Source: Cyanobacteriota bacterium
GTDB taxonomy: Bacteria; Cyanobacteriota; Cyanobacteriia; CACIAM-69d
Length of the DNA stretch: 64,000 bases
Assembly (NCBI GenBank): GCA_022402445.1
Contig: JAKRSF010000006.1
Coordinates: forward strand, 62,001-126,000
Direction: 5' to 3'
Of the stretch, positions 1 to 64,000 are shown piece by piece; position 1 is the first letter of the stretch; every line of letters begins with the position of its first letter. Both the position numbers and the translations under genes were made by a program. The notes under the pieces were generated by a model. It made no database searches, was not told the DNA's origin, and saw nothing but the letters and a program-made list of their open reading frames with translations.

Positions 1-11
1 CGCTTCCGCAT
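1..11 (-). CDS. Start of a gene leaving the window on the left
   Basis: An ATG on the minus strand at 11-9 opens a frame (Met-Arg-Lys) that runs off the left edge. It lies 7 bases after the stop codon of the binding protein and is preceded by an AGGGGA Shine-Dalgarno-like stretch. In nrt/cmp-type operons the permease gene follows the binding-protein gene, so a permease is the natural guess, but only three codons are visible and nothing about the product can be proved. Confidence 0.3.
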
Positions 12-18
12 GGTTCCC

Positions 19-1266
19 CTAAGGCCCAATCACTTCTGAGCGGGTCAGGCTCAGGGGCAGGCCAAAGGCTTGGGGGCCGCCCACCAACGGTAGGGCCGAT
101 CGCACAAAGGAGGCATCCACCAGGGCTTCGGCCACCTGGCTCGGGCGCAGGGCATCCATGAAGGGGGGCTGGCCGTTGGGGCGATCGCGATCGCCCAGGA
201 AGGTCCGTTGCAGTTGCGCCACGAGGGCCTCGGTGTAGGAGGGGAAGGGATAGGGCTGAAAGTCGATGCGCCGCGATCGCCACTCGGGGTGGACCAGGGT
301 GCCCTGCTCGCGATAGAACACCGTATCGTACTGGGCCAGTACCCGTTCGAGCACCCCCTGGGCATAGGGCATATATTGGCCGCCGTCACTTGAGAGGATA
401 TGGGCCAGTTCGAGGCGGTTCGAGCGGCACCACTGCTGGGCCTTCACGAGGCCGTTGACCAGGGCTTGGGTCCAGTCCCGGTGCTCGATCGCCCGGGCTT
501 CGGGCACCACCACCACGCAGCAGGCGTGATCGCGCCACACATCCCCCAACAGGCGCAGGACTTTGCCCACGCGGAAACTTTCGGCGGCGGCGTTGTAGGG
601 TTCCGCGACGATGTAGCCCGCGATCGCGCCATTGGCTAGGGCCGCAAACATTTCGGGGGGGGGCATCAGCCGCAGGGCGACGGCGTTGGCGGGGACGGCC
701 TTGGTGGGGTCGGGATCGGCGGGGATGGGGATGAGGCCGCGATCGCGCAGGAGCATCTGCAAAATCAGATTATGGATCGAATACCAGAAGGGAATCGCCA
801 CCGTGCGACCGGCCAAATCCTCTAGGCGATTGATGTTGGGGGCCACCGTCAGGGCGGAGCCGTTGGTGTGGTTCCAGGCGATGACCTTGCCGGGGAAATT
901 CTCGCCATAGCGCAGCCACAGGGCCGCTGGCATCAGCAGATGCGCCACATTCACTTCGCCCGCCTGCAACCCCGCCGCGATCGCCGCCCAGGAGGGATAT
1001 TGCACGGGCGGGTCCACCTCTAGCCCCTCCGCCGCCAAAAACCGTTTGTGGTAGGCCGCCAGCAGGGCCGAGGCATCGGTGATGGGGACATATCCTAGGC
1101 GCACGCGATCGCCGGGGCGTGGCCACCGCCTGGGCCTCCCGGCCCCTGGATCACAGCCCGACGCGATCGCCCCAAGGCCCGCCGAGGTGGAAAACAGGGC
1201 CGCCAATTGCAAAAAGCGACGGCGATTCACCGCCTGCCTTGTCCAATGTCCCGCCCCGTTGCCCAT
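19..1266 (-). CDS. ABC transporter substrate-binding lipoprotein, NrtA/CmpA (NMT1-like) type
   Basis: Periplasmic binding protein expected to capture a small anion such as nitrate, nitrite or bicarbonate and deliver it to an ABC permease. The chosen start (ATG at 1266, 415 residues) puts a twin-arginine stretch (R15-R17, RRRFL) before a hydrophobic segment and a lipobox ending in Cys38 (AIASGC), so export by Tat or Sec and lipid anchoring are likely. The mature part has the two-lobe NMT1/NrtA pattern (LGYVPITDASALLAAYHK; GLQAGEVNVAHLLMP). A longer frame to 1374 has no signal-like N-terminus and is less likely. A further gene starts just downstream, which fits an operon. The substrate is inferred from family only. 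Confidence 0.8.
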   Translation of the reverse strand: MGNGAGHWTRQAVNRRRFLQLAALFSTSAGLGAIASGCDPGAGRPRRWPRPGDRVRLGYVPITDASALLAAYHKRFLAAEGLEVDPPVQYPSWAAIAAGLQAGEVNVAHLLMPAALWLRYGENFPGKVIAWNHTNGSALTVAPNINRLEDLAGRTVAIPFWYSIHNLILQMLLRDRGLIPIPADPDPTKAVPANAVALRLMPPPEMFAALANGAIAGYIVAEPYNAAAESFRVGKVLRLLGDVWRDHACCVVVVPEARAIEHRDWTQALVNGLVKAQQWCRSNRLELAHILSSDGGQYMPYAQGVLERVLAQYDTVFYREQGTLVHPEWRSRRIDFQPYPFPSYTEALVAQLQRTFLGDRDRPNGQPPFMDALRPSQVAEALVDASFVRSALPLVGGPQAFGLPLSLTRSEVIGP

Positions 1267-1416
1267 GGCCCCAATTCCCCCTCTGGCAAGCCCGCGGCGG
1301 TTTTGGGCCGCGAGTTCCCCATCCTTCGCTCCCCACCATAGCCGACCGGACTGCGAGAAATGGCTCTTTCCCAACGGACAGGGGGACGCGATCGTGGTGG
1401 CCTGCCCAGGGTTGCC

Positions 1417-3024
1417 CTAGGCGGTGGCGGCGGCGCGGCTCAGGGCGATCGCCTCGGCCAAGCGATCGCACACCAGTTGTTTATCAAGATAGGACAGCAA
1501 TGGACCCGCCTTCGGGCCGCGATCACGGTTCAAAAACGCCCGGTAGATCGACTGGAACGCCACCGGCATCTTGAGGTCCAGGGCCTTCGCCGTGGCAAAC
1601 AGGGCACTCTGCAACGTCTCCCCATCCCAGCTTTCCAGGGCGGTCAACCGCTCCAGCAGCGATTCCACATAGGTGATCTGATCGGCGCTGAGGGTGGCGG
1701 CGGCGGCGGGCGCGTCCTCCAGGTACAGCACCAATTTTTCGTCCTCGTCCGCGTAGTTCTCCAGCCAGTGGCGACCGACGGCCAAACGCTCTTCCACAAT
1801 CGCGCGATCGCGGTCCGTCAGCGCCTCCGCCGCCCGCTGCTCCACCTCCGCCGCCAAATCCAAATGGGGCACCTGGAGCAACGAGATCAATGTACTCAAC
1901 TCGAACGGCTGATAGGGCGAAATTTCCCCATCCGGCTGGGCATAGAGCAGCGGCAAAAACTCCTCTGCCAGACCTCCATCCCCATCCGCCGCCCCCTGGC
2001 GATAGCGCTCAATCAACCCGTCATAGTCCCGGAACAGGCGCGTAATCGTCTCATAGTTGGGCGAGAAATTAATCGCCGTGCGCGGCGGCGTCCGCAGCAT
2101 CAAAAAGCGCAACAGTTCCGGCGGCAGCAGATCCGCCATGGCCCGCGCGCTCGAACCGATGCCCTTCGAGGAACTCATCTTGGTGCCATCGACCAAAATG
2201 AATTCGTAGGGGGAATGGAACGGCGCATTTTTTTGCAGCACCTTGCGGCAGATGGCGTTCGCCACGTCCCTAGAGCCGCCCTTCTGGGAATGGTCCTTTC
2301 CGGCTAGCTCGATCGTCACCCCCAGCAGTTGCCACTTGGCCACCCATTCCACCTTCCAGGGCAGTTTGCCGTTGCCATCAAAGGGCGACATCCAGCCGGA
2401 ATGGCCGCACCCTTGGGTGTAGTCCGTGGCGTTGGGGTCGCAGGTGTAGAAGATTTTGCCGTCTTGGTAGTCCGTGACCTGGGTGGTGGCGATTTTGCCG
2501 CAGTTTTCGCAGATGGCCTGGAAGGGGTACCAATTATCCGGGCGCTGGGCCTTGCTGACTTGGTAGTAGGCTTCGCGCACTAGGTGGGCGTTTTTGAGGA
2601 ACAGGTCAATGTAGGGGTTGAGTTGGCCGGAGCGGTAATAGTCCCGCAAATAATAGATTTCTGGCCGCACGCCCAGGTAGTCAAAGACGTCGAGGAATTC
2701 CCCCATGTAGTATTTGGCGTAGTCGCTGCCGCGATCGCCGGGGGCATCTTCGTCCGGAGAGGGCACGTTGCACAGGGGCCAACCGAGGTACCGCTCGAAG
2801 CGATCGCGGTCCAGGTAGCGCGGCACCGTATCGAGGGCGTCGTAATCGTCCGTGCCGTAGAGGAACTTGACGGGCTTGCCGGCCTGTTTGAGGGCGCGGT
2901 AGATGGTGTCATGGACAATGACCCCCCGCACGGAGCCCACGTGGACGCGGCCCGAAGGGGTCTTAGAATCGTTGACCACCTGCGGTCCTTGCACGTCGGC
3001 GGCGATTTTGTCAGCCCAGAACAT
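1417..3024 (-). CDS. lysK: Class I lysyl-tRNA synthetase
   Basis: Charges tRNA-Lys with lysine in the cytoplasm. The 535-residue protein is a class I enzyme: it has a HIGH-type motif (HVGS, residues 28-31) and a KMSKS-type loop (KMSSSKG, about 281-287), with a Cys-rich zinc-ribbon-like insert (CENCGK ... CGHSGW) between them. Class II motifs are absent. This form is typical of archaea, spirochaetes and some alphaproteobacteria, whereas most cyanobacteria use the unrelated class II LysS. The gene stands alone, reading away from the 47-residue gene, and shows host base composition with HIP1 sites, so any transfer is old. Whether a class II copy also exists cannot be seen here. Confidence 0.92.
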   Translation of the reverse strand: MFWADKIAADVQGPQVVNDSKTPSGRVHVGSVRGVIVHDTIYRALKQAGKPVKFLYGTDDYDALDTVPRYLDRDRFERYLGWPLCNVPSPDEDAPGDRGSDYAKYYMGEFLDVFDYLGVRPEIYYLRDYYRSGQLNPYIDLFLKNAHLVREAYYQVSKAQRPDNWYPFQAICENCGKIATTQVTDYQDGKIFYTCDPNATDYTQGCGHSGWMSPFDGNGKLPWKVEWVAKWQLLGVTIELAGKDHSQKGGSRDVANAICRKVLQKNAPFHSPYEFILVDGTKMSSSKGIGSSARAMADLLPPELLRFLMLRTPPRTAINFSPNYETITRLFRDYDGLIERYRQGAADGDGGLAEEFLPLLYAQPDGEISPYQPFELSTLISLLQVPHLDLAAEVEQRAAEALTDRDRAIVEERLAVGRHWLENYADEDEKLVLYLEDAPAAAATLSADQITYVESLLERLTALESWDGETLQSALFATAKALDLKMPVAFQSIYRAFLNRDRGPKAGPLLSYLDKQLVCDRLAEAIALSRAAATA

Positions 3025-3195
3025 AGCCCCTGCGATCGCTCAAACGACCGGGTTTCAATACAGCCTACCCATTCTAGGGGCTCGGTTGACCGTTGCAACC
3101 GCTGGCCTCAAATCACCGCTCGGTGGCCGCGATCGCCCGACGGATCGATCCCATTGGGCTGCCCCCCGTGTCCCTGGCCCCTAAAAAATAAAAAT
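3025..3195. other. Intergenic region upstream of lysK
   Basis: Non-coding between the lysK start and the promoter element at 3196. It should hold the lysK promoter on the minus strand, but no clear -35/-10 pair stands out. No small open frame with a ribosome site is seen. Confidence 0.5.
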
Positions 3196-3224
3196 TTGAG
3201 AACATCTTTACATTTCGCTACAAT
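3196..3224 (+). promoter_or_regulatory. Sigma-70 promoter overlapped by an HLR1-like (RpaB) box
   Basis: TTGAGA (3196-3201) and TACAAT (3219-3224) are separated by 17 bases, an excellent housekeeping promoter. The 18 bases 3207-3224 match the cyanobacterial high-light element HLR1 (two TTACA-type repeats ten bases apart) at 16 of 18 positions; the two mismatches are in the second repeat. HLR1 is the binding site of RpaB, and a box over the -10 normally represses. The next gene downstream starts at 3410, so the leader would be about 180 bases. Confidence 0.5.
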
Positions 3225-3275
3225 CCCCTCAGGGAGGGGCGATCGCGGCCCGCCTCTGGAGCCTGAAAGGGTTAT

Positions 3276-3303
3276 GGGATCAGGGGCGATCGTGACTGAT
3301 CCC
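3276..3303 (+). repeat. Inverted repeat in the leader of the 47-residue gene
   Basis: GGGATCAG (3276-3283) and CTGATCCC (3296-3303) are perfect 8-base arms around a 12-base loop that contains GCGATCG. It lies between the promoter at 3196-3224 and the start at 3410, so it would fold in the leader RNA. No known riboswitch is recognised. Confidence 0.45.
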
Positions 3304-3409
3304 CGACGGGTACGTTAAGCTAGGGAGACAAGCTTTCAAAATGTTTGGCCCCGCCCTAGGACGTCGGACATTGCATAGGGAATCGCTGACTTAAGGAGCT
3401 GTCGATTCG

Positions 3410-3553
3410 ATGGACTATATCGAAAAGGTGCTGGAACAGATCAAGGATTGGGCGCGCCGGATCGTTGAGGCGATCCTCGGCCCCGAGGCCCAGCCCGAGC
3501 CGGAACCGATCCCCGTGCCCGTGCACGATCGCATTCCCCAGCGGCGACGCTAG
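3410..3553 (+). CDS. Small conserved-looking protein of unknown function (47 residues)
   Basis: ATG at 3410 follows a strong AAGGAG (3393-3398) at ideal distance. The product starts with an amphipathic helix (MDYIEKVLEQIKDWARRIVE), continues with a Glu-Pro stretch (PEAQPEPEPIPVPV) and ends in a basic tail (RIPQRRR). There is no signal peptide or membrane span, so it is probably cytoplasmic. No family was recognised. A good ribosome site, a strong upstream promoter and a composed sequence argue that it is real although short. The HLR1-like promoter suggests light or redox control. aroQ follows 95 bases later in the same direction. Confidence 0.7.
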   Translation: MDYIEKVLEQIKDWARRIVEAILGPEAQPEPEPIPVPVHDRIPQRRR

Positions 3554-3608
3554 CCCACAGGGTCACGGCCTGGGCGAAAGGGGGGCCTGGGGTTCCCCAT
3601 AATAAAAT

Positions 3609-3641
3609 GCTCGATTAGACCGCTGAAAGGGTAAGTCGAGC
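3609..3641 (+). repeat. Hairpin over the aroQ ribosome-binding region
   Basis: GCTCGA (3609-3614) and TCGAGC (3636-3641) are perfect arms; the AAAGGG Shine-Dalgarno candidate lies in the loop and the right arm ends 7 bases before the aroQ ATG. Such a hairpin could influence initiation, but this is inference. Confidence 0.35.
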
Positions 3642-3648
3642 TTTATTG

Positions 3649-4119
3649 ATGCGTATTTTGGTGCTGCACGGCCCCAACCTGAATCTGTTGGGTCGCCGGG
3701 AACCGGGTGTGTATGGGGTTGTGCCCCTGCCGGAGATCAATCAACTGCTGACCCAGGAGGCGGCTTGCCTCGGGGAAGATTCGGACGGCCAGCCGGTGGT
3801 GCTGGACTGTCGCCAGTCGAACCATGAGGGGGTGCTGGTGGATTGGATCCAGGAGGCTTGGGGCCAGTTCGAGGGGCTGCTGATCAATCCGGGGGCCTAT
3901 ACCCATACGAGCGTGGCCCTGCGCGATGCGATCGCGGGGGTTGCCCTGCCGACGGTGGAGGTGCATCTGAGCAATATCCATCGCCGTGAGGAGTTTCGCC
4001 ACCATTCCTATATCGCCCCCGTTGCGATCGGCCAAATTTCGGGCTTTGGGGCGGATAGCTATTTGCTGGGGTTGCGGGCGCTGGTGTCCCACCTCCGGAA
4101 TGGGGCCGTTAAGAATTGA
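3649..4119 (+). CDS. aroQ: 3-dehydroquinate dehydratase, type II
   Basis: Third step of the shikimate pathway: removes water from 3-dehydroquinate to give 3-dehydroshikimate; dodecameric cytoplasmic enzyme. The 156 residues contain the family signatures [14 protein letters not shown] with the nearby active-site Tyr22, [14 protein letters not shown], and [17 protein letters not shown] with the catalytic His. Length is normal for the type II family. A TTG one codon upstream (3646) would add one residue; the ATG at 3649 is preferred. Downstream aspS is separated by 141 bases and probably has its own promoter. Confidence 0.95.
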
Positions 4120-4136
4120 AACAGTTGAAATACAAT
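4109..4136 (+). promoter_or_regulatory. Possible aspS promoter
   Basis: TTAAGA (4109-4114) and TACAAT (4131-4136) lie 16 bases apart at the end of aroQ. This would give aspS a leader of about 115 bases. The -35 is only a moderate match. Confidence 0.3.
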
Positions 4137-4260
4137 GGGAAAGTTTCCCTATTTTCCGGTCGTCCTTGGGGATGATCGGCCCTTGGCGTTGGGTGGTCCC
4201 TAGCCGGGGGCAGCACGCTGCAATACTCCGTCAGAAATCGTCCAGTTCTATCGAGCCACC

Positions 4261-6069
4261 ATGCGAACCCACTACTGCGGTCAACTGCGCGCTGAGCACA
4301 TTGGTAAAACCGCGACCCTCTACGGTTGGGTCGATCGCCGCCGCGACCATGGCGGTGTGATTTTTGTTGATCTGCGCGATCGCACGGGGGTCGTTCAGGT
4401 GGCCTCAAATCCGGACATTGCCGCCGCCTACGAGGCTGCCGATGCCCTGCGCAGTGAATATGTGGTCAAGATCGTGGGGACGGTGAACCGCCGCCCGGAC
4501 GAGTCCCTCAACCCGAAGCTGCCGACGGGGGAGATCGAGATCGCCGCTGAGCAGATCGAGGTGCTCAATGCCGTCAGCCGCCAGTTGCCGTTCCAGGTGT
4601 CGGCCCTCGAAGGGGAAACGGTGCGGGAAGAACTGCGCCTGAAATATCGCTATCTGGATCTGCGGCGATCGCGGATGCAGCAAAACCTTCGCACTCGCCA
4701 TGAGGTGGTCAAGGCGATCCGCCGCTTCCTCGAAGATCAAGAAGGGTTCATGGAGGTGGAAACGCCGATCCTGACCCGCTCGACGCCGGAGGGGGCGCGG
4801 GATTATCTGGTGCCGTCTCGGGTCAATCCGGGGGAATGGTTCGCCCTGCCCCAGTCGCCCCAACTGTTTAAGCAATTGCTGATGGTGGCCGGGTGCGATC
4901 GCTACTACCAAATCGCCCGCTGCTTCCGCGACGAGGATCTTCGGGCCGATCGCCAGCCGGAATTTACGCAACTGGACATGGAAATGAGTTTCCTCAACCA
5001 GGAGGAAATTCTGGACCTGAATGAGCGCCTCGTTTGCCACATTTTCAAAACCGTCAAGGGCATCGACCTGCCCCGCCCCTTCCCCCGCCTCACCTATGCG
5101 GAATCGATGGATCGCTACGGCTGCGATCGCCCGGACACCCGCTACGGCATGGAGTTGGCGGACTGCTCGGATCTGTTTGTCGAGAGTGGCTTTAAGGTGT
5201 TTTCCGGCTCGATCAAGGCGGGCGGTATCGTCAAGGCCCTGCCTATCCCCGGTGGCAATGACGCCGTATCTAATGTCCGCATCAAACCGGGCGGCGATCT
5301 ATTCAAAGAGGCGACGGATGCCGGTGCCAAGGGTCTGGCCTTCATCCGCGTGCGCGAGGGCGGCGAAATTGACACGATCGGAGCCCTCAAGGACAGTATG
5401 ACGCCGGAGGTGGTGGCGACGCTCCTGGAACGCACGGGGGCCAAGGGCGGCGATTTGATCCTCTTTGGGGCCGGTCCCGCCGCGATCGTCAATAAAACCC
5501 TCGATCGCCTGCGGCAGGTGGTGGCGCGCCAACTGAGCATGGTGAACGATGAGCAGCTCAATTTGCTGTGGATCGTCGATTTCCCCATGTTCGAGTACAA
5601 CGCCGACGAAAAACGCCTCGAAGCGCTCCACCACCCCTTCACGGCCCCGAATCCCGAAGATTTGGCTGATATCCCCAACGCCCGCGCCCAGGCTTACGAT
5701 CTCGTCCTCAATGGCACTGAGGTGGGCGGCGGCAGCCTGCGGATCTACCAACGGCAGATCCAGGAACAGGTCTTCGCCGCGATCGGCCTGAGTGAGACGG
5801 AAGCGCGCGATAAATTCGGCTTCCTGATGGATGCCTTTGAATTTGGCACCCCGCCCCACGGCGGCATCGCCTACGGGTTGGATCGCCTCGTGATGTTGAT
5901 GGCGAATGAAGATTCGATCCGCGACACGATCGCGTTCCCGAAAACCCAGCAGGCCCGGTGTTTGCTCACGGATGCGCCCGCCGGTGTCGATCCGAAGCAG
6001 CTTAAGGAATTGGAAGTGGCGTCCACCTATCAACCCAAAAAGCCAGAAGCCGACGCCGCCACGGCCTAG
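4261..6069 (+). CDS. aspS: Aspartyl-tRNA synthetase
   Basis: Class II synthetase that attaches aspartate to tRNA-Asp; in organisms lacking AsnRS it can also misacylate tRNA-Asn for the GatCAB route. The 602-residue chain has the bacterial architecture: OB-fold anticodon domain (about 1-105, [20 protein letters not shown]), class II core with motif 2 ([19 protein letters not shown]), a bacterial GAD insert in the middle, and motif 3 near the C-terminus ([13 protein letters not shown]). Length fits the bacterial form. It is flanked by aroQ upstream and by a dispersed repeat downstream. Nothing is missing. Confidence 0.97.
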
Positions 6070-6104
6070 GGCACATCCTCAAATCCGTCACCCAATCCAT
6101 CACC

Positions 6105-6133
6105 GTAGGGGCGGGGTTTTCCCGCCCAGCCCC
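6105..6133 (+). repeat. Dispersed GC-rich palindromic repeat, copy 1
   Basis: A 29-base unit (GTAGGGGCGGGG, TTTT, CCCGCCCAGCCCC) between aspS and the convergent acetyltransferase gene. It forms a GGGCGGGG/CCCGCCC hairpin. A second copy lies inverted at 59183-59211, differing by one base in the loop region. Confidence 0.65.
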
Positions 6134-6185
6134 AACCGGTCGATCAGCGGTGGAATCAGATTTTGGGGGCATTGGGGGATGAACC

Positions 6186-6755
6186 CTACCCCTTGGGGCG
6201 GCGGTGATGCTTACGGGCCGTCCGGTCCACCTGATCCTGTTCGTAGTCAATCAGGCGACCGAAGTAGGGATGCTGCGCCAGATCCAGGGACATGTACACA
6301 TGGCGGCGCACGTTATCAAATCCCTTGCGCGTAAAGAATTTCACCGCCGGTTCATTGGCGGGATCCGTATCGATAAATAAACTTCTGGCCCCCTGGTGGA
6401 TCGTGCGCTCCACGAAGCGATCGACCAGGGAATCGGCCACACCCCGCCGCTGGAAGCGATGATCGACCCCCAGCCAGTTGATGTAGCCGTAGGTCATTTG
6501 TTTTTCAATGACGGTCCCGAGGACAAAGCCCGCAAATTCCCCGTCAATTTCGGCGATCAGGCAATATTCCGGGTCCGTGTTGTAGAGCCCCGTCACTTCC
6601 CACTCATCCCAGGTGCGGTAGAGGGTGGGGTAGAGCTCATTTTGGAAAAGCTGTTCACCCAGGTGAAAGACGGGGGCGAGGTCGTCGATCGCCATGTCGC
6701 GGATCAGGACAGGGGCGGGGGCGTTTTCGGTCTCAGTATCGGTGTCGCTAGCCAT
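6186..6755 (-). CDS. GNAT-family N-acetyltransferase
   Basis: Predicted acetyl-CoA-dependent transferase of 189 residues. After an acidic, disordered N-terminus (about 1-15) comes a complete GNAT fold (about 16-170): the acetyl-CoA pyrophosphate loop is visible as RFQRRGVADSLVDRF and the last strand region as PAVKFFTRKGFDNVRRHVYM. The tail is basic (TARKHHRRPKG). The substrate cannot be read from the sequence; protein or small-molecule amines are both possible. It is convergent with aspS and divergent from the restriction-modification gene. Confidence 0.8.
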   Translation of the reverse strand: MASDTDTETENAPAPVLIRDMAIDDLAPVFHLGEQLFQNELYPTLYRTWDEWEVTGLYNTDPEYCLIAEIDGEFAGFVLGTVIEKQMTYGYINWLGVDHRFQRRGVADSLVDRFVERTIHQGARSLFIDTDPANEPAVKFFTRKGFDNVRRHVYMSLDLAQHPYFGRLIDYEQDQVDRTARKHHRRPKG

Positions 6756-6952
6756 GGATAACGCTCTGCGCTCTGGGAAGGTTTATTTCTACTTGTGCCA
6801 TAGAATTTGCCACGGAATCCGTGTCCCTGGGCTGGGGTGTCGCGATCCTTGGGGCTGAGTTTTTCAGTGAGCGCTTGTCTATGATGGTTAAGTGATGATT
6901 CATGGCCTGAGGGGGCGATGGGTCGCGCTGCTGATTGACCGGGGGTTATGTC

Positions 6953-9900
6953 ATGGCTGAGTTGGATGCTGTTGCGATCGCGCGGTTCATTGAACGGTGG
7001 CAGCCTTCGAGTGGCAGTGAGCGGGGCAATTATCAGATTTTTTTGGCGGAATGGTGCGATCTGTTGGGGGTGCCGAGGCCAGAGCCGAAGGGCGCGATCG
7101 CGGGGGATTCCTATTGCTTTGATCGCAATGTGACAATGTATAGCCCGAGCGGTAAGAAAATGCCGGGTTTTATTGATCTATATAAGGAAAATTGCTTCAT
7201 TTTAGAGGCGAAACAGGGGGGCGTTAGCGGCGGCAAGGTGGGGACGGCCAAGCGCGGCACGGAAACCTATCGAAAAGCGATGCAGGGGGCGTTTAATCAG
7301 GCGGTGGCCTATGCGCGGACGTTCAAAAATCCGCCGCCATTTTTGATTACTTGCGATATTGGCGAGAGTTTTCAGGTTTGGTCGGATTTTGGGGCGGCGT
7401 CGGAGCTGGATTATGGCAGCTATGATGCGCGTCAGGATATTCCGTTTGCGGATTTGGTGAAGCCGGAGGTTCGGGCGCTTTTTGTTGATATTTTTACAGA
7501 TCCGCAGCGACGTAATCCTGAAAAGATCGCGGCGCAGGTGACGCGGGAGGTGGCGGCGGATTTGGCAGAGTTGGCAAGGTCTTTAGAGGGGGAGGGGCGC
7601 GATCCGAAGTTGGTGGCGGATTTTCTGATGCGATGCATTTTTACGATGTTTGCGGAGGATGTGGGGCTGTTGGGAAAGGAGAAGATTTTTACGGAGAATT
7701 TGGAGCGCTGGCAACTCAATCCCCATAAGTTTCAGGCGGGAATTGAGGCGCTGTGGGCGGCGATGAATGAGGGCAAGCCGTTCTGGGATTATGGCAGGCT
7801 ACTAAAATTTAATGGGGGATTGTTTGAGGATTCGTCGGCGATTCCGTTGGATGGGGATCAGTTGGCGACGCTGTTGAAGGCGGCGAAGCGGGATTGGCAA
7901 AAGGTGGAACCGGCGATTTTTGGGACGCTGTTGGAACGGGCGCTGGATACAAAGGAACGCAGTAAGTTGGGGGCGCATTATACGCCACGGGCCTATGTGG
8001 AACGGTTGGTGCGGCCTGTGGTGCTGGAGCCGCTGCGGGAACGGTGGCGGTTGATGCAAATTGCGGTGGATCGGGCGCTGATGGAGGAGGGGGATGAGCC
8101 GACTTCAAAATCCCGCGATCGCGCAATTCTAGAGCTAGAAAGTTTCCTGAAGGAATTGCGCGACATTAAGGTTTTAGATCCGGCCTGTGGGACGGGAAAT
8201 TTTCTGTATGTGACGATGGATTTGATGAAGGAGTTGGAGTCGGAGGTGTTGAAGCGGCTGGCGGAGGTGTCGGGGCGCGATCAGTTGCGGTTGGATTTTG
8301 AACAGGTGAATCCGAGTCAGTTTCTAGGGATTGAGATTAATCCACGGGCGGCGGCGATCGCGGATTTGGTGGTGTGGATTGGTTATTTGCAGTGGCATTT
8401 CCGACGGTTTGGGGATGTGCCGCCGATTGAGCCGGTGTTGCGGGCCTATCACAATATTGAATGCCGCGATGCGGTGCTGGCCTATGACGGGGTGGTGCCG
8501 GATGTGGATGAAAAGACGGGCCAGGTGCGGACGCGCTGGGGGGGCCGCACGATGATCCATCCGGTGACGGGTAAGGAGGTGCCGGATCCGAGCGATCAAA
8601 AGGTGATTGAGCGCTATATCAATCCGCGTCCGGCAGAGTGGACGCAGACCGATTACATTGTCTCTAATCCGCCGTTCTTGGGCAATCGAGACATGAGAGA
8701 TGAGTTGGGTGATGGCTACGTTGAGGCTTTGAGTAAAGCTTATCCAGAGCTACCTAATACTCTTGATTATGTTATGTATTGGTGGCACCGCTCAGCTCAG
8801 TGCATAGCAAGAAATAGATCATGCAGTTTTGGGCTAATCACAACCAATACCATTAGACAATCACGCCAGAGAACAGTTATTGATCTCCATCAAAACGGAA
8901 AACATGGAGTCAAAATATTTTTCGCAATTCCTGACCATCCTTGGAGTCATGAAGGCGCAGCAGTCAGGATATCGATGAGTGCTGGATGTTCCAAAATGGA
9001 GCTACCTAGAACTTGCACACTATCAAAGGTGATAGATGAAGATAAAAGTCAAACTCCAGAGTCTGAAGCAGAAAGCATTAAAATTCAGTCTATTAAAGTC
9101 TTAGAAATATCGAATGATCTTAGTCAGAATATCGGAATTTCCTCTGCCATATCGCTCGCCTCTAATTTCGACATTTGTTCGCCCGGAGTGAAGCCATGTG
9201 GACCAGGATTTACGGTAGATCAAGAATCAATTGAATTTTTCCCAGAAAGCGAAGCCACGATTGTAAGGCCGTACATGAATGGCAACGACTTAACTAAAAA
9301 AAGTCGCAAGGCTCATATTATTGACTGCTATGAAATGAGCGAGAAAGATCTTCAAGATGATTATCCTACAGTTTATCAATGGCTACTTGAAAACGTCTAT
9401 CCCAAAAGAGCAGTTGAGCGAGATCTCAGGTTAAGAAGAGAGTGGTGGAGCTTCGAGCGGCCTCGGCCAGAACTTCGACGTGCGATTCAACAACTAAAGA
9501 AATATATTGCAACAGTTCAAACGAGCAAGCACCGTGTTTTTGTTTTTCTTGATTCTAATACAATACCAGACCAACAAATTGTTGCGATCACGCTAGAGGA
9601 TGCCTACTTTTTAGGAACCCTGTCTAGCAGAATCCATGTTACTTGGGTATTGGCAGCCGGTGGAACTCTTGAAGATCGCCCGCGCTATAACAAAACTGTT
9701 TGCTTTGATCCCTTTCCTTTTCCCGACCCAGACGAAACCTTAAAACAAGAAATTCGAGACCTAGGCGAACGCTTAGACAGCCATCGCAAGCGCGTTCAAA
9801 ACACCCATCCCGACATCACGATCACCGGGATGTATAACCTCCTCGAAAAAATCCGTAACCACCAACCCCTCAGCGACAAAGACCACGAATTTAATAACCG

Positions 9901-10456
9901 CGCCCTCATCTCCACCCTCAAACAAATCCACGATGATTTAGATCGCGCCGTCTTCCGCGCCTACGGTTGGGACGATTTGATTCCCCAGTGGGAAACCCGC
10001 GCCGACACCCTCGACGAACAGATCCTAGAACGGCTGGTGAAACTCAACGCCGAACGCGCCGAAGAAGAACGCAACGGCCACATCCGCTGGCTGCGCCCCG
10101 ACTATCAAGCCCCCACCCAAACCACCACCCAACAAACGGACCTCGCGATCGTCCTTCCCACCCCAGACCAGACAAAAGGCTCAAGCCCCTTGCCCCCCAG
10201 CGATCGCCCCTTGTCCCTGCCCAAGGAATTTAAAGCGCGCGTCGCCGCCGTCCGTGACCTTTTCCGCACTGAAGGCGGCGAATGGACAATTGAACGCACC
10301 CTCAATCGATTCAGCGGCAAAAATACCAAAGTCAAAGAAAAGCACATCAAACAGGCGATCGAAGCCCTCGAAGGGGCCGGATTATTGCTCGCCTACGAAG
10401 ACCCCGCCACCGGCGAAAAACACTGGTATGACGCCAGCCTCCAGGCGATCGCGTAA
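6953..10456 (+). CDS. MmeI-like single-chain restriction endonuclease/adenine methyltransferase (type IIL/IIG)
   Basis: Cuts foreign DNA at a distance from its site and protects its own by methylating one strand. The start is ATG 6953 behind GGGGG; a TTG at 6935 is less likely (1167 residues). Order: PD-(D/E)XK nuclease at the N-terminus (GFID75 ... ILE85AK87), helical spacer, methyltransferase with motif I DPACGTGNF (about 409-417) and catalytic motif IV NPPF (572-575), target-recognition part, C-terminal helical region. All key residues are present, so it looks active. From about 8690 to 9730 the DNA is clearly richer in A+T and has no GCGATCGC, unlike both flanks, which points to replacement of the specificity half. 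A toxin pair follows. Confidence 0.88.
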   Translation: MAELDAVAIARFIERWQPSSGSERGNYQIFLAEWCDLLGVPRPEPKGAIAGDSYCFDRNVTMYSPSGKKMPGFIDLYKENCFILEAKQGGVSGGKVGTAKRGTETYRKAMQGAFNQAVAYARTFKNPPPFLITCDIGESFQVWSDFGAASELDYGSYDARQDIPFADLVKPEVRALFVDIFTDPQRRNPEKIAAQVTREVAADLAELARSLEGEGRDPKLVADFLMRCIFTMFAEDVGLLGKEKIFTENLERWQLNPHKFQAGIEALWAAMNEGKPFWDYGRLLKFNGGLFEDSSAIPLDGDQLATLLKAAKRDWQKVEPAIFGTLLERALDTKERSKLGAHYTPRAYVERLVRPVVLEPLRERWRLMQIAVDRALMEEGDEPTSKSRDRAILELESFLKELRDIKVLDPACGTGNFLYVTMDLMKELESEVLKRLAEVSGRDQLRLDFEQVNPSQFLGIEINPRAAAIADLVVWIGYLQWHFRRFGDVPPIEPVLRAYHNIECRDAVLAYDGVVPDVDEKTGQVRTRWGGRTMIHPVTGKEVPDPSDQKVIERYINPRPAEWTQTDYIVSNPPFLGNRDMRDELGDGYVEALSKAYPELPNTLDYVMYWWHRSAQCIARNRSCSFGLITTNTIRQSRQRTVIDLHQNGKHGVKIFFAIPDHPWSHEGAAVRISMSAGCSKMELPRTCTLSKVIDEDKSQTPESEAESIKIQSIKVLEISNDLSQNIGISSAISLASNFDICSPGVKPCGPGFTVDQESIEFFPESEATIVRPYMNGNDLTKKSRKAHIIDCYEMSEKDLQDDYPTVYQWLLENVYPKRAVERDLRLRREWWSFERPRPELRRAIQQLKKYIATVQTSKHRVFVFLDSNTIPDQQIVAITLEDAYFLGTLSSRIHVTWVLAAGGTLEDRPRYNKTVCFDPFPFPDPDETLKQEIRDLGERLDSHRKRVQNTHPDITITGMYNLLEKIRNHQPLSDKDHEFNNRALISTLKQIHDDLDRAVFRAYGWDDLIPQWETRADTLDEQILERLVKLNAERAEEERNGHIRWLRPDYQAPTQTTTQQTDLAIVLPTPDQTKGSSPLPPSDRPLSLPKEFKARVAAVRDLFRTEGGEWTIERTLNRFSGKNTKVKEKHIKQAIEALEGAGLLLAYEDPATGEKHWYDASLQAIA

Positions 10457-10541
10457 ATTTTCGCGTAGATTTAGATTGGTCGGTAGGATGTGATCGTTAT
10501 TCCCTAATCTTTCTGGATTCTTGGCGATCGCGATCATTCCC

Positions 10542-10567
10542 ATCACATAGTTCCCTATCACATAGTT
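10542..10567 (+). promoter_or_regulatory. Two direct repeats before the toxin-antitoxin genes
   Basis: ATCACATAGTT occurs at 10542-10552 and again at 10557-10567, a 15-base period, 40 bases upstream of the antitoxin start. Toxin-antitoxin operons are usually autorepressed by the antitoxin at such repeats, so this is a candidate operator. Confidence 0.4.
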
Positions 10568-10606
10568 ATCGACAGGCCCGTACTAAACCATGGAATAGTC
10601 AAGATC

Positions 10607-10912
10607 ATGCAACGTATCACCATCACCCTTCCTGATTCCCTTGCCGAGCATCTGCGATCAATGGGCTGGCTTGATGCTCCTGAATTTGTCCTAAAAACTC
10701 CACAAAATCAGACTAGGCATCAATCTAATTGGCTTGTCCTTCTGATCCTGAGATGGCTGCGATCGCGAGTACAGCCCCGGCCATCCTCGTCCCCACTTTC
10801 CCCCGCAGAATTCGCCACTCGCTTTTCTGGTACTTTCACCGAAGCTGACGCCACCGACATGAATCAATTTATCCAGGAAGACTGCCGAAAAATTGACCAT
10901 GACAACTGGTAG
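10607..10912 (+). CDS. Probable antitoxin of a VapBC-type pair
   Basis: A 101-residue protein directly before a PIN toxin, overlapping it by 14 bases, the usual antitoxin-first order. The N-terminus (MQRITITLPDSLAEHLRSM) resembles a ribbon-helix-helix DNA-binding strand and helix. The C-terminus (TFTEADATDMNQFIQEDCRKID) is acidic and would wrap the toxin. The middle (about residues 29-62) is rich in Gln, Arg, Pro and Ser and reads poorly, so a pair of compensating frameshifts or a diverged linker is possible. Family assignment rests mostly on context. Confidence 0.55.
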   Translation: MQRITITLPDSLAEHLRSMGWLDAPEFVLKTPQNQTRHQSNWLVLLILRWLRSRVQPRPSSSPLSPAEFATRFSGTFTEADATDMNQFIQEDCRKIDHDNW

Positions 10913-11291
10913 ATTTCTTCTTGACACCAACATTGTCATTGCCCTAAATAAAAGCGACTTAAGCGTTGCAAAGAATATCCAGTCAGCAGAATTTGTCGCC
11001 CTTTCCATCACCGTTGCAGGTGAATTGCTCTACGGCGCTCGTAGATCCGCAAGGCGAGACCAAAATCTTCAACAGGTTGAATCTTTATTGCAGAGCATCA
11101 CAGTCCTAAACTGCGATCTGGAAACAGCCCGCCAGTATGCTCGCATCAAGGAAGCATTACAACGGAAAGGACGCCCCATTCCTGAAAATGACATTTGGAT
11201 TGCGGCCCTAGCTTCGCAGCATGGCCTGACTGTCGCAACGCGGGATTCAGATTTTTCTGCTATTCCCGATTTGGAAATTACTCTTTGGTAA
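10899..11291 (+). CDS. vapC: VapC-type PIN-domain ribonuclease toxin
   Basis: PIN-domain endoribonuclease; VapC toxins cleave tRNA or rRNA when the antitoxin is degraded. The start is ATG 10899 inside the end of the antitoxin gene (130 residues); a TTG at 10893 is in frame but less likely. The four acidic residues that bind the metal are all in place: D9 (FLLDTN), E42 (VAGELLYG), D98 (ENDIWIAA) and D116 (ATRDSDF). The toxin therefore looks intact. Overlap with the upstream gene implies coupled translation. It sits beside a restriction-modification gene, a common setting for stabilising accessory DNA. Confidence 0.88.
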   Translation: MTTGRFLLDTNIVIALNKSDLSVAKNIQSAEFVALSITVAGELLYGARRSARRDQNLQQVESLLQSITVLNCDLETARQYARIKEALQRKGRPIPENDIWIAALASQHGLTVATRDSDFSAIPDLEITLW

Positions 11292-11296
11292 AATCT

Positions 11297-11409
11297 GGGT
11301 GGCCGGTACGTTCGAGGTGGGGACGCGATCGCGTTGAATTGGGGTGGCCGGTGCGTTCGGCGTAAGAGAGTGATCGCTTTAAATTAAACGGTACCGAACG
11401 CACCCTACC
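11297..11409. repeat. Cluster of GGTGCGTTCGG-type repeats
   Basis: GGGTGGCCGGTACGTTCG (11297-11314) is repeated at 11342-11360 as GGGTGGCCGGTGCGTTCGG. GGTGCGTTCGG (11350-11360) has a perfect inverted partner CCGAACGCACC at 11394-11404, within GGTACCGAACGCACCCTACC. The arrangement resembles the short hairpin repeats scattered through many cyanobacterial genomes. It separates the toxin gene from the next gene. Confidence 0.6.
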
Positions 11410-11452
11410 ATCGCTAAAAATTAAAGATTAACTATCTTAGCTGTCTTTACCC

Positions 11453-12058
11453 ATGATCTCAAAACGCAAAAACTTTTCTAGCTTCACCCTTGCCGAAGCC
11501 TATCAACACCTCAATCTTAGCGAACTGAAACCCTGGGAATTAGGCAATGCTACCCAAGCCCCCAGCGAATTTTTCCGTGAACGGCTGCGCCGTCTTCAGG
11601 CCCATTTTGACCTGCGCTACTGCGAAAAATCTAAGGAATTGCTCATTGATGCGTTTTGCGAAGAGGCGATCGCGGGTCTAGAGCGCCTCAAAATCTGGAA
11701 AGGCGTCAAACTTGAAACGGACCAAACCACCGGCAATGCAGACTATCTAATTACCGAACGGCGCGATTATGTGGCCGCCCCATTCCTGTGCATTGTCGAA
11801 GCGAAGAAAGATGACTTTGAACAGGGGCTTGCCCAATGTCTGGTGGAAATGAAAGCTTGCCAGGTCTTGAACCGCGATCGCGCGATCGTCGTTTTTGGCA
11901 TCGTCACCAATGGCGACGGCTGGAGATTTTATCGCCTTGATCCATCCGGCCAAGGGTACGAAACGGGCCTCTATTCCAATCGAAATATTGATGAACTTCT
12001 CGGAGCCCTCCATAGCCTATTTAGTCAATGCGCCCAGCACCTATCAGAAAGTGTTTAA
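11453..12058 (+). CDS. Uncharacterised protein with a PD-(D/E)XK nuclease-like core
   Basis: A 201-residue soluble protein. The segment GNADYLITERRDYVAAP followed by FLCIVEAKKDD has the spacing of a PD-(D/E)XK site (D97, E116-A-K118), the fold used by many restriction and repair nucleases and by the HsdR N-terminal region. The C-terminal half (GIVTNGDGWRFYRLDPSG) also resembles restriction-type domains that look up a protein's own nucleic-acid query. No other domain is present, so it could be a free nuclease or a non-catalytic accessory. Its place after the restriction enzyme and toxin pair suggests a defence-related role; this is inference. Confidence 0.55.
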   Translation: MISKRKNFSSFTLAEAYQHLNLSELKPWELGNATQAPSEFFRERLRRLQAHFDLRYCEKSKELLIDAFCEEAIAGLERLKIWKGVKLETDQTTGNADYLITERRDYVAAPFLCIVEAKKDDFEQGLAQCLVEMKACQVLNRDRAIVVFGIVTNGDGWRFYRLDPSGQGYETGLYSNRNIDELLGALHSLFSQCAQHLSESV

Positions 12059-12077
12059 TCAGAGATTCCATCACAAA

Positions 12078-14921
12078 TCAGAGCCGATGGAGGGGCATGA
12101 TGCGCCCTTCTGCCGCCAGGGCCAGATAAACCATCGCCGCCACCTCCGCGCGCGTCGCCGCCCGATTCGGCTCGAACCGCAGGGGATCCGTGGGATTAAT
12201 GCCCAAACCGCGCTCGATCGCGGCGGCCACCCGATCCCTTGCCCAGGTCGGCACCGTATCGCCATCGTCGTACATGGTCAGCAAACTGGCATCCCCGGCG
12301 GGCCACCCGAGGCCACTGGCGATCGCCACGAGCACCTGAACCCGCAGCAGGGGACCACTGGGGGAAAATCGCCCATCGCCGACGCCCGCCAAAAATCCAC
12401 TTTGGAACGTTTGTTGGATCACCGTGGCGGCCCAATGGTCCGGGGGCACGTCCTTAAAGGTGGCGGGCAGGCCAACGGCGGCGGGCTGAAAGGCTTTGAC
12501 GACGATCGCGGCAAATTCAGCGCGGGTCATGGTGTTATCAGGGCGGAAGCGGCCATCGGGGAAGCCGCCCACGAGGTTATCGGCGGCGAGGGCGCTGATG
12601 TAGTCCACGGCCCAGTGGTTGGTCGTATCACTAAAGGGATTGGTCAGGGGTGAGGTGGTGGTGGCTTCGGGCTCTGCTTCTGGGGTGGCGGTGGTGAAGG
12701 GTTGGGCGATCGCGGGCTGCGCCGCCACGGGAGCCATCGCCGGGTCAACAATATAGGCGGACTCCAGCGCCCCCATGCGGCCGATCGCCACCAACGCTTG
12801 ATAGACCAGGGCGCACACTTCCCCGCGCAAAATGGCCCGGTTCGGTTCGAGGCGATCGCGCTGGGGATAGTTCACCACGATGCGGCGGGCGGTGGCGGCG
12901 GCGATCGCGGGGCGACCGTAGGGGGCGATGGTGTCGCGATCGCGGTAAATCTCCAAGACGTGAGTTGAACCTTCCCCGAGGGATAAGCCGCTCGCCAGGG
13001 CCAAGAGCGCCTGGGTGCGGGTCAGGGGATCCTGGGGCCGGAAACTGCCATCGGGAAAACCCGATAAAAATCCCTTGCGGCTGGCGGCGGCGATCGCGCT
13101 GGCCCCCCAAAAACTCGCGGGTACATCGGTGAAGGTGCGGCCCGCCGACCGATCGGGGCGATCGCCAAAGGCCCCCATCAGCAGCGACGCAAATTCCGCA
13201 CGGGTGAGGCCGCGATCGGGCAAAAAGGTGCCGTCCGGGAAACCCCGCACGATCTGGGCCGCCTTCAGCCCTTTAATAAATCCCTCCGCCCAATGGCCCG
13301 CAATATCATCGGTCGGTGTGGTCGGTAACCCTTCAATTTTCCGCAGGGCCAATTCAAAATCCCCCACGGTTTTGGCGGCCCCGTAGCCCTGGCCGTAGAC
13401 CTTCGGCTGTTGGCCTGTGGTTTGCTGCACCTGCACCACCTCGCGGTTGGCGATCGCCCCGAGATTGCGGCCACTGGCGAGGGCGATCGCGGCGGCAATC
13501 CCCAGCCCCTGGCCCACCCCCGCATTGAGTTCCACGATCCGGCCCGCCGCCGGGGCAATGCCCGTAAAGCCCGACGCGGGACTCACAATTGCTAGATTTG
13601 TCACGCTCTGGGGCAGGGCATGACGGATGCCAAAATTGAATGTGGGCACCACCTCCGAGAGGAACCCCACCCGGCTGTAGCCCTTTTCCGCCGCCCGCGC
13701 CCCGAGCCCTGGAATGCCGCCGCGCACGTCAAAACGATAGGAAAATGTTCCTAACCCCTCACTGGCCGCGACGCCCCCCGCCAACATTTGCGCGCCGGAG
13801 AGGGGCTGCACCGCGTCCATGAGGCTGCCCGCATAGCGCACATAAAGTTCCGATGCAAAGGTGACGGAGCGTGCCCCCAGGGCCACCAGCCACCGTTCAA
13901 TGAATTTCGCTTCGTGGCGCAGGCGTTCGGTGGGTTGGGCGCTGCCCTGGGCGATCGCGTCGGCCTCGGGACCGGTCACAAAACCCAGGAGCGCATTCCA
14001 GGACAGGCGATCGCCGGGGAGGACGGCAATATTGGGAATATCGAGGATTGCGCCGCTGGTTTCTAGATCCAGTTTGGTTTGGCGGTAGGCGTGGTAGAGG
14101 ATCGACAGGGCGGAGCAGCGCACATCAATGAAATCGCGGCCCGTTGCTAAGGTGAGGGGGTTGCCGTTGCCGTCCCGCAGGCGATCGCGCCACTGCTGGA
14201 TCAGGGGATAGTCAATGGAGCCATCGCGGTTGCGGGCCGCCGCCTGGAGGTATTGGTTGGCAACGGCGTCATTGGGGTCGAGGAACCGCGAGATCGCGGC
14301 CCGTTCAATCTGCTGGAGCCGCGCCACCGTTAATCCCTGGGTTTCAAAGACCAGCGTCACGGGCAGCGTCGAAGCAGGCAGGCCAAAGTAGCCAAACCCT
14401 TGGGTGAGATGTGCCCCCGCCGTCCGGGCCAATTCCCCATTCACGGTGCTGTCGATCCACTGCTTCGCGCCGTAGGTTTCTCCGTTTGTGAGGGTGATGT
14501 GGTCCAGGCGATCGCCCGTTTTCTGCACCCGCGCGAGGCCCACGCGATCGAGCAGATCAATCCCCTCCCCGGAGACCATGGCCCGCAGGGCCGCATCGCC
14601 CTTGCGCCAATCCAGGGCAATTTGCTGCACATCGGCCCGCTGCAAAAATTCCCGATACAGGGTCGCCGGTTCCCCAAACAGGGGCAGGCCGTGGGTTTGG
14701 CGCAGGGCGGGGGCGATGTGAGAGCGATCTAGATAGGACAGTTGGCCGCGCACCAGATGGCCCCCCAATCCCTGCGCTAAATGCCCCTTCGCCATCAGCA
14801 GAATCCGCGATCGCGCCCCCGTCCGCCGCCGATATTCCCGCGCCGCCGCCACCAGGGCCAACACACCGGGCACCTCATCGCCATAGCCGATCAGATCATA
14901 GGAACGGATAGCAGCAACCAT
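12078..14921 (-). CDS. FAD-dependent oxidoreductase fused to six S-layer homology domains
   Basis: The 947-residue protein has an N-terminal flavin oxidoreductase-like domain (about 1-520) with a Rossmann-type dinucleotide loop (DLIGYGDEVPGVLALVAAA) and a closing segment typical of such enzymes (SPASGFTGIAPAAGRIVELNAG). From about 537 to the end come six SLH domains in two triplets separated by a Pro/Thr-rich linker near 735-760; each has the HW/FxDVP start and the LTRAEF-type signature. SLH domains normally hold proteins to cell-wall polymers or the outer membrane, yet no signal peptide is visible. The substrate is unknown. HIP1 sites throughout suggest long residence. It is convergent with the gene at 11453 and divergent from the WD40 gene. 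Confidence 0.75.
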   Translation of the reverse strand: MVAAIRSYDLIGYGDEVPGVLALVAAAREYRRRTGARSRILLMAKGHLAQGLGGHLVRGQLSYLDRSHIAPALRQTHGLPLFGEPATLYREFLQRADVQQIALDWRKGDAALRAMVSGEGIDLLDRVGLARVQKTGDRLDHITLTNGETYGAKQWIDSTVNGELARTAGAHLTQGFGYFGLPASTLPVTLVFETQGLTVARLQQIERAAISRFLDPNDAVANQYLQAAARNRDGSIDYPLIQQWRDRLRDGNGNPLTLATGRDFIDVRCSALSILYHAYRQTKLDLETSGAILDIPNIAVLPGDRLSWNALLGFVTGPEADAIAQGSAQPTERLRHEAKFIERWLVALGARSVTFASELYVRYAGSLMDAVQPLSGAQMLAGGVAASEGLGTFSYRFDVRGGIPGLGARAAEKGYSRVGFLSEVVPTFNFGIRHALPQSVTNLAIVSPASGFTGIAPAAGRIVELNAGVGQGLGIAAAIALASGRNLGAIANREVVQVQQTTGQQPKVYGQGYGAAKTVGDFELALRKIEGLPTTPTDDIAGHWAEGFIKGLKAAQIVRGFPDGTFLPDRGLTRAEFASLLMGAFGDRPDRSAGRTFTDVPASFWGASAIAAASRKGFLSGFPDGSFRPQDPLTRTQALLALASGLSLGEGSTHVLEIYRDRDTIAPYGRPAIAAATARRIVVNYPQRDRLEPNRAILRGEVCALVYQALVAIGRMGALESAYIVDPAMAPVAAQPAIAQPFTTATPEAEPEATTTSPLTNPFSDTTNHWAVDYISALAADNLVGGFPDGRFRPDNTMTRAEFAAIVVKAFQPAAVGLPATFKDVPPDHWAATVIQQTFQSGFLAGVGDGRFSPSGPLLRVQVLVAIASGLGWPAGDASLLTMYDDGDTVPTWARDRVAAAIERGLGINPTDPLRFEPNRAATRAEVAAMVYLALAAEGRIMPLHRL

Positions 14922-15155
14922 GGCAACTCCTGGGGCGACGGGAACGGTTATGGGAACGGTGAACGGTCAGCGAGGTGATCCGCTCTGATTTTCCCAAAGT
15001 TTCCGATCTCCATGGAACAGGGGGGCCAATTGCCGGATCGGTTACAGATCCCTTGGCAATTGCCCCAAAAAACTTGCCCTTGACGGTGGGGGCGGCGCGC
15101 GTCGAAAGTGGAGGGCCGAGGGGCGCGATCGCGCGGGTCAATAACGGACAACAAC

Positions 15156-17024
15156 ATGCCATCCGGGTTTGAGTGGAAGCAACGGCGGCGGGTTTGCGGC
15201 GGGCCGGTGGCGGCGATCGCCCTGGGGGCGGACGGTCAGCTTTTGGCGGCGGCGGGGCACGATGGCACGGCGACCGCGTGGGATACGGCGGCCCTGGTGG
15301 ACAGTGTGGATTTGGCCCTAGGACCGGCGGCGACCCAATGGCAAACGGCGGGGCCAGAATTTCGGGCGATCGCGATCGATCCCCTGGGCCAGTGGGCGGC
15401 GACGGGGGCCAATGACGGGGCGATCGCCCTGTGGGATTTGGCAACGGGAACGTTACTGCACCGGTGGCGCGCCCATGGATTTTGGGTGATGGATTTAGCC
15501 GTTTCCGCCGATGGCCGGTGGCTCGCCAGTGCCGGGGCCGATGGCACCGTGGGCCTGTGGGATCGGCGGCGCAGTTGGCGGGGGCGCTCCCTGGCGACGG
15601 GGGACATTTGGTACAGCGCCGTGGCCTTCGAGCCGGACGGGGGCGGCCTGTGGGCGGGGGCCTATGACGGCACGATTACCCGCTGGGATCGGCGGGGGGG
15701 CCGCCGCGATCGCGCGATCGCCGTGACGGATGCCTACGTTTTAGCGGTGGCAATTTCTACGGATGGATCCACCCTGGCGGCGGGCCTCAGTGACGAGGCG
15801 ATCGCCCTGGTGGATTTACGAGCTTCCCAAAAACCACCGCAACGGCTGACGGGCCACGGCGGCGGCGTCTATGGCGTCATCTTTTGCCCCGACGGCCAGA
15901 CCCTGATCAGCATCAGCGACGACGGCACCGGACGCCGCTGGCACCTCCCCAGTGGTCAACTGATGGGTCACCTCACGGGCGACACCAATAGCCTCTGGAC
16001 CGCCGCCCTGAGCCGGGATGGGCGGTGGCTCGCGGCGGCGGGGGCCGATGAATATGTGCGCTTGTGGGATTTGGAGCGGGATCAATTTGAAACGGTTTTT
16101 GCGGGCACCAATCGCCAGGTTACGGCGATCGCGTTTGTGGAATCGTCCCCAGTGCCCCAGGTGATCGCGCCCCCCCAGCGCCACGGTTTATTAATGGCCG
16201 GTCGTGACGGTTGCCTAGAGCGGCGATCGCTGGCCCCCTGTCCCCTGATCCGTCAATTCCCCGCCGATCGCGCCGCCGCTGTCCCCCGCCTCCAGGCGAT
16301 CGCCCTCCATCCAGCGGGCCACACCATCGCCACCGCCGGAGCTACGGGACAGATCCAGGTGCGATCGCTCCCCGATGGCCGCGCGATCGCCCAATTGCCC
16401 CACGAGTTTTGGATTTTGGCCCTGGCCTTTTCCCCCGATGGCCGCGCGATCGCCGCCGCCGGAGCCGATGGCACCCTCACGGTTTGGACGCTGCCCACGG
16501 GTGAGAAACGGTACGCGATCGCCGCCGCCCCCTTCTGGCTCGGAGCCCTGGCCTGGAGCCCCGATGGCCGCGCGATCGCCACCGGCAGCCCCCACGGCAC
16601 CCTGGATCTCTGGCATCCGGTCACGGGCGATCATCTCGATCGCTTCGCCCCACCCCAGGGCGGCCTTGTCCCCGACGGCATCACGGCCCTCCAGTTCAGC
16701 GCCGCCGGTCACACCCTCGCTAGCGGCACCCCCTGCGGCGCGATCGCCCTCTGGAATGGGGCCAATGGTCGCCTCAAACGAGTTCTGCACATCCACCGCC
16801 GCGAAATTGTTGCCCTGGCTTTCAACCGTCCCGGCAATCGTCTCCTGTCCGCCAGCCGCGATCGCACCGTCCGCCTGTGGGATGCGGATACGGGCAAATC
16901 CCTGGCTCACTTGGATCAACCGAATGGTGATATTACGGATATGGTGCTGGACCCGCGCGATCGCGATCTCTGGGTTGCCAGCAGTTGGCACGGTCAACTG
17001 GATCGCTACGCCCTCTCCCTATAA
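15156..17024 (+). CDS. WD40-repeat protein
   Basis: A 622-residue protein made almost wholly of WD40 repeats, about thirteen, enough for two seven-bladed propellers. Typical blades read VMDLAVSADGRWLASAGADG, ALAFSPDGRAIAAAGADG and ALAFNRPGNRLLSASRD, each ending in WD or a variant. There is no kinase, protease or membrane segment, so it is likely a cytoplasmic scaffold; partners are unknown. The start is ATG 15156; an upstream GTG at 15108 adds sixteen residues of poor quality. Eight GCGATCGC octamers occur in 16223-16747, encoding the recurrent Arg-Ala-Ile-Ala in loops between blades. Confidence 0.8.
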   Translation: MPSGFEWKQRRRVCGGPVAAIALGADGQLLAAAGHDGTATAWDTAALVDSVDLALGPAATQWQTAGPEFRAIAIDPLGQWAATGANDGAIALWDLATGTLLHRWRAHGFWVMDLAVSADGRWLASAGADGTVGLWDRRRSWRGRSLATGDIWYSAVAFEPDGGGLWAGAYDGTITRWDRRGGRRDRAIAVTDAYVLAVAISTDGSTLAAGLSDEAIALVDLRASQKPPQRLTGHGGGVYGVIFCPDGQTLISISDDGTGRRWHLPSGQLMGHLTGDTNSLWTAALSRDGRWLAAAGADEYVRLWDLERDQFETVFAGTNRQVTAIAFVESSPVPQVIAPPQRHGLLMAGRDGCLERRSLAPCPLIRQFPADRAAAVPRLQAIALHPAGHTIATAGATGQIQVRSLPDGRAIAQLPHEFWILALAFSPDGRAIAAAGADGTLTVWTLPTGEKRYAIAAAPFWLGALAWSPDGRAIATGSPHGTLDLWHPVTGDHLDRFAPPQGGLVPDGITALQFSAAGHTLASGTPCGAIALWNGANGRLKRVLHIHRREIVALAFNRPGNRLLSASRDRTVRLWDADTGKSLAHLDQPNGDITDMVLDPRDRDLWVASSWHGQLDRYALSL

Positions 17025-17255
17025 ATCTCTCTTTCTGGTAACAAGTAGGGGCCGCCACTGCGATCATTATTTTTAGATGTCATGGCCCTGTAAAACTTGC
17101 CATAAGTGAATGAAATGGCTAAACTGTACTCTGGCATAGAACAATTATGTCTTAGTGGTTCGTCGAGCTTGGAAGAATAGCACTTAAAATTTGCCTAGAC
17201 ATATGTGTGCCATACATCTATAGAAATCCAGGACTGACAGGGAGTTACTATCAAC

Positions 17256-17603
17256 ATGGAATTATCTCTACTGGCCCTACAAGCAACAAACATTGCGTTG
17301 TGGGCAATCGATAAGGCTTCTGGCGGTGCTTTGGAAAAAGCTGGGGCGGACATTTTAGGCTTCTTGGCAAAGAGATTTCGAGGCAGGCTCCAAATCGACC
17401 AATCAGAAGCCAAACTCCTGGAGGCTGCAATTCTCAGTGAAGCCGAATGCGACAGTGAATTTCAGCAAGATCTCGAAAAATTGGTGACTTATTATCAACA
17501 AATTCAAAATCATTCACAGGTCTCTCAAAGCACAAGCTCAGGTGTCAATATTAACGCGGATAAAAATTCAGGAACAATTATAGGACAACAGTTTTTTCGT
17601 TAG
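17256..17603 (+). CDS. Uncharacterised protein, possibly the N-terminal part of a split gene
   Basis: ATG 17256 follows GGGAG at good distance. The 115-residue product has a helical N-terminal domain (MELSLLALQATNIALWAID ... LGFLAKRF) and ends in SSGVNINADKNSGTIIGQQ, a Gly/Asn-rich strand motif. The family was not recognised. The DNA is AT-rich and free of HIP1 sites, unlike the flanks. The stop at 17601 comes just after six T residues (17592-17597). Removing one T would join this frame to the next one and give a single protein of 595 residues. It may therefore be a genuine small protein, half of a frameshifted gene, or the product made without a programmed shift. Confidence 0.55.
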   Translation: MELSLLALQATNIALWAIDKASGGALEKAGADILGFLAKRFRGRLQIDQSEAKLLEAAILSEAECDSEFQQDLEKLVTYYQQIQNHSQVSQSTSSGVNINADKNSGTIIGQQFFR

Positions 17604-17685
17604 CCAATTTTTCGGATTAGAAAATCCTGACTTAGAATCCAATAAGACTTTAATTGGACGGCTACTTAATTATCTCAAAGTAGCC

Positions 17686-19044
17686 TTGTTTCTGCTATTG
17701 TCAATTTTATTTTGGATTTTCTTTGGATGGTTGGCAGATTATTCATTTCCATTTGGTCAAGCATTGGAACTGTTTCTTTCATGCTTTACAGGCACTGTCG
17801 CGGCGAAAATCAATACCTTGCAACAGCAATTGCAAAGAACAGACGTAATATCGAAACCTGATAATGTACAGCAGATCAAAAAGCTGAACAATCTAGAATC
17901 TCAGGCATGGTTATATAAAGGCGTGTTAGAACGCTTTGGTGCAGACTCTTCTGCAAATCATGAGAGGATTGCTAAAACACTAGAAGCATTAGAGTATAAA
18001 AGAAGTGAAATCCGACAAGAACTTGAGCCCCGAAAACCTCGGCGCTATCGTATTTTAGGGGAAATACAAGATTCTGCTCGTAGCCTTTTAGCTAGTCAGG
18101 CAGAGAAAGATTATGAGCGAATTCAAAAGATCGCGACCAATCTGATTGTTTTTTTGAAAAATAAGCGATCATCGCCAACGATCATTTCTGATGTTATTGC
18201 AAAACTAGCATCAGAAATAGCAAAAAGTGGCAGTCAAATCAGTCCTTATCGCCTTCGACTTGTCTATAGAATCGATGAGTTGCTAAGAGTCTTGTCAGCT
18301 AAGCTAGTTCTACTCTCTAATGATCCAGGGGTTGGTGGGAATTATCAATCTGTTGTCAACGAACTAAATTCCCGCCTTCATACTCTGTCTAAAGAATTTG
18401 ATAATTTACTTCGAGTTAGACAAGAAGACAAAAATGAATTAAGCAAGCGTGCCAAGAGAATATCAGACCTCGCAAGGAATATCTCTAATCTTCACAAGGT
18501 AATATCAAGTCGCGATTCAGACATCGTTAATCTGCGAGAAAATATCCAAGGTCTGCAAAGGGAAATTCAAAGCTCGACTAACTCGAATCATGACAAGCAA
18601 GAAAAAATCAATCAATTGCAAAGTCAATTATTTCAGTTGAATCAGCAACAATCAAACTTGTATAGAAAGATCGAGAGCCTCTCCCTTCATATCCTAAATA
18701 AAGAATCTGAGATTGAGCATTTGCAGAGCGAAAGATCTCAGATCAATTCCCAAAAGCTAGAGCTACAGCGGCAGAATCAAGTTTTGTATCAACATTTTGA
18801 GCATCAGCGAGGTGAAATATCTAGGCTGAATCAGAAACTGGAAGAACTTTCTAGCGCTGATGAGAACACATCCCAAAGGTCTACATCACAGCCAGTCATC
18901 AGGAAGGTTGAAACTCAAGAAACAATTTCAGAGGCGGAATATCAACAAATTGCCAATCAAAACGAGTATGAATATGTTAGGGGCTATAGGCGCAGCAGTG
19001 GAACATGGGTAAGCGCATACTATAGGCGCAAAAGAAATCGCTAG
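17686..19044 (+). CDS. Membrane-anchored coiled-coil protein of unknown function
   Basis: The frame is open from 17584, overlapping the end of the previous gene, but contains no ATG or GTG; the first possible start is TTG 17686 with no good ribosome site (452 residues from there). The N-terminus is hydrophobic (LFLLLSILFWIFFGWLADY and ALELFLSCFTGTVAAKI), giving one or two membrane spans. Residues about 60-390 are long heptad-rich coiled coil full of Gln, Leu and Ser. The tail carries a basic aromatic motif (YVRGYRRSSGTWVSAYYRRK). No catalytic domain is seen. The lack of a credible start supports fusion with the upstream 115-residue frame. Foreign base composition. Confidence 0.6.
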   Translation: MFLLLSILFWIFFGWLADYSFPFGQALELFLSCFTGTVAAKINTLQQQLQRTDVISKPDNVQQIKKLNNLESQAWLYKGVLERFGADSSANHERIAKTLEALEYKRSEIRQELEPRKPRRYRILGEIQDSARSLLASQAEKDYERIQKIATNLIVFLKNKRSSPTIISDVIAKLASEIAKSGSQISPYRLRLVYRIDELLRVLSAKLVLLSNDPGVGGNYQSVVNELNSRLHTLSKEFDNLLRVRQEDKNELSKRAKRISDLARNISNLHKVISSRDSDIVNLRENIQGLQREIQSSTNSNHDKQEKINQLQSQLFQLNQQQSNLYRKIESLSLHILNKESEIEHLQSERSQINSQKLELQRQNQVLYQHFEHQRGEISRLNQKLEELSSADENTSQRSTSQPVIRKVETQETISEAEYQQIANQNEYEYVRGYRRSSGTWVSAYYRRKRNR

Positions 19045-19057
19045 AACGAAATCATAC

Positions 19058-19141
19058 GCTCAACAATGCAAATGTCGCAGACGGTTGAAAATTCTCTGTG
19101 CTGTGTTCGGAGCCGCCTGCCGCCGAGTTAAGCCGTTAGCA
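19058..19141 (+). other. Integron attC-like sequence (weak candidate)
   Basis: Fourteen bases after the coiled-coil gene, GCTCAAC (19058-19064, fits the RYYYAAC box) and GTTAGCA (19135-19141, near GTTRRRY, one mismatch) bracket an 84-base stretch with partial dyad symmetry (GTCGCAGACGG against CTGCCGCCGAG). Size and placement right after a foreign gene fit a cassette recombination site. Arm complementarity is imperfect and no integrase is in the window, so it may also be a decayed repeat. Confidence 0.25.
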
Positions 19142-19224
19142 CCCTCCAATTCTTATGATCACACCTCCCCGCCCAACCAATCGGCAAACGACCCTAGGGC
19201 GTGATCGCGGCCATTCATCCAAGA

Positions 19225-19908
19225 TTAATCGTCATCATCCAGGCCAAACTTGGCTTCCATCGACGCCACCACCGCCTCCCTAGCCTCCAGCCGCTTTTCC
19301 CACAATTCCAACTCCGCCGCTCGCCCCTGCAACTGTCGCCGCAACTCCTCTAGGGCCTCCTCCGTATCGCCCCCCCGACTCCGGGTAGCAGCAGCGGGGG
19401 CTGTGCGGGGTGCTTCCGCCATCACCGGCTGATTCCCAGGGGCCGTGGGCTCCTCCTCATCCTTCGCCGCCGCAAGTTTGGCCTGCTCGATCTTGAGCAA
19501 TTCCTGGGCATCGCGCAATTCCTCACGGCGCGCCTCAAATTCCATGATCCGCCGCGATAGTTCCTGATTTTGCAGGGTCAGGGACTGCCGCCACTGTTCC
19601 GCGCGCTCCGACTCCTGCCGCAAAAAGTCCGGCGTGACGCCCGTTTGCAGATAGTCCCGCACCAGGGTCATCACCCAGTCCGTGGCGTCATAGATCTGCT
19701 TGACCGCGCGATCGCTCGACGACAGATTCACCAGCACCAATTGGCAATGGCCATCCCTAGGCAGGAGCGCCTCATCAATGGTGAGCATGGGCTCCGCGTC
19801 TTCCTCGGCAATCACCTGCCAGGTATAGTCCGAGGTCTGGACGGCCAAGAGTTTGAGCCAAACTTCGGAAGACTCGCTTTGGCGGCTGGCACAGGCAAGG
19901 TACTGCAT
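19225..19908 (-). CDS. Conserved-type cyanobacterial protein with coiled coil
   Basis: A 227-residue cytoplasmic protein. The first half (about 1-95) looks globular, with MQYLACASRQSESSEVWLKL at the start and an acidic strand-rich part; it mentions no known active site. The second half is helical and coiled (LRQESERAEQWRQSL ... FEARREELRDAQELLKIE), broken by a Pro/Ala linker (about 150-180), and ends in an acidic tail (LDDDD). I do not recognise a named family. It stands alone, divergent from leuD with 189 bases between. Confidence 0.65.
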   Translation of the reverse strand: MQYLACASRQSESSEVWLKLLAVQTSDYTWQVIAEEDAEPMLTIDEALLPRDGHCQLVLVNLSSSDRAVKQIYDATDWVMTLVRDYLQTGVTPDFLRQESERAEQWRQSLTLQNQELSRRIMEFEARREELRDAQELLKIEQAKLAAAKDEEEPTAPGNQPVMAEAPRTAPAAATRSRGGDTEEALEELRRQLQGRAAELELWEKRLEAREAVVASMEAKFGLDDDD

Positions 19909-20097
19909 GGGGGCGTTCCTGGGCGATAGGCTTTATGGTATGCCAATTTCCGGGGTTCAGCGGCGACGGATTGGCAACTCTTTCAGGAGATTTACGGAGA
20001 TCCAGGGGGACGGGGGAAAGGGGGGCCGATGGCGGGGCGATCGCGGTTATGATCGGGGGTCCAGTTAAGCATTGAGCAAACGGGGGCGACTGTCCAC

Positions 20098-20688
20098 ATG
20101 AGCCAAGTGAACGCGGTGACGGGAACGGGCCTACCCCTGCGGGGGGATGATATTGATACGGACCGCATTATTCCGGCGCGGTTCCTGCGTTGTGTGACGT
20201 TTGATGGGTTGGGGGAGCATGTGTTTGCGGACGATCGCGCCCCCCTCGGCGGTGAGCATCCGTTTGATCAGGCGGCCTATGGCGGTGCGAAGGTGCTGGT
20301 GGTGAACCGCAATTTTGGCTGTGGATCGAGCCGGGAACATGCGCCCCAGGCGATCGCCCGGTGGGGCATCGAGGTGATTGTGGGGGAAAGTTTTGCGGAA
20401 ATTTTCTTTGCCAACTGCATCGCGATCGGGGTGCCCTGTCTGACGGGGGACCATGAAACGGTGGTGGCGCTCCAGGAGGCGATCGCGGCGAATCCGACGG
20501 CGGCGGTGACGGTGGATCTAGAACAATTGACCGTGCAGTGCGGCGACTTCCGGGGCCAGTTGACCATGAAGGAAGGGGCACGGCAGGCATTTTTGACGGG
20601 CCAGTGGGATAGCTGCGGCCAGTTGGTGGCGGGGCTCCCGGCGGTGCAGGCGGCCACGGCGCGGTTGCCCTATATGTCCTGGGCCTAG
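20098..20688 (+). CDS. leuD: 3-isopropylmalate dehydratase small subunit
   Basis: Small subunit of the enzyme that converts 2-isopropylmalate to 3-isopropylmalate in leucine biosynthesis; it pairs with the iron-sulphur subunit LeuC, which is not in the window. The 196 residues show the swivel-domain signatures: [15 protein letters not shown] near the N-terminus and the substrate loop [15 protein letters not shown]. Length is normal. ATG 20098 is preceded by a purine-rich stretch (GGGGGCGA). Separate location of leuC and leuD is usual in cyanobacteria. Confidence 0.95.
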
Positions 20689-20741
20689 GACGTTCCCTCA
20701 CCTTCCCAAGCCCGCCAGACCAGATGCCCCATGATTTCAGC

Positions 20742-21245
20742 CTAGTTAATGATCGCCTGATCGCCCCAGCCATCCGATCGCACGGCCTTGGTCAGCACCT
20801 GGGAATGGGGGCCAAACCCGTAGCGGCGGTAGAGGGCGATCGCGGGGCCATTGTGGTCAAACACCTGGAGGGCAAGGCGATCGCTCCCCCACCGCTGGGC
20901 TTCCCCTTCGGCGGCGGCTAGTAATGCCGTAGCGATGCCCTGGCGACGGTGCTCGGGCCGCACGTACAGCCACAGAATCTGCGCCCATTGATCTCCCGTG
21001 GCGCGATCGCGGGTGGGGGACAGCCACAGGCCCCCCCAGGGGGTTCCAGGATGACCGGATGCGGCCCCCTCGCGATCGCCCCAGGCCCACCACAGGGGCG
21101 TCCGGGACGACAAATAATCCTCCACAAAGGCCGCCAAATCCCCCTGGGCGCTACCCGCCGGGAGCAGTTCCCGATAGGTGCGCGTCAGGAATTTGAGCAG
21201 CAGGGCGCGATCGCGCGGCGACCCCCGCAGGATGTGATAGCCCAT
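20742..21245 (-). CDS. GNAT-family N-acetyltransferase (RimI-like)
   Basis: A 167-residue single-domain acetyltransferase. The acetyl-CoA loop is clear (RPEHRRQGIATALLAAAEG), followed by the strand and helix typical of the RimI branch (LALQVFDHNGPAIALYRRYG). The central part carries a low-complexity loop of Gly, Trp and Arg. The substrate is unknown. Its ATG touches the stop codon of the small membrane-protein gene (stop 21246-21248, start 21245), so the two are translated as a coupled pair. Confidence 0.82.
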   Translation of the reverse strand: MGYHILRGSPRDRALLLKFLTRTYRELLPAGSAQGDLAAFVEDYLSSRTPLWWAWGDREGAASGHPGTPWGGLWLSPTRDRATGDQWAQILWLYVRPEHRRQGIATALLAAAEGEAQRWGSDRLALQVFDHNGPAIALYRRYGFGPHSQVLTKAVRSDGWGDQAIIN

Positions 21246-21458
21246 CTAAACGCCGACACCCACGCCCGCCCAGATGCCCCGCAGGTCCATCCCCTCCAGG
21301 CTCAGGCCATCAAACCCAAAGGGCACCACCACCGACCCCACCGGAGCCGGAGCCGCCAAATCCGTCGGCAGAAAAATGCGGGCGCTCACGGCCAGCAGGG
21401 CAGCGCTAAAAATCAAAACGATCGCGAAGGGCAGCAGATATTGACGAATGAAAGCCAT
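21246..21458 (-). CDS. Small single-span membrane protein
   Basis: The start is ATG 21458 behind GGAG at eight bases, giving 70 residues; a longer frame to 21518 lacks a ribosome site. The N-terminus MAFIRQYLLPFAIVLIFSAA is one clear membrane helix, followed by a soluble tail with Pro, Val and Gly (VPFGFDGLSLEGMDLRGIW). No family was recognised. The downstream acetyltransferase starts immediately after the stop, implying joint expression. Function unknown. Confidence 0.55.
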   Translation of the reverse strand: MAFIRQYLLPFAIVLIFSAALLAVSARIFLPTDLAAPAPVGSVVVPFGFDGLSLEGMDLRGIWAGVGVGV

Positions 21459-21682
21459 CGAATTTCGCTCCGGAGCCAAGGAATCGTGGGCCATGCCTAG
21501 CCATTGGTGACTATACACAATGCCGCCCGCCCTTGCCCCCGCGCGGCCCGATCGCCCGATTCAGGGATCGGTGGGTGGGCGCTTGGCAAACTGACCCGAT
21601 CCCCCGCGATCGCCTTGGCCCCCAAGCCACGATCGCCCCATCGATGCGTCCATTCCGGGCGATCGCAGGAGGATTTGCGGCC

Positions 21683-22447
21683 ATGCGCGTATTCGGATCG
21701 TGTATTTCTGCCCTACTGGCGGCGGCGGCACTCTTTGGCATTTTGCAGTGGCTGCATGTGCCCGCCGGGAGCGCCCTCGATTGGCTCGTGGGGGGCCTGA
21801 GTTTCGCCTGGTTGGTGGCGGTCACCGTTGTGCCCTGGAATGTGCATTTCGAGGCCAAGGGCGCGATCGCGGAGGCGGCGGAGTCTGATCGGCGCGGCCT
21901 CAAAACCGACCCCCAGGATGTGGCGTATTTGGCCCTGCTGGCGCGGCGATCGCTCTGGGTGGCCCTGGCGCTCCATGGGCTATCCGTCGTGGTGCTGCTG
22001 GCCCTGGCGATCTTTGGCATCAGCGGCGTCGGCTACCTCGGTTCGATCGTCGCCCTGCTGCTGACGGGGCTGCGGCCAGCGGTGCGGCTCTATGGCTACG
22101 TGGCCCAGCGGGTCAGCGCCATCCGCCAAACCCTGCGCTACCCCCGCGAGGACGTGTTCACCCTGCGGGAAAAGGTGGACAAGCTCGAAGGGGAACTCAA
22201 AGCCCTTATGGAGTTGCTGGATTTCAAGGAAGAAACCTCCTGGGGCAGCGGCATTGATCGACAGCTCAAAGTCCTCAGCAACACAACTAATACCCTCCGG
22301 TTCGACCTACAAACGGCGACCACGGAGGCCAAGGCGGAACGCGATCGCATCGAGCGGGAAGCCACGGAAGCCATTACCCAATTTGGCAGCTACTCGGATT
22401 TGGTCGATCGCGCCCGACTGCTGGTTCGCTTCATCAAAGAGGCATAG
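21683..22447 (+). CDS. Membrane protein with C-terminal coiled coil
   Basis: ATG 21683 follows a full AGGAGG (21667-21672), so this start is preferred over an upstream in-frame one (254 residues). Two hydrophobic helices lie near the N-terminus (ISALLAAAALFGILQWL; LSFAWLVAVTVVPWNV) and two more around 110-160 (WVALALHGLSVVVLLALAIFG; GSIVALLLTGLRPAVRLYG). From about 165 the chain is charged and helical (LREKVDKLEGELKALMELL). It may anchor a coiled-coil complex at the membrane. No known family was identified. Confidence 0.7.
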   Translation: MRVFGSCISALLAAAALFGILQWLHVPAGSALDWLVGGLSFAWLVAVTVVPWNVHFEAKGAIAEAAESDRRGLKTDPQDVAYLALLARRSLWVALALHGLSVVVLLALAIFGISGVGYLGSIVALLLTGLRPAVRLYGYVAQRVSAIRQTLRYPREDVFTLREKVDKLEGELKALMELLDFKEETSWGSGIDRQLKVLSNTTNTLRFDLQTATTEAKAERDRIEREATEAITQFGSYSDLVDRARLLVRFIKEA

Positions 22448-22597
22448 GAAATGGCGGATATCGGATCCCTGCCCTGGGGCCAATCCCCCATCCGCCTTGA
22501 AACGCAGCGATCAAGAATTAGGGGGCAACGGGCGATTTGATCCCACGCCTCAGGGCAAAAATCTCCCCAAAATGTAGGACGAGGCGGTGATTTGAGG

Positions 22598-22617
22598 CCA
22601 TAGCCGATAAGCTATGG
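22598..22617. repeat. Short hairpin between genes
   Basis: CCATAGC (22598-22604) and GCTATGG (22611-22617) form a 7-base stem with a 6-base loop, 150 bases after the membrane-protein gene. No T run follows, so it is not a typical terminator. The rest of 22448-22713 shows no gene. Confidence 0.35.
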
Positions 22618-22713
22618 GAGGGCCATCCCAACGGCTTAGGCGATGCCCCTACAAGGGCCTCAATCCGGGCCATTTCTGCGGTCTAATTCCCTGCGATCTC
22701 AATTGCTAATCTG

Positions 22714-23436
22714 ATGCGTTTGCCCTTACCCCAGTTCAATCACCGCGATCGCGATCCGCTGCATATTGCGGAGGCGATTGAATGCTCGACGGCGGAATAT
22801 GTGGCCCAATGTTTAGAGCCGGAGGAGTTGAATTATTCGCCCATTCCCGCCTTTGGCAGTTGGGTGCGATCGCACGATGAAGAATCGGACAACGGCATTT
22901 ATGGGGTGGTGTATCACGTCACCACAAGCCCCATCGATTCCGTCCATCGGGCGCGGGCGCTGGGCATGTCGCTCCAGGAATTGCGCGAGGAGCAGCCGCA
23001 GATTTTTTCGATGCTGCGCCCGGAATTTCGCGTCGCGATCGTTGGATTTGTCGATCCGCGATCGCCCGCCCTCGCCCCCGCCGCAACCAATGGCCGCCCC
23101 AAGGGTAACGGAACTGGGAATGGGCATGGCAAAAGCGCGATCGTCGGGCGCATCTATCAGCACCTGCCCCCCCGCCCCCCGCAAATCCACCAGAGCGTCT
23201 ACGCCTGCACCGCCGAAGAAACCATCGCCTTCACCGAAGCACTAGACTTTCTGCGCACCCTGCTGCAACTGTCCGGTATGCCCACCGATGCCCTGATCGC
23301 CGCCACCTTAAGGGAAATCTATCGCCTGCGATCGGGCGATCGCCCCTGGCTCGTGCGGGCGGGCCGCGCCCTCAGCGTCCTGCTCAAGGATGACTACGAT
23401 CGCCTGCGGGCCATCCTCGGCCAGGTCCACCTCTAG
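22714..23436 (+). CDS. HAS-barrel-like cyanobacterial protein
   Basis: A 240-residue soluble protein. The N-terminal 110 residues (IAEAIECSTAEYVAQCLEP ... GIYGVVYHVTTSPIDS) look like the small beta-barrel found at the start of HerA-type ATPases (HAS barrel), here without any ATPase domain. A Gly/Asn-rich spacer (TNGRPKGNGTGNGHGK) separates a helical C-terminal part (ETIAFTEALDFLRTLLQLS). In other cyanobacteria such proteins are thought to accompany a separate HerA-like ATPase; none is here. The gene ends 174 bases before rpaA in the same direction. The barrel assignment rests on memory of the family and is moderate. Confidence 0.55.
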   Translation: MRLPLPQFNHRDRDPLHIAEAIECSTAEYVAQCLEPEELNYSPIPAFGSWVRSHDEESDNGIYGVVYHVTTSPIDSVHRARALGMSLQELREEQPQIFSMLRPEFRVAIVGFVDPRSPALAPAATNGRPKGNGTGNGHGKSAIVGRIYQHLPPRPPQIHQSVYACTAEETIAFTEALDFLRTLLQLSGMPTDALIAATLREIYRLRSGDRPWLVRAGRALSVLLKDDYDRLRAILGQVHL

Positions 23437-23506
23437 CCCCCTCCCTCCCCAAGGCCAAGCCCCCCGAACAGCCCCGCCCGCCGCTTCATGTTTCTAAAGT
23501 TTCCCT

Positions 23507-23512
23507 TACAAT
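23507..23512 (+). promoter_or_regulatory. Possible -10 box for rpaA
   Basis: TACAAT at 23507-23512 lies about 100 bases before the rpaA start, in an AT-rich stretch. The -35 position (CTTCAT at 23484) is a poor match, so an activator or other sigma factor may be needed. Confidence 0.25.
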
Positions 23513-23610
23513 CCAGGTGAACTTTGGAAATCAAATGTTAATAATTTCATATACATTTACGAATTCATGGGCGCGCCCCCGAACCCTGTCGCGCCGCCTC
23601 GAACGGTCAT

Positions 23611-24339
23611 ATGCCTAGAATTTTAGTTATTGATGACGACGTTGCCATTTCTGAGTTGATTTCCATCAATTTAGAAATGGCCGGCTATGACGTTAGCCAA
23701 ACGGTGGATGGCATCAAGGGGCAGGCGATGGCCCTGCAACTGCTGCCGGACCTGATTCTGCTGGACGTCATGCTGCCGAAGGTGGACGGCTTCACGGTCT
23801 GCCAGCGGCTCCGGCGCGATGAGCGCACGGCGGAAATTCCCATTTTGATGCTAACGGCCCTGGGGCAAACCCAAAACAAGGTGGAGGGGTTTAATGCGGG
23901 GGCGGATGATTATTTAACCAAACCCTTTGAGCTAGAGGAGTTGCTGGCGCGGGTGCGGGCGCTGCTGCGGCGGACCGATCGCATCCCCCAGGCGGCCAAA
24001 CACAGCGAGATTTTGAACTACGGGCCGCTGACGCTGGTGCCGGAGCGGTTCGAGGCCATTTGGTTTGATGGCACGGTGAAGCTCACCCATCTGGAGTTTG
24101 AGCTGCTCCATTGCCTGCTCCAGCGCCATGGGCAAACCGTGTCCCCCAGCGAGATCCTCAAGGAGGTGTGGGGCTACGATCCGGATGATGATATCGAGAC
24201 GATCCGGGTCCATGTGCGCCACCTGCGGACGAAGCTGGAGCCGGATCCGCGCCATCCGAAGTACATCAAAACGGTCTATGGGGCGGGCTATTGCCTGGAG
24301 CTGCCGGCGGCGGGCGATCGCGTAGTGGCCGCCAGCTAG
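23611..24339 (+). CDS. rpaA: Response regulator RpaA, circadian output and energy-transfer regulator
   Basis: OmpR-type transcription factor. In cyanobacteria RpaA is phosphorylated by SasA and dephosphorylated through CikA, and drives dusk-phase gene expression; it was first linked to phycobilisome-photosystem coupling. The 242 residues have a receiver domain (acidic pocket D8-D10, phospho-acceptor D52 in [10 protein letters not shown], conserved [10 protein letters not shown]) and a winged-helix domain (about 130-235) with [20 protein letters not shown] and [16 protein letters not shown]. The linker and DNA-binding part closely match RpaA ([20 protein letters not shown]) rather than RpaB. 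All residues for phosphorylation are present. It is convergent with the next gene, 12 bases apart. Confidence 0.85.
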
Positions 24340-24351
24340 GGTTTTGGAGCG

Positions 24352-25545
24352 TTAGGCATCGGGGCGGGGGCGTCGGCCGGTGCCCTCGCGATCGCCGAAG
24401 GTCGCCGCCGTTTCGAGGATCCAATCAAAGGTTTCAAACACCTTTTGCAGGGCCACCGGATCCCGCAGGGTCGAGAGGCTGAAGTTGGGCGATCGCCGCT
24501 CGGTGGGGTTGGGGGGCAGCGCGAGGCCAATGGCGCTCAGGCGGTTGCGCAGGGCGGTCCAATCATCGGCGCGGCGGAAGGGTTTCCAGCTTGCATAGGC
24601 GCTCGATACGATTTCAAAGCCGCCGTCAATGCCCACCTTAAAGAGCTCATGGGCACCGCCGCTGGGGCTGCATTCCAGGTCGCACTGGGCCATGAAGCCG
24701 CCGTAGCTGTCGCCCGTGCGCCACACCACGTCGATCGCCTCATGTTCCTGGCACCAGCGGTAGATGCGTCGGGCGATCGCGGCCTCATCCTCCCCTTGGC
24801 GCAGTTCAAATTCCTGGAAGAAGGACGCCTCATCCCAGCGGCGGCGTTCCAGGGCGGCGGGGGCCTTTTTCTTGCTCGCTTCGGCGGTGCGGCCAATGGA
24901 GCGGGGCACCAGATTTTTGAAACCGCCCGGACTGGCGTACTGCTTGATTTCAATGGCGATCAGTTCCGCCGGATCCATCTGTTCATTGAGGAATTCAACG
25001 ATGCGCCCCAGGGCAGGGGACACTTCGTTGGACACAACTACCAGGCGAATTTTGCCCGCTTGCAGATTGGTTTTCACCTGCTGCCAGAAGCGTTCCTCGT
25101 CCTCGTCGGGGCCAATAAAATCCTCAAAAATTTGCTCGGGATCCCGGCCCGTTTCGCGGCAGTTGGCCTCAAATTGGGCCAGCATCGTTTCTAGGGACCA
25201 ATAGCTCGACAGGTTGGCGGCGTAGTTGAGCAGATGGCCGATCGCTTCACTGCGCACATGGCTGTCGCTGGAGCAGTCGATATCCACCAGGGTGGGTACG
25301 CCGTCGCGATCGAGGAACAGGCGATCGAGGGACCAGCGATCGATGCGATCCTCCTCCAGGCTCAGGGAGGTTTGGCGCACCACCGTCAGCCAGTCGGTGC
25401 CGTAGTCGCCGCGATCGCGCTCCGCCGACAGCAGGCCGGGATAGGCTTCGAGCAATTCCTGAAGCAGGGACTCCGATTCGTAGGGTTGCTCGGTCATTTC
25501 GACCAGTTTTCCGTCATCGCGGACGAGATAGATACCTGCACTCAT
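24352..25545 (-). CDS. Nuclease-fold protein with an altered active site
   Basis: A 397-residue soluble protein. The first 125 residues follow a known bacterial layout: MSAGIYLVRDDGKLVEMTEQ, then SLDRLFLDRDGVPTLVDIDC and SEAIGHLLNYAANL. In relatives with an intact PD-(D/E)XK site this strand reads VEVKR; here it is D-I-D-C, so the catalytic Glu and Lys are replaced. The C-terminal half (about 235-380, RRWDEASFFQEFELRQGEDE ...) resembles the accessory domain of the same family. It probably binds rather than cuts nucleic acid, or has lost function. Convergent with rpaA; no partner gene is visible. Confidence 0.55.
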   Translation of the reverse strand: MSAGIYLVRDDGKLVEMTEQPYESESLLQELLEAYPGLLSAERDRGDYGTDWLTVVRQTSLSLEEDRIDRWSLDRLFLDRDGVPTLVDIDCSSDSHVRSEAIGHLLNYAANLSSYWSLETMLAQFEANCRETGRDPEQIFEDFIGPDEDEERFWQQVKTNLQAGKIRLVVVSNEVSPALGRIVEFLNEQMDPAELIAIEIKQYASPGGFKNLVPRSIGRTAEASKKKAPAALERRRWDEASFFQEFELRQGEDEAAIARRIYRWCQEHEAIDVVWRTGDSYGGFMAQCDLECSPSGGAHELFKVGIDGGFEIVSSAYASWKPFRRADDWTALRNRLSAIGLALPPNPTERRSPNFSLSTLRDPVALQKVFETFDWILETAATFGDREGTGRRPRPDA

Positions 25546-25722
25546 GGGGGGAGGTGGGGAGATTAGGGGGCAGCGGGGCCGGTGGCTAGGGCCGTGGGGC
25601 GATGGATGGGATGGGATGTCAGTTTGCCGGAAACCCTTGCAGCCTCTGGAAATCGGCTGGCTGTAGCGAGGGGATGACTGCCCCTTGTCTTGCGGGATCC
25701 GTAGGAAGTTGGACGATGCACC

Positions 25723-26577
25723 CTAGAACCCGTCAACGGCGGTGCCGCTGAAGACATGCATAGCGGGACCGGTCATGTACAGGTGATTATCCGTGGCGGA
25801 CCATTCAATTTCCAGGGGGCCGCCGGGGAGTTCTACCGTAGCGCGACGATCGCAGCGATCGTTGAGGACGCCCGCCACCAGGGATGCACAGGCACCGGTA
25901 CCACAGGCGAGGGTGATGCCCGCCCCCCGTTCCCAGACGCGCATGATCAGCCGATCGCGCGATCGCACCTCGATAAATTCCACATTGGTTTTTTCCGGGA
26001 AGTGGGGATGGGTTTCCAACTGGGGGCCAACGCCCCGCAGATCCACGGCATCCGCGTCCTCCACAAAGGTAATGCAATGGGGATTGCCCATGCTCACCGC
26101 CGTCACCTCAAAGGTTTGGCCCGCCGCCTCTAGGGGCACCGCGATCGCGCGATTGCCCGCCGGAGCTAACGTGCAAGGGATTTTTTCCGCCGCCAGGATC
26201 GGCTCCCCCATATCCACCACAACCTGCCCATCCCCCCGCAGCTTCGGCCCGATCACCCCCGCCAACGTTGAGATGCGATAGCCGTGGTCCGCCGTGGGCG
26301 ATCGCCCCTCCAGGGCCGCCACAAACTGGGCAAAACAGCGGATCCCATTGCCACACATCTGCGGCTCAGATCCATCGGAATTAAAAATCCGCATGGTGTA
26401 ATCCGTGCCCCCTTGACCGGGCAGCACAAAAATTACCCCATCGGCCCCCATGCCAAAATGGCGATCGCACCATCGCACCGCCTGCTCCGGCGACAGCAAC
26501 GGTTCAGTTTGGGACCGGTTATCGATCAAAATGAAATCGTTACCCAGACCGTGATACTTAGAAAACGCAATTCCCAT
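25723..26577 (-). CDS. dapF: Diaminopimelate epimerase
   Basis: Converts LL- to meso-diaminopimelate without a cofactor, the penultimate step to lysine and the direct supply of the peptidoglycan cross-link residue. ATG 26577 behind GGGAG gives 284 residues, the usual length. The two catalytic cysteines are present: Cys75 (MCGNGIRCF) and Cys225 (ACGTGACAS). The N-terminus ([15 protein letters not shown]) is typical. The start codon lies only 11 bases from the start of hfq on the other strand, so the promoter of each gene must lie in or over the other gene. Confidence 0.96.
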
Positions 26578-26588
26578 TGGCAACTCCC

Positions 26589-26801
26589 ATGTCAGATCTT
26601 CAAACCGGTATGCCCAGCACGCGGCAACTCCAGCATGCCATCAAGGAAAAGCAGGAGGTGGAACTCAAGCTTGTCACGGATGATCTAATTGTGGGCAAGG
26701 TGAAGTGGCAAGATCCCGATTGCATTTGCCTGGTGGATCATTATGACCAGCCTACTATCGTTTGGCGGCACGCGATCGCGTACCTGAAGCCCAAGAGCTA
26801 G
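26589..26801 (+). CDS. hfq: Cyanobacterial-type Hfq
   Basis: Sm-like hexameric protein. In cyanobacteria Hfq has lost much of the RNA-chaperone surface and is known for binding the type IV pilus ATPase PilB1 and supporting motility. ATG 26589 gives 70 residues, the short cyanobacterial form, with the Sm1 part ([19 protein letters not shown]) and Sm2 part ([13 protein letters not shown]). The proximal YKHA motif of enterobacterial Hfq is absent, as expected. A TTG at 26577 is possible in frame but would overlap the dapF start. Divergent from dapF. Confidence 0.85.
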
Positions 26802-26926
26802 CAGACTCAGGGCCACGCCCCCACCGTCCCCCCATCCCCTGGCAGTGCCCCTAGCTGCCCAGGGCCAAGGAGGTGTCCCAAACCCTAGCCCTAGGGAGTC
26901 CTCAGGCCCAAAAATCCCTGAATTCC

Positions 26927-27586
26927 CTAAAAGCGCTCACTTTCCTGGGTCGGCACCACACCCGGTTGATTCAGGAACAGGTTCCCCGCCGAGTCGTTTT
27001 GGTACACGCAGTCGATCTTGGGGCTGCTTTCGACGGAGCCGGTGAAGGCAAAGGTATTCATGCGGTTTTTGCAGTCGCGCACCTGGTCACTGGTGACCAC
27101 GCCCTTCTGTTGCAGGACGGACCAGTTGTTGCTGCGCATGACGCATCCGGGCTGCATTCGCGGCTGAGCCACGTAGACGCTGAAGGGGCTGAAGGTGACA
27201 AACAGACGCGCATCCATCGCGATCGCGCTGGCCCCGTACTGCACGCAGAGTTCGGGGTTGGGGGCGGCGCGGTCAATAAATTCCCTAGAGGCCACGTTCT
27301 GCGGATCGACGCTGGCGGAGGAACTAAAGCCAATGCCGACGCCGATGCCCAGGATGAACACGCCCCCGAGGATCGCCAGGGTGGTGTAGTTGATGCCGCT
27401 GAGGGGGCCACCGCCGCCGCCGGAGGATTTTTTATTGGAAGACTGGGCCGAGCCGCCGCCGGAACCGGTGGGGCCGCCATAGTCGCCGTAGTCGTCATAG
27501 CCGCTGCGGGGGCCGTAGTCGTTGCCGTAGTCGTTCGAGTAGCGATCGCGGTACGGGTCGCGGGGGGGAGTCCGTTTGCGGGGCAT
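26927..27586 (-). CDS. DUF3172 family membrane protein
   Basis: A 219-residue protein of a family largely confined to cyanobacteria. The first 55 residues are disordered and rich in Arg, Tyr, Asp and Gly (DRYSNDYGNDYGPRSGYDD), then Ser/Gly. One membrane helix follows (TTLAILGGVFILGIGVGIG, about 68-86). The rest, probably lumenal or periplasmic, is a compact domain with four conserved cysteines (PELCVQYG, PGCVMRS, VRDCKNR, KIDCVYQ), able to form two disulphides. Function unknown. It is convergent with hfq. Confidence 0.8.
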   Translation of the reverse strand: MPRKRTPPRDPYRDRYSNDYGNDYGPRSGYDDYGDYGGPTGSGGGSAQSSNKKSSGGGGGPLSGINYTTLAILGGVFILGIGVGIGFSSSASVDPQNVASREFIDRAAPNPELCVQYGASAIAMDARLFVTFSPFSVYVAQPRMQPGCVMRSNNWSVLQQKGVVTSDQVRDCKNRMNTFAFTGSVESSPKIDCVYQNDSAGNLFLNQPGVVPTQESERF

Positions 27587-27885
27587 GGGCTAGGGAGCCG
27601 GGGGCCAATGACAGGATGGTGGGGCGACGAGGATCGCGTCCGAGTCGGTCAACCGGGCGCTGGGGATCCAGATCGCGAGGGAGCGCGCCCCCGTTTCAGT
27701 ATGCCGTCAATTGGCCGGGACCGTCTGGAGAGGTGGCCTAGGGGGGGCGCGAGGGCCGGGGCACCGCAGGGCCGAAAAAAGGCGCACCGCAGCAGCACGC
27801 CCTTTCTGAACCGATGGCTCAAGGTGGGTTTGATCTCAATTGCGCGATCGCGCCTGACGTCAATCAACCTTTTGTTTGGGGCACT

Positions 27886-28023
27886 CTAGCGGAAACCAAC
27901 CGCCGCTTGCCACACGAAGGCCAGGGCCAGGAAGAAGACGGGGATGATCGGCAACACGTCAACGATGGGCGAAAACGCGGCGTAGGCTTCGGGCAGTTTG
28001 GCCAGCAACAGCGCTGCTTCCAT
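27886..28023 (-). CDS. psbK: Photosystem II reaction-centre protein K
   Basis: Small subunit of the photosystem II core in the thylakoid membrane, next to CP43, helping assembly and plastoquinone exchange. The 45-residue frame reads [20 protein letters not shown], then a single membrane helix ([19 protein letters not shown]) and ends in FR, essentially the full PsbK sequence including the short cleavable leader. ATG at 28023 is preceded by GGAG at ten bases. It lies 52 bases after the end of the GT-C-like gene on the same strand, behind a long palindrome, so it probably has its own transcript. Confidence 0.93.
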
Positions 28024-28035
28024 GGATGGACCTCT

Positions 28036-28070
28036 CCAACACAGTTTTTTTATAAAAAAGCTGTTGTGGA
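28036..28070 (-). terminator. Near-perfect 35-base palindrome upstream of psbK
   Basis: TCCAACACAG (28036-28045), a run of T, ATA, a run of A, and CTGTTGTGGA (28061-28070). On the minus strand the stem is followed by few T residues, so termination of the upstream gene is possible but not certain; it may also shape the psbK leader or separate two transcripts. Confidence 0.4.
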
Positions 28071-28075
28071 TTCTA

Positions 28076-30472
28076 TCACGGGGCGTTTCCCGTGCGGGGG
28101 CGCAGGTCGAGGCGCTGGTACCGCAGGGCGAGGGGGCGATCGCCGGCGGCGGGGTCGGTGGCGGTGCGGCGGATGGGGTTGGGGTGTTTCAGGGCGATCG
28201 CGCTGGGGCCTGCGGGGAGCTCTAGGGGCAATCTGAGGGTGAGGCGATCGCCGGGGTTGGCAACGGTTTGGGTGGCGATCGCGGTGCCGTTGACGGTGAC
28301 GGTGAGGGTCAACTTGGGGGCGATGGCGATCGCGTCGAGGATTAGTTCGAGGGGTTGGGGGCGATCGAGGGTGACGGTGAGGCGGGTTTCGGACTCAAGG
28401 CTCCAGCGGAAAAGGGTGCCGGTGCGATCGCGGCGGGGGCGATCGAGATTTTCGGTGACGATGCCGCGCACGGGGCCAAATGCGACTAAATCCGTGTCCT
28501 GGCCGTCGTAGGGGGGTCGAAATTGATGGGGTTGGGGCGGCGATGGGAGCGTGGGCGGGGCGATGGGCATGGCTAAAAATTCCACCGAACCCATACCGGG
28601 GACTTGGGCGGTGGCGATCGCGGGGCCAAAGCGTTGATGGAATTGGGCGGCGCACCCGGCGGGCAGCAGATCCACATACAAGTTGATGCCTGCGAAGTCG
28701 TGGGCGCGATCGCGGTAAAACCGTTCAAAGAAATCCCACTCGTCGTCGCGGAAACACCGCCGCTGGGCCGTCGCCTCCAGGTAATCCGGACTGTTGGGCA
28801 GGAACAGATATTGCCAGCCCTGGGCGAGATAGGGGGCGATCTGGTCCGGGTGCAGCCGCCCGAAGTAGTGCCCCATCACCTTTTTGCGGTGGAAGCGGGC
28901 GAGGCTATGGAGGCTGGGGTTACGGCCAAAGTAGGGACACAATCCCCCGTCGGCCCCGACGCCGTTGCCCCCCGTGGCGCAAAAGGGCCAGTCCAAAACG
29001 GCGCTGCCGGGACGATCGCGCACCACTTCCAGGTAGCTCAGCAGGGCGGGATCGGGGGCGGTGCTCTGGCGCTGGGCGATCGCGGGGGTGTACATCGTCG
29101 CCAGTTCCACGGCCCCGAGGAGCAGCAGGAGAAAAACCGCGATCGCCCGCTGAATGAACCAAGGCCGCGATCGCGCGGATGCTAGCAACCTGGGCCAGCG
29201 CACCTCCGCCGCCAACAGGGCAAAAATCGTCGGCAACAGCACCGTCACCCGGCCCCCGACCCGGTTGAACGAAAACCAGGGAAATAGTTGCAGCGTCGGC
29301 AGCTCCAGCGGTCGATAGGCGATCGCCAGGGCCAACCCCACCAGCAGCGGCACCCAACTGGCCCACCGCGATCGCCCCCCCTGCCCCAGGCCCACCGCCG
29401 CCAGGATCAGCAAAAACCAGCCCGCCGCCCCATCCCGGCTCGATTCCACGCGATCGCCCAGCCACGCGGACCATTCCGGGGCCAAACGGATCGGATCAAT
29501 CCCCGGCAGCCAGGGCAACAGCAGCCGCCAGGGGCTAAACCACCAGTCGCGGCCATAGGTGCCGCTGAAGTCGAAGGATTTGGCCGTGAAGAAAATCTGC
29601 GCCACCACGGGCAAATACAGCCACGAGAAGGCCGCGATCGCCCCTAGCAGCAGCCACACCCCGCGATCGCGCCGCAGTTGAACCCCCCATTGATTCCTGA
29701 GCAATTGGAGTCGCTGAATCAGGGGTTGCGATCGCCCCCACCAGAGCCACCAGCCCAGGGCATAGGGGGCCGTCAACGTCGCCCACAGGAGCCCAAACCC
29801 GGCGATATAGCCCAAATCCTGTCCCAGACTCAGGATCAGCAGCAAAAAACGCCCCAAAATCCACCGCAGACCGATCCCCTGGCCCCGCACCGCCCGCCGC
29901 GCGATCGCCCCATCCAGCACCAGCCCCAGCACCGTCCAGTGGATCAGGGCAATATTGGCGTGGAAAGGGAATTTATCGCCGTGGCCGTAGCCATTGAAAA
30001 TCACCGCGATCGCCGCGATCGCGATCGCCCGCCGCCTGGGCAACCCCCAGCACCGCTCCAGCAGCAGGGCCATCCCCCCCAGCGTCAGGGCCACCGACAG
30101 CAGGTAATACCAGCGCAGCCACGGCCCCGGCCCCCCCAGGCGATAGAGCAGGCCATAGAACAAATCCCGCTCCACCCCCCAGGCTTGGAACCCATGGTTC
30201 ACCCCCATCGGGAAAAACGACCCATTTCCGAACAACTCCAGATGGGGCCACGGCCACAGGCGAAACCGCTCCGCAAAAAAATAGCCCATCGCCTCCCACA
30301 GGTCCGCATCCCCCTGGGTGACAATCGGTTGCAGCCAATCGGCCCCGCTGCCCGCCGCGATCGCCGCGATCGCCAGCCACACCACCACCAGCGGCCCCCA
30401 CACCATCCCACCGCCCCAAAAACCACCCCCAAACTCTACCGCCCCCGCGATCGGGGCAGCGCCCCCACCCAT
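28076..30472 (-). CDS. Polytopic membrane protein, GT-C glycosyltransferase-like
   Basis: A 798-residue protein with about twelve hydrophobic helices in the first 470 residues, a segment with charged loops ([19 protein letters not shown], the place where GT-C enzymes carry an acidic active site in the first loop), and a soluble C-terminal part (about 480-798) that ends in a beta-rich region. This layout fits GT-C transferases that use polyprenyl-phosphate sugars on the periplasmic face. No donor or acceptor can be named. A start at 30406 ([13 protein letters not shown]) would give a cleaner first helix. Divergent from the FTR1 gene. Confidence 0.55.
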
Positions 30473-30551
30473 CGCCCCCTACACTCAAAAGAGCGCATCC
30501 TCGACTCCGGCCCCCATCCCCGGTCCCCTATCCCTGAAGCCTTCTGGAACC

Positions 30552-31502
30552 ATGAACCTGACCGCCGCCCTGCCCACCTTTTTCGTCACCCTGCGCGAAG
30601 GCTTTGAAGCGGCCCTCGTGGTCGGCATCGTCGCCGCCTGCCTGCGCCAAGCCAACCGCCAAGCCCTCTATCCCTGGGTGCTGGGGGGCACGATCGCGGG
30701 GCTCCTGGCCAGCATCGGCGTCGGCGGTGCCCTGCTGGGGGGAATCGCCGCCCTGGATCGCTCCACCCGCCCCTATGCCCCCGTATTCAAGGAATTTCTA
30801 GAAGGGGGATTGGGGATCCTGGCGATCAGCCTGCTGGGGTGGATGCTCGTGTGGATGACCGCCCAGGCCAAATCCCTCAAAAGTGAGGTGCAAGCCTCCG
30901 TCGGCACCGCCCTCGACACCAGCGCGGCGGCGGGCTGGGGCGTTTTTGGGTTGGTGACCGTTTCCGTTTTGCGGGAGGGCTTTGAAACGGCGATTTTTGT
31001 CGCGGCCCAGTTCCAGCGGGGCTGGTGGCCGGCGTTGGGGGCCGCCGTGGGCATTGTGGGGGCGACGATTCTGGGGTTTGCCCTCTTCCGCTGGGGGGCC
31101 AAGATCGATGTGCGGCGCTTCTTTACGGTGATGGGGGCGCTGCTGCTGTTGGTGGTGTCGGGGCTGGTGGTGGCGGCGCTGCAACACCTCGATCGCGGCC
31201 TGAACCTCTGGGCGCAACTGAATAGTGCGATCGCGCCGATCTGCCTGAGCGCCCCGGTTTCCTGCATCCTTGGGCCGCAGGTGTGGGATTGGTCCGCCAC
31301 CCTGAGCGATCGCGCCGTCCCCGGCATTTTGCTCAAATCCCTCGTGGGCTACCGCGATCAACTGTTCATGGTCCAGGCCATTGGCTATCTGACCTTTTTG
31401 ATCGGCATTGGCACCCTCTACTTCCGTGCCCTGCGATCGCCGCGATCGCCCCAACTGAACAACACCAGCGCTAGCAGCACCGCCCCCGCCGAAAGCCCCT
31501 AG
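30552..31502 (+). CDS. FTR1-family iron permease
   Basis: High-affinity iron transporter of the inner membrane (FTR1/EfeU). ATG 30552 gives 316 residues with about seven helices. The two iron-binding signatures are present: REGFE at R15-E19 in the first helix (TLREGFEAALVVGIV) and REGFETAIF from R141 in the fourth. A longer in-frame extension to 30318 is ordinary intergenic sequence. No multicopper oxidase or EfeO/EfeB partner is adjacent. Its stop codon shares the tetranucleotide CTAG (31499-31502) with the stop of the convergent SDR gene. Confidence 0.88.
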   Translation: MNLTAALPTFFVTLREGFEAALVVGIVAACLRQANRQALYPWVLGGTIAGLLASIGVGGALLGGIAALDRSTRPYAPVFKEFLEGGLGILAISLLGWMLVWMTAQAKSLKSEVQASVGTALDTSAAAGWGVFGLVTVSVLREGFETAIFVAAQFQRGWWPALGAAVGIVGATILGFALFRWGAKIDVRRFFTVMGALLLLVVSGLVVAALQHLDRGLNLWAQLNSAIAPICLSAPVSCILGPQVWDWSATLSDRAVPGILLKSLVGYRDQLFMVQAIGYLTFLIGIGTLYFRALRSPRSPQLNNTSASSTAPAESP

Positions 31503-32308
31503 CCCTCCTCAGAAAACCACTCCGGATGCTGGGCCGTCCGCTGCAGCAGCACCGGCAGCAGGTGATAGGCTTCCTCCGGCACCGGCTGATCTGGCCCCAG
31601 CACCACCTCCGATCGCTCCTCCGCCACAATCTGCCAGATCCCTTCGGCCACCTCCTCCGGACGCCCTAACCAGGAGGCCGTCGGGCGATCGGCCAAATCC
31701 TGCGAAGCCGCCGCCGACACCGACGATGGGGCGGACCAATCCTCCACCCGCTGGAGCCCCGGATGCACCAGCCCCACCCGCACCCCCTTAGGGGCCAGCT
31801 CCACCCGCAGGGATTCCGTCAGGCCCATCACCGCGTAGCGACTGGCGCAATAGGCCGCCATGCGGGGCAACGGCACCTGGCCGCCAAAGGAACCCACATT
31901 CACGATCGCGCCGCGCCCGCGCCCGACAAAATAGGGCAGCAAACAGTGAATCGCATTGGCACAGCTCCAGAAATTCACATCCAGCACCCGTTGCCAGTCC
32001 TCCAGGTCGCTGCGTTCCGCCGAACCGCCCATGTATAGGCCGCTGCAATTGGCCAGCACATCGATCGCCCCCAACTCCAGCAAACATTGGCGGATCGATC
32101 GCCGCAGGGCCGCCACATCCGTCGCATCCACCGCGATCGCCACCACCCGCCGCCCCATCTGCCGCAACTGTTTCGCCAACTGTTCCGTCGCCCGTTCCTG
32201 GGTCGCCAGCAGCGCCACGTCATAGCCCCGCTCCGCGAAGAGCAGCGCCGTCGCCCGCCCGATGCCCCGCGCCGCCCCTACGATCACAATGGTTGATGTC
32301 CGTGCCAT
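31499..32308 (-). CDS. Short-chain dehydrogenase/reductase with Arg in place of the catalytic Lys
   Basis: A 269-residue classical SDR with the cofactor loop GAARGIG (11-17), NCSG strand end and VNVGSFGG (catalytic Ser). The active-site motif YxxxK reads Y153-C-A-S-R157, so the lysine is arginine. The region after the active site (LRVELAPKGVRVGLVHPGL) is normal, and a C-terminal extension of about 60 residues ends acidic. NAD(P) preference and substrate are not readable. The substitution may lower activity or mark a side branch that uses the fold differently. Convergent with the iron permease, sharing four bases. Confidence 0.8.
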   Translation of the reverse strand: MARTSTIVIVGAARGIGRATALLFAERGYDVALLATQERATEQLAKQLRQMGRRVVAIAVDATDVAALRRSIRQCLLELGAIDVLANCSGLYMGGSAERSDLEDWQRVLDVNFWSCANAIHCLLPYFVGRGRGAIVNVGSFGGQVPLPRMAAYCASRYAVMGLTESLRVELAPKGVRVGLVHPGLQRVEDWSAPSSVSAAASQDLADRPTASWLGRPEEVAEGIWQIVAEERSEVVLGPDQPVPEEAYHLLPVLLQRTAQHPEWFSEEG

Positions 32309-32584
32309 GTTTGCCCTTCCCTATGGCCAATATGTAGGTCGCCCCCCGACTGATCCCCCCCGCCGCCGCTGCCGCCGCCCCCCGGCCCATGGCCCCGCCC
32401 TCCCAGAACAGGTGCCCCAATCATGTCCTAGGTCTGTAAAACTGGTTTAGGCGATCGCGTCGCCCTGGCCTCAAAAATTCCCCCCCAACCGTCCCCCAGG
32501 GATCCGCGATCGCCCGAGGGTGCCCCCCTACGATCCACGATCCCCTGAAGTTTTACAGGCCGCCGCGTTGTCGGCCCCGGTGTC
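32309..32584. other. Intergenic region between SDR and DICT genes
   Basis: Divergent promoter region of 276 bases. CTGTAAAAC (32434-32442) and GTTTTACAG (32550-32558) are a perfect 9-base inverted pair 107 bases apart, possibly two half-sites. No gene is seen. Confidence 0.4.
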
Positions 32585-33991
32585 ATGCTCCCAGGCTCCA
32601 TCCTGAAACAACTGGCCGAGTCCCGCGATGGGCAAGGCAGCCCCCTCCAGTTCGGTACCTACTACAAAAATACGTTGGTGGCCCTGTGCCACGCCCTGGA
32701 GGATTCGATCGAAACCACCACGAGTGAACCGCTGGTGGTGGCGGCTTTTCAGATGGGGAAATGGTACCTGGAGGAGGCGGATCGCTACCGGGTGCTGGCC
32801 GACCGCGCCTGCCATACGACCATTTTGGCGGCCCCCTGTGCGGGGTTTGGGGACCATCCCACCGCGAGCCACCCCAAGGTGTCGTTGATTGGGCTCGATC
32901 CGGCGGATCCGGTGGCCCAGGAGTGGCATTTGGCGATTTTTTCGCCCACCTATCAGGCGATGGTGCTGTGCCAGGAACTGACGGCGGCGGACTATGGGCC
33001 GGAGGGGGTGCCCACGGAGGATCTAGCGCGCAAGTTCTATGGCCTGTGGACCTTTGAGCCCGGTCTGGTGCAGGAGGCGATCGCCCTGCTGATCGAGAAG
33101 GTGGCGGAGCATGATGATCCCCTGGCGGCAACGTTGCGATCGCGCATGGCAACCATTGCGGCGGCGATCCCCGACACCCCTCGGGATAATCCGGGCGAGA
33201 TCGTGGCGCGGGTGGTGAGCTACCTCGAACAGGCCCACCATCAGCAGGAGGCCGCGATCGCCACGGCGGGCCAGTCGGCGCGATCGCTGGATCTAAACCT
33301 GGTGTCCAATGAATTGCAGGCCATGCTGCGGCTGGCGGAGCTGGTGGACCTCAATGACCCGGAAAATCCCGCCGGAGCGGCCCAGGTGGCGACCCTCTGT
33401 GAGGCCATGGGGGAATTATTAGACCTGCCCGCGTGGCAACTGAAGCGGCTGCGGCTGGCGGCGCTGCTCCATCGGGTGGCGCTGATGCAACCGACCGAGC
33501 CCTATTGGGATGGGGTGGAGGCGGACCTGGCGGCGGAACCGGACGGGGGGGCGGTGGGGCAATCCTGCACCCTGGATCCGGCGGCCCAGATTCTGCGCTC
33601 GATGCCCCGGCTCCGGGCGATCGCCCAAATCGTCAGCCATCGTACGGAGCGGTGGGACGGCAAGGGCGGTCCGGCGGGGTTGGCGGGGGATGCGATTCCC
33701 CTAGAATCTCGGCTGCTGGCCCTGGCGGCCCACTTCCAGGCCCAACTGGTGGGATTGTCGTCCGAGGAGCAGCGATCGCACCTGGATGCCATCCTAGAAA
33801 CCTGTAGCAACGACGCCAACCGCTGGGATCCTAAATTGCTGGAGATCCTAACCCTAGTGGTGCGGGGGATGCAGCAGGGGTGGTCCCTGCCGGTGCTGCC
33901 CGTGAAGGTGGCCTCGGGCCTGTGGCTGCTCGATGATGACGAACGGGGCCTCACCCCCGCCACCTTGGACCTGTCCGCCCCCGTGGGTTAA
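32585..33991 (+). CDS. DICT sensory domain protein with degenerate HD-GYP domain
   Basis: A 468-residue signalling protein. The first 150 residues (GTYYKNTLVALCHALEDSI ... VVAAFQMGKWY) match the DICT domain, found with cyclic di-GMP enzymes and two-component proteins in cyanobacteria. The rest resembles an HD-GYP phosphodiesterase: the helix that should carry His-Asp reads LAALLHRVALMQP, and the GYP loop reads HRTERWDGKGGPAGLAGD. The metal ligands are largely gone, so it should not hydrolyse cyclic di-GMP and may instead bind it or pass a signal. ATG 32585 is used; alternatives nearby are in frame. It runs in the same direction as the next two genes. Confidence 0.7.
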   Translation: MLPGSILKQLAESRDGQGSPLQFGTYYKNTLVALCHALEDSIETTTSEPLVVAAFQMGKWYLEEADRYRVLADRACHTTILAAPCAGFGDHPTASHPKVSLIGLDPADPVAQEWHLAIFSPTYQAMVLCQELTAADYGPEGVPTEDLARKFYGLWTFEPGLVQEAIALLIEKVAEHDDPLAATLRSRMATIAAAIPDTPRDNPGEIVARVVSYLEQAHHQQEAAIATAGQSARSLDLNLVSNELQAMLRLAELVDLNDPENPAGAAQVATLCEAMGELLDLPAWQLKRLRLAALLHRVALMQPTEPYWDGVEADLAAEPDGGAVGQSCTLDPAAQILRSMPRLRAIAQIVSHRTERWDGKGGPAGLAGDAIPLESRLLALAAHFQAQLVGLSSEEQRSHLDAILETCSNDANRWDPKLLEILTLVVRGMQQGWSLPVLPVKVASGLWLLDDDERGLTPATLDLSAPVG

Positions 33992-34070
33992 GGGCCAGAT
34001 CGCCGCGATCGCGCGCCGCCCCCAAACCGCACCCCCTCTGCTGTTCCCAGTCCCCCCTTCCCCCGAGCCC

Positions 34071-34721
34071 ATGGACCTTGACGCCATCCGTACCGGCCAA
34101 CTGCGTAACCTCACCGGTGCGGACCTCGAAGACGCCGACCTCGCTGGCGTAGACCTCACCGGCTACATCCTGGTGGGGGCGACCCTGACGGGGGCCAATC
34201 TGCGGGGGGCCACCTTGACCCGTGCCCAGTGGGTCGGCGCGATCGCGGTGGGGGCGCGGCTCCAGGGGGCGGATCTGCGGGGCAACGGCTGGGGGGCGAA
34301 CCTCATGCAGGCGGACCTGACCGGCGCAGACCTGCGGGGGGCCAACCTGCGGGGGGCCATGCTCATGGGGGCCACCCTCTGCCACGCGACGGCGGCGGGC
34401 GCATTCCTGGGCGGGGCGGGCCTGACGGGGGCCAACCTCATGGGGGCGGACCTGCGGGGGGCGGACCTGCGGGGCACCAACCTCACCAATGCCAACCTCT
34501 GCGGCGCGAACCTGTCCCGGGCGGAGTTGCAGGGGGCGATCCTCAATGGGGCGAACCTGGAGGAGGCGAACCTGACGGAGGCGAACCTGTCGGGGGCTGT
34601 GCTGGTGGGGGCCAACTGCCTCTGTGCGGCCTTTGAGGGGGCGATTTTGGCGGGGGTGGATCTGACCCAGGCGAATCTGCTGGGGACGGTGTTTGATCGG
34701 CCCGAGGGGCGATCGCGGTAG
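34071..34721 (+). CDS. Pentapeptide-repeat protein
   Basis: A 216-residue protein consisting of A(D/N)LxG-type pentapeptides from about residue 14 to the end ([37 protein letters not shown]), which fold into a right-handed quadrilateral beta-helix of roughly 38 coils' worth of repeats over nine turns. There is no signal or membrane segment. Such proteins are numerous in cyanobacteria; roles range from gyrase mimicry to scaffolding and none can be assigned. ATG 34071 is chosen since upstream codons are Pro-rich intergenic sequence. AnmK starts 14 bases after the stop, so they are likely co-transcribed. Confidence 0.85.
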
Positions 34722-34735
34722 GAGGAGGCAACGGC

Positions 34736-35905
34736 ATGGAACAGGTAGCACAGGAAGTGATCGCCATCGGCCTGATGAGCGGCACGTCGGTGGATGGCAT
34801 TGATGCGATCGCGGTGCGGCTGACGGGGGGCGATCGCGATTTGGCGGTGGAGGTGCTGCGGACTGAGACGTTTGCCTATGACGATGCCCTGCGATCGCAG
34901 ATTTTGGCCGTGTGTGGCGGGGCTCCCCTGGCGGCCCAGGACTGGGCGGCGCTGGATGATGCGATCGCGATCGCCTTTGCCCAGGCGGCCCAGCGCATCG
35001 GGGAGGGGCTCCCGGCGGCGACGTTGATCGGCTCCCACGGCCAGACGGTGTTCCATCGGCCCCCGGACGGAATCGCACCCCTGGGCTATAGCTGGCAGTT
35101 GGGGCGCGGCGCGGCGATCGCGGCGTTGACGGGCATCCCGACGGTGAGCAATTTTCGGGTGGCCGATGTGGCGGCGGGGGGCCACGGTGCGCCCCTGGTG
35201 CCTCGGGTGGATGCCTATCTGCTGGGGCATCCGACGGAGCGGCGCTGTGTCCAAAACCTCGGCGGCATCGGCAATGTGACCTATCTGCCCCCCCAGGGGA
35301 CCGGCGACGATCGCCAGTGGGAAACGGGGGTGCGCGGCTGGGATACGGGGCCGGGAAATGTGCTCATCGATCTGGCGGTGCAGCGATTTAGTGGCGGGCG
35401 CGATCGCTGCGACTGGGACGGGCAGCGGGCGGCGGCGGGCCGAGTTGATCAAACCCTGCTCGATCAATGGCTGCGGGATCCATTTTTTGAAGAACCGCCG
35501 CCGAAATCCACCGGGCGCGAACATTTTGGCGTGGCCTACCTGGAGCAGCGGCTCGATGAGGTGATCGCGGCGGGCCTGGGGGAAAATGACGCGATCGCCA
35601 CCCTGACGGAATTGACCGCCGCCTCCGTGGTCCTGAACTATCAGCGCTTTTTGCCCACCCTGCCCGATCGCGTCCTGCTCTGTGGCGGAGGCAGCCGCAA
35701 TCCGGTCCTGCGCGATCGCATCGCCGCGCGCCTCGGGGGCCAAATCCCCGTCCAATCCACCACCGAAGCGGGCCTCTGTGCCGACAGCAAAGAAGCGATC
35801 GCCTTCGCCGTCCTGGGCTACTGGCGCTGGCTGGGCCTGCCGGGAAACCTGCCCGCCGTCACCGGAGCCCAGCGGGCCGTCCCCCTCGGCGAACTCTGGC
35901 CCTAG
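34736..35905 (+). CDS. anmK: Anhydro-N-acetylmuramic acid kinase
   Basis: Phosphorylates and opens 1,6-anhydro-MurNAc to MurNAc-6-phosphate in peptidoglycan recycling. The 389 residues carry the ATPase-fold signatures of the family: [14 protein letters not shown] at the N-terminus, [27 protein letters not shown] (catalytic Asp region) and NLGGIGNVT. Length is normal. GGAGGAGG lies before ATG 34736. It follows the pentapeptide-repeat gene by 14 bases. No MurQ gene is nearby. Confidence 0.95.
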
Positions 35906-35970
35906 GGCGATCGCACCCCCACCGCCCCCCGGAACCGAAGCCATGGCTTGACGGACCTCCAGATGTAGAT

Positions 35971-35985
35971 TGATAATCATTCTCA
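35971..35985 (+). promoter_or_regulatory. Zur box upstream of znuA
   Basis: TGATAATCATTCTCA matches the cyanobacterial Zur palindrome TGATAATNATTATCA at 14 of 15 positions. It sits 62 bases before the start of a zinc-binding-protein gene, where Zur with zinc would block transcription. Confidence 0.75.
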
Positions 35986-36047
35986 AATTCTGGGGCTGGT
36001 GATCCATCCCAGGTTCAGCTATTGGAAAATCTGGGGGCGATTGGGGC

Positions 36048-37202
36048 GTGTTTGGAATACAGAGCAACGGCGGCCCGGGGCGATCGCGCGTCCTGGGGGC
36101 AATCACGGCGATCCTGTTGGCGGCCTGCGGCGGCGGGACCGGGGAACGCGAAGCAACCGCTGAAAACGAGACCGCGACCCCCATTCAGATCGTGGCGACG
36201 GTGGGGGTTTTGTGTGATCTGGCCGAGCAGGTGGCGGGTGATCGCGCGACCGTGACCTGTGCCATCCCGCCGGGACAAGATCCCCACCACTACGCCCCCA
36301 AGCCGAGCGATCGCCAAGCCTTCGAGGCGGCATCGGTGGTGCTGTATGGGGGCTATGGCCTGGATCTGACGCTCCAAAAGCTGGTGGATGCGTCGCCCGC
36401 CCCCCACAAAATCCCGATCGTTGAACGGGCGGTGCCGGAGCCCCTGGAGGCAAGACCCCACGGCCACGATCATGACCACGAGCATGATCACGACCATGAG
36501 CATGGGAACGACCACGATCATGAGCATGACCACGAGCATGAGCATGAGCATGGGAACGAAAACGAGGCTGAGAGCGGCGGCGGGGGCGAGAATCAAGTCG
36601 CTGAAGCCCCTGCGGAGTCGGCCCCGGCCCCTGCGGGGGATCCCCATGTGTGGCACGATGCGGCCCTGGGGGCGGCCCTAGTGGAAACGATCGCGGCGGC
36701 CCTGGGGGAAGCGCATCCGGAGGCGGCCACCTACTGGCGCGATCGCGGGGCGGCCCTGGCCCAGGAGTTGCGGGCGATCGACGGCTGGATTCGGCAGCAG
36801 ATGGCCACCATTCCCGAGGGCGATCGCAAGCTCGTGACGGTCCACGATGCCTTCCGCTACATGGCCCGGGCCTACGGCCTAGAGGTGGTGGGCTCCCTGG
36901 GGGCCGTTGCCCCGGAGGGCCGCGCCTCCGCCCAGGATTTGCGGACCCTGGTCGATCGCCTGCGGCAGGAACAGGTGCCCGCGCTCTTTGCGGAAACCAC
37001 GAGCAATCGCCAGGGCATCGAAGGGCTGGGGCGGGAGGCAGGCATCCCCGTGGCGGCGGCGGCGCTCCTGGTGGAAGGTCCAAATGGCCCCGACAGTGAC
37101 ATTTCCACCTATCAGGCCATGCTCATAGAAAATACCTGTACGATCGCGGAGGGGCTGGGGGGACGCTGCGATCGCGCCACGGCCCCCGTGACCACGCCCT
37201 AG
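36048..37202 (+). CDS. znuA: Zinc ABC transporter substrate-binding lipoprotein
   Basis: Periplasmic zinc-capturing protein of the cluster 9 (ZnuA) family. It starts with GTG 36048; 384 residues. A short hydrophobic leader ends in a lipobox (ILLAAC, Cys about 26). Zinc ligands fit the family: His in GQDPHHYAPKPSD, His in DPHVWHD, His in VTVHDAFRYMARAYG and Asp near DSDIST. Between residues 136 and 172 lies a very long His/Asp/Glu loop (HDHDHEHDHDHEHGNDHDHE and on), larger than usual, thought to collect or sense zinc. Permease and ATPase genes are absent here. The Zur box upstream predicts induction in zinc shortage. Confidence 0.93.
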   Translation: MFGIQSNGGPGRSRVLGAITAILLAACGGGTGEREATAENETATPIQIVATVGVLCDLAEQVAGDRATVTCAIPPGQDPHHYAPKPSDRQAFEAASVVLYGGYGLDLTLQKLVDASPAPHKIPIVERAVPEPLEARPHGHDHDHEHDHDHEHGNDHDHEHDHEHEHEHGNENEAESGGGGENQVAEAPAESAPAPAGDPHVWHDAALGAALVETIAAALGEAHPEAATYWRDRGAALAQELRAIDGWIRQQMATIPEGDRKLVTVHDAFRYMARAYGLEVVGSLGAVAPEGRASAQDLRTLVDRLRQEQVPALFAETTSNRQGIEGLGREAGIPVAAAALLVEGPNGPDSDISTYQAMLIENTCTIAEGLGGRCDRATAPVTTP

Positions 37203-37225
37203 GGTTCTGCGGACCCCACCTTCCC

Positions 37226-38155
37226 ATGGCCGCTGATGTTTCCCCAATGCCTGCGGTTCGCCGCCTGCCGGAGCGGCCGCTGATTTTGGGCCACCGGGGT
37301 GATTCTGCCCACGGGCCGGAAAATACGCTGGCGGCGGTGCGGTTGGCGATCGCGGCGGGGGCCGATGGCATTGAGGTGGATCTCCAACCCTTGGCGGATG
37401 GGGCGATCGCCCTGTGCCATGACCTCAACCTGCGGCGGCTGACGGGGCGCGATCAACCCACCGGGAGCCTCACGGCGGCGGCGGCGCGATCGACCGACGT
37501 GGGCCTTTGGTTTGGCGAGCAGTTTCGGGGGGAGCCGATGGCCCTGCTGGAGGATTTATTGGGCCTCACGGATTCCTGGCCCGGACTGCTCAATCTGGAA
37601 CTCAAGCGCCATGATCCGGGGCAGAATCTCCTAAAAGCCCCACAGGATTACGCAATTAATGCCCCTCCAGGCCCTAAGTTTTCTTACTTGAGCGAACTGG
37701 AAGATTGCCCCGGCGCTGAGCGGGAGTCTGACCCTGGGGAGGATCCTTTCATACGATCGCTGCCGACCCTGGCGACCCTGCTGGATCAGGGCGATCGCCT
37801 CCGGCGCTGTTGCCTGACCTCCTTTGATTTGGACCTGTTGCGGGCGGTGCGATCGCAACTTCCCCAAGCGGCCCTCGGCTGGCTGACGGCGGCCCCCTTC
37901 ACGGCGGATCCGGCCCCGGAATTAAATTTTTGCTGCTACGCGATCGCCCAGAACCACCTCACCCCCGCCGCCATTGCCGAAATCCATCGCCGCGATCGCG
38001 CCGTCTGGGCCTGGACCGTTGATGACCGCGATCGCGCCGCGCAGTTGAACCGGTGGGGCGTTGATGCCCTGATCTCCAACGATCCGGGGGCCATCTTGAC
38101 GGCCCTGACTGCGCCAGAATCAGCCCGCGATCGCCCCAAATTCCCTAAAACATAA
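37226..38155 (+). CDS. Glycerophosphodiester phosphodiesterase
   Basis: Hydrolyses glycerophosphodiesters to glycerol-3-phosphate and an alcohol. The 309 residues show the TIM-barrel signatures: LGHRGDSAHGPENTLAA (catalytic His and metal Glu), GIEVDLQPLADG and CHDLNLRRLTG, and the closing VWAWTVDDRD. No signal peptide, so a cytoplasmic form. Between NLELKRHDPGQN and RSLPTLATLLDQ there is an extra segment of about 40 residues (DNA about 37626-37752) with different composition. ATG 37226 lies 24 bases after znuA, so the two may share a transcript; a functional link is not obvious. Confidence 0.88.
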   Translation: MAADVSPMPAVRRLPERPLILGHRGDSAHGPENTLAAVRLAIAAGADGIEVDLQPLADGAIALCHDLNLRRLTGRDQPTGSLTAAAARSTDVGLWFGEQFRGEPMALLEDLLGLTDSWPGLLNLELKRHDPGQNLLKAPQDYAINAPPGPKFSYLSELEDCPGAERESDPGEDPFIRSLPTLATLLDQGDRLRRCCLTSFDLDLLRAVRSQLPQAALGWLTAAPFTADPAPELNFCCYAIAQNHLTPAAIAEIHRRDRAVWAWTVDDRDRAAQLNRWGVDALISNDPGAILTALTAPESARDRPKFPKT

Positions 38156-38572
38156 AACCTAAATTATTGCCTCACTTAAAAATCACAGAAAACCTATATT
38201 TTCAATCTTAAGAAAACCTTACAAGTCTTGAAGTGGTTTCGCCATTTCCCGATCCGTCCGTGTTTACACGTAAGGATGGTTTAGGGCACGCTCCCGAGCC
38301 CCGTCCACGGAACCCGTTCGCGGGGCATGGATCGGACAGGGCGGCAGGTTTTAGGGGCACCGCGATCGCTTGATCTAGATCACAGGCCATCGGGTTTTGC
38401 GATCGCCCCCGAACTCCATAACGATCGCCACCGCCGTCCGTCAAGTATCACGGCCCCCAACGGAAATTCTCGGGATACTAAACAGCAACGGGGGAAATCC
38501 CCCATCGACCCGCACGACGCGCTCTGGCAGCGGCTCCGCAGACCTTCCCCCGAACCGTAAAGTTCTAGACCC
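38156..38572. other. Long intergenic region before the diguanylate cyclase
   Basis: 417 bases with no gene seen. The first 80 bases are AT-rich. CGTGTTTACACG (38259-38270) and GGGGGAAATCCCCC are small hairpins. TGATCTAGATCA at 38371-38382 is a perfect palindrome followed by CA, giving a perfect right half TCACA and a poor left half of a CRP-type site (TGTGA-N6-TCACA). It may be a target of a cAMP receptor protein upstream of the GGDEF gene. Confidence 0.35.
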
Positions 38573-39556
38573 ATGTTTGCCCTGTCCCTTCCGTTTCTCA
38601 GCCTGCATCTACCCGCGTTCATCCTGACCTTGGCCTCGGGGTTCGGTTTTTCCCACCTTGCTCTGGGGGTGGCGAGCCTAGGCCACGGGGTGACGGCCCT
38701 GGCGTGCTTTGCCCTGCCGGTCACCTTTGCCCTCCATTACCGGCGGGCGAGCGACTGCACCCGTCCGGTGCTGGCCTGGATTGCCGCTTGTCTGATGGCC
38801 CTGGGCAGCGAGCAGTTGGGGTCGGCGCTGTCGGTGGCTCCGGCTCCGGCCCTGCTGGAGACCGTGTGGGTGTGGCTGGTGGCGGCGATTTGCACGGTAA
38901 CGGCGTGGCAACTGTGCCGCAATGCGCCGGAGTGGCTCGATACGCGGCGGGAGTTGATTCAGGTGCGGGCGATCGCGACCCAGGATCCGCTGACGGGGCT
39001 GCAAAATCGTCAGGGGTTCAACCGGGCGTTTGATCGGGCATTGGCGACGACCCGGGCGGGGATGGGTCAGTCTACCCTGGCGCTGTTTGATTTGGATGGG
39101 TTTAAGCAGGCGAATGACCAGTACGGCCACCTGGTTGGCGATCGCATCTTGCAGCGGGTGGCGGAAATCCTCCAGACCCACAGCCGCAAGAGTGATTGCG
39201 TGGCGCGGCTGGGGGGCGATGAGTTTGCGGTGCTGTGGACGAACTGCTCGGCGATCGAGGCGCGGCCGCTGGTGGAGGCGATCCGCCGGGAGATTGCCCA
39301 GGTGAATGTGGAGGGGACGCCCCTGACGGCTCGCCCGGTGACCAGCAGCATTGGCATGGCGGAGGTGGATCCGCAACTGTCGGCGGAAGGGAATTATGAG
39401 TTGACGGATCGGTTCCTCTACGAGGCGAAGCGCCTGGGAAAAAATCAGGTGTGCTGGTTCGCTAAGCGGGTGGGCCATGGGGGGAGTGGGGTGGTGACGG
39501 ATCCGCTGCTGTATCCCCAGCAGTGTCAGCGGGTGGCGGAGCTGGAGATGGTTTAG
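38573..39556 (+). CDS. Membrane diguanylate cyclase (GGDEF)
   Basis: Makes cyclic di-GMP from two GTP. The N-terminal 110 residues hold about four hydrophobic helices (FLSLHLPAFILTLASGFG, ALACFALPVTFALHY, VLAWIAACLMALG, VWVWLVAAICTVTAW) forming a membrane sensor. The catalytic domain follows (about 135-300): DPLTGLQNRQGFNRAF, FDLDGFKQANDQYGH, and an intact RLGGDEFAV signature near residue 215. The inhibitory site RxxD (RKSD) is at the standard five-residue distance before GGDEF, so product inhibition is expected. The signal sensed is unknown. Confidence 0.9.
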   Translation: MFALSLPFLSLHLPAFILTLASGFGFSHLALGVASLGHGVTALACFALPVTFALHYRRASDCTRPVLAWIAACLMALGSEQLGSALSVAPAPALLETVWVWLVAAICTVTAWQLCRNAPEWLDTRRELIQVRAIATQDPLTGLQNRQGFNRAFDRALATTRAGMGQSTLALFDLDGFKQANDQYGHLVGDRILQRVAEILQTHSRKSDCVARLGGDEFAVLWTNCSAIEARPLVEAIRREIAQVNVEGTPLTARPVTSSIGMAEVDPQLSAEGNYELTDRFLYEAKRLGKNQVCWFAKRVGHGGSGVVTDPLLYPQQCQRVAELEMV

Positions 39557-39633
39557 GGGGGATGCGGGGCGCGATCGCGGGCGGGGTTTCGGGCTAGGGT
39601 TTTAGGGATGGTGGTGAGTGTGGGCGGTGGGTG

Positions 39634-41130
39634 ATGCTGTCGTATGGGTTGGCGGGGTTGGTGGCGATCGCGGGGGGGCTGCTGTATGCGATCGCGCTGC
39701 TGTTGCCGGTGATTTCCCGGCGGCAGGATTTTGTCTGGAGTGGGCTGGCGCTGTTCTATGGACTGGTGCTGGCGGTGTGTGGGCGGCGGATTTCGGGGGG
39801 GGTGTTGCTGGGGCAGTCGGTGGCGGTGGTGATGCTGCTGGGGCTGGGCTGGCAGGTGTTGCGGTTGCGGCAGCAGGTGGCGATCGCGGCGGCGAATGAT
39901 GAGGTGGCTCGGTCGGCGGTGCCGCAGTTTGAGGATCCGTTGGGGCTGTTGCGGGTGGTGGGCCAGGGGATGGTGGGGGCGATCGCGGCGATCGCGGGCC
40001 GTCGTTCTGGTGGGGTGACTCCGGTACCTAAGGCTGTGAAAGCATCAGCGCAGAAGGATCCGCAGGCGCAACCAGCACAAAAGACTTCACCGGCTCCTGC
40101 GGCAACGGCGGAAAAAGCGCCCGCTGCGACTGGTGAATCGGCCCCTGTTGCTGCGCCCAAGGTGACTAAACCAGCCCAGACTCCGGCTCCTGAGAAGGTG
40201 GCCCCTAAACCGGCGGCAAAACCGGTGGCTCCTCCGGTGGCGAAATCCCCTGGGGGGCCGAAACCGGCGATCGCGCCGCCGCCCGCTGCTGGTACGGGGG
40301 TGTATGTGCGCAAAAATGTCCGTAAGTTTTCGGATCCGCCGACTCCCCGTCCAGCGCCCGGACCGGTGGAGTCGCCGACGCCGGTGAGTTCTTCTGGGAA
40401 GCCGGTCTATGTGCGGAAGCGTTTCCGACAACCGCCTGAGACGCCCGCGATCGCCGAACCGACTCCTGAACCAATCGCCGAACCGGTTACTGAACCGACT
40501 CCTGAAGCGATTACTGAATCGTTGACTGAACCGACTCCTGAACCGGTTACTGAGCCGACTCCTGAAGCGATCGCCGAACCGATTACCGAACCGGCTCCTG
40601 AACCAGTTACTGAAGCGATCGCCGAACCGATTACCGAACCCGCTGCTGACCTGACTACCGAACTGATCGCCGACCCGACTCCTGAACCGGTTACTGAAGC
40701 GAGTCCTGAAGCGATCGCCGAACCGACTCCCGAAGCGATCGCCGCCCCCCCCATCGAGCCAGAACCCCTAGCGAAATCTGAACCGGAACCAGAACCAGAA
40801 CCAGAACCAGAAAACCCATCAGACGCCCTAGGGGAAACTGATCGCGCGATCGCCCCCGAACCTGCCCCCACTCCCACCCCCGTTCCCGTGGTTGACGCCG
40901 AAGTCGTCCCCGACCACTGGCAAGACGACGAAACATACCCCGAAGAAGAACCCGCCCCCCCCACCGACGAAGCCCCCCCCCCCGACCCAGCCGACCCCTG
41001 GCCCGATCCAGACGGATGGCGCGACGACCCCCGCGATCGCCCCGCCCCCTGGGAAAGCAACTGGGACGACGAAGACGACGAAGAATACGACGACCCCCTC
41101 TCCCGCGCCCGCGCCAGCACCCGCCCCTAG
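39634..41130 (+). CDS. ycf66: Ycf66-family protein with long repetitive tail
   Basis: Member of a family shared by cyanobacteria and some plastids, function unknown. The N-terminal 80 residues are the recognisable part: MLSYGLAGLVAIAGGLLYAI, FVWSGLALFYGLVLAVCGRR, ISGGVLLGQSVAVVMLLG, three membrane helices. After residue 110 comes Ala/Pro/Lys-rich sequence with two short conserved islands (GVYVRKNVRKFSDPPTP, PVYVRKRFRQPPETP). From 40441 to 40740 the DNA encodes degenerate pentapeptides of the type EPTPE, AIAEP and PVTEP, then a run of Glu-Pro and an acidic tail. The ATG at 39634 is preferred over the GTG just before it. Far longer than plastid Ycf66. Confidence 0.82.
   Translation: MLSYGLAGLVAIAGGLLYAIALLLPVISRRQDFVWSGLALFYGLVLAVCGRRISGGVLLGQSVAVVMLLGLGWQVLRLRQQVAIAAANDEVARSAVPQFEDPLGLLRVVGQGMVGAIAAIAGRRSGGVTPVPKAVKASAQKDPQAQPAQKTSPAPAATAEKAPAATGESAPVAAPKVTKPAQTPAPEKVAPKPAAKPVAPPVAKSPGGPKPAIAPPPAAGTGVYVRKNVRKFSDPPTPRPAPGPVESPTPVSSSGKPVYVRKRFRQPPETPAIAEPTPEPIAEPVTEPTPEAITESLTEPTPEPVTEPTPEAIAEPITEPAPEPVTEAIAEPITEPAADLTTELIADPTPEPVTEASPEAIAEPTPEAIAAPPIEPEPLAKSEPEPEPEPEPENPSDALGETDRAIAPEPAPTPTPVPVVDAEVVPDHWQDDETYPEEEPAPPTDEAPPPDPADPWPDPDGWRDDPRDRPAPWESNWDDEDDEEYDDPLSRARASTRP
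40441..40820 (+). repeat. Pentapeptide-coding tandem repeat inside ycf66
   Basis: Degenerate 15-base units encode EPxxE-type pentapeptides about twenty times, followed by five GAACCAGAA hexamer-like units. Such repeats readily expand and contract. Confidence 0.7.
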
Positions 41131-41169
41131 GCCCCCCGCCCCCCGGCGATCGCAGCGCAACCCTCTATC

Positions 41170-43896
41170 ATGGGGAAAATCCCCCCACCCCATCCCATTT
41201 GGACTGAAGCGCGCGTGACTGTTTCCCCCTCCTCCGCAGACCCGGCCATCGACCTCGATCTCAAAGAACTTTTCCCCTTTGACCTCGACGAATTCCAACT
41301 CCGCGCGATCGCCGCCCTCAACGCCGGTAAATCCACCGTCGTCTGCGCCCCCACCGGATCCGGGAAAACCCTCGTCGGCGAATACGCCACCTACCGCGCC
41401 CTCAGCCGTGGCAAACGGGTCTTCTACACCACCCCCCTCAAGGCCCTCTCCAACCAAAAATTCCGCGACTTCCGCGACCAATTCGGCAACGATCGCGCGG
41501 GCCTCCTCACGGGCGACATCTCCATCAACCGGGACGCCCCCATCGTCGTCATGACCACCGAAATCTTTCGGAACATGCTCTACGGCACCCCCATCGGCCA
41601 GGTGGGCACCTCCTTACGGGACGTGGAAGTGGTGGTCCTCGACGAATGCCACTACATGAACGACTCCCAGCGCGGCACCGTCTGGGAAGAATCCATCGTC
41701 TACTGCCCCAACCAGGTCCAGATCGTCGCCCTCTCCGCCACCGTCGCCAACAGCGATCAACTCACGGACTGGCTCAACTACGTCCACGGCCCCACGGAAC
41801 TGATCGATTCTGACTATCGCCCCGTGCCCCTGCGCTTCAGCTTCGGCAACTACAAGGGCCTCTTTCCCCTGCTCGATGAAACCGGCACCCGCCTCCATCC
41901 CCAGTTCAAGGGCGATCGCAAGCGCCGCCGCAAGGCCCCCGGTGAAATCCGCCGCGATCTACGGGCCGAAACCCCCGACATCGCCTTCGTCCTGAGCCAG
42001 CTCAAGCAAAAGGACATGCTCCCGGCCATCTACTTCATCTTCAGCCGCCGGGGCTGCGATCGCGCCGTCAGCAGCGTCGGCCCCCTGTCGTTAGTCAGCG
42101 CCGCCGAAGCCGCCGAACTCAAGCGCCGCATTGACCACTTCATCGCCGAAAACCCCAGCGCCATCCGCGACGGCCAGCTTGATCCCCTCTATCGCGGCAT
42201 CGCCGCCCACCACGCGGGCATCCTCCCGGCCTGGAAAGCCTTCGTGGAAGAACTGTTCCAGTCGGGCCTAATCAAAGTCGTCTTCGCCACGGAAACCCTG
42301 GCCGCTGGCATCAACATGCCCGCCCGCACCACGGTCATCTCCTCCCTCTCGAAGCGCACCGATCGCGGCCACCGCTTATTAAACGCCTCGGAATTTTTGC
42401 AAATGTCGGGGCGCGCCGGACGGCGGGGCATGGACATCCAGGGCTACGTCGTCGCCCTGCAAACTCCCTTTGAAGGGGCCAAGGAAGCCGCCCACCTGGC
42501 CACCTCCCAGGCGGATCCCCTCGTCAGCCAATTCACCCCCACCTACGGCATGGTGCTCAACCTGCTGCAAACCCACAGCCTCGAAGAGGCCCGCAGTTTG
42601 ATTGAGCGCAGTTTTGGGCAATATCTCTCGACCTTGCACCTGATCCCCCAGCAGCGGGAGCTCGATGCCCTGCGCGATGAGGTGGCGCGCCTGCGGGCTC
42701 AGCTCGATGAGGTGGACGCGGGGGAACTGGCCAGCTACGAAAAACTGCGCCAGCGCCTGCGGGCGGAACAGCGACTCCTCAAAACCCTGCGGGATCAGGC
42801 GGAGGTGGTGCGGGGGCAGCATTTGGCTCCGGCCCTGCAATTTGCCGTGGCGGGGACGATTTTGCAGATCCAGGGCAAGGCCCCCGAACCCCTCACGGCG
42901 ACCCTGGTGACGAAGGTGAAGGGATCGGGCCAATTCCCTTGGCTGGTGTGTTTGGCGGCGGATAACCGCTGGTACGCGATCGCAACGGAGGAGGTGGTGA
43001 GTTTGCATGGGGAATATCCCCGCCTCCGCGCCGTGGATGATCTGTCGCCGCCGGAGGATTTATTTCCCTTCAAACCGGGCCAAAGCCGCCGGGGGGATGA
43101 GGAAACCCTGGCGATTGTCCGGCAAATGCCCGCCGTGCCGGATCCGGAGGAAGCGCCGGAGGTGCTCGATCAGCTCGATCGCGTCGAGGAGGTGGAAGCG
43201 CTGATCGAAGCCCACCCGGTCCACCACTGGCAAAATCGCAAAAATCTCTTCAAGCGGGTCCAGCGCCTGGATAGCCTGCGGGAGGAATTGCGCGATCGCG
43301 AGGCCGCCCTGGCCCAACTGTCCGATCGCTACTGGCAAGAGTTCGTGCAGTTGATGGACATCCTCACGGACTTTGATTGCCTGGTGGACTACAAACCCAC
43401 GTCCCTCGGCGAGGCGATCGCCACCCTGCGGGGCGAGAACGAACTGTGGCTGGGGCTCGCCCTGACCTCCGGCGACTTTGACGACCTCGATCCCCACCAC
43501 CTGGCCGCCGCCTGCGCCGCCCTGCTCATCGAAGAGCCCCGCCCGGACACCTGGACCGACGCCCCCCCCTCCAACCGCGTCCTTGAGGTGGTGGGCAATC
43601 TCCAGGATCTGCGGCGCGATATCGTCGGGGTCCAGCGCAGCCACCGGGTCTTGATTCCCCTGTGCCTCGAAGATCAACTGATCGGCCTGGTGGAACATTG
43701 GGCCTTGGGCATGACATGGGCCGACCTGGTGGGCCGCACCAGCCTCGATGACGGGGACGTGGTGCGGATTTTGCGGCGCACCCTGGATCTGCTCTCCCAG
43801 GTGGTCCACATGCCCCATGTGCCCGAGGAATTGAAGGCCAATGCCGGTCGGGCACGGGATTTGATTGACCGCTTCCCCGTGGCGGAGGCGACCTAG
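41170..43896 (+). CDS. Ski2/Mtr4-like DExH-box RNA helicase
   Basis: A 908-residue helicase of the Ski2-like superfamily 2 group, present in cyanobacteria and chloroplasts (ISE2-like). Motif I APTGSGKTLVGEYA (about 60), motif II DECHYMND (about 157, DExH type), motif III SATVANS, and motif VI QMSGRAGRRGMD are all intact. After the two RecA domains come a helical arch-type region with heptads (LRDEVARLRAQLDEVDAG) and a C-terminal DSHCT-like domain (about 740-905). Expected role is RNA unwinding in processing or decay. It begins 39 bases after ycf66; the start at 41170 could instead be GTG 41215. Confidence 0.9.
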   Translation: MGKIPPPHPIWTEARVTVSPSSADPAIDLDLKELFPFDLDEFQLRAIAALNAGKSTVVCAPTGSGKTLVGEYATYRALSRGKRVFYTTPLKALSNQKFRDFRDQFGNDRAGLLTGDISINRDAPIVVMTTEIFRNMLYGTPIGQVGTSLRDVEVVVLDECHYMNDSQRGTVWEESIVYCPNQVQIVALSATVANSDQLTDWLNYVHGPTELIDSDYRPVPLRFSFGNYKGLFPLLDETGTRLHPQFKGDRKRRRKAPGEIRRDLRAETPDIAFVLSQLKQKDMLPAIYFIFSRRGCDRAVSSVGPLSLVSAAEAAELKRRIDHFIAENPSAIRDGQLDPLYRGIAAHHAGILPAWKAFVEELFQSGLIKVVFATETLAAGINMPARTTVISSLSKRTDRGHRLLNASEFLQMSGRAGRRGMDIQGYVVALQTPFEGAKEAAHLATSQADPLVSQFTPTYGMVLNLLQTHSLEEARSLIERSFGQYLSTLHLIPQQRELDALRDEVARLRAQLDEVDAGELASYEKLRQRLRAEQRLLKTLRDQAEVVRGQHLAPALQFAVAGTILQIQGKAPEPLTATLVTKVKGSGQFPWLVCLAADNRWYAIATEEVVSLHGEYPRLRAVDDLSPPEDLFPFKPGQSRRGDEETLAIVRQMPAVPDPEEAPEVLDQLDRVEEVEALIEAHPVHHWQNRKNLFKRVQRLDSLREELRDREAALAQLSDRYWQEFVQLMDILTDFDCLVDYKPTSLGEAIATLRGENELWLGLALTSGDFDDLDPHHLAAACAALLIEEPRPDTWTDAPPSNRVLEVVGNLQDLRRDIVGVQRSHRVLIPLCLEDQLIGLVEHWALGMTWADLVGRTSLDDGDVVRILRRTLDLLSQVVHMPHVPEELKANAGRARDLIDRFPVAEAT

Positions 43897-43924
43897 ATCT
43901 CCACAAGCGATCGACCCGGTGGCC

Positions 43925-44926
43925 CTAGCGGCGGTGGAATTCCACGCGATCGCCGCGCAGGGTCACATCATAATTGCCAAAGAAATTTTGCCCCAACAGG
44001 CCAATGGTCATGCTGGAGGACACGGCCACCTGAAGGTCGCTGGCGATGAGATTGCCCACCCGCAGGCGCTGCACCTGGCTGATGGGCAGCTCCACCGCCG
44101 TATCGCTGGGGGTATTGACGCGGACGGAGCCCGTGGGCTGGAGCTGCAACGCGGCGGCCATGGCGGGGGTCAGGACCGTGAGGCTGGCCCCCGTGTCGAT
44201 CGCCATGGCAAATTCGCGGCCATTGAGTTCAACGCCAATCACCGGGATCCCGCCCATGCGGTTGATGATCGGGGCGACGGCCAGGAGGGTGGAAGCGTCG
44301 GTGGGGGTTGTGGGGGGGGCGGGTTCGTTGCGGGGGGTGCCGTCCGAGGCCGGGGCGATCGCGGGCTCCCCGGTCACCGCCGGATCTGCATTGGGGACAT
44401 TTGGCGGGGAAGCGGGCCGCAGGGCCAGGGGCTGCTGGGCGGGGGGCGGCATGGGTGGACGGCGCGATCGCGCGATCGCATAGCGACGATTTTGGCCATA
44501 TTCCTCAAGCTTTTGGCGCGCCTCCCCATGGCGAGGATGCCCCGCTGGCACCTGTTCGAGCAGGGCGATCGCCTCCTGCCACCGGGACGCCACAAACTCC
44601 CAATCCGACGGCACCCGCGCCGACTGGGTGAGCCGCGCCGCCCCATAGCCCTTATCCAAGGCCGATTGATATAAACCCACCCCCCGACTCGGGAGATTCG
44701 GCTGGAGCGCCTTAACCGCCGGAGGGTCCGGAGCCGCCTGCGGAACCGCTGCGGGGGCCGCACTCCCCGACGACTCCGCCGAGGATGCCGTCGCTGGATC
44801 CGGGGGCGATCCGGCGGAATCGACCGCATTGGCCCCCGCCGGGGGAGATGGGGCCGTTGGCAGCAGGGCACAACCACCGCTCGCCAGCGCCACCAGCACG
44901 ATCCATGCCCACCCTTGAAATCCCAT
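43925..44926 (-). CDS. Retropepsin-like aspartic protease lipoprotein
   Basis: ATG 44926 gives 333 residues with a short hydrophobic signal ([11 protein letters not shown]) and lipobox ASGGC, so it should be lipid-anchored on the periplasmic side. A Pro/Ala-rich linker and a helical tetratricopeptide-like piece ([18 protein letters not shown] ... [16 protein letters not shown]) are followed by a clan AA domain (about 225-333) with the catalytic [11 protein letters not shown] (Asp244). One such domain means it must act as a dimer. Substrate unknown. Divergent from carA with 136 bases between. The longer frame to 45112 overlaps the carA start. Confidence 0.78.
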
Positions 44927-45062
44927 GGCCCTGGCCCAAACGTTCTCCAAAAGTTCCCAAAAAATTCCTAAGAAACTGCTCGAAATGTGTCGAGATCGAT
45001 GGCAGCCCCCCGCCAGAAGTGGTTCTATTATTGATGATTTTACTCGCGCGATCGAAAGAACT

Positions 45063-46238
45063 ATGGCCATTGCAGCAGCCCGCCCCGCCCTCCTGGTGCT
45101 TGCCGACGGCACCGCCTACCGGGGCTATAGCTTCGGCGGTGCCGGGACCACCATCGGGGAAGTGGTGTTCAACACCGGCATGACGGGTTACCAGGAGGTG
45201 CTCACGGATCCGAGTTACTGCGGCCAGATTGTCCTGTTCACCTACCCGGAGTTGGGCAATGTGGGGGTCAACCCGGAGGATGAGGAGGCGAGCCGTCCCT
45301 TTGCCTGCGGTGCGATCGCGCGGAACATCTGCCACCGCCCGAGCAATTGGCGCTCCACCGAATCCCTCCCGGACTATCTTGACCGCCACCACATCCCCGG
45401 CATTTATGGGGTGGACACCCGCGCGATCGTCCGCAAAATCCGCGCCGTCGGAGCCATGAACGGAGCCATCTCCACGGAAATTCTCGACCCGTTTGAACTG
45501 CTGCGTCAGGTGCAGGAAGCGCCCCCCATGGCGGGCCTCAACCTGGCGAAGGAAGTCAGCACCCCCGAACCCTACGAATGGGCCGAAACCACCGCCGCCG
45601 CCTGGGAATTTAACCCCGCCACCGAGGCCACCCGCCCCGATGTGGGCGAAACGCCCCTGACGGTCGTGGCGATCGACTTTGGCGTCAAGCGCAATATCCT
45701 GCGCCGCCTCGCCAGTTTCGGCTGCCGCGTCATCGTCGTGCCCGTCACCAGCACGCCGGAGGAGATCCTCAGCCACAACCCCGACGGCATTTTCCTGTCC
45801 AACGGCCCCGGCGATCCCGCCGCCGTCGCCGAGGGCATCGCCACGGTCAAGGAACTGCTGGGGGCGGACAAGCCCATCTTTGGCATCTGCATGGGCCACC
45901 AGGTGCTGGGCCTGTCCCTCGGGGCCGAAACCTTCAAGCTCAAGTTTGGCCACCGGGGCCTCAATCAACCGGCGGGCCTGAGTCAGCAGGTGGAAATCAC
46001 CAGCCAAAACCACAGCTTCGCGATCGCGGAGGGCTCCCTCCCCGATGCCGACGTGGAAATCACCCACCTGAACCTGAACGATCGCACCATCGCCGGCCTG
46101 CGCCACCGGCAACTGCCCCTATTCTCCGTGCAGTACCACCCCGAAGCCAGCCCCGGCCCCCACGACGCCGACTACCTCTTCGAGCAATTCGTGCGCGCCA
46201 TGTGGGACGCCCGCCGCACCATGGCCACCAGTCGCTAG
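45063..46238 (+). CDS. carA: Carbamoyl-phosphate synthase small subunit
   Basis: Glutaminase subunit that supplies ammonia to CarB for carbamoyl phosphate, feeding arginine and pyrimidine synthesis. ATG 45063 gives 391 residues. The N-terminal domain starts [18 protein letters not shown] and contains [12 protein letters not shown]; the class I glutamine amidotransferase domain (about 200-385) carries the nucleophile in [11 protein letters not shown] and the His-Glu pair in [14 protein letters not shown] longer in-frame extension reads poorly and is rejected. CarB is elsewhere, as usual in cyanobacteria. Confidence 0.96.
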
Positions 46239-46299
46239 GGAGTTTCGGTGCTTCAGATCCCCCTTGCCCTGGGCCGCGCGATCGCGGGGTCTGGGGCGG

Positions 46300-46329
46300 T
46301 GGACAAACCAGGGGCGCACTATCTATATT
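46300..46329 (+). promoter_or_regulatory. Promoter of the STAS-mrnC-rlmB operon
   Basis: TGGACA (46300-46305) and TATATT (46324-46329) with an 18-base spacer. Transcription would start near 46336, about 30 bases before the proposed AUC start codon. Confidence 0.5.
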
Positions 46330-46367
46330 GATAAGTTGTCGATATTGCCTAGCCAAAGGAGGGCTCT

Positions 46368-46745
46368 ATCCCCGAGCAACTCACCCTGACCGTCAGTTTA
46401 CGAGGCACACGCGAAGTCAGGGACCATTACCAACTCTTTCGCCTCACCGGGTTACTCGACGCCTTCTCCGAACCCACCTTTCGGAAGGTCCTGTCTAAAC
46501 TCGTCAGCGAAGGGCCGCCCCATGTGGTGCTGGACCTCTCGCAGATCGACTTTGTCGATAGTTCGGGGTTGGGAGCCCTTGTCCAGATCACCAAACAGGC
46601 CCAGACGGACGGCGGCTCCTCGCAGATTGTCACCAATCCCCGCGTAACCCAAACCGTCAAACTGGTGCGTTTAGAAAACTTCCTGTCCTTGCAGGAATCC
46701 GTCGATGTGGCGATTGCGCGTATCCCTCTGCCAGGGGATGGGTGA
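46368..46745 (+). CDS. STAS-domain (anti-sigma-factor antagonist type) protein, apparently AUC-started
   Basis: A 125-residue single STAS domain: PEQLTLTVSLRGTREVRDHY, FRLTGLLDAFSEPTFRK, VVLDLSQIDFVDSSGLGALV (phospho-acceptor Ser in DSSG). Such proteins switch partners when phosphorylated by anti-sigma-type kinases. The complete domain has no ATG, GTG or TTG in front of it: the frame is closed by TAG at 46350, and the only start-like codon behind the very strong AAAGGAGGG (46355-46363) is ATC at 46368. The next normal start, GTG 46524, would remove half the fold. The stop overlaps the next start (GTGA), so the three genes are translationally coupled. Confidence 0.85.
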   Translation: MPEQLTLTVSLRGTREVRDHYQLFRLTGLLDAFSEPTFRKVLSKLVSEGPPHVVLDLSQIDFVDSSGLGALVQITKQAQTDGGSSQIVTNPRVTQTVKLVRLENFLSLQESVDVAIARIPLPGDG

Positions 46746-47266
46746 TCCCCGTGGCGAGTGATTCCCAAGCCGACACGGTTTCACCCCTTCCGCAGCCAAG
46801 CCCGATCCCATCATCTGCGGCTTGGCTGCCCTTTCCTTGGGATGGGGTTGCCGGTGGCGAAGATGTGCGCACCGTGTCGCCGTCGGCCCTGGCCTATGTG
46901 GGGGACGCGGTTTATGAACTTTTGGTGCGACGCCAGTTGTTATTCCCCCTACGGCGGCCAAAGGATTACCATGGGGCTGTGGTTGAACGGGTGAGGGCGG
47001 AGGCCCAGGCTCGGAATTTAGAGGCCCTGCTACCCCTGTTGACCGAGACGGAGCGGGATGTGGTGAAGCGCGGCCGCAATGCGCCCTGGAAGCATCCGAA
47101 GCGTCTTGACCCGATGACGTACCAGTTGGCGACTGGTTTTGAGGCCCTGGTGGGCTATTTGTATTTGACTGCGCCTGAGCGGCTGCTGTTTTTGTTGGAG
47201 CAGATCGGCATGGGCGCTGTGGCTTTGAATTCTTCCTCTTCAGATCGAGATCTGCACGCTCCATGA
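46742..47266 (+). CDS. mrnC: Mini-ribonuclease III
   Basis: RNase III catalytic domain without an RNA-binding domain; in Bacillus it matures 23S rRNA ends and in cyanobacteria similar enzymes contribute to rRNA and intron turnover. GTG 46742 overlaps the STAS stop. The 174 residues begin with a disordered Pro/Ser extension of about 40, then the domain: [17 protein letters not shown] with catalytic Asp55, the helix [16 protein letters not shown] and [18 protein letters not shown] with the second acidic site. It overlaps the next start by four bases (ATGA). Association with rlmB fits a role in large-subunit rRNA maturation. Confidence 0.92.
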
Positions 47267-48843
47267 GTGATTTTGATTCCAATGACCGCCGCCCGTCCAA
47301 GTTCGGCCGTGGCGGTAAAAAGGGTGGCAAGCCGTCCCGCGATCCGCAGGGGCGCTCCCGGCCGCCGCGTGAGGGCCAGGGGGCTGGTGGTGACCGGCCT
47401 GCCTATGGACGACGCGATGATCGTCCTGGCGATCGCGGGGACCGACCGGCCTATGGGCGGCGTGACGATCGCGGCGAAGGGGGTGGTGGAACCCAGGGGG
47501 GTGGCGATCGCGGCAAGCGCCCGTTCCCCCGCTATGAGGATCGCAAACGGCGCGAGCGTCCGGATGGGCCGGGGCGTCCGGAACCTAAAGGCGGTGGCTA
47601 TTACCGCGATCGCGATGGCAACCGCGAGGACAGCCGCGACGGCAATCGGGGCAGCGGCTATGAAGGTCGTTCCCAAGAGGGACGCGGCCAGGGCAAAGGG
47701 GGCGAGTCCCGGGGGCCGGTGCCTCGGGATGGGGCTCGTAAACCGCCCTACCGCGATCGCGCAGAAGGCCGCGCAGAAGGCCGCGCAGAAGGTCGCCCCG
47801 ATGGTCGCCCCGGTGGCCCTGGGGGTCGTCCCAAAGGGGATTATCAGGATTCAGGGGAGCGACGGGAGAAAAAAGGACGGTTCCAACGGGAGGGCGATCG
47901 CCGGGAACGGCCCCCCTTCCGCCCCGACGATGCCAAGGGCCACCACCGCCGGGAAGCGCCCCCCCGCCGGGAGCAAAGCCAGTGGGATGCGCTGCCGGAG
48001 CAGGGAGATGGAGATGATCCCAACGGCGAGCGCGAGGATCTGATCTACGGTCGCCATGCGGTCATTTCGGCCCTGGAGTCCGGGCGATCGCTCCACCGCC
48101 TATGGATTTTGCCCCAACTGCGCTACGACCCGCGCTTCCATCGCCTCATCCAAGGGGCCAAGGGGGCGGGCACGGTGATTGATGAAGTGAGCTATGCCCG
48201 CCTCGATCAACTCACCCAGCGGGCCACCCACCAGGGGGTTGCGGCCCAGGTGTCCCCCTATGTCTATACGGAACTCGATGACCTGATCGCCGCTGCCAAG
48301 GCCGCCAGCGATCGCCCCACCATTGTGGTGGCCGACGGCATCACGGACCCCCATAACCTCGGCGCGATCGCGCGGACCATCGAAGCCATGGGCCTCCAGG
48401 GGCTCGTCATTCCCCAGCGGCGGGCGGCGGGCGTCACCTCCACCGTCCTCAAGGTCGGCTCCGGAGCCCTGGAACACTTACCCGTGGCGCGGGTGGTGAA
48501 CCTGGTGCAGGCCCTGGAAACCCTCAAGGCGGCGGGCTTTTGGGTCTATGGCATCGATGCCCACGGCACCCAGTCCATCCACAGCACCGACCTCGGTGGC
48601 CCCGTGGTGATCGTTGTGGGGGCCGAAGGGGCGGGCCTGAGCCTGCTGGTGCAAAAGCACTGCGATCTGCTGCTTTCCATTCCCCTCCAGGGCCGCACCC
48701 CGAGCCTCAATGCCTCCGTGGCCCTGGGCATGGCGACCTATGAAATCTGCCGCCAGCGCTGGAAGAGTGCCCTCTCCCTGCCCGGTCGCGATGCGGACGG
48801 GCGACTCCAACAGCCCCAGCCTCAACCCCAAACGGTCCCCTAG
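47263..48843 (+). CDS. rlmB: 23S rRNA 2'-O-methyltransferase, RlmB/TrmH family, with long RG-rich extension
   Basis: SPOUT methyltransferase expected to methylate the ribose of a guanosine in 23S rRNA (G2251 in E. coli). Residues about 262-510 are the enzyme: [39 protein letters not shown] (motif 1), [13 protein letters not shown] (motif 2) and [18 protein letters not shown] (motif 3 knot). In front is a disordered stretch of about 255 residues made of Arg, Gly, Asp and Glu with tandem AEGR units (47760-47800), which should bind RNA or promote condensation. It is last in the STAS-mrnC-rlmB operon, overlapping mrnC by four bases. Confidence 0.92.
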
Positions 48844-49291
48844 GGCGTCCATTCTCGTCGGCGGATCCGCGATCGCAGCCCCCCAGACCTTCGACTGAAC
48901 CCTTGCTCCATGGTTAGCCCTTGCATCTCTCGCATCGGCTCCATGGAGAAACGGAACAAATCACCGGTTGGGGGGCTTTGATCCCCAAAAAAATTTGTTT
49001 TTTATCCAAAATCCCCCAAAGACTTAGATGGCAAGCCTTGCATTGGGATGGGGGTGCGATCCCCACCGCGATCCCGACGCGATCGCCCCCCAATCCCCCT
49101 TGGAAAATCTAAACTGACAAAGTATAAAGACATGTGAACCTCCGGCCCCGTAAGGCATGGGCACCCGTGGCCTTCCTTAGGATCTGCTGAAGTCTGGTAT
49201 CGCCCGTTTCAGTTCTGAACTGACTGCTCGATCCAGAATGGCTTCAGGCCCCGTGCAAACACCGTGACCCTTTCATAAAAATTCAAGGTCT
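48844..49291. other. Long non-coding region with candidate leader RNA
   Basis: 448 bases between rlmB and the DUF1816 gene. No open frame stands out. TTGGGG (48966-48971) and CCCCAA (48981-48986) form a hairpin flanked by A and T runs. A strong promoter lies at 49100-49128, so about 155 bases before 49292 would be a leader or a small RNA; it contains the hairpin TCAGTT/AACTGA at 49209-49223. No known RNA family was recognised. Confidence 0.45.
49100..49128 (+). promoter_or_regulatory. Sigma-70 promoter of the DUF1816 gene
   Basis: TTGGAA (49100-49105) and TATAAA (49123-49128) are exactly 17 bases apart. The transcript would start near 49135. Confidence 0.55.
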
Positions 49292-49573
49292 ATGAGAGAG
49301 TTTTTGAGCAAGCTGCTGAGCTTTGGCGCTGACTACTGGGTTGAAGTGTCAACCCAAAACCCCCGCTGCACCTACTACTTCGGACCGTTCGAGCGCAAGG
49401 CAGAGGCGGAGGAATCCGTGGATGGCTACCTCGAGGATCTTCGGGGCGAGGGCGCCCAGGGGATTGAGGTGGTGGTCAAGCGGTGCAAGCCGACGGTATT
49501 AACGGTTTTTGATGAGACGGAGGTGGCGGCGGCGGATCGTCTTCCGTTTCCTGCGTTGAGCGGTCAGGCATAG
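49292..49573 (+). CDS. DUF1816 family protein
   Basis: A 93-residue protein of a small cyanobacterial family. The domain (about 10-80) reads YWVEVSTQNPRCTYYFGPF, AEAEESVDGYLEDLRGEGA and IEVVVKRCKPTVLTVF; it resembles the CpcD-like fold in size, and members are often found in phycobilisome-containing organisms, but a function is not established. No signal or membrane segment. It has its own promoter and a long leader, and is convergent with the 2H phosphoesterase. Confidence 0.8.
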   Translation: MREFLSKLLSFGADYWVEVSTQNPRCTYYFGPFERKAEAEESVDGYLEDLRGEGAQGIEVVVKRCKPTVLTVFDETEVAAADRLPFPALSGQA

Positions 49574-49640
49574 GATCTGGTACTCCGGACCCAGGGGCGA
49601 GGCAGGGGGCGATCGCGGATCGCGGGGGCGCAGGGGGCAT

Positions 49641-50204
49641 CTACGGCTCTGCAATCTCGGTGGCGAAGGGGTAATGCCCATCCACATCCCAGCCGTGGCC
49701 GCTGTCCCGCAGGAGCGTCAGGCTACGGGCGGTGAAGGTGGCGGCGAAGGGTTCCTTGGGCATGGTGTGCCACAGGGGTTCAAAGTCGCGGTGCTTCTGG
49801 CCTGTGTAGGCGAGGGTGACGTGGGGACAGAAGGGGCGATCGCGATCGCGCGGGTGGTCAATGGCAAATTCGTCCCGGATGCCATCCATGAGCTGCTGCC
49901 GGAGATGCCGCAACGGCTCCGTGGGGGGGACGGCGAGATAGATGACGCGCGGCGCGAAGCAGTCCCAACCGCTCCAGGTCATCTCAAGGGGTTGGTATTT
50001 CTGTGCCGTGGTCCGCAGCCAGGTCTTCACCGGCGCGATCGCGTCCTCGGATCGACGGAAGGGGGGAATGAGCGTCACATGGGGCGGCGATCGCAGGGCT
50101 CGCCCATCTCCCCAGTAGCGGCACGACTCGCGGGCGAGGGCCTCCACCGCCGTGGTGACGGGGGGCGGTGACAGCAGGGCGATAAACCAGCGGGGATGGT
50201 TCAT
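49641..50204 (-). CDS. 2'-5' RNA ligase-like 2H phosphoesterase
   Basis: A 187-residue enzyme of the LigT/2H superfamily, which hydrolyses or forms 2'-5' or cyclic phosphodiesters. Both catalytic H-x-T motifs are present in the right order: PPHVTLIPPF in the first half and CPHVTLAYTG in the second. The fold is complete (WFIALLSPPPV at the start, TLLRDSGHGWDVDGHYPF at the end). The natural substrate is unknown; tRNA ends, cyclic phosphate or cyclic oligonucleotides are possibilities. It is convergent with DUF1816 and reads away from ffs. Confidence 0.85.
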   Translation of the reverse strand: MNHPRWFIALLSPPPVTTAVEALARESCRYWGDGRALRSPPHVTLIPPFRRSEDAIAPVKTWLRTTAQKYQPLEMTWSGWDCFAPRVIYLAVPPTEPLRHLRQQLMDGIRDEFAIDHPRDRDRPFCPHVTLAYTGQKHRDFEPLWHTMPKEPFAATFTARSLTLLRDSGHGWDVDGHYPFATEIAEP

Positions 50205-50332
50205 GGGGGCTTGGGGGCGGATCTGTCCTCAAGGGGCTGAATTGGCGGGGGGACGGCGATCGGGCCGACGGGAATTTTAGGGCCTCGCTGCCCAAAGCGC
50301 GTCTTTTCCCACAAATGGTGGTATTGTATACA

Positions 50333-50430
50333 GGACTCGGAACTGCGCGATTTCGACGCCCGAACCTTGTCAGGACCGGAAGGTAGCAGCAATAAGGGAT
50401 GCTCGTGATAGGCGTGGTCTCCGGGTCTCC
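50333..50430 (+). ncRNA. ffs: Small signal recognition particle RNA
   Basis: The conserved apical loop of 4.5S-type SRP RNA is plain: CTTGTCAGGACCGGAAGGTA at 50366-50385 followed by GCAGCAA, the site bound by Ffh. The ends pair (GGACTCGG 50333-50340 with CCGGGTCT 50421-50428). The length of about 98 bases fits the bacterial short form. It guides membrane-protein targeting with Ffh and FtsY. A TATTGT box at 50322-50327 could be its -10. Confidence 0.92.
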
Positions 50431-50466
50431 GGAAGTCCTCTCCCCATACTCCAACGGCCTTCGGGT

Positions 50467-50491
50467 CTAGTCCGCCGCTCCATTGGACTAG
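50467..50491. repeat. Hairpin downstream of ffs
   Basis: CTAGTCC (50467-50473) and GGACTAG (50485-50491) form a 7-base stem; no T run follows. The remainder of 50431-50723 shows no gene. Confidence 0.35.
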
Positions 50492-50723
50492 GGCGAGTCG
50501 CAGGGCGGGTTTAAGCTAAGTTTTTGCTAGGGTTCGTGGGGCGATCGCCCTGGGTTCGGATTTTTCGCCCCGGCCTCCTCCCCAGACCGCCGCGATTATT
50601 TGCCATGATGGGGCCAGGATCCAGCTTCCCCGTCTTGGGGCAGGGGCGATCATTAACCATCAACATCATCAGCCATCAAGATCATTGTGGCGATTGGCCA
50701 ATCTATCTGAGGGGAGGTTGCCT

Positions 50724-51134
50724 GTGTTCGGCGATTTCGTGCAGAAAGCGGTTTATATGGGCTTGGGGCTGGCGTCTTACGCGGGGGAAAAGGCCGGTGA
50801 AACCTTGGCCGACCTCCAGGGGCGGATGCAGAAGTTGGCCGATGAGCTGGTGGAACGGGGCGAGATGTCGGCGGAGGAGGCCCGCCGCATGGTCGATGAG
50901 GCCGTGGCTAAGGCGCGCATGGCGGCCCCCACTGCCCCCGGCCCTGGGGGAGACGGCCCTGCTGCGGGGGGACCGCGCCCCATTGAAATTGAGATTTTGG
51001 ACGATGGGGAGACGGGATCGGCGGCGGGGGCGGGGGCTAGCGCTGAAGCGTCGGTGCCCCCCGATGAACTGGAACGGATGCGCCAGCAGGTGCGAGAGTT
51101 GGAAGATGAGCTTCGTCGGATCCAGCGCCCCTAG
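50724..51134 (+). CDS. Small phasin-like helical protein
   Basis: GTG 50724 sits six bases after GGGGAGG, so it is the start (136 residues); an upstream frame is non-coding in style. Residues 1-65 (VFGDFVQKAVYMGLGLASYA ... LADLQGRMQKLADELVERG, then SAEEARRMVDEAVAKARM) form long amphipathic helices like phasin or heat-shock-type helical proteins. A Gly/Pro/Ala linker is followed by an acidic stretch and a short coiled coil (ELERMRQQVRELEDELRRIQ). Probably cytoplasmic or membrane-surface. Function unknown. The next gene follows 55 bases later. Confidence 0.65.
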   Translation: MFGDFVQKAVYMGLGLASYAGEKAGETLADLQGRMQKLADELVERGEMSAEEARRMVDEAVAKARMAAPTAPGPGGDGPAAGGPRPIEIEILDDGETGSAAGAGASAEASVPPDELERMRQQVRELEDELRRIQRP

Positions 51135-51189
51135 GGGAATGAGGAATGACGGGCGATCGCGCCATCGGTAGGTACCCTAGGGCATCCCC

Positions 51190-51750
51190 ATGAATGATTG
51201 GTTCCAGAACCTAGAGCGCTGGCTCGATGATCTCAACCAGCAACTGGACAGTGCCACTGAAGAGGCGGCCCAGACCGTGGAAGGGTGGCTGGATCACTTG
51301 GATCAAACGGCGGCGGATTGCGATCGCGCGATCGGCCAATGGCAGCGCGCCCTGGGGCAAGAACTGCGGGACACCTGGAACTGGGATACCGAAAGCGCCC
51401 AACGGGACTGGGAGGCGCTCCTGGAACTGCTCTGGAGCCCCGTTGGCGATCTGGCGGATACCCTCAACCGCGAGTGGCTGACCTGGGAGGGGGATCCTAA
51501 TGATCCTGATCCGGACGCGGACCCGAATTCGGTGTCCGGTGATGGCCCCTTTGCCCTGTCAAGGCCCGATCACGTTTGGGAGCATCTCACCCCTAAAGTG
51601 GATCCAGCCCCTAATCGCTATGGGGCCTGCATCGGTTGCGCTAACTACCATGGGCACATCTATGGCGGCCAGATCCTGGTCTGCGCGATCCATCCCCACG
51701 GTTGGGACGGTACGGACTGCCCTGACTGGACTGCCCCTGAGGAGCCGTGA
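51190..51750 (+). CDS. Cyanobacterial protein with a Cys/His cluster
   Basis: A 186-residue acidic protein. The N-terminal part is helical (WFQNLERWLDDLNQQLD, DQTAADCDRAIGQWQRALG), then an Asp/Pro-rich linker (DPNDPDPDADPNSVSG), then a compact C-terminal domain (about 140-182): RYGACIGCANYHGHIYGG and LVCAIHPHGWDGTDCPDW. Four Cys and several His in this spacing suggest a bound metal or iron-sulphur centre. I know no assigned function. It follows the phasin-like gene in the same direction and may be co-transcribed. Confidence 0.65.
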   Translation: MNDWFQNLERWLDDLNQQLDSATEEAAQTVEGWLDHLDQTAADCDRAIGQWQRALGQELRDTWNWDTESAQRDWEALLELLWSPVGDLADTLNREWLTWEGDPNDPDPDADPNSVSGDGPFALSRPDHVWEHLTPKVDPAPNRYGACIGCANYHGHIYGGQILVCAIHPHGWDGTDCPDWTAPEEP

Positions 51751-51939
51751 GGGGGTGGAGGAGATAGGGCAAATCTTTTGGGAGAATCTCTGAAATGTGT
51801 TTTTAGGAATGGCGCGTTTTCATCCTGCATCGTGCCAAAAAAATTGTCGATTAATCGGCGGATTTATAAAAGAAAACCTAGGCTGAGTTTTGATTGTCAG
51901 TCAGATATCCCAGCCATGTTTTAGACATTTCCTGAGGCC

Positions 51940-52677
51940 ATGAACTGGAAACTTGCGCTGCTGATGGGGGCGATCGCAACGCCGGGACCGATCGCGATCG
52001 CGGCCCTGGCCCTGCCGATTTTGGTGGAGGCGACCGATCTGCCCGTGCCGATCGCGACCCTGCAACTGGTTAGCGCCGTCCAGGGGATTGTGTTGGGGGC
52101 GATCGCGGCGGGACTCGGAACCCTGCTGGGGCCTCGGGTGGGCCTGCGGGCACCGGTGCTGGCGGCATGGGTGGGGGGCGATCGCCGCGATCGCTGGGGA
52201 GACTCCTTAAAACCTCAACTGGTGCCCGCTGCGGTGGGCGGTTTGCTGGGGGCGGGCGTCATTCTGGCGTTCTATGGCCTGTTGCCAGCGGCCCTGCGGG
52301 AAACGCAAGGGGCTCCCATTCCCCTGCTGGCGAGGGTGCTCTATGGGGGCATCACGGAGGAGGTGCTGATCCGCTGGGGGCTGATGACGCTGCTGGCCTG
52401 GGGGCTCTGGCGGTTGCTGGGGCGGCGATCGGGCCGTCCAAAAACGATCGCGATCGCCGTTGCCATTGTCCTGAGTGCCCTAGCCTTTGGCTTGGCCCAT
52501 GTGCCCGCCGTGGCGATCGCCCTGAATCCAGTGCCCCCCGCGATCGTGGCCTACATCACCCTGGGCAATGCCGCCTTTGGCCTGGTGGCCGGGGTGCTGT
52601 TTTGGCGCTATGGCCTAGAGGCCGCCATCTTGGCCCACATGCTGGCCCACCTGCTCGCCTATGGGGTCCGGGGCTAG
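51940..52677 (+). CDS. CPBP-family intramembrane glutamic protease
   Basis: A 245-residue membrane protein with about seven helices. The CPBP/Abi signatures are present: EExxxR at E140-E141 to R145 (ITEEVLIRWGLM), FxxxH in LAFGLAHVPA, and HxxxH-like residues in ILAHMLAHLLAYG. Families with this set cleave peptides within the membrane or process prenylated peptides, and include proteins protecting against self-made bacteriocins. No peptide precursor gene is nearby, so the target is unknown. Two Arg-rich loops carry HIP1-coded DRRDR. Confidence 0.85.
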   Translation: MNWKLALLMGAIATPGPIAIAALALPILVEATDLPVPIATLQLVSAVQGIVLGAIAAGLGTLLGPRVGLRAPVLAAWVGGDRRDRWGDSLKPQLVPAAVGGLLGAGVILAFYGLLPAALRETQGAPIPLLARVLYGGITEEVLIRWGLMTLLAWGLWRLLGRRSGRPKTIAIAVAIVLSALAFGLAHVPAVAIALNPVPPAIVAYITLGNAAFGLVAGVLFWRYGLEAAILAHMLAHLLAYGVRG

Positions 52678-52927
52678 GTCTTGGGAACCGGCCCAGGGGC
52701 GATCGCCGCGATCGCCGCGCGTCCATCCTGAGAATCGTTCCGTAGAAAACGCTAGGGCCGCAAGGGGGCTTGATAGAATCCCTTGTCACGGACGATCGCG
52801 CGGTTCCCGAATCCGGGCCGGTCCATCGTCCGCCACCGCGATCGCCCCTGGGGGTTGCTCGCACAGCATAAATCAGGGGTTTCGCGCATCAGGTGTTTGG
52901 GGTAGGGAATCAAGGGAGTAGGGAGCA

Positions 52928-54814
52928 ATGGCATTAATCGTCCAAAAATATGGCGGCACCTCCGTCGGGTCCGTCGAACGCATCCAGGCGGTGGCGGCGC
53001 GGGTGAGCGCGGCGGTGAAGGCGGGCCATGAACTGGTGGTGGTGGTGTCGGCCATGGGCAAAACCACCGATGCCCTGGTGGCCCTGGCGAAGGACATTAC
53101 GGACAGCCCCAGCCGCCGGGAGATGGATATGCTCCTCTCGACGGGGGAGCAGGTGTCCATTTCCCTGCTGACCATGGCGCTCCATGAGTTGGGCTGCGAT
53201 GCCATCTCGATGACCGGGGCGCAGATGGGCATTGTCACGGAGGCGGCCCACAGTCGCGCGCGGATTTTGCATGTGGAGAGCGATCGCATCCGCCGTCAGC
53301 TCGATGCGGGCAAGGTGGTGGTGGCGGCGGGCTTCCAGGGGGTGGCGAACCGGGCGGATCTGGAAATTACGACCCTCGGGCGCGGCGGTTCGGACACGTC
53401 GGCGGTGGCCCTGGCGGCGGCGTTGCAGGCGTCCTGCTGCGAGATTTATACGGATGTGCCGGGGATTTTGACCACGGATCCGAGGCTGGTGCCGGAGGCG
53501 CGGATTATGGAATCCGTCAGCTCTGACGAAATGCTGGAGCTGGCGAGTTTGGGGGCGAAGGTGCTGCACCCGCGCGCGGTGGAAATTGCCCGGAATTATG
53601 GGGTGGATCTGGTGGTGCGCTCTAGCTGGACCGATGAACCGGGGACTCGGGTGGTGTCGCCGCCCTGCGCGGGGCGATCGCTGGAGAATCTAGAAATTGC
53701 CCGCCCGGTGGATGCCATCACCTACGACACGAGTCAGGCCCAGGTGAGCTTGCTGCGGATCCCCGATCGCCCCGGCATTGTGGCCAAACTGTTTGGGGAG
53801 TTGGCGCGGCAGACGGTGGATGTGGATTTGATTGTCCAGTCAATCCACGACGGCGATAGTAATGACATTGCCTTCACGGTCCAGGAACGCGACCTCAACC
53901 GGGCCGAGGCCACCACCGCCGCGATCGCGCCGACCCTGCGCCAGGGGCCACTGCGCCCGACGGAAACGGAAGGGGATGAGGCGGAACTGCTGAGCGATCG
54001 CCACGTGGCCGCCGTGAGCATCCATGGGGCGGGGATGATTGGCCGTCCCGGCGTGGCCGCGCAAATGTTTGAATCGTTGGCGGCGGCGGGCATCAATATC
54101 GAAATCATTTCCACGTCGGAGGTGCAGGTGGGCTGCATCATTGCCCCCGGCGAGGCTCCGGATCCCGATGGCCCGGAGCCGGATCTCGAAGCCCTGTGCC
54201 AGCGGGCGGTGGCGGCTTTGCGCAAAACCTTTGATCTGCCCGAAGAGGCGGATGCGGGGGTGGCGATCGCGGCGGCGACGGAGAAAGACCTAGCCCCCGT
54301 CAGCGGCGTCGCCCTCGATGCCAGCCAAAGCCAAATCGCCATTCGCCACGTGCCCGATCGCCCCGGCATGGCGGCCCAAATTTTCCAGCTTTTGGCCAGC
54401 GAAGGCATCAGCGTGGACATGATCATCCAATCCCAGCGGCGGCGGGTGGTGGCGGGCCAAACCTGCCGGGATATTGCCTTCAGTGTGGCGGAGGCGGATC
54501 TGGGGCGGGCCTGCGATTTACTGGAAGCGTCCCGGACGGTGATCGGCTGGGAGCGGCTGGATGTGACGGAAAAAATCGCGAAGGTGAGCGCCGTCGGCAA
54601 GGGCATGGTGGGCTGTCCGGGGGTCGCGGCCAAAATGTTTGCGGCCCTGGCGGATCGGGGCATCAATATCCAAACGATCGTCACGTCGCAAATCAAAATT
54701 AGCTGCGCGGTGGATCGCGATCGCGGGGTCGAGGCGCTCCAGGCCATTCACGATGCCTTTGGCCTTTCGGAACGGTACCAGGCCACCAGCCGCGAGGGAC
54801 TGACGCCCGCGTAG
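52928..54814 (+). CDS. lysC: Aspartate kinase with four ACT domains
   Basis: First step of the aspartate family: phosphorylates aspartate for lysine, threonine and methionine. The 628 residues include the amino-acid kinase domain (about 1-240, VQKYGGTSVGSVERIQ, TTLGRGGSDTSAVALAA) and two tandem ACT pairs (about 265-425 and 445-615), the arrangement seen in cyanobacteria, where the usual form has one pair. The repeats share the motif VSIHGAGMIGRPGVAAQMF and VSAVGKGMVGCPGVAAKMF, showing duplication. The ACT domains bind lysine and threonine for feedback control. The last 67 bases overlap the convergent glycosyltransferase gene. Confidence 0.96.
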   Translation: MALIVQKYGGTSVGSVERIQAVAARVSAAVKAGHELVVVVSAMGKTTDALVALAKDITDSPSRREMDMLLSTGEQVSISLLTMALHELGCDAISMTGAQMGIVTEAAHSRARILHVESDRIRRQLDAGKVVVAAGFQGVANRADLEITTLGRGGSDTSAVALAAALQASCCEIYTDVPGILTTDPRLVPEARIMESVSSDEMLELASLGAKVLHPRAVEIARNYGVDLVVRSSWTDEPGTRVVSPPCAGRSLENLEIARPVDAITYDTSQAQVSLLRIPDRPGIVAKLFGELARQTVDVDLIVQSIHDGDSNDIAFTVQERDLNRAEATTAAIAPTLRQGPLRPTETEGDEAELLSDRHVAAVSIHGAGMIGRPGVAAQMFESLAAAGINIEIISTSEVQVGCIIAPGEAPDPDGPEPDLEALCQRAVAALRKTFDLPEEADAGVAIAAATEKDLAPVSGVALDASQSQIAIRHVPDRPGMAAQIFQLLASEGISVDMIIQSQRRRVVAGQTCRDIAFSVAEADLGRACDLLEASRTVIGWERLDVTEKIAKVSAVGKGMVGCPGVAAKMFAALADRGINIQTIVTSQIKISCAVDRDRGVEALQAIHDAFGLSERYQATSREGLTPA

Positions 54815-55539
54815 TACAGCCCCAGCAGCAGCCAATTTCGTAAGGTGCAGCGCACCACCCCCTCGCGCAACCAACGGCGGGGGGATACGGCGATCGCCCT
54901 GGGCAGAATCACCAGGCGATCGCCGCGCCGCTTGAGGGTTTGCATCAGGCCCACGTCCTCCATCAGCGGCCAGGGGGGATAGCCGCCGATCGCCTCGAAC
55001 ACCGCCCGCCGGACACAGTGGCCCTGATCGCCGTAGGGAATGCGGGTGAGACGCGATCGCCAGGACGCCACCGTGGCAATGGTTTTGAGAGCGAGACGGG
55101 GATGGGCGATCGCCAGATCAAAGGCCGCCGCCGCCGGTTGAGCCGCATCCGCCGGGAGAGTTTTGACTAAATCCGCCAGGGCGCGATCGGGCAGCCGCGC
55201 ATCGCTATGCAAAAACAGCAGCAACCGCCCCCGCGCGATCGCCGCCCCCGCGTTCAACTGGCCCCCGCGCCCTGGATCCGTCACCACCGTCCGCACCGGC
55301 ACGGAGGATAAAGAAGTTTTCATGGTTGCGAGATGGGCGATCGTCGAGCCCGCCCCATCCCCATCCCCATCCACCACGATCGCTTCGTAGGCCACCCCTC
55401 CCGCCGCCGCCGCCAGCGATCGCAGGGTCTCTAGGATCGCCGCCCCCTCATGGAGCACCGGAATCACAACGGAAATTTCAACGGCACCCCCCGGTTCAGG
55501 GGTCAAACCACCGCTATTCACACCACCATTCAATGCCAA
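54748..55539 (-). CDS. Family 2 glycosyltransferase (TIGR04283-like)
   Basis: A 263-residue GT-A transferase. ISVVIPVLHEG opens the nucleotide-binding part, VVDGDGDGAGST follows, LFLHSDARLP holds the metal-binding acidic site, and RIPYGDQGHCVRR with PLMEDVGLMQTLKRRG is typical of the TIGR04283 subgroup found in cyanobacteria. A hydrophobic segment (NWLLLGLYYAGV) near the end may touch the membrane. Donor and acceptor unknown. Its start overlaps the end of the chorismate lyase gene by ten bases, so they are co-expressed, and its end lies inside lysC on the other strand. Confidence 0.85.
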   Translation of the reverse strand: MALNGGVNSGGLTPEPGGAVEISVVIPVLHEGAAILETLRSLAAAAGGVAYEAIVVDGDGDGAGSTIAHLATMKTSLSSVPVRTVVTDPGRGGQLNAGAAIARGRLLLFLHSDARLPDRALADLVKTLPADAAQPAAAAFDLAIAHPRLALKTIATVASWRSRLTRIPYGDQGHCVRRAVFEAIGGYPPWPLMEDVGLMQTLKRRGDRLVILPRAIAVSPRRWLREGVVRCTLRNWLLLGLYYAGVSPSRLVAWYRSERPKAS

Positions 55540-56126
55540 TCCAGCGCCGAGCCCACCGGCCCCAGATAGCGACGCAAATAGGGCGAAAACACCTCATAAA
55601 TCAGCGTCAGGGGCTGCCCCGCATGCCAGAACAGGTAATATCGCCCCCAAAAAGGCCCAGACTCCCCAAAGGCCCGCTCCAGATCCGGGGAACTGCCGTA
55701 GTGAATGCCCTGGATATCGCGGTAGAGCTCCGTCCGCAGCCGCGCCAAACTGGCCCAGATCGGCAGCGATCGGTTTTGCAGATATTCATCCACATGGCTC
55801 GCCTCCCACCAGGACGTGGCATAGGCCAGCCGCTGGCCCGAAGCGGTCCGTAACCACACCTGCCGCCGCAGCCGGGGACCGGGCACCGTCGCGATCGCGG
55901 GGGGCGCAAAATCCGGATCCGTCCCGATCGCCGCCATATCAATCACATCCACCTCCGTCGGCTCCCCCGTCAGCAGTTGCAGATGGCGCGTCGGCGACCC
56001 ATCCCCCAGGATCAACATTTGCCAGGTGGGGGACAGCCAATCGTGGGGAAGGCCCCCCTGCACCACCTCCGCACCCCCCTGCCACAGCAGATCGAGGGTA
56101 TGCCAGGGGGCTGCACCAATGGCCAT
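55530..56126 (-). CDS. Cyanobacterial chorismate lyase (Sll1797-like)
   Basis: Splits chorismate into pyruvate and 4-hydroxybenzoate, the head-group precursor of plastoquinone; Sll1797 of Synechocystis has been shown to do this. ATG 56126 gives 198 residues. The family is recognised from LSPTWQMLILGDGSPTRHLQ, RRQVWLRTASGQRLAYATSW (basic residues for chorismate), SLPIWASLARLRTELYRDIQ and GRYYLFWHAGQPLTLIYEVF. It is unrelated in sequence to E. coli UbiC. The glycosyltransferase gene follows with a ten-base overlap; a direct link between the two is not known. Confidence 0.85.
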   Translation of the reverse strand: MAIGAAPWHTLDLLWQGGAEVVQGGLPHDWLSPTWQMLILGDGSPTRHLQLLTGEPTEVDVIDMAAIGTDPDFAPPAIATVPGPRLRRQVWLRTASGQRLAYATSWWEASHVDEYLQNRSLPIWASLARLRTELYRDIQGIHYGSSPDLERAFGESGPFWGRYYLFWHAGQPLTLIYEVFSPYLRRYLGPVGSALDWH

Positions 56127-56307
56127 GGAACCATCCGCCCCCCCGAGGGGACCAGTAGAAACTTGGGCAGGGGAAATCAAGGTCTTTGCAAATCTTAATC
56201 TTTTCTCAGATCGTAGCACCGATCTCCGAGGGGGGTGGGGGCGCTCCCCATATCGGGGCACCATGGGGGCAGTTTGGGAGATGGATGGCGCTCAGGAGGG
56301 GCGGGCC

Positions 56308-57405
56308 ATGGCGAGGAGTGGGAGCTTCGCTCCGATCGCGGCGGGGCAGGAACGGGACGGGCGGCGGGCGGCGGCCCCTCGGGTGTCGGTGATTGTGCCG
56401 GTGTATAACGGGGCGGCGACGATCGCGGGCACGTTGCGATCGGTTTTGGCGCAGACCTTTGGGGATTTTGAGGTGCTGGTGGTTGACGATGGCTCCACGG
56501 ACGGGAGCGGCGCGATCGCCCAGGCCCTGGCGGCGGATTTGGGGGCAGGCGATCGCCTGCGGGTGCTGCACCAGGCCAATGGGGGCCAAGCGATCGCCCG
56601 GAACCACGGCATGGCGGCGGCACGGGGGGAATTTTTTGCCTTCATTGACGCCGATGACTGGTGGACCCCCGACAAGCTTGCCGCCCAGGTGGCCGCCCTC
56701 GACGCCCATCCGGCGGCGGCCTTGGCCTATAGCTGGACGGTCTTGGTCAATGGCGATCGCCAACCCCTCGGCGGGCGGGTCGAGGCACCGTTTAGCGGCG
56801 CAGTCCATGGGCTGTTGCTGGTGACGGATTTTATTAGCAGTGGCTCGAATCCCCTGGTGCGGCGCGGCGCGATCGCGCGGGTGGGGGGCTTTGATCCGGC
56901 CTTGATTCCCTCGGAGGACTGGGATCTGTGGCTGCGCATCGCGGCGGCATTTGACCTCATCTGCGTCCCGCAACCCCACATCCTCTACCGCCAGCGGCCC
57001 GCCTCCTCCTCCGATGATGTCTGGCGACAGGAGCGCGTCAGCCGCACCATCCTCAACCGGGAACTGGGGCGCGAACCGGGGCGCGATCGCCTCCGGCCCC
57101 ACCGCCGCCTCATCTTCGCCAACCGCTACAAATATCTCCTCTTCAAAGCCCTCGATGCGCCCCCAACCCCTCGCCGGGGATGGACCGCCCTACGGTTTTT
57201 GGGCATTATCCTCTGGGGCGATCGCGGCCTGCTGCGCCAGGGCCACAAAATCCTGCTGCTCCTGCTGCGGATTGCCCTGACCGCCCTCCTGCCCAGCCCC
57301 CTCGCCCGCGCCGCGATCGCGATCGTCCCCCCCCTCAGCCGCATCCACACCTTCCCCCTCAACCACACCAAAATCCCCCGCCTGCATCCCCCGCCCACCC
57401 CCTAG
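56308..57405 (+). CDS. Family 2 glycosyltransferase
   Basis: ATG 56308 follows AGGAGGG (56294-56300) at ideal distance; 365 residues. The GT-A domain is clear: VSVIVPVYNGAATIAGTLRS, VLVVDDGSTDGSG, ARGEFFAFIDADDWWTPDKL (DxD-type metal site) and LIPSEDWDLWLRIAAAFDL. The C-terminal 90 residues are basic with one hydrophobic helix (ILLLLLRIALTALL), suggesting peripheral membrane binding. It probably adds a sugar to a surface polysaccharide or lipid. Sugar and acceptor unknown. It is divergent from chorismate lyase; an upstream in-frame extension is non-coding in style. Confidence 0.88.
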   Translation: MARSGSFAPIAAGQERDGRRAAAPRVSVIVPVYNGAATIAGTLRSVLAQTFGDFEVLVVDDGSTDGSGAIAQALAADLGAGDRLRVLHQANGGQAIARNHGMAAARGEFFAFIDADDWWTPDKLAAQVAALDAHPAAALAYSWTVLVNGDRQPLGGRVEAPFSGAVHGLLLVTDFISSGSNPLVRRGAIARVGGFDPALIPSEDWDLWLRIAAAFDLICVPQPHILYRQRPASSSDDVWRQERVSRTILNRELGREPGRDRLRPHRRLIFANRYKYLLFKALDAPPTPRRGWTALRFLGIILWGDRGLLRQGHKILLLLLRIALTALLPSPLARAAIAIVPPLSRIHTFPLNHTKIPRLHPPPTP

Positions 57406-57608
57406 GCTCCCCTTCCAAGGGTTTTACCCGGATCTACCCCCCCGCCGGTCGAAATAGCACAGGAATCGGGGCAACCCACCGCCAAACCATCTCCCAGGGC
57501 ACCGCGATCGCCCCTGCGCCAAAAGCCACCATTTGACAAAACCCTCCCAGCCATCGACAGTAGACGGTTGCCCCCAGCCCATCTCCCCGCCTCCTACCCC
57601 CAGTCCCT

Positions 57609-59072
57609 ATGCTGTCACTGCTTGCTGCCCTGCTCCTGCCTGCGGCTCAGCTCCCGTCGGTCCCGGCGGCCCCCCTCGCCCAGGCCCTCCCCAGCCCGCA
57701 GCAAGCGGAACCGGACGCCCTGCGCAACCGCGATCGCCCCGAAGACGAAATCCCCCTTGCGCCCCCCAGCCAGCCCCGGCGACTCATCCGCCTGCCCTAC
57801 GACATGCGGCCCCTCCCCGGCCAGCTTGATGGCGTCCCCGTGTTCAACAGCAACAGCCCCGAGGTGGTCCGCACGGAAGGCATCCTGCTCTCCACCTTCC
57901 CCAATCGCGGGATGCGTGTCCCCAGCGCCCACCTCAACTACGCCTTTGATGGCCGCTTCGATATCTTTTCCCACCACATTTCCCGGGCCAGCGCCACCGA
58001 AGAGGGGCGCACCCTGTTCCACGGCATTCTGGTCTATAACCCCGGCCCCCGCCCCGCCACCGTCGAAATCCTCGATGCCGCCAGCTACATCAGCCGCTTC
58101 GAGGCCCCCTTCCGGCCCCTGTTGCCCTATATCGAAGATCCCAACGGGACGGTCTTTTCCGGCGCTGGGAGCCGCGTGGTCAATGACGTGCTGCGGAATC
58201 GGCGGCGGGGGCTTTGGCGCACCCCCATGACCCTCGAACCGCGTCAGGCGGACATGATTGCCAATGTGCCGATCCCCGTTGGGCGCATCACCCCGTCGTC
58301 CAATACGCGATCGACCCTGGTGCGTCTCCGCAGCAGCGCCCCGGTTTACCTGGCGGCCATGGCGATGTTTTCCCCCAAAACCCCCGATGGCCGCGAAACG
58401 ATTCCCCCCCTGCGGGCGTGGCAGGTGCTGCTGGTCAATGGCGACCTGTCGGGTCCTCGGGATGCGCGCCCGACGCCGCCCGGTCAGAATCCGCCGCAGT
58501 TTTTCTATGGCCGCGTGGCGGGGGTGGCGATCGGCTCCAAGTGGGAAGCGACGGCCACGGATCCGGGGCGCGAGACCCTGGGGGTGCCGGAGCCCGGTCA
58601 GGGTATTGGCTATCCGATCGCGTCCCTGCCCAGGGGCACCTTGGGGACGGGCCAGAGCCAAAGCGCCGCGATGGTGGCCCGCTATCCCGATACGGCCTAC
58701 CAGGCCCACGGGAACTATGGCATTCACTATGACCTGACCTTTCCCCTCGAAAACCGCTCCGGGCGATCGAAGCGGGTGGCGGTTCTGCTCCACACTCCCC
58801 TCAAGGAGGATCGGCTGGCGGGGGGGCTGGGCTTTTTCTCGCCGCCGGAGGAGCGGGTGTTCTATCGCGGTACCGTGCGGGTGCGCTATGTGAATGACCA
58901 GGGGCAGCGGCAGGAGCGCTTTATCCATGTGGTCCACCACCGGGGCGAACGGGGGGAACCGCTGGTGGAGGTGAATCTGGCCCCCAATGAACGGCGATCG
59001 GTGCGGGTGGATTTGATCTATCCGCCGGATGCGACGCCGCCCCAGGTGCTGGCGGTGGAAACCCTGCGCTAG
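57609..59072 (+). CDS. DUF3370 family exported protein
   Basis: A 487-residue protein of a cyanobacterial family. The N-terminus (MLSLLAALLLPAAQLPSVPA) is a signal peptide with a likely cut after an Ala, so the protein is periplasmic or secreted. A Pro-rich spacer is followed by a long beta-rich domain: LPYDMRPLPGQLDGVPVFNS, FDIFSHHISRASATEEGRTL, AMVARYPDTAYQAHGNYGIH and RSKRVAVLLHTPLKEDRLAG. Members are predicted to be surface or sheath components, but function is not known. It stands alone with 203 bases upstream. Confidence 0.85.
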   Translation: MLSLLAALLLPAAQLPSVPAAPLAQALPSPQQAEPDALRNRDRPEDEIPLAPPSQPRRLIRLPYDMRPLPGQLDGVPVFNSNSPEVVRTEGILLSTFPNRGMRVPSAHLNYAFDGRFDIFSHHISRASATEEGRTLFHGILVYNPGPRPATVEILDAASYISRFEAPFRPLLPYIEDPNGTVFSGAGSRVVNDVLRNRRRGLWRTPMTLEPRQADMIANVPIPVGRITPSSNTRSTLVRLRSSAPVYLAAMAMFSPKTPDGRETIPPLRAWQVLLVNGDLSGPRDARPTPPGQNPPQFFYGRVAGVAIGSKWEATATDPGRETLGVPEPGQGIGYPIASLPRGTLGTGQSQSAAMVARYPDTAYQAHGNYGIHYDLTFPLENRSGRSKRVAVLLHTPLKEDRLAGGLGFFSPPEERVFYRGTVRVRYVNDQGQRQERFIHVVHHRGERGEPLVEVNLAPNERRSVRVDLIYPPDATPPQVLAVETLR

Positions 59073-59182
59073 GGATCTCTTTCCTCTACCTCTTTTGTGG
59101 GGGGTGGGTTTCTTGACTCGAACCCGCGCGATCGTCGCAACCCCCTTCAAATTGGTCAAATTCGAGCAGATCAGGGATCGCG

Positions 59183-59211
59183 GGGGCTGGGCGGGGAAAC
59201 CCCGCCCCTAC
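59183..59211 (-). repeat. Dispersed GC-rich palindromic repeat, copy 2
   Basis: Reverse complement reads GTAGGGGCGGGG, TTT, CCCCGCCCAGCCCC; only one position differs from the copy at 6105-6133. It lies in the 302-base gap between DUF3370 and tRNA-Leu, where no gene is seen. Confidence 0.65.
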
Positions 59212-59303
59212 GGGGGATTGGTGCAGAGAACGGGAAAATAAAAATAAGGGTTTCAGGTCGTTTTGATGGCGTCCGCCGTGGGGGTTGGATCCCTTAACTC
59301 GAA

Positions 59304-59342
59304 CCCGGGAGGTCGCCCCTACGAGAACGGCGACCTCCCGGG
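59304..59342. repeat. Perfect 14-base inverted repeat
   Basis: CCCGGGAGGTCGCC (59304-59317) and GGCGACCTCCCGGG (59329-59342) enclose an 11-base loop. It lies 32 bases downstream of the tRNA-Leu 3' end and could stop or process that transcript, but there is no T run. Confidence 0.6.
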
Positions 59343-59374
59343 GGAGATCGCCGCTGCCGTTGGGTGATGAAAAA

Positions 59375-59455
59375 TGCGGATGGCGAGACTCGAACTCGCA
59401 AGGCAAAGCCACACGCCCCTCAAACGTGCGCGTATACCAATTCCGCCACATCCGC
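59375..59455 (-). tRNA. tRNA-Leu (GAG)
   Basis: An 81-base tRNA on the minus strand. Acceptor arms GCGGATG and CATCCGC pair, followed by discriminator A; the T loop is GTTCGAGTC. The anticodon stem CACGT/GCGTG encloses TTGAGGG, giving anticodon GAG for CTC and CTT codons. The variable arm is long, as in class II tRNA-Leu. CCA is not encoded. Confidence 0.93.
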
Positions 59456-59567
59456 AAAGGGTTGAAACACTGGGGTTAGCGCGTTTCAGCTAGGGAATTA
59501 TAGCACCCCCCTGGGGGTTTGGGTAGCGCTGGCTACGGGATTTTGGGATTGATTGTTGTGCGGGATT

Positions 59568-60959
59568 CTATGGAGTTGGGAAGGTGGGCTCTGGGCCGGT
59601 GAGGGTGTCGATGAATTGGCGGGCGGTGCGGCCCGATCGCCCGTTGTGGCGGGTGGCCCATTGCAATGCCTGAAAACGCAGGGTGTCCGGGGCGATCGCG
59701 AGGTGCCGCTGGGTGGCTAGGTGGGTGACGATCGCCAGGTAGCGGTCCTGGTCGGCGGGCTCGAAGGTGAGGGTGAGGCCGAAGCGATCGCCGAAGGAGA
59801 GTTTTTCGTTGACCGTATCCCAGCTATGGATTTCGTCGGCGTCCTGGGGGCGGGGGCGATCGTCGAAAAATTCGCGCACCAGGTGGCGGCGGTTGGTGGT
59901 GGCGTAGATGGCCATCTGGTCCGGGCGGGCGGTGAGGCTGCCTTCGAGGGCCACCTTGAGGGCTTTGAAGTCGTCGTCGTCCTCTTCAAAGGACAGGTCA
60001 TCGACGAAGATAATGACCTTCTGGGGCCAGTCCCGCACCTGTTCCACCAGGTCCGGCAGGGTGCGCAGGTCGGCCTTGAGCACTTCGATGAGCCGGAGGC
60101 CGCGATCGCCAAAGGCCGTCAGGAGGGCTTTGACTAGGGACGATTTGCCGGTGCCGCGCGCCCCGTAGAGCAGCACATTGAGGGGGCAGCCCCCGGCCAG
60201 GAGCCGTTCGGTGTTGGCAACGAGGTCGGCTTTTTGGCGATCGTAGCCTGCCAGGTCGTCGAGGCGGATCGGGTCCGGGTGGGGGATTGGTTCGAGGCGA
60301 TCGCGCCGCCAGCGGAAGGCCCAGCAGTCCACCGCCGGCCCTGTGCCCACGGTGCGGTAATGGTCCACCAAGTCCGGTAGCAGATCGCCCCAGTCGGCGG
60401 TGGTGGCGAGGCGCGATCGCCAGGGATCCGTCAGCTCCTCCGGCGCGATCGACGCAATGGCCACCAGGGACAGGGGTTGGGGCAACGTCGCCAGGGTCCA
60501 GTCCCGCAGGGTTGGGCCGGTGCAAAGGTCATAGAACCCCTGCAAAATGCGCAGATCCTGGATGGCCGCCTGCCGCAGGGTCTCGGCCATGGCCGCGAGG
60601 GGTTGATGGCGGGCGCGGCGGCTCAGGTCATTGGCCGATCGCCGCAGCCGATCGCCCAGCCAGGTTTGGGGAGAGCCCCCCACCGCCACCATGGATCGGA
60701 ACCAACGGCCATAGGCCAAAAGCGATCGCGGCCCCCCATCATCCGTCGCCGCCAGGGTTTCGATCAGGGCCAGGAGCGATCGCCCCGGCTCATCCTCAAA
60801 CACATCCCCATAGATCAACAGCGCCGCCCACTGCATCTGGAGGTCCAGCGCCATACGCCGCACACTCGACCGTTGGCGATCGGGCCAGCGGATTTCCGCC
60901 ACCTCCGCCGCGCGATCGCCATCCTGGGGAGCCCGATTGAAATCAGTTACATCCGTCAA
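59568..60959 (-). CDS. DUF815-type AAA ATPase
   Basis: A 463-residue ATPase. The N-terminal half (about 1-220) is helical and variable. The ATPase part has Walker A LLYGARGTGKSSLVKAL, Walker B VIIFVDDLSFEEDDDD and a sensor region YATTNRRHLVREFF, then the lid with TRHNGRSGRTARQFID. This pattern is the DUF815 family, single-ring AAA proteins of unknown target found in many bacteria. The site is intact. Upstream on this strand is the 388-base gap shared with the histidine kinase. Confidence 0.85.
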   Translation of the reverse strand: MTDVTDFNRAPQDGDRAAEVAEIRWPDRQRSSVRRMALDLQMQWAALLIYGDVFEDEPGRSLLALIETLAATDDGGPRSLLAYGRWFRSMVAVGGSPQTWLGDRLRRSANDLSRRARHQPLAAMAETLRQAAIQDLRILQGFYDLCTGPTLRDWTLATLPQPLSLVAIASIAPEELTDPWRSRLATTADWGDLLPDLVDHYRTVGTGPAVDCWAFRWRRDRLEPIPHPDPIRLDDLAGYDRQKADLVANTERLLAGGCPLNVLLYGARGTGKSSLVKALLTAFGDRGLRLIEVLKADLRTLPDLVEQVRDWPQKVIIFVDDLSFEEDDDDFKALKVALEGSLTARPDQMAIYATTNRRHLVREFFDDRPRPQDADEIHSWDTVNEKLSFGDRFGLTLTFEPADQDRYLAIVTHLATQRHLAIAPDTLRFQALQWATRHNGRSGRTARQFIDTLTGPEPTFPTP

Positions 60960-61347
60960 AGCCGTCCAACCCTACTCAAATCCAAATCCAATTCAGCAAC
61001 AATCCCATGGTTAGGCCCCACTGACCGGTGGCGGTTCAGCGCCCCCCGGTAAACGGGCAGCCGTTGGGCATCACCGAAGGCGATGGTTTCTCCATTTAGT
61101 GCCCATCTGTCCCGATGGGGGCAAACCTTCCCCAAGCATTAACCAAGCTTTAGAAAAGTCTAATTTCTCCACACAAACCTTTAGGGACGCTCCAGCTCCG
61201 CCCCCCGCCGGCCCCCCATCGCCGGTCCCCCAAAAACAGGCTAGATTGTGGAAGCGGAGCCGCCAGCGTCTATACCGAGACCTAGGGCGCGATCGCACCT
61301 TGGGGGAACGTTCGCTTCAAAATCTATTGCCGTAGTCGTGCCGTCCC
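60960..61347. other. Divergent intergenic region with a nested stem
   Basis: 388 bases between the ATPase and kinase starts. TGGGCA (61065-61070) pairs with TGCCCA (61100-61105) around a smaller CATC/GATG stem. No gene or known riboswitch is recognised. It should contain promoters for both flanking genes. Confidence 0.4.
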
Positions 61348-64000
61348 ATGGTTGCTAAATTTCTGCGGCAGTTAGGCCAGCACCGAGGCCGAGGCCGCCC
61401 CGCCAAACCCCATCGCCCCATCTCCCTGAGGACTCTACAGATTGCGCCGCTGGTGGTGCAGGTGGTGGCGGCGGTGAGCCTGGTGGGCTTTTTGTCCTAC
61501 CGCAATGGGCGATCGGCGGTGGATGACCTGTCGGCGCGGCTGCGCAGCGAAATTAGCGAAAGTATTGTTAGTCAGATCCAGACCTATCTGGCGGCCCCCC
61601 GGCTGATTGCCCAGATCGACGCCGATGCCCTGACCCTGGGGAGTTTGGAGGTGGACGATCCGGCGGCGCTGGCGCGGCGTTTTTGGACCCAGCGGCAGTT
61701 GTTTGACCCGGTGGAGGTGTCGGCGATCTACCTGGGTCTGGAGGATGGGCGCTTTACGGGGCTGGGGTTTCAGGATAATCAACGGTGGCAGGTGGGCCGC
61801 GCGGGGCCGGAGACGGGGGGCCGGTTCTTTAGCTATGGCACCGCTGGGGATGGGACGCCGACAGCGCTGGTGGAGCGGGGGGATGCCTATGATCCGACGG
61901 GGCGGCCCTGGTACCGGAAGGCGGTGGCGGCGGGGCGGGCGACCTGGAGTGAGGTCTATGTGGATTTCAAGGAGAAGCGCCTCAAGCTGACCCTGGCGCG
62001 CCCGCTCTACGATCGCGAGAATCAACTGCTGGGGGTGTTGGGGGTGGATTTTGTCCTGTCCCACATCTGGCAATTTCTGGAGCAGTTGGAGATTAGCCCC
62101 AATGCCCAGATGTTTGTGGTCGATCGCGGGGGGGATTTGATTGCCCTGTCGTCGGGCGATCGCCCCTTTGTGGTGCGGGGGGAGCAGGTGGAGCGGCTGG
62201 CGGCGATCGCGGCTCCGGTCCCGGCGGTGCGCGAGGCGGTGCGGCAACTGCGCCAGCGCTACGGCACCTATGAACGGCTGGCGGAACCGCAGCAGTTGGA
62301 TCTGAAGCTCGATGGCCAGTGGTATTGGGTGCAGACGATGCCGATCCGCGATCCGGGGGGCCTGACCTGGACGGTGGTGACCCTGGTGCCGCGATCGGAT
62401 TTCATGGGCCAGATCGAGGCGGGGGCCTGGGGGACGGTGGCCGTGTGCGTTGCGGCGATCGCGATCGCGATCGCGACGGGGCTGATGGCGGCGCGGCGGA
62501 TTTCCCAGCCGGTGGCGGAACTCCAGCGGGCGGCGCGGGCCTGGGGGCAGGGCCAGTGGCAGGTGACGGCGGCGGTGCGATCGCCTCGGGAACTGGAGGA
62601 TTTGGCCCTGGTGTTTCAGCGGATGGCCGTGCAAATTGCCGACTCGTTCCAGCGGCTAGAGGACCACAACGACGAACTGAAGCGGCTTGATCGGCTCAAA
62701 AATGAATTCCTCGCCAACACGTCCCACGAACTGCGCACCCCCCTCAATGGCACCATCGGCCTGGTGGAGAGCACCCTCGATGGCAGCGCTGGCCCCCTGA
62801 CGGACCTCCAGCGGGAGAATCTGGCGGCGGTGGCCCGCAGTAGCTATCGCCTGCTGGGGCTGGTGAATGACATCCTGGATTTTTCGGCCCTGGATCAGGG
62901 GCACCTGCGGCTGGAACCGAGGGCGGTGGCGATCGCGCCGGAACTGGAGGCAGTGCTGGCGATCCACCAGGCCACGGCCCAGGCCAAGGAGCTCACCCTC
63001 ACGGTGGATCTGCCGCCGGATTTGCCCGCCCTCTGGGTCGATCCGCGTCGCCTCCAGCAGATTTTGCATAACCTCATCGGCAATGCCCTCAAGTTCACCG
63101 ATCGCGGCGGCATCACGATCCAAGCCCAACTCCCAACGGTCCGCGATCGCCCGGAGGCGGGGGATCCAATCACCGGCCCCCTGCACCTGAGCATCCGCGA
63201 CACGGGCATCGGCATCCCCGCCGAAAAGCTCGACCAAATTTTTAATGCCTTTGAACAGGTGGACGGCTCCGACACCCGGCGGGCGGGGGGTACGGGGCTG
63301 GGGCTGGCGATCGCGCGGCAACTGGCGATCCAGCAGGGGGGCACCATCGAGGTCACCTCCACCGTCGGCCAGGGGACAACCTTCACCTTGACCCTGCCCA
63401 CCACGGCGGAGCAACCGAGGGCTGTGGCACCCCCGCTGCCTGGGGGCGATGGCCGCACCGTCCAGCGTTTGTTACCCACGGCCGATCGCGCGATCGCCCC
63501 GACCCCAACTAATCCTTCAACCGAGCCTCCACCCGAGCCTCCAACACCGGTAGAAGTGATGGCCCCCGCGCGATCGCACCCCCCCGACCGCGCCCTCAAC
63601 CCAGCCACCGATGCCGCCGGTCCCATCTGGGCGACCCCCCGCGATCGGCCCCAGGGCAACCGCTTCACGATCCTGATCGTGGACGACGAGCCCATCAACC
63701 TCCAGGTCTTGCGGAACTATCTAGCCCTGGAAAACTACCGCATCGAACAGGCGGAGGACGGCCCCAGCGTCCTGAGCTTGATCAACAACGGCCTGCGCCC
63801 GGACCTGGTGATGCTCGATGTGATGATGCCCGGGATGAGCGGCTACGAGGTGGCGCGCAAACTGCGGGAGCGGTTCCCCACCCACGAACTGCCGATTTTG
63901 ATGATCACGGCCAAAAACCAAATCGCCGATCTGGTGGCCGGGTTCGACGCGGGGGCCAATGATTACCTCACCAAGCCCGCTTCAAAGCAGGAAGTCCTCG
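61348..64000 (+). CDS. Hybrid sensor histidine kinase, cut by the window end
   Basis: At least 884 residues from ATG 61348; the frame is open at the right edge. Order: first membrane helix (about 36-55, VVQVVAAVSLVGFLSY), an extracytoplasmic Cache-type sensor (about 60-355, YDPTGRPWYRKAV is the typical motif), a second helix (about 360-380), HAMP linker, histidine kinase domain with phospho-acceptor His460 (NTSHELRTPLNG), ATP-binding domain (NALKFTDRGG, DTGIGIPAEK, GGTGLGLAI), a Pro-rich linker, and a receiver domain from about 772 with D779-D780 and phospho-acceptor near D824 (VMLDVMMPGMSG). The ligand is unknown. More domains may follow beyond 64000. Confidence 0.92.
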   Translation, partial: MVAKFLRQLGQHRGRGRPAKPHRPISLRTLQIAPLVVQVVAAVSLVGFLSYRNGRSAVDDLSARLRSEISESIVSQIQTYLAAPRLIAQIDADALTLGSLEVDDPAALARRFWTQRQLFDPVEVSAIYLGLEDGRFTGLGFQDNQRWQVGRAGPETGGRFFSYGTAGDGTPTALVERGDAYDPTGRPWYRKAVAAGRATWSEVYVDFKEKRLKLTLARPLYDRENQLLGVLGVDFVLSHIWQFLEQLEISPNAQMFVVDRGGDLIALSSGDRPFVVRGEQVERLAAIAAPVPAVREAVRQLRQRYGTYERLAEPQQLDLKLDGQWYWVQTMPIRDPGGLTWTVVTLVPRSDFMGQIEAGAWGTVAVCVAAIAIAIATGLMAARRISQPVAELQRAARAWGQGQWQVTAAVRSPRELEDLALVFQRMAVQIADSFQRLEDHNDELKRLDRLKNEFLANTSHELRTPLNGTIGLVESTLDGSAGPLTDLQRENLAAVARSSYRLLGLVNDILDFSALDQGHLRLEPRAVAIAPELEAVLAIHQATAQAKELTLTVDLPPDLPALWVDPRRLQQILHNLIGNALKFTDRGGITIQAQLPTVRDRPEAGDPITGPLHLSIRDTGIGIPAEKLDQIFNAFEQVDGSDTRRAGGTGLGLAIARQLAIQQGGTIEVTSTVGQGTTFTLTLPTTAEQPRAVAPPLPGGDGRTVQRLLPTADRAIAPTPTNPSTEPPPEPPTPVEVMAPARSHPPDRALNPATDAAGPIWATPRDRPQGNRFTILIVDDEPINLQVLRNYLALENYRIEQAEDGPSVLSLINNGLRPDLVMLDVMMPGMSGYEVARKLRERFPTHELPILMITAKNQIADLVAGFDAGANDYLTKPASKQEVL

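Follow-up and report, generated by a model that had tools for sequence, protein, structure and literature searches.

A STAS-domain gene on the forward strand of a cyanobacterial contig appears to begin at AUC rather than at one of the usual start codons, and its relatives have kept the same class of codon. In the window analysed here, a 64,000-nucleotide stretch of a Cyanobacteriota genome, the gene lies at 46368–46745. Initiation at the AUC, as originally predicted, is strongly supported by comparison with the orthologues, none of which has ATG at this position. Across the family AUG is avoided at the start while the codon has moved among AUU, AUC and AUA (together AUH, or ATH in DNA). Judged from its residues and neighbours, the gene is an orthologue of ssr1600, which encodes an anti-SigC antagonist, and the pattern suggests that selection has kept production of the Ssr1600 family low from an early stage of cyanobacterial evolution.

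The STAS gene, its ribosome-binding site and its neighbours

The reading frame is closed upstream by a TAG at 46350–46352, followed by the Shine-Dalgarno sequence AAAGGAGGG at 46355–46363, with its AGGAGG core 5 nt before the start codon, and then by the ATC at 46368–46370, all on the forward strand. The base at 46370 singled out in the original prediction is the third base of this ATC. From the ATC the frame runs for 125 codons to a TGA at 46743–46745. As had been read from the letters alone, the TAG is in frame and a full STAS domain of 125 residues follows without a preceding ATG, GTG or TTG. The first such codon in frame is a GTG at 46524–46526 (forward strand), from which a standard gene caller would obtain a 73-aa fragment without the first 52 residues. 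A start at this GTG was rejected because the residues that would be lost are conserved.

In profile searches the product matched PF01740 (E=4.6e-17, 62.1 bits against a cut-off of 22.6) and passed the curated cut-off of TIGR00377 (62.1 against 53.45 bits). SpoIIAA-type proteins of known structure are among its relatives, and its score for the SpoIIAA equivalog TIGR02886 was 40.9 bits, below the cut-off of 114.75. The D-S-[ST]-G motif with its phosphorylatable serine is present as DSSG at residues 64–67, and the codons for Ser65–Ser66 (46560–46565, forward strand) match S59/S60, the residues phosphorylated in published Ssr1600 (PMC12329169). In Synechocystis, Ssr1600 has been shown to antagonize the anti-SigC kinase Slr1861 by partner switching, and PmgA also phosphorylates it (PMC12329169). 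When residues are counted from the ATH in five Synechocystis relatives (L251–L255), S59/S60, L24 and G43 of the published protein become residues 65/66, 30 and 49, so that each residue known from suppressor mutations or phosphorylation has a single counterpart, and two of the five contain the exact C-terminal antibody peptide LHNSLAEAIAATTEG of that study (PMC12329169). The window protein is 72% identical to those of the genus relatives over residues 2–118. These diagnostic residues, together with the gene neighbourhood, place the window gene in the Ssr1600 orthologue group as an anti-sigma factor antagonist.

The predicted duplex of AAAGGAGGG with the 16S rRNA tail has an energy of -12.6 kcal/mol, which was equalled by 14 of 174 ORFs when each was allowed its best start; the site is, as had been claimed, among the strongest in the window, and it stands at a working distance from the ATC. 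Strong sites were also found in the relatives, where the median energies at orthologue starts were -11.5 and -9.6 kcal/mol in two groups, against -3.1 in control stretches. Information content across the orthologues is 0–0.3 bit from -45 to -12, rises to 1.5–1.9 bits over AGGAGG, the sole conserved stretch upstream, and is followed by the ATH. Codon periodicity in the alignment begins at the ATH and includes codons 2–6. In a family with small genomes (L131–L160 and L225–L240) most starts are AUA or AUC and the Shine-Dalgarno sequence is GGGGG or GAGGG about 9 nt away, weaker and further from the start than the AGGAGG at 5 nt in other groups. In most cyanobacteria the AUU is usually preceded by UU at positions -2 and -1, where the small-genome family usually has CC. 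These bases may affect recognition of the start codon.

The gene order carA-STAS-mrnC-rlmB is conserved. In the window, where all four genes lie on the forward strand, carA (carbamoyl-phosphate synthase small subunit, identified by profile search) is found at 44925–46238, the Mini-RNase III gene mrnC (RNase III domain) at 46742–47266 and the 23S rRNA 2'-O-methyltransferase gene rlmB at 47263–48843 (TIGR00186, 237.7 bits). The STAS gene was immediately followed by mrnC in 141 of 160 loci and had carA upstream in 105 of the 160, the latter count being made on limited flanks. The STAS stop codon overlaps mrnC by four bases (GTGA, 46742–46745), which makes some coupling likely in the window genome. 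A coupled RNA-processing operon had been proposed, and the overlap and the conserved STAS-mrnC-rlmB order agree with this; in most relatives, however, there is a gap between the STAS gene and mrnC, and the STAS product belongs with an anti-sigma antagonist (PMC12329169). RlmB has an N-terminal extension of approximately 250 residues, Arg/Gly-rich and of low complexity, before its methyltransferase domains (47263–48000). On the minus strand an ORF at 43925–45112, overlapping the carA start region, includes an IDTGAS motif that by eye resembles retropepsin-like aspartic proteases.

Conservation of the start codon

In a first set of 110 loci, taken from 39 related genomes and from 80 named public records, the codon aligned with the window ATC was ATT (100 loci), ATC (8) or ATA (2). 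Genomes without a match to a strict pattern, the small-genome family and further deep groups were then added, which brought the set to 199 distinct orthologues. In this larger set 197 start codons were ATH (149 ATT, 27 ATC and 21 ATA), counting three rows in which an ATT just upstream of the aligned column was re-read as the ATH after an alignment offset. The remaining two were a TTG in a member of the small-genome family (L137) and a CTG outside it (L219), and the constraint to ATH is therefore not absolute; with the CTG included, a non-canonical start is found in all but one. Both exceptions have a Shine-Dalgarno-like sequence upstream. Two pattern scans that are independent of the alignment were made on 386 genomes of the phylum. 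The first found no case of ATG, GTG or TTG at the start position, and the second found the pattern HTH there in 98 genomes, in every case as ATH.

The codon usage at this position differs from that of internal isoleucine codons. In most groups ATT accounts for 140 of 151 starts against 569 of 959 internal Ile codons (Fisher p=3e-18), and in the small-genome family ATA accounts for 18 of 46 starts against 18 of 191 internal Ile codons (Fisher p=5e-6), p values that overstate the significance because the sequences were treated as independent. A count of changes on a tree is free of this weakness but rests on a quick single-gene tree, built without the start codon and scored by parsimony. At least 24 start-codon changes were counted on this tree and none led to ATG; for a neutral third base, with changes to G at the rates seen at fourfold sites, the probability of this is approximately 1.2e-4. 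Each of 39 conserved control codons changed more often than the start codon, 29–89 times.

In 17 sampled genomes from the other, non-photosynthetic classes of the phylum no true orthologue was detected; 12 had distant STAS matches and five had none. When 18 STAS paralogues from the window genome and its relatives were examined, three could not be read, and most had ordinary ATG, GTG or TTG candidates in frame, so an AUH start is not a general property of cyanobacterial STAS genes.

A proposed weak start in the SigC circuit and alternative readings

We consider it probable that the AUH start of this ssr1600 orthologue is weak by design and is made usable by a strong Shine-Dalgarno sequence, an arrangement that would keep the antagonist in short supply compared with its anti-sigma kinases. 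Translation would start at the AUC (AUU, AUC or AUA in relatives), with the initiator tRNA supplying fMet. Initiation would be lowered by the weak codon, the strong Shine-Dalgarno sequence at its fixed distance would keep the codon usable, and the two together would give a low output of antagonist. Unphosphorylated antagonist would then be outnumbered by anti-sigma kinases in the SigC/Slr1861/PmgA partner-switching circuit and SigC would be restrained. As the gene encodes an anti-sigma antagonist rather than a protein of RNA processing, a weak start would most sensibly act on the sigma-factor circuit. The ratio of antagonist to anti-sigma factor is reported to be critical, and overexpression of Ssr1600 from an ATG slows growth in high CO2, in a construct whose strong promoter is not separated from the codon effect (PMC12329169). 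We infer initiation at AUH in the cell, stoichiometry as its purpose and IF3 as the cause of the codon's weakness; by analogy with other systems, the AUH start is likely to be IF3-sensitive. The link to initiation-factor levels that had been suggested for the AUC start would thus be plausible in the light of what is known of IF3.

An extension that is compatible with this scheme, though we hold it only tentatively, is that the AUH start is an ancient control point and works as a conditional switch. Initiation fidelity, through the level or activity of IF3 or of a second cyanobacterial paralogue, might set the dose of the SigC antagonist and so tie carbon- and light-dependent growth to the state of translation. 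In E. coli, IF3 discriminates against AUH starts, in Streptomyces it represses the GTC start of sigR (PMC5472188), and the AUA start of ccpN responds to growth medium (PMC13009471). Many cyanobacteria have a second IF3-like gene, which scored above the TIGR00168 cut-off in the window genome (C8:193202-193651, L270) and in about one-third of 39 sampled cyanobacteria; the AUH start, in contrast, is near universal. No report of changes in IF3 in cyanobacteria was found in the literature searched. In most species infC itself lacks an AUH start, being ATG in the window genome and mostly ATG or GTG in cyanobacteria, so that feedback of the E. coli type through an AUU codon is not indicated, and autoregulation of infC in this manner was rejected.

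It is improbable that translation begins instead at codon 7, which is TTG in some Synechocystis and CTG in the window gene (46386–46388, forward strand), with the ATH in an untranslated leader. Kurkela 2025 took the TTG as the initiation codon of ssr1600 and changed it to ATG, and the shortened protein was functional in their assays (PMC12329169). Their numbering of S59/S60, L24 and G43 fits this start exactly, and the residue mapping and the antibody peptide place the published start at codon 7. In the Synechocystis relatives this position is 18 bases downstream of an ATT preceded by GAGGAGGG, and no mention of an AUU six codons upstream with AGGAGG was found in the main-text passages of PMC12329169 consulted. 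Of 151 orthologues, only 28 have TTG at codon 7 and the others have CTG, CTA, TTA, CTC, CTT and, in one case, ATC, whereas the ATH is nearly invariant. The ribosome site lies 5 nt before the ATH but approximately 23 nt before codon 7, and codons 2–6 show conservation of the protein type. The published start is probably six codons too short.

It is more improbable still that the ATH is an internal isoleucine codon, reached from an upstream start in another frame by a prfB-like shift at AGGAGG or from an upstream start in the same frame. ATT, ATC and ATA are exactly the isoleucine codons, and Shine-Dalgarno-like sequences can stimulate frameshifting; the usage at this position is nevertheless unlike that of internal Ile codons. 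No conserved upstream start codon was found in any frame across the orthologues, where out-of-frame starts are scattered, and frames that read through occur, at scattered distances, in approximately 28–53% of rows. The sequence upstream of the Shine-Dalgarno is unconserved and in many species in-frame stops abut it. In the first-collected set, 100 of 151 orthologues have no in-frame ATG, GTG or TTG between the ATH and the preceding stop, and in 57 of 151 an in-frame stop is found within six codons upstream.

Odd starts usually stem from single-base differences, but the chance of a sequencing error or of a mutation from ATG in a lone strain is negligible and this explanation was rejected, as isolates and metagenome assemblies alike share the codon class in 197 of 199 distinct orthologues, the opposite of the single exception among AUG-starting homologues that would have spoken against an AUC start.

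Significance and comparison with known systems

To our knowledge, bacteria offer few examples of conserved non-AUG starts, and most of these have been documented in single genera or for a handful of genes. No earlier report of the AUH start in the Ssr1600 family was found in the literature searched, and it is probably unreported so far. It is unusual both in its depth, extending across the photosynthetic cyanobacteria sampled, and in the exchange among all three AUH codons, and it belongs to a regulator for which recent work showed that the dose decides growth in high CO2. It would represent a natural case of start-codon choice acting as a brake on stoichiometry. Six N-terminal residues and the native start are probably missing from the published Ssr1600 and from its overexpression construct, and gene callers limited to ATG, GTG and TTG will shorten or miss genes of this family.

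In E. coli, infC and pcnB have AUU starts that limit translation and are sensed by IF3. The likeness to the STAS gene lies in the start codon; the genes themselves are unrelated to it, and cyanobacterial infC does not share the AUU start. The IF3-repressed sigR of Streptomyces is similar in combining a non-canonical start with a strong, conserved ribosome-binding site (AGGAGGTG), in keeping one partner of a sigma/anti-sigma pair scarce and in having its start misannotated in genomes (PMC5472188). It differs in that its start is GTC or GTT, is confined to Streptomyces and belongs to the sigma factor, whereas here an AUH start is found across a whole class on the antagonist, with a predicted role for IF3. 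In Staphylococcus aureus, AUU and AUA starts with an extended Shine-Dalgarno sequence give approximately 10–30% of the output of AUG (PMC13009471). The ccpN gene of S. aureus and Bacillus subtilis (AUA) and cvfC1 of S. aureus (AUU) likewise pair a conserved AUH start with a strong Shine-Dalgarno sequence, in other genes, in another phylum and with a narrower documented conservation than that of the Ssr1600 family (PMC13009471).
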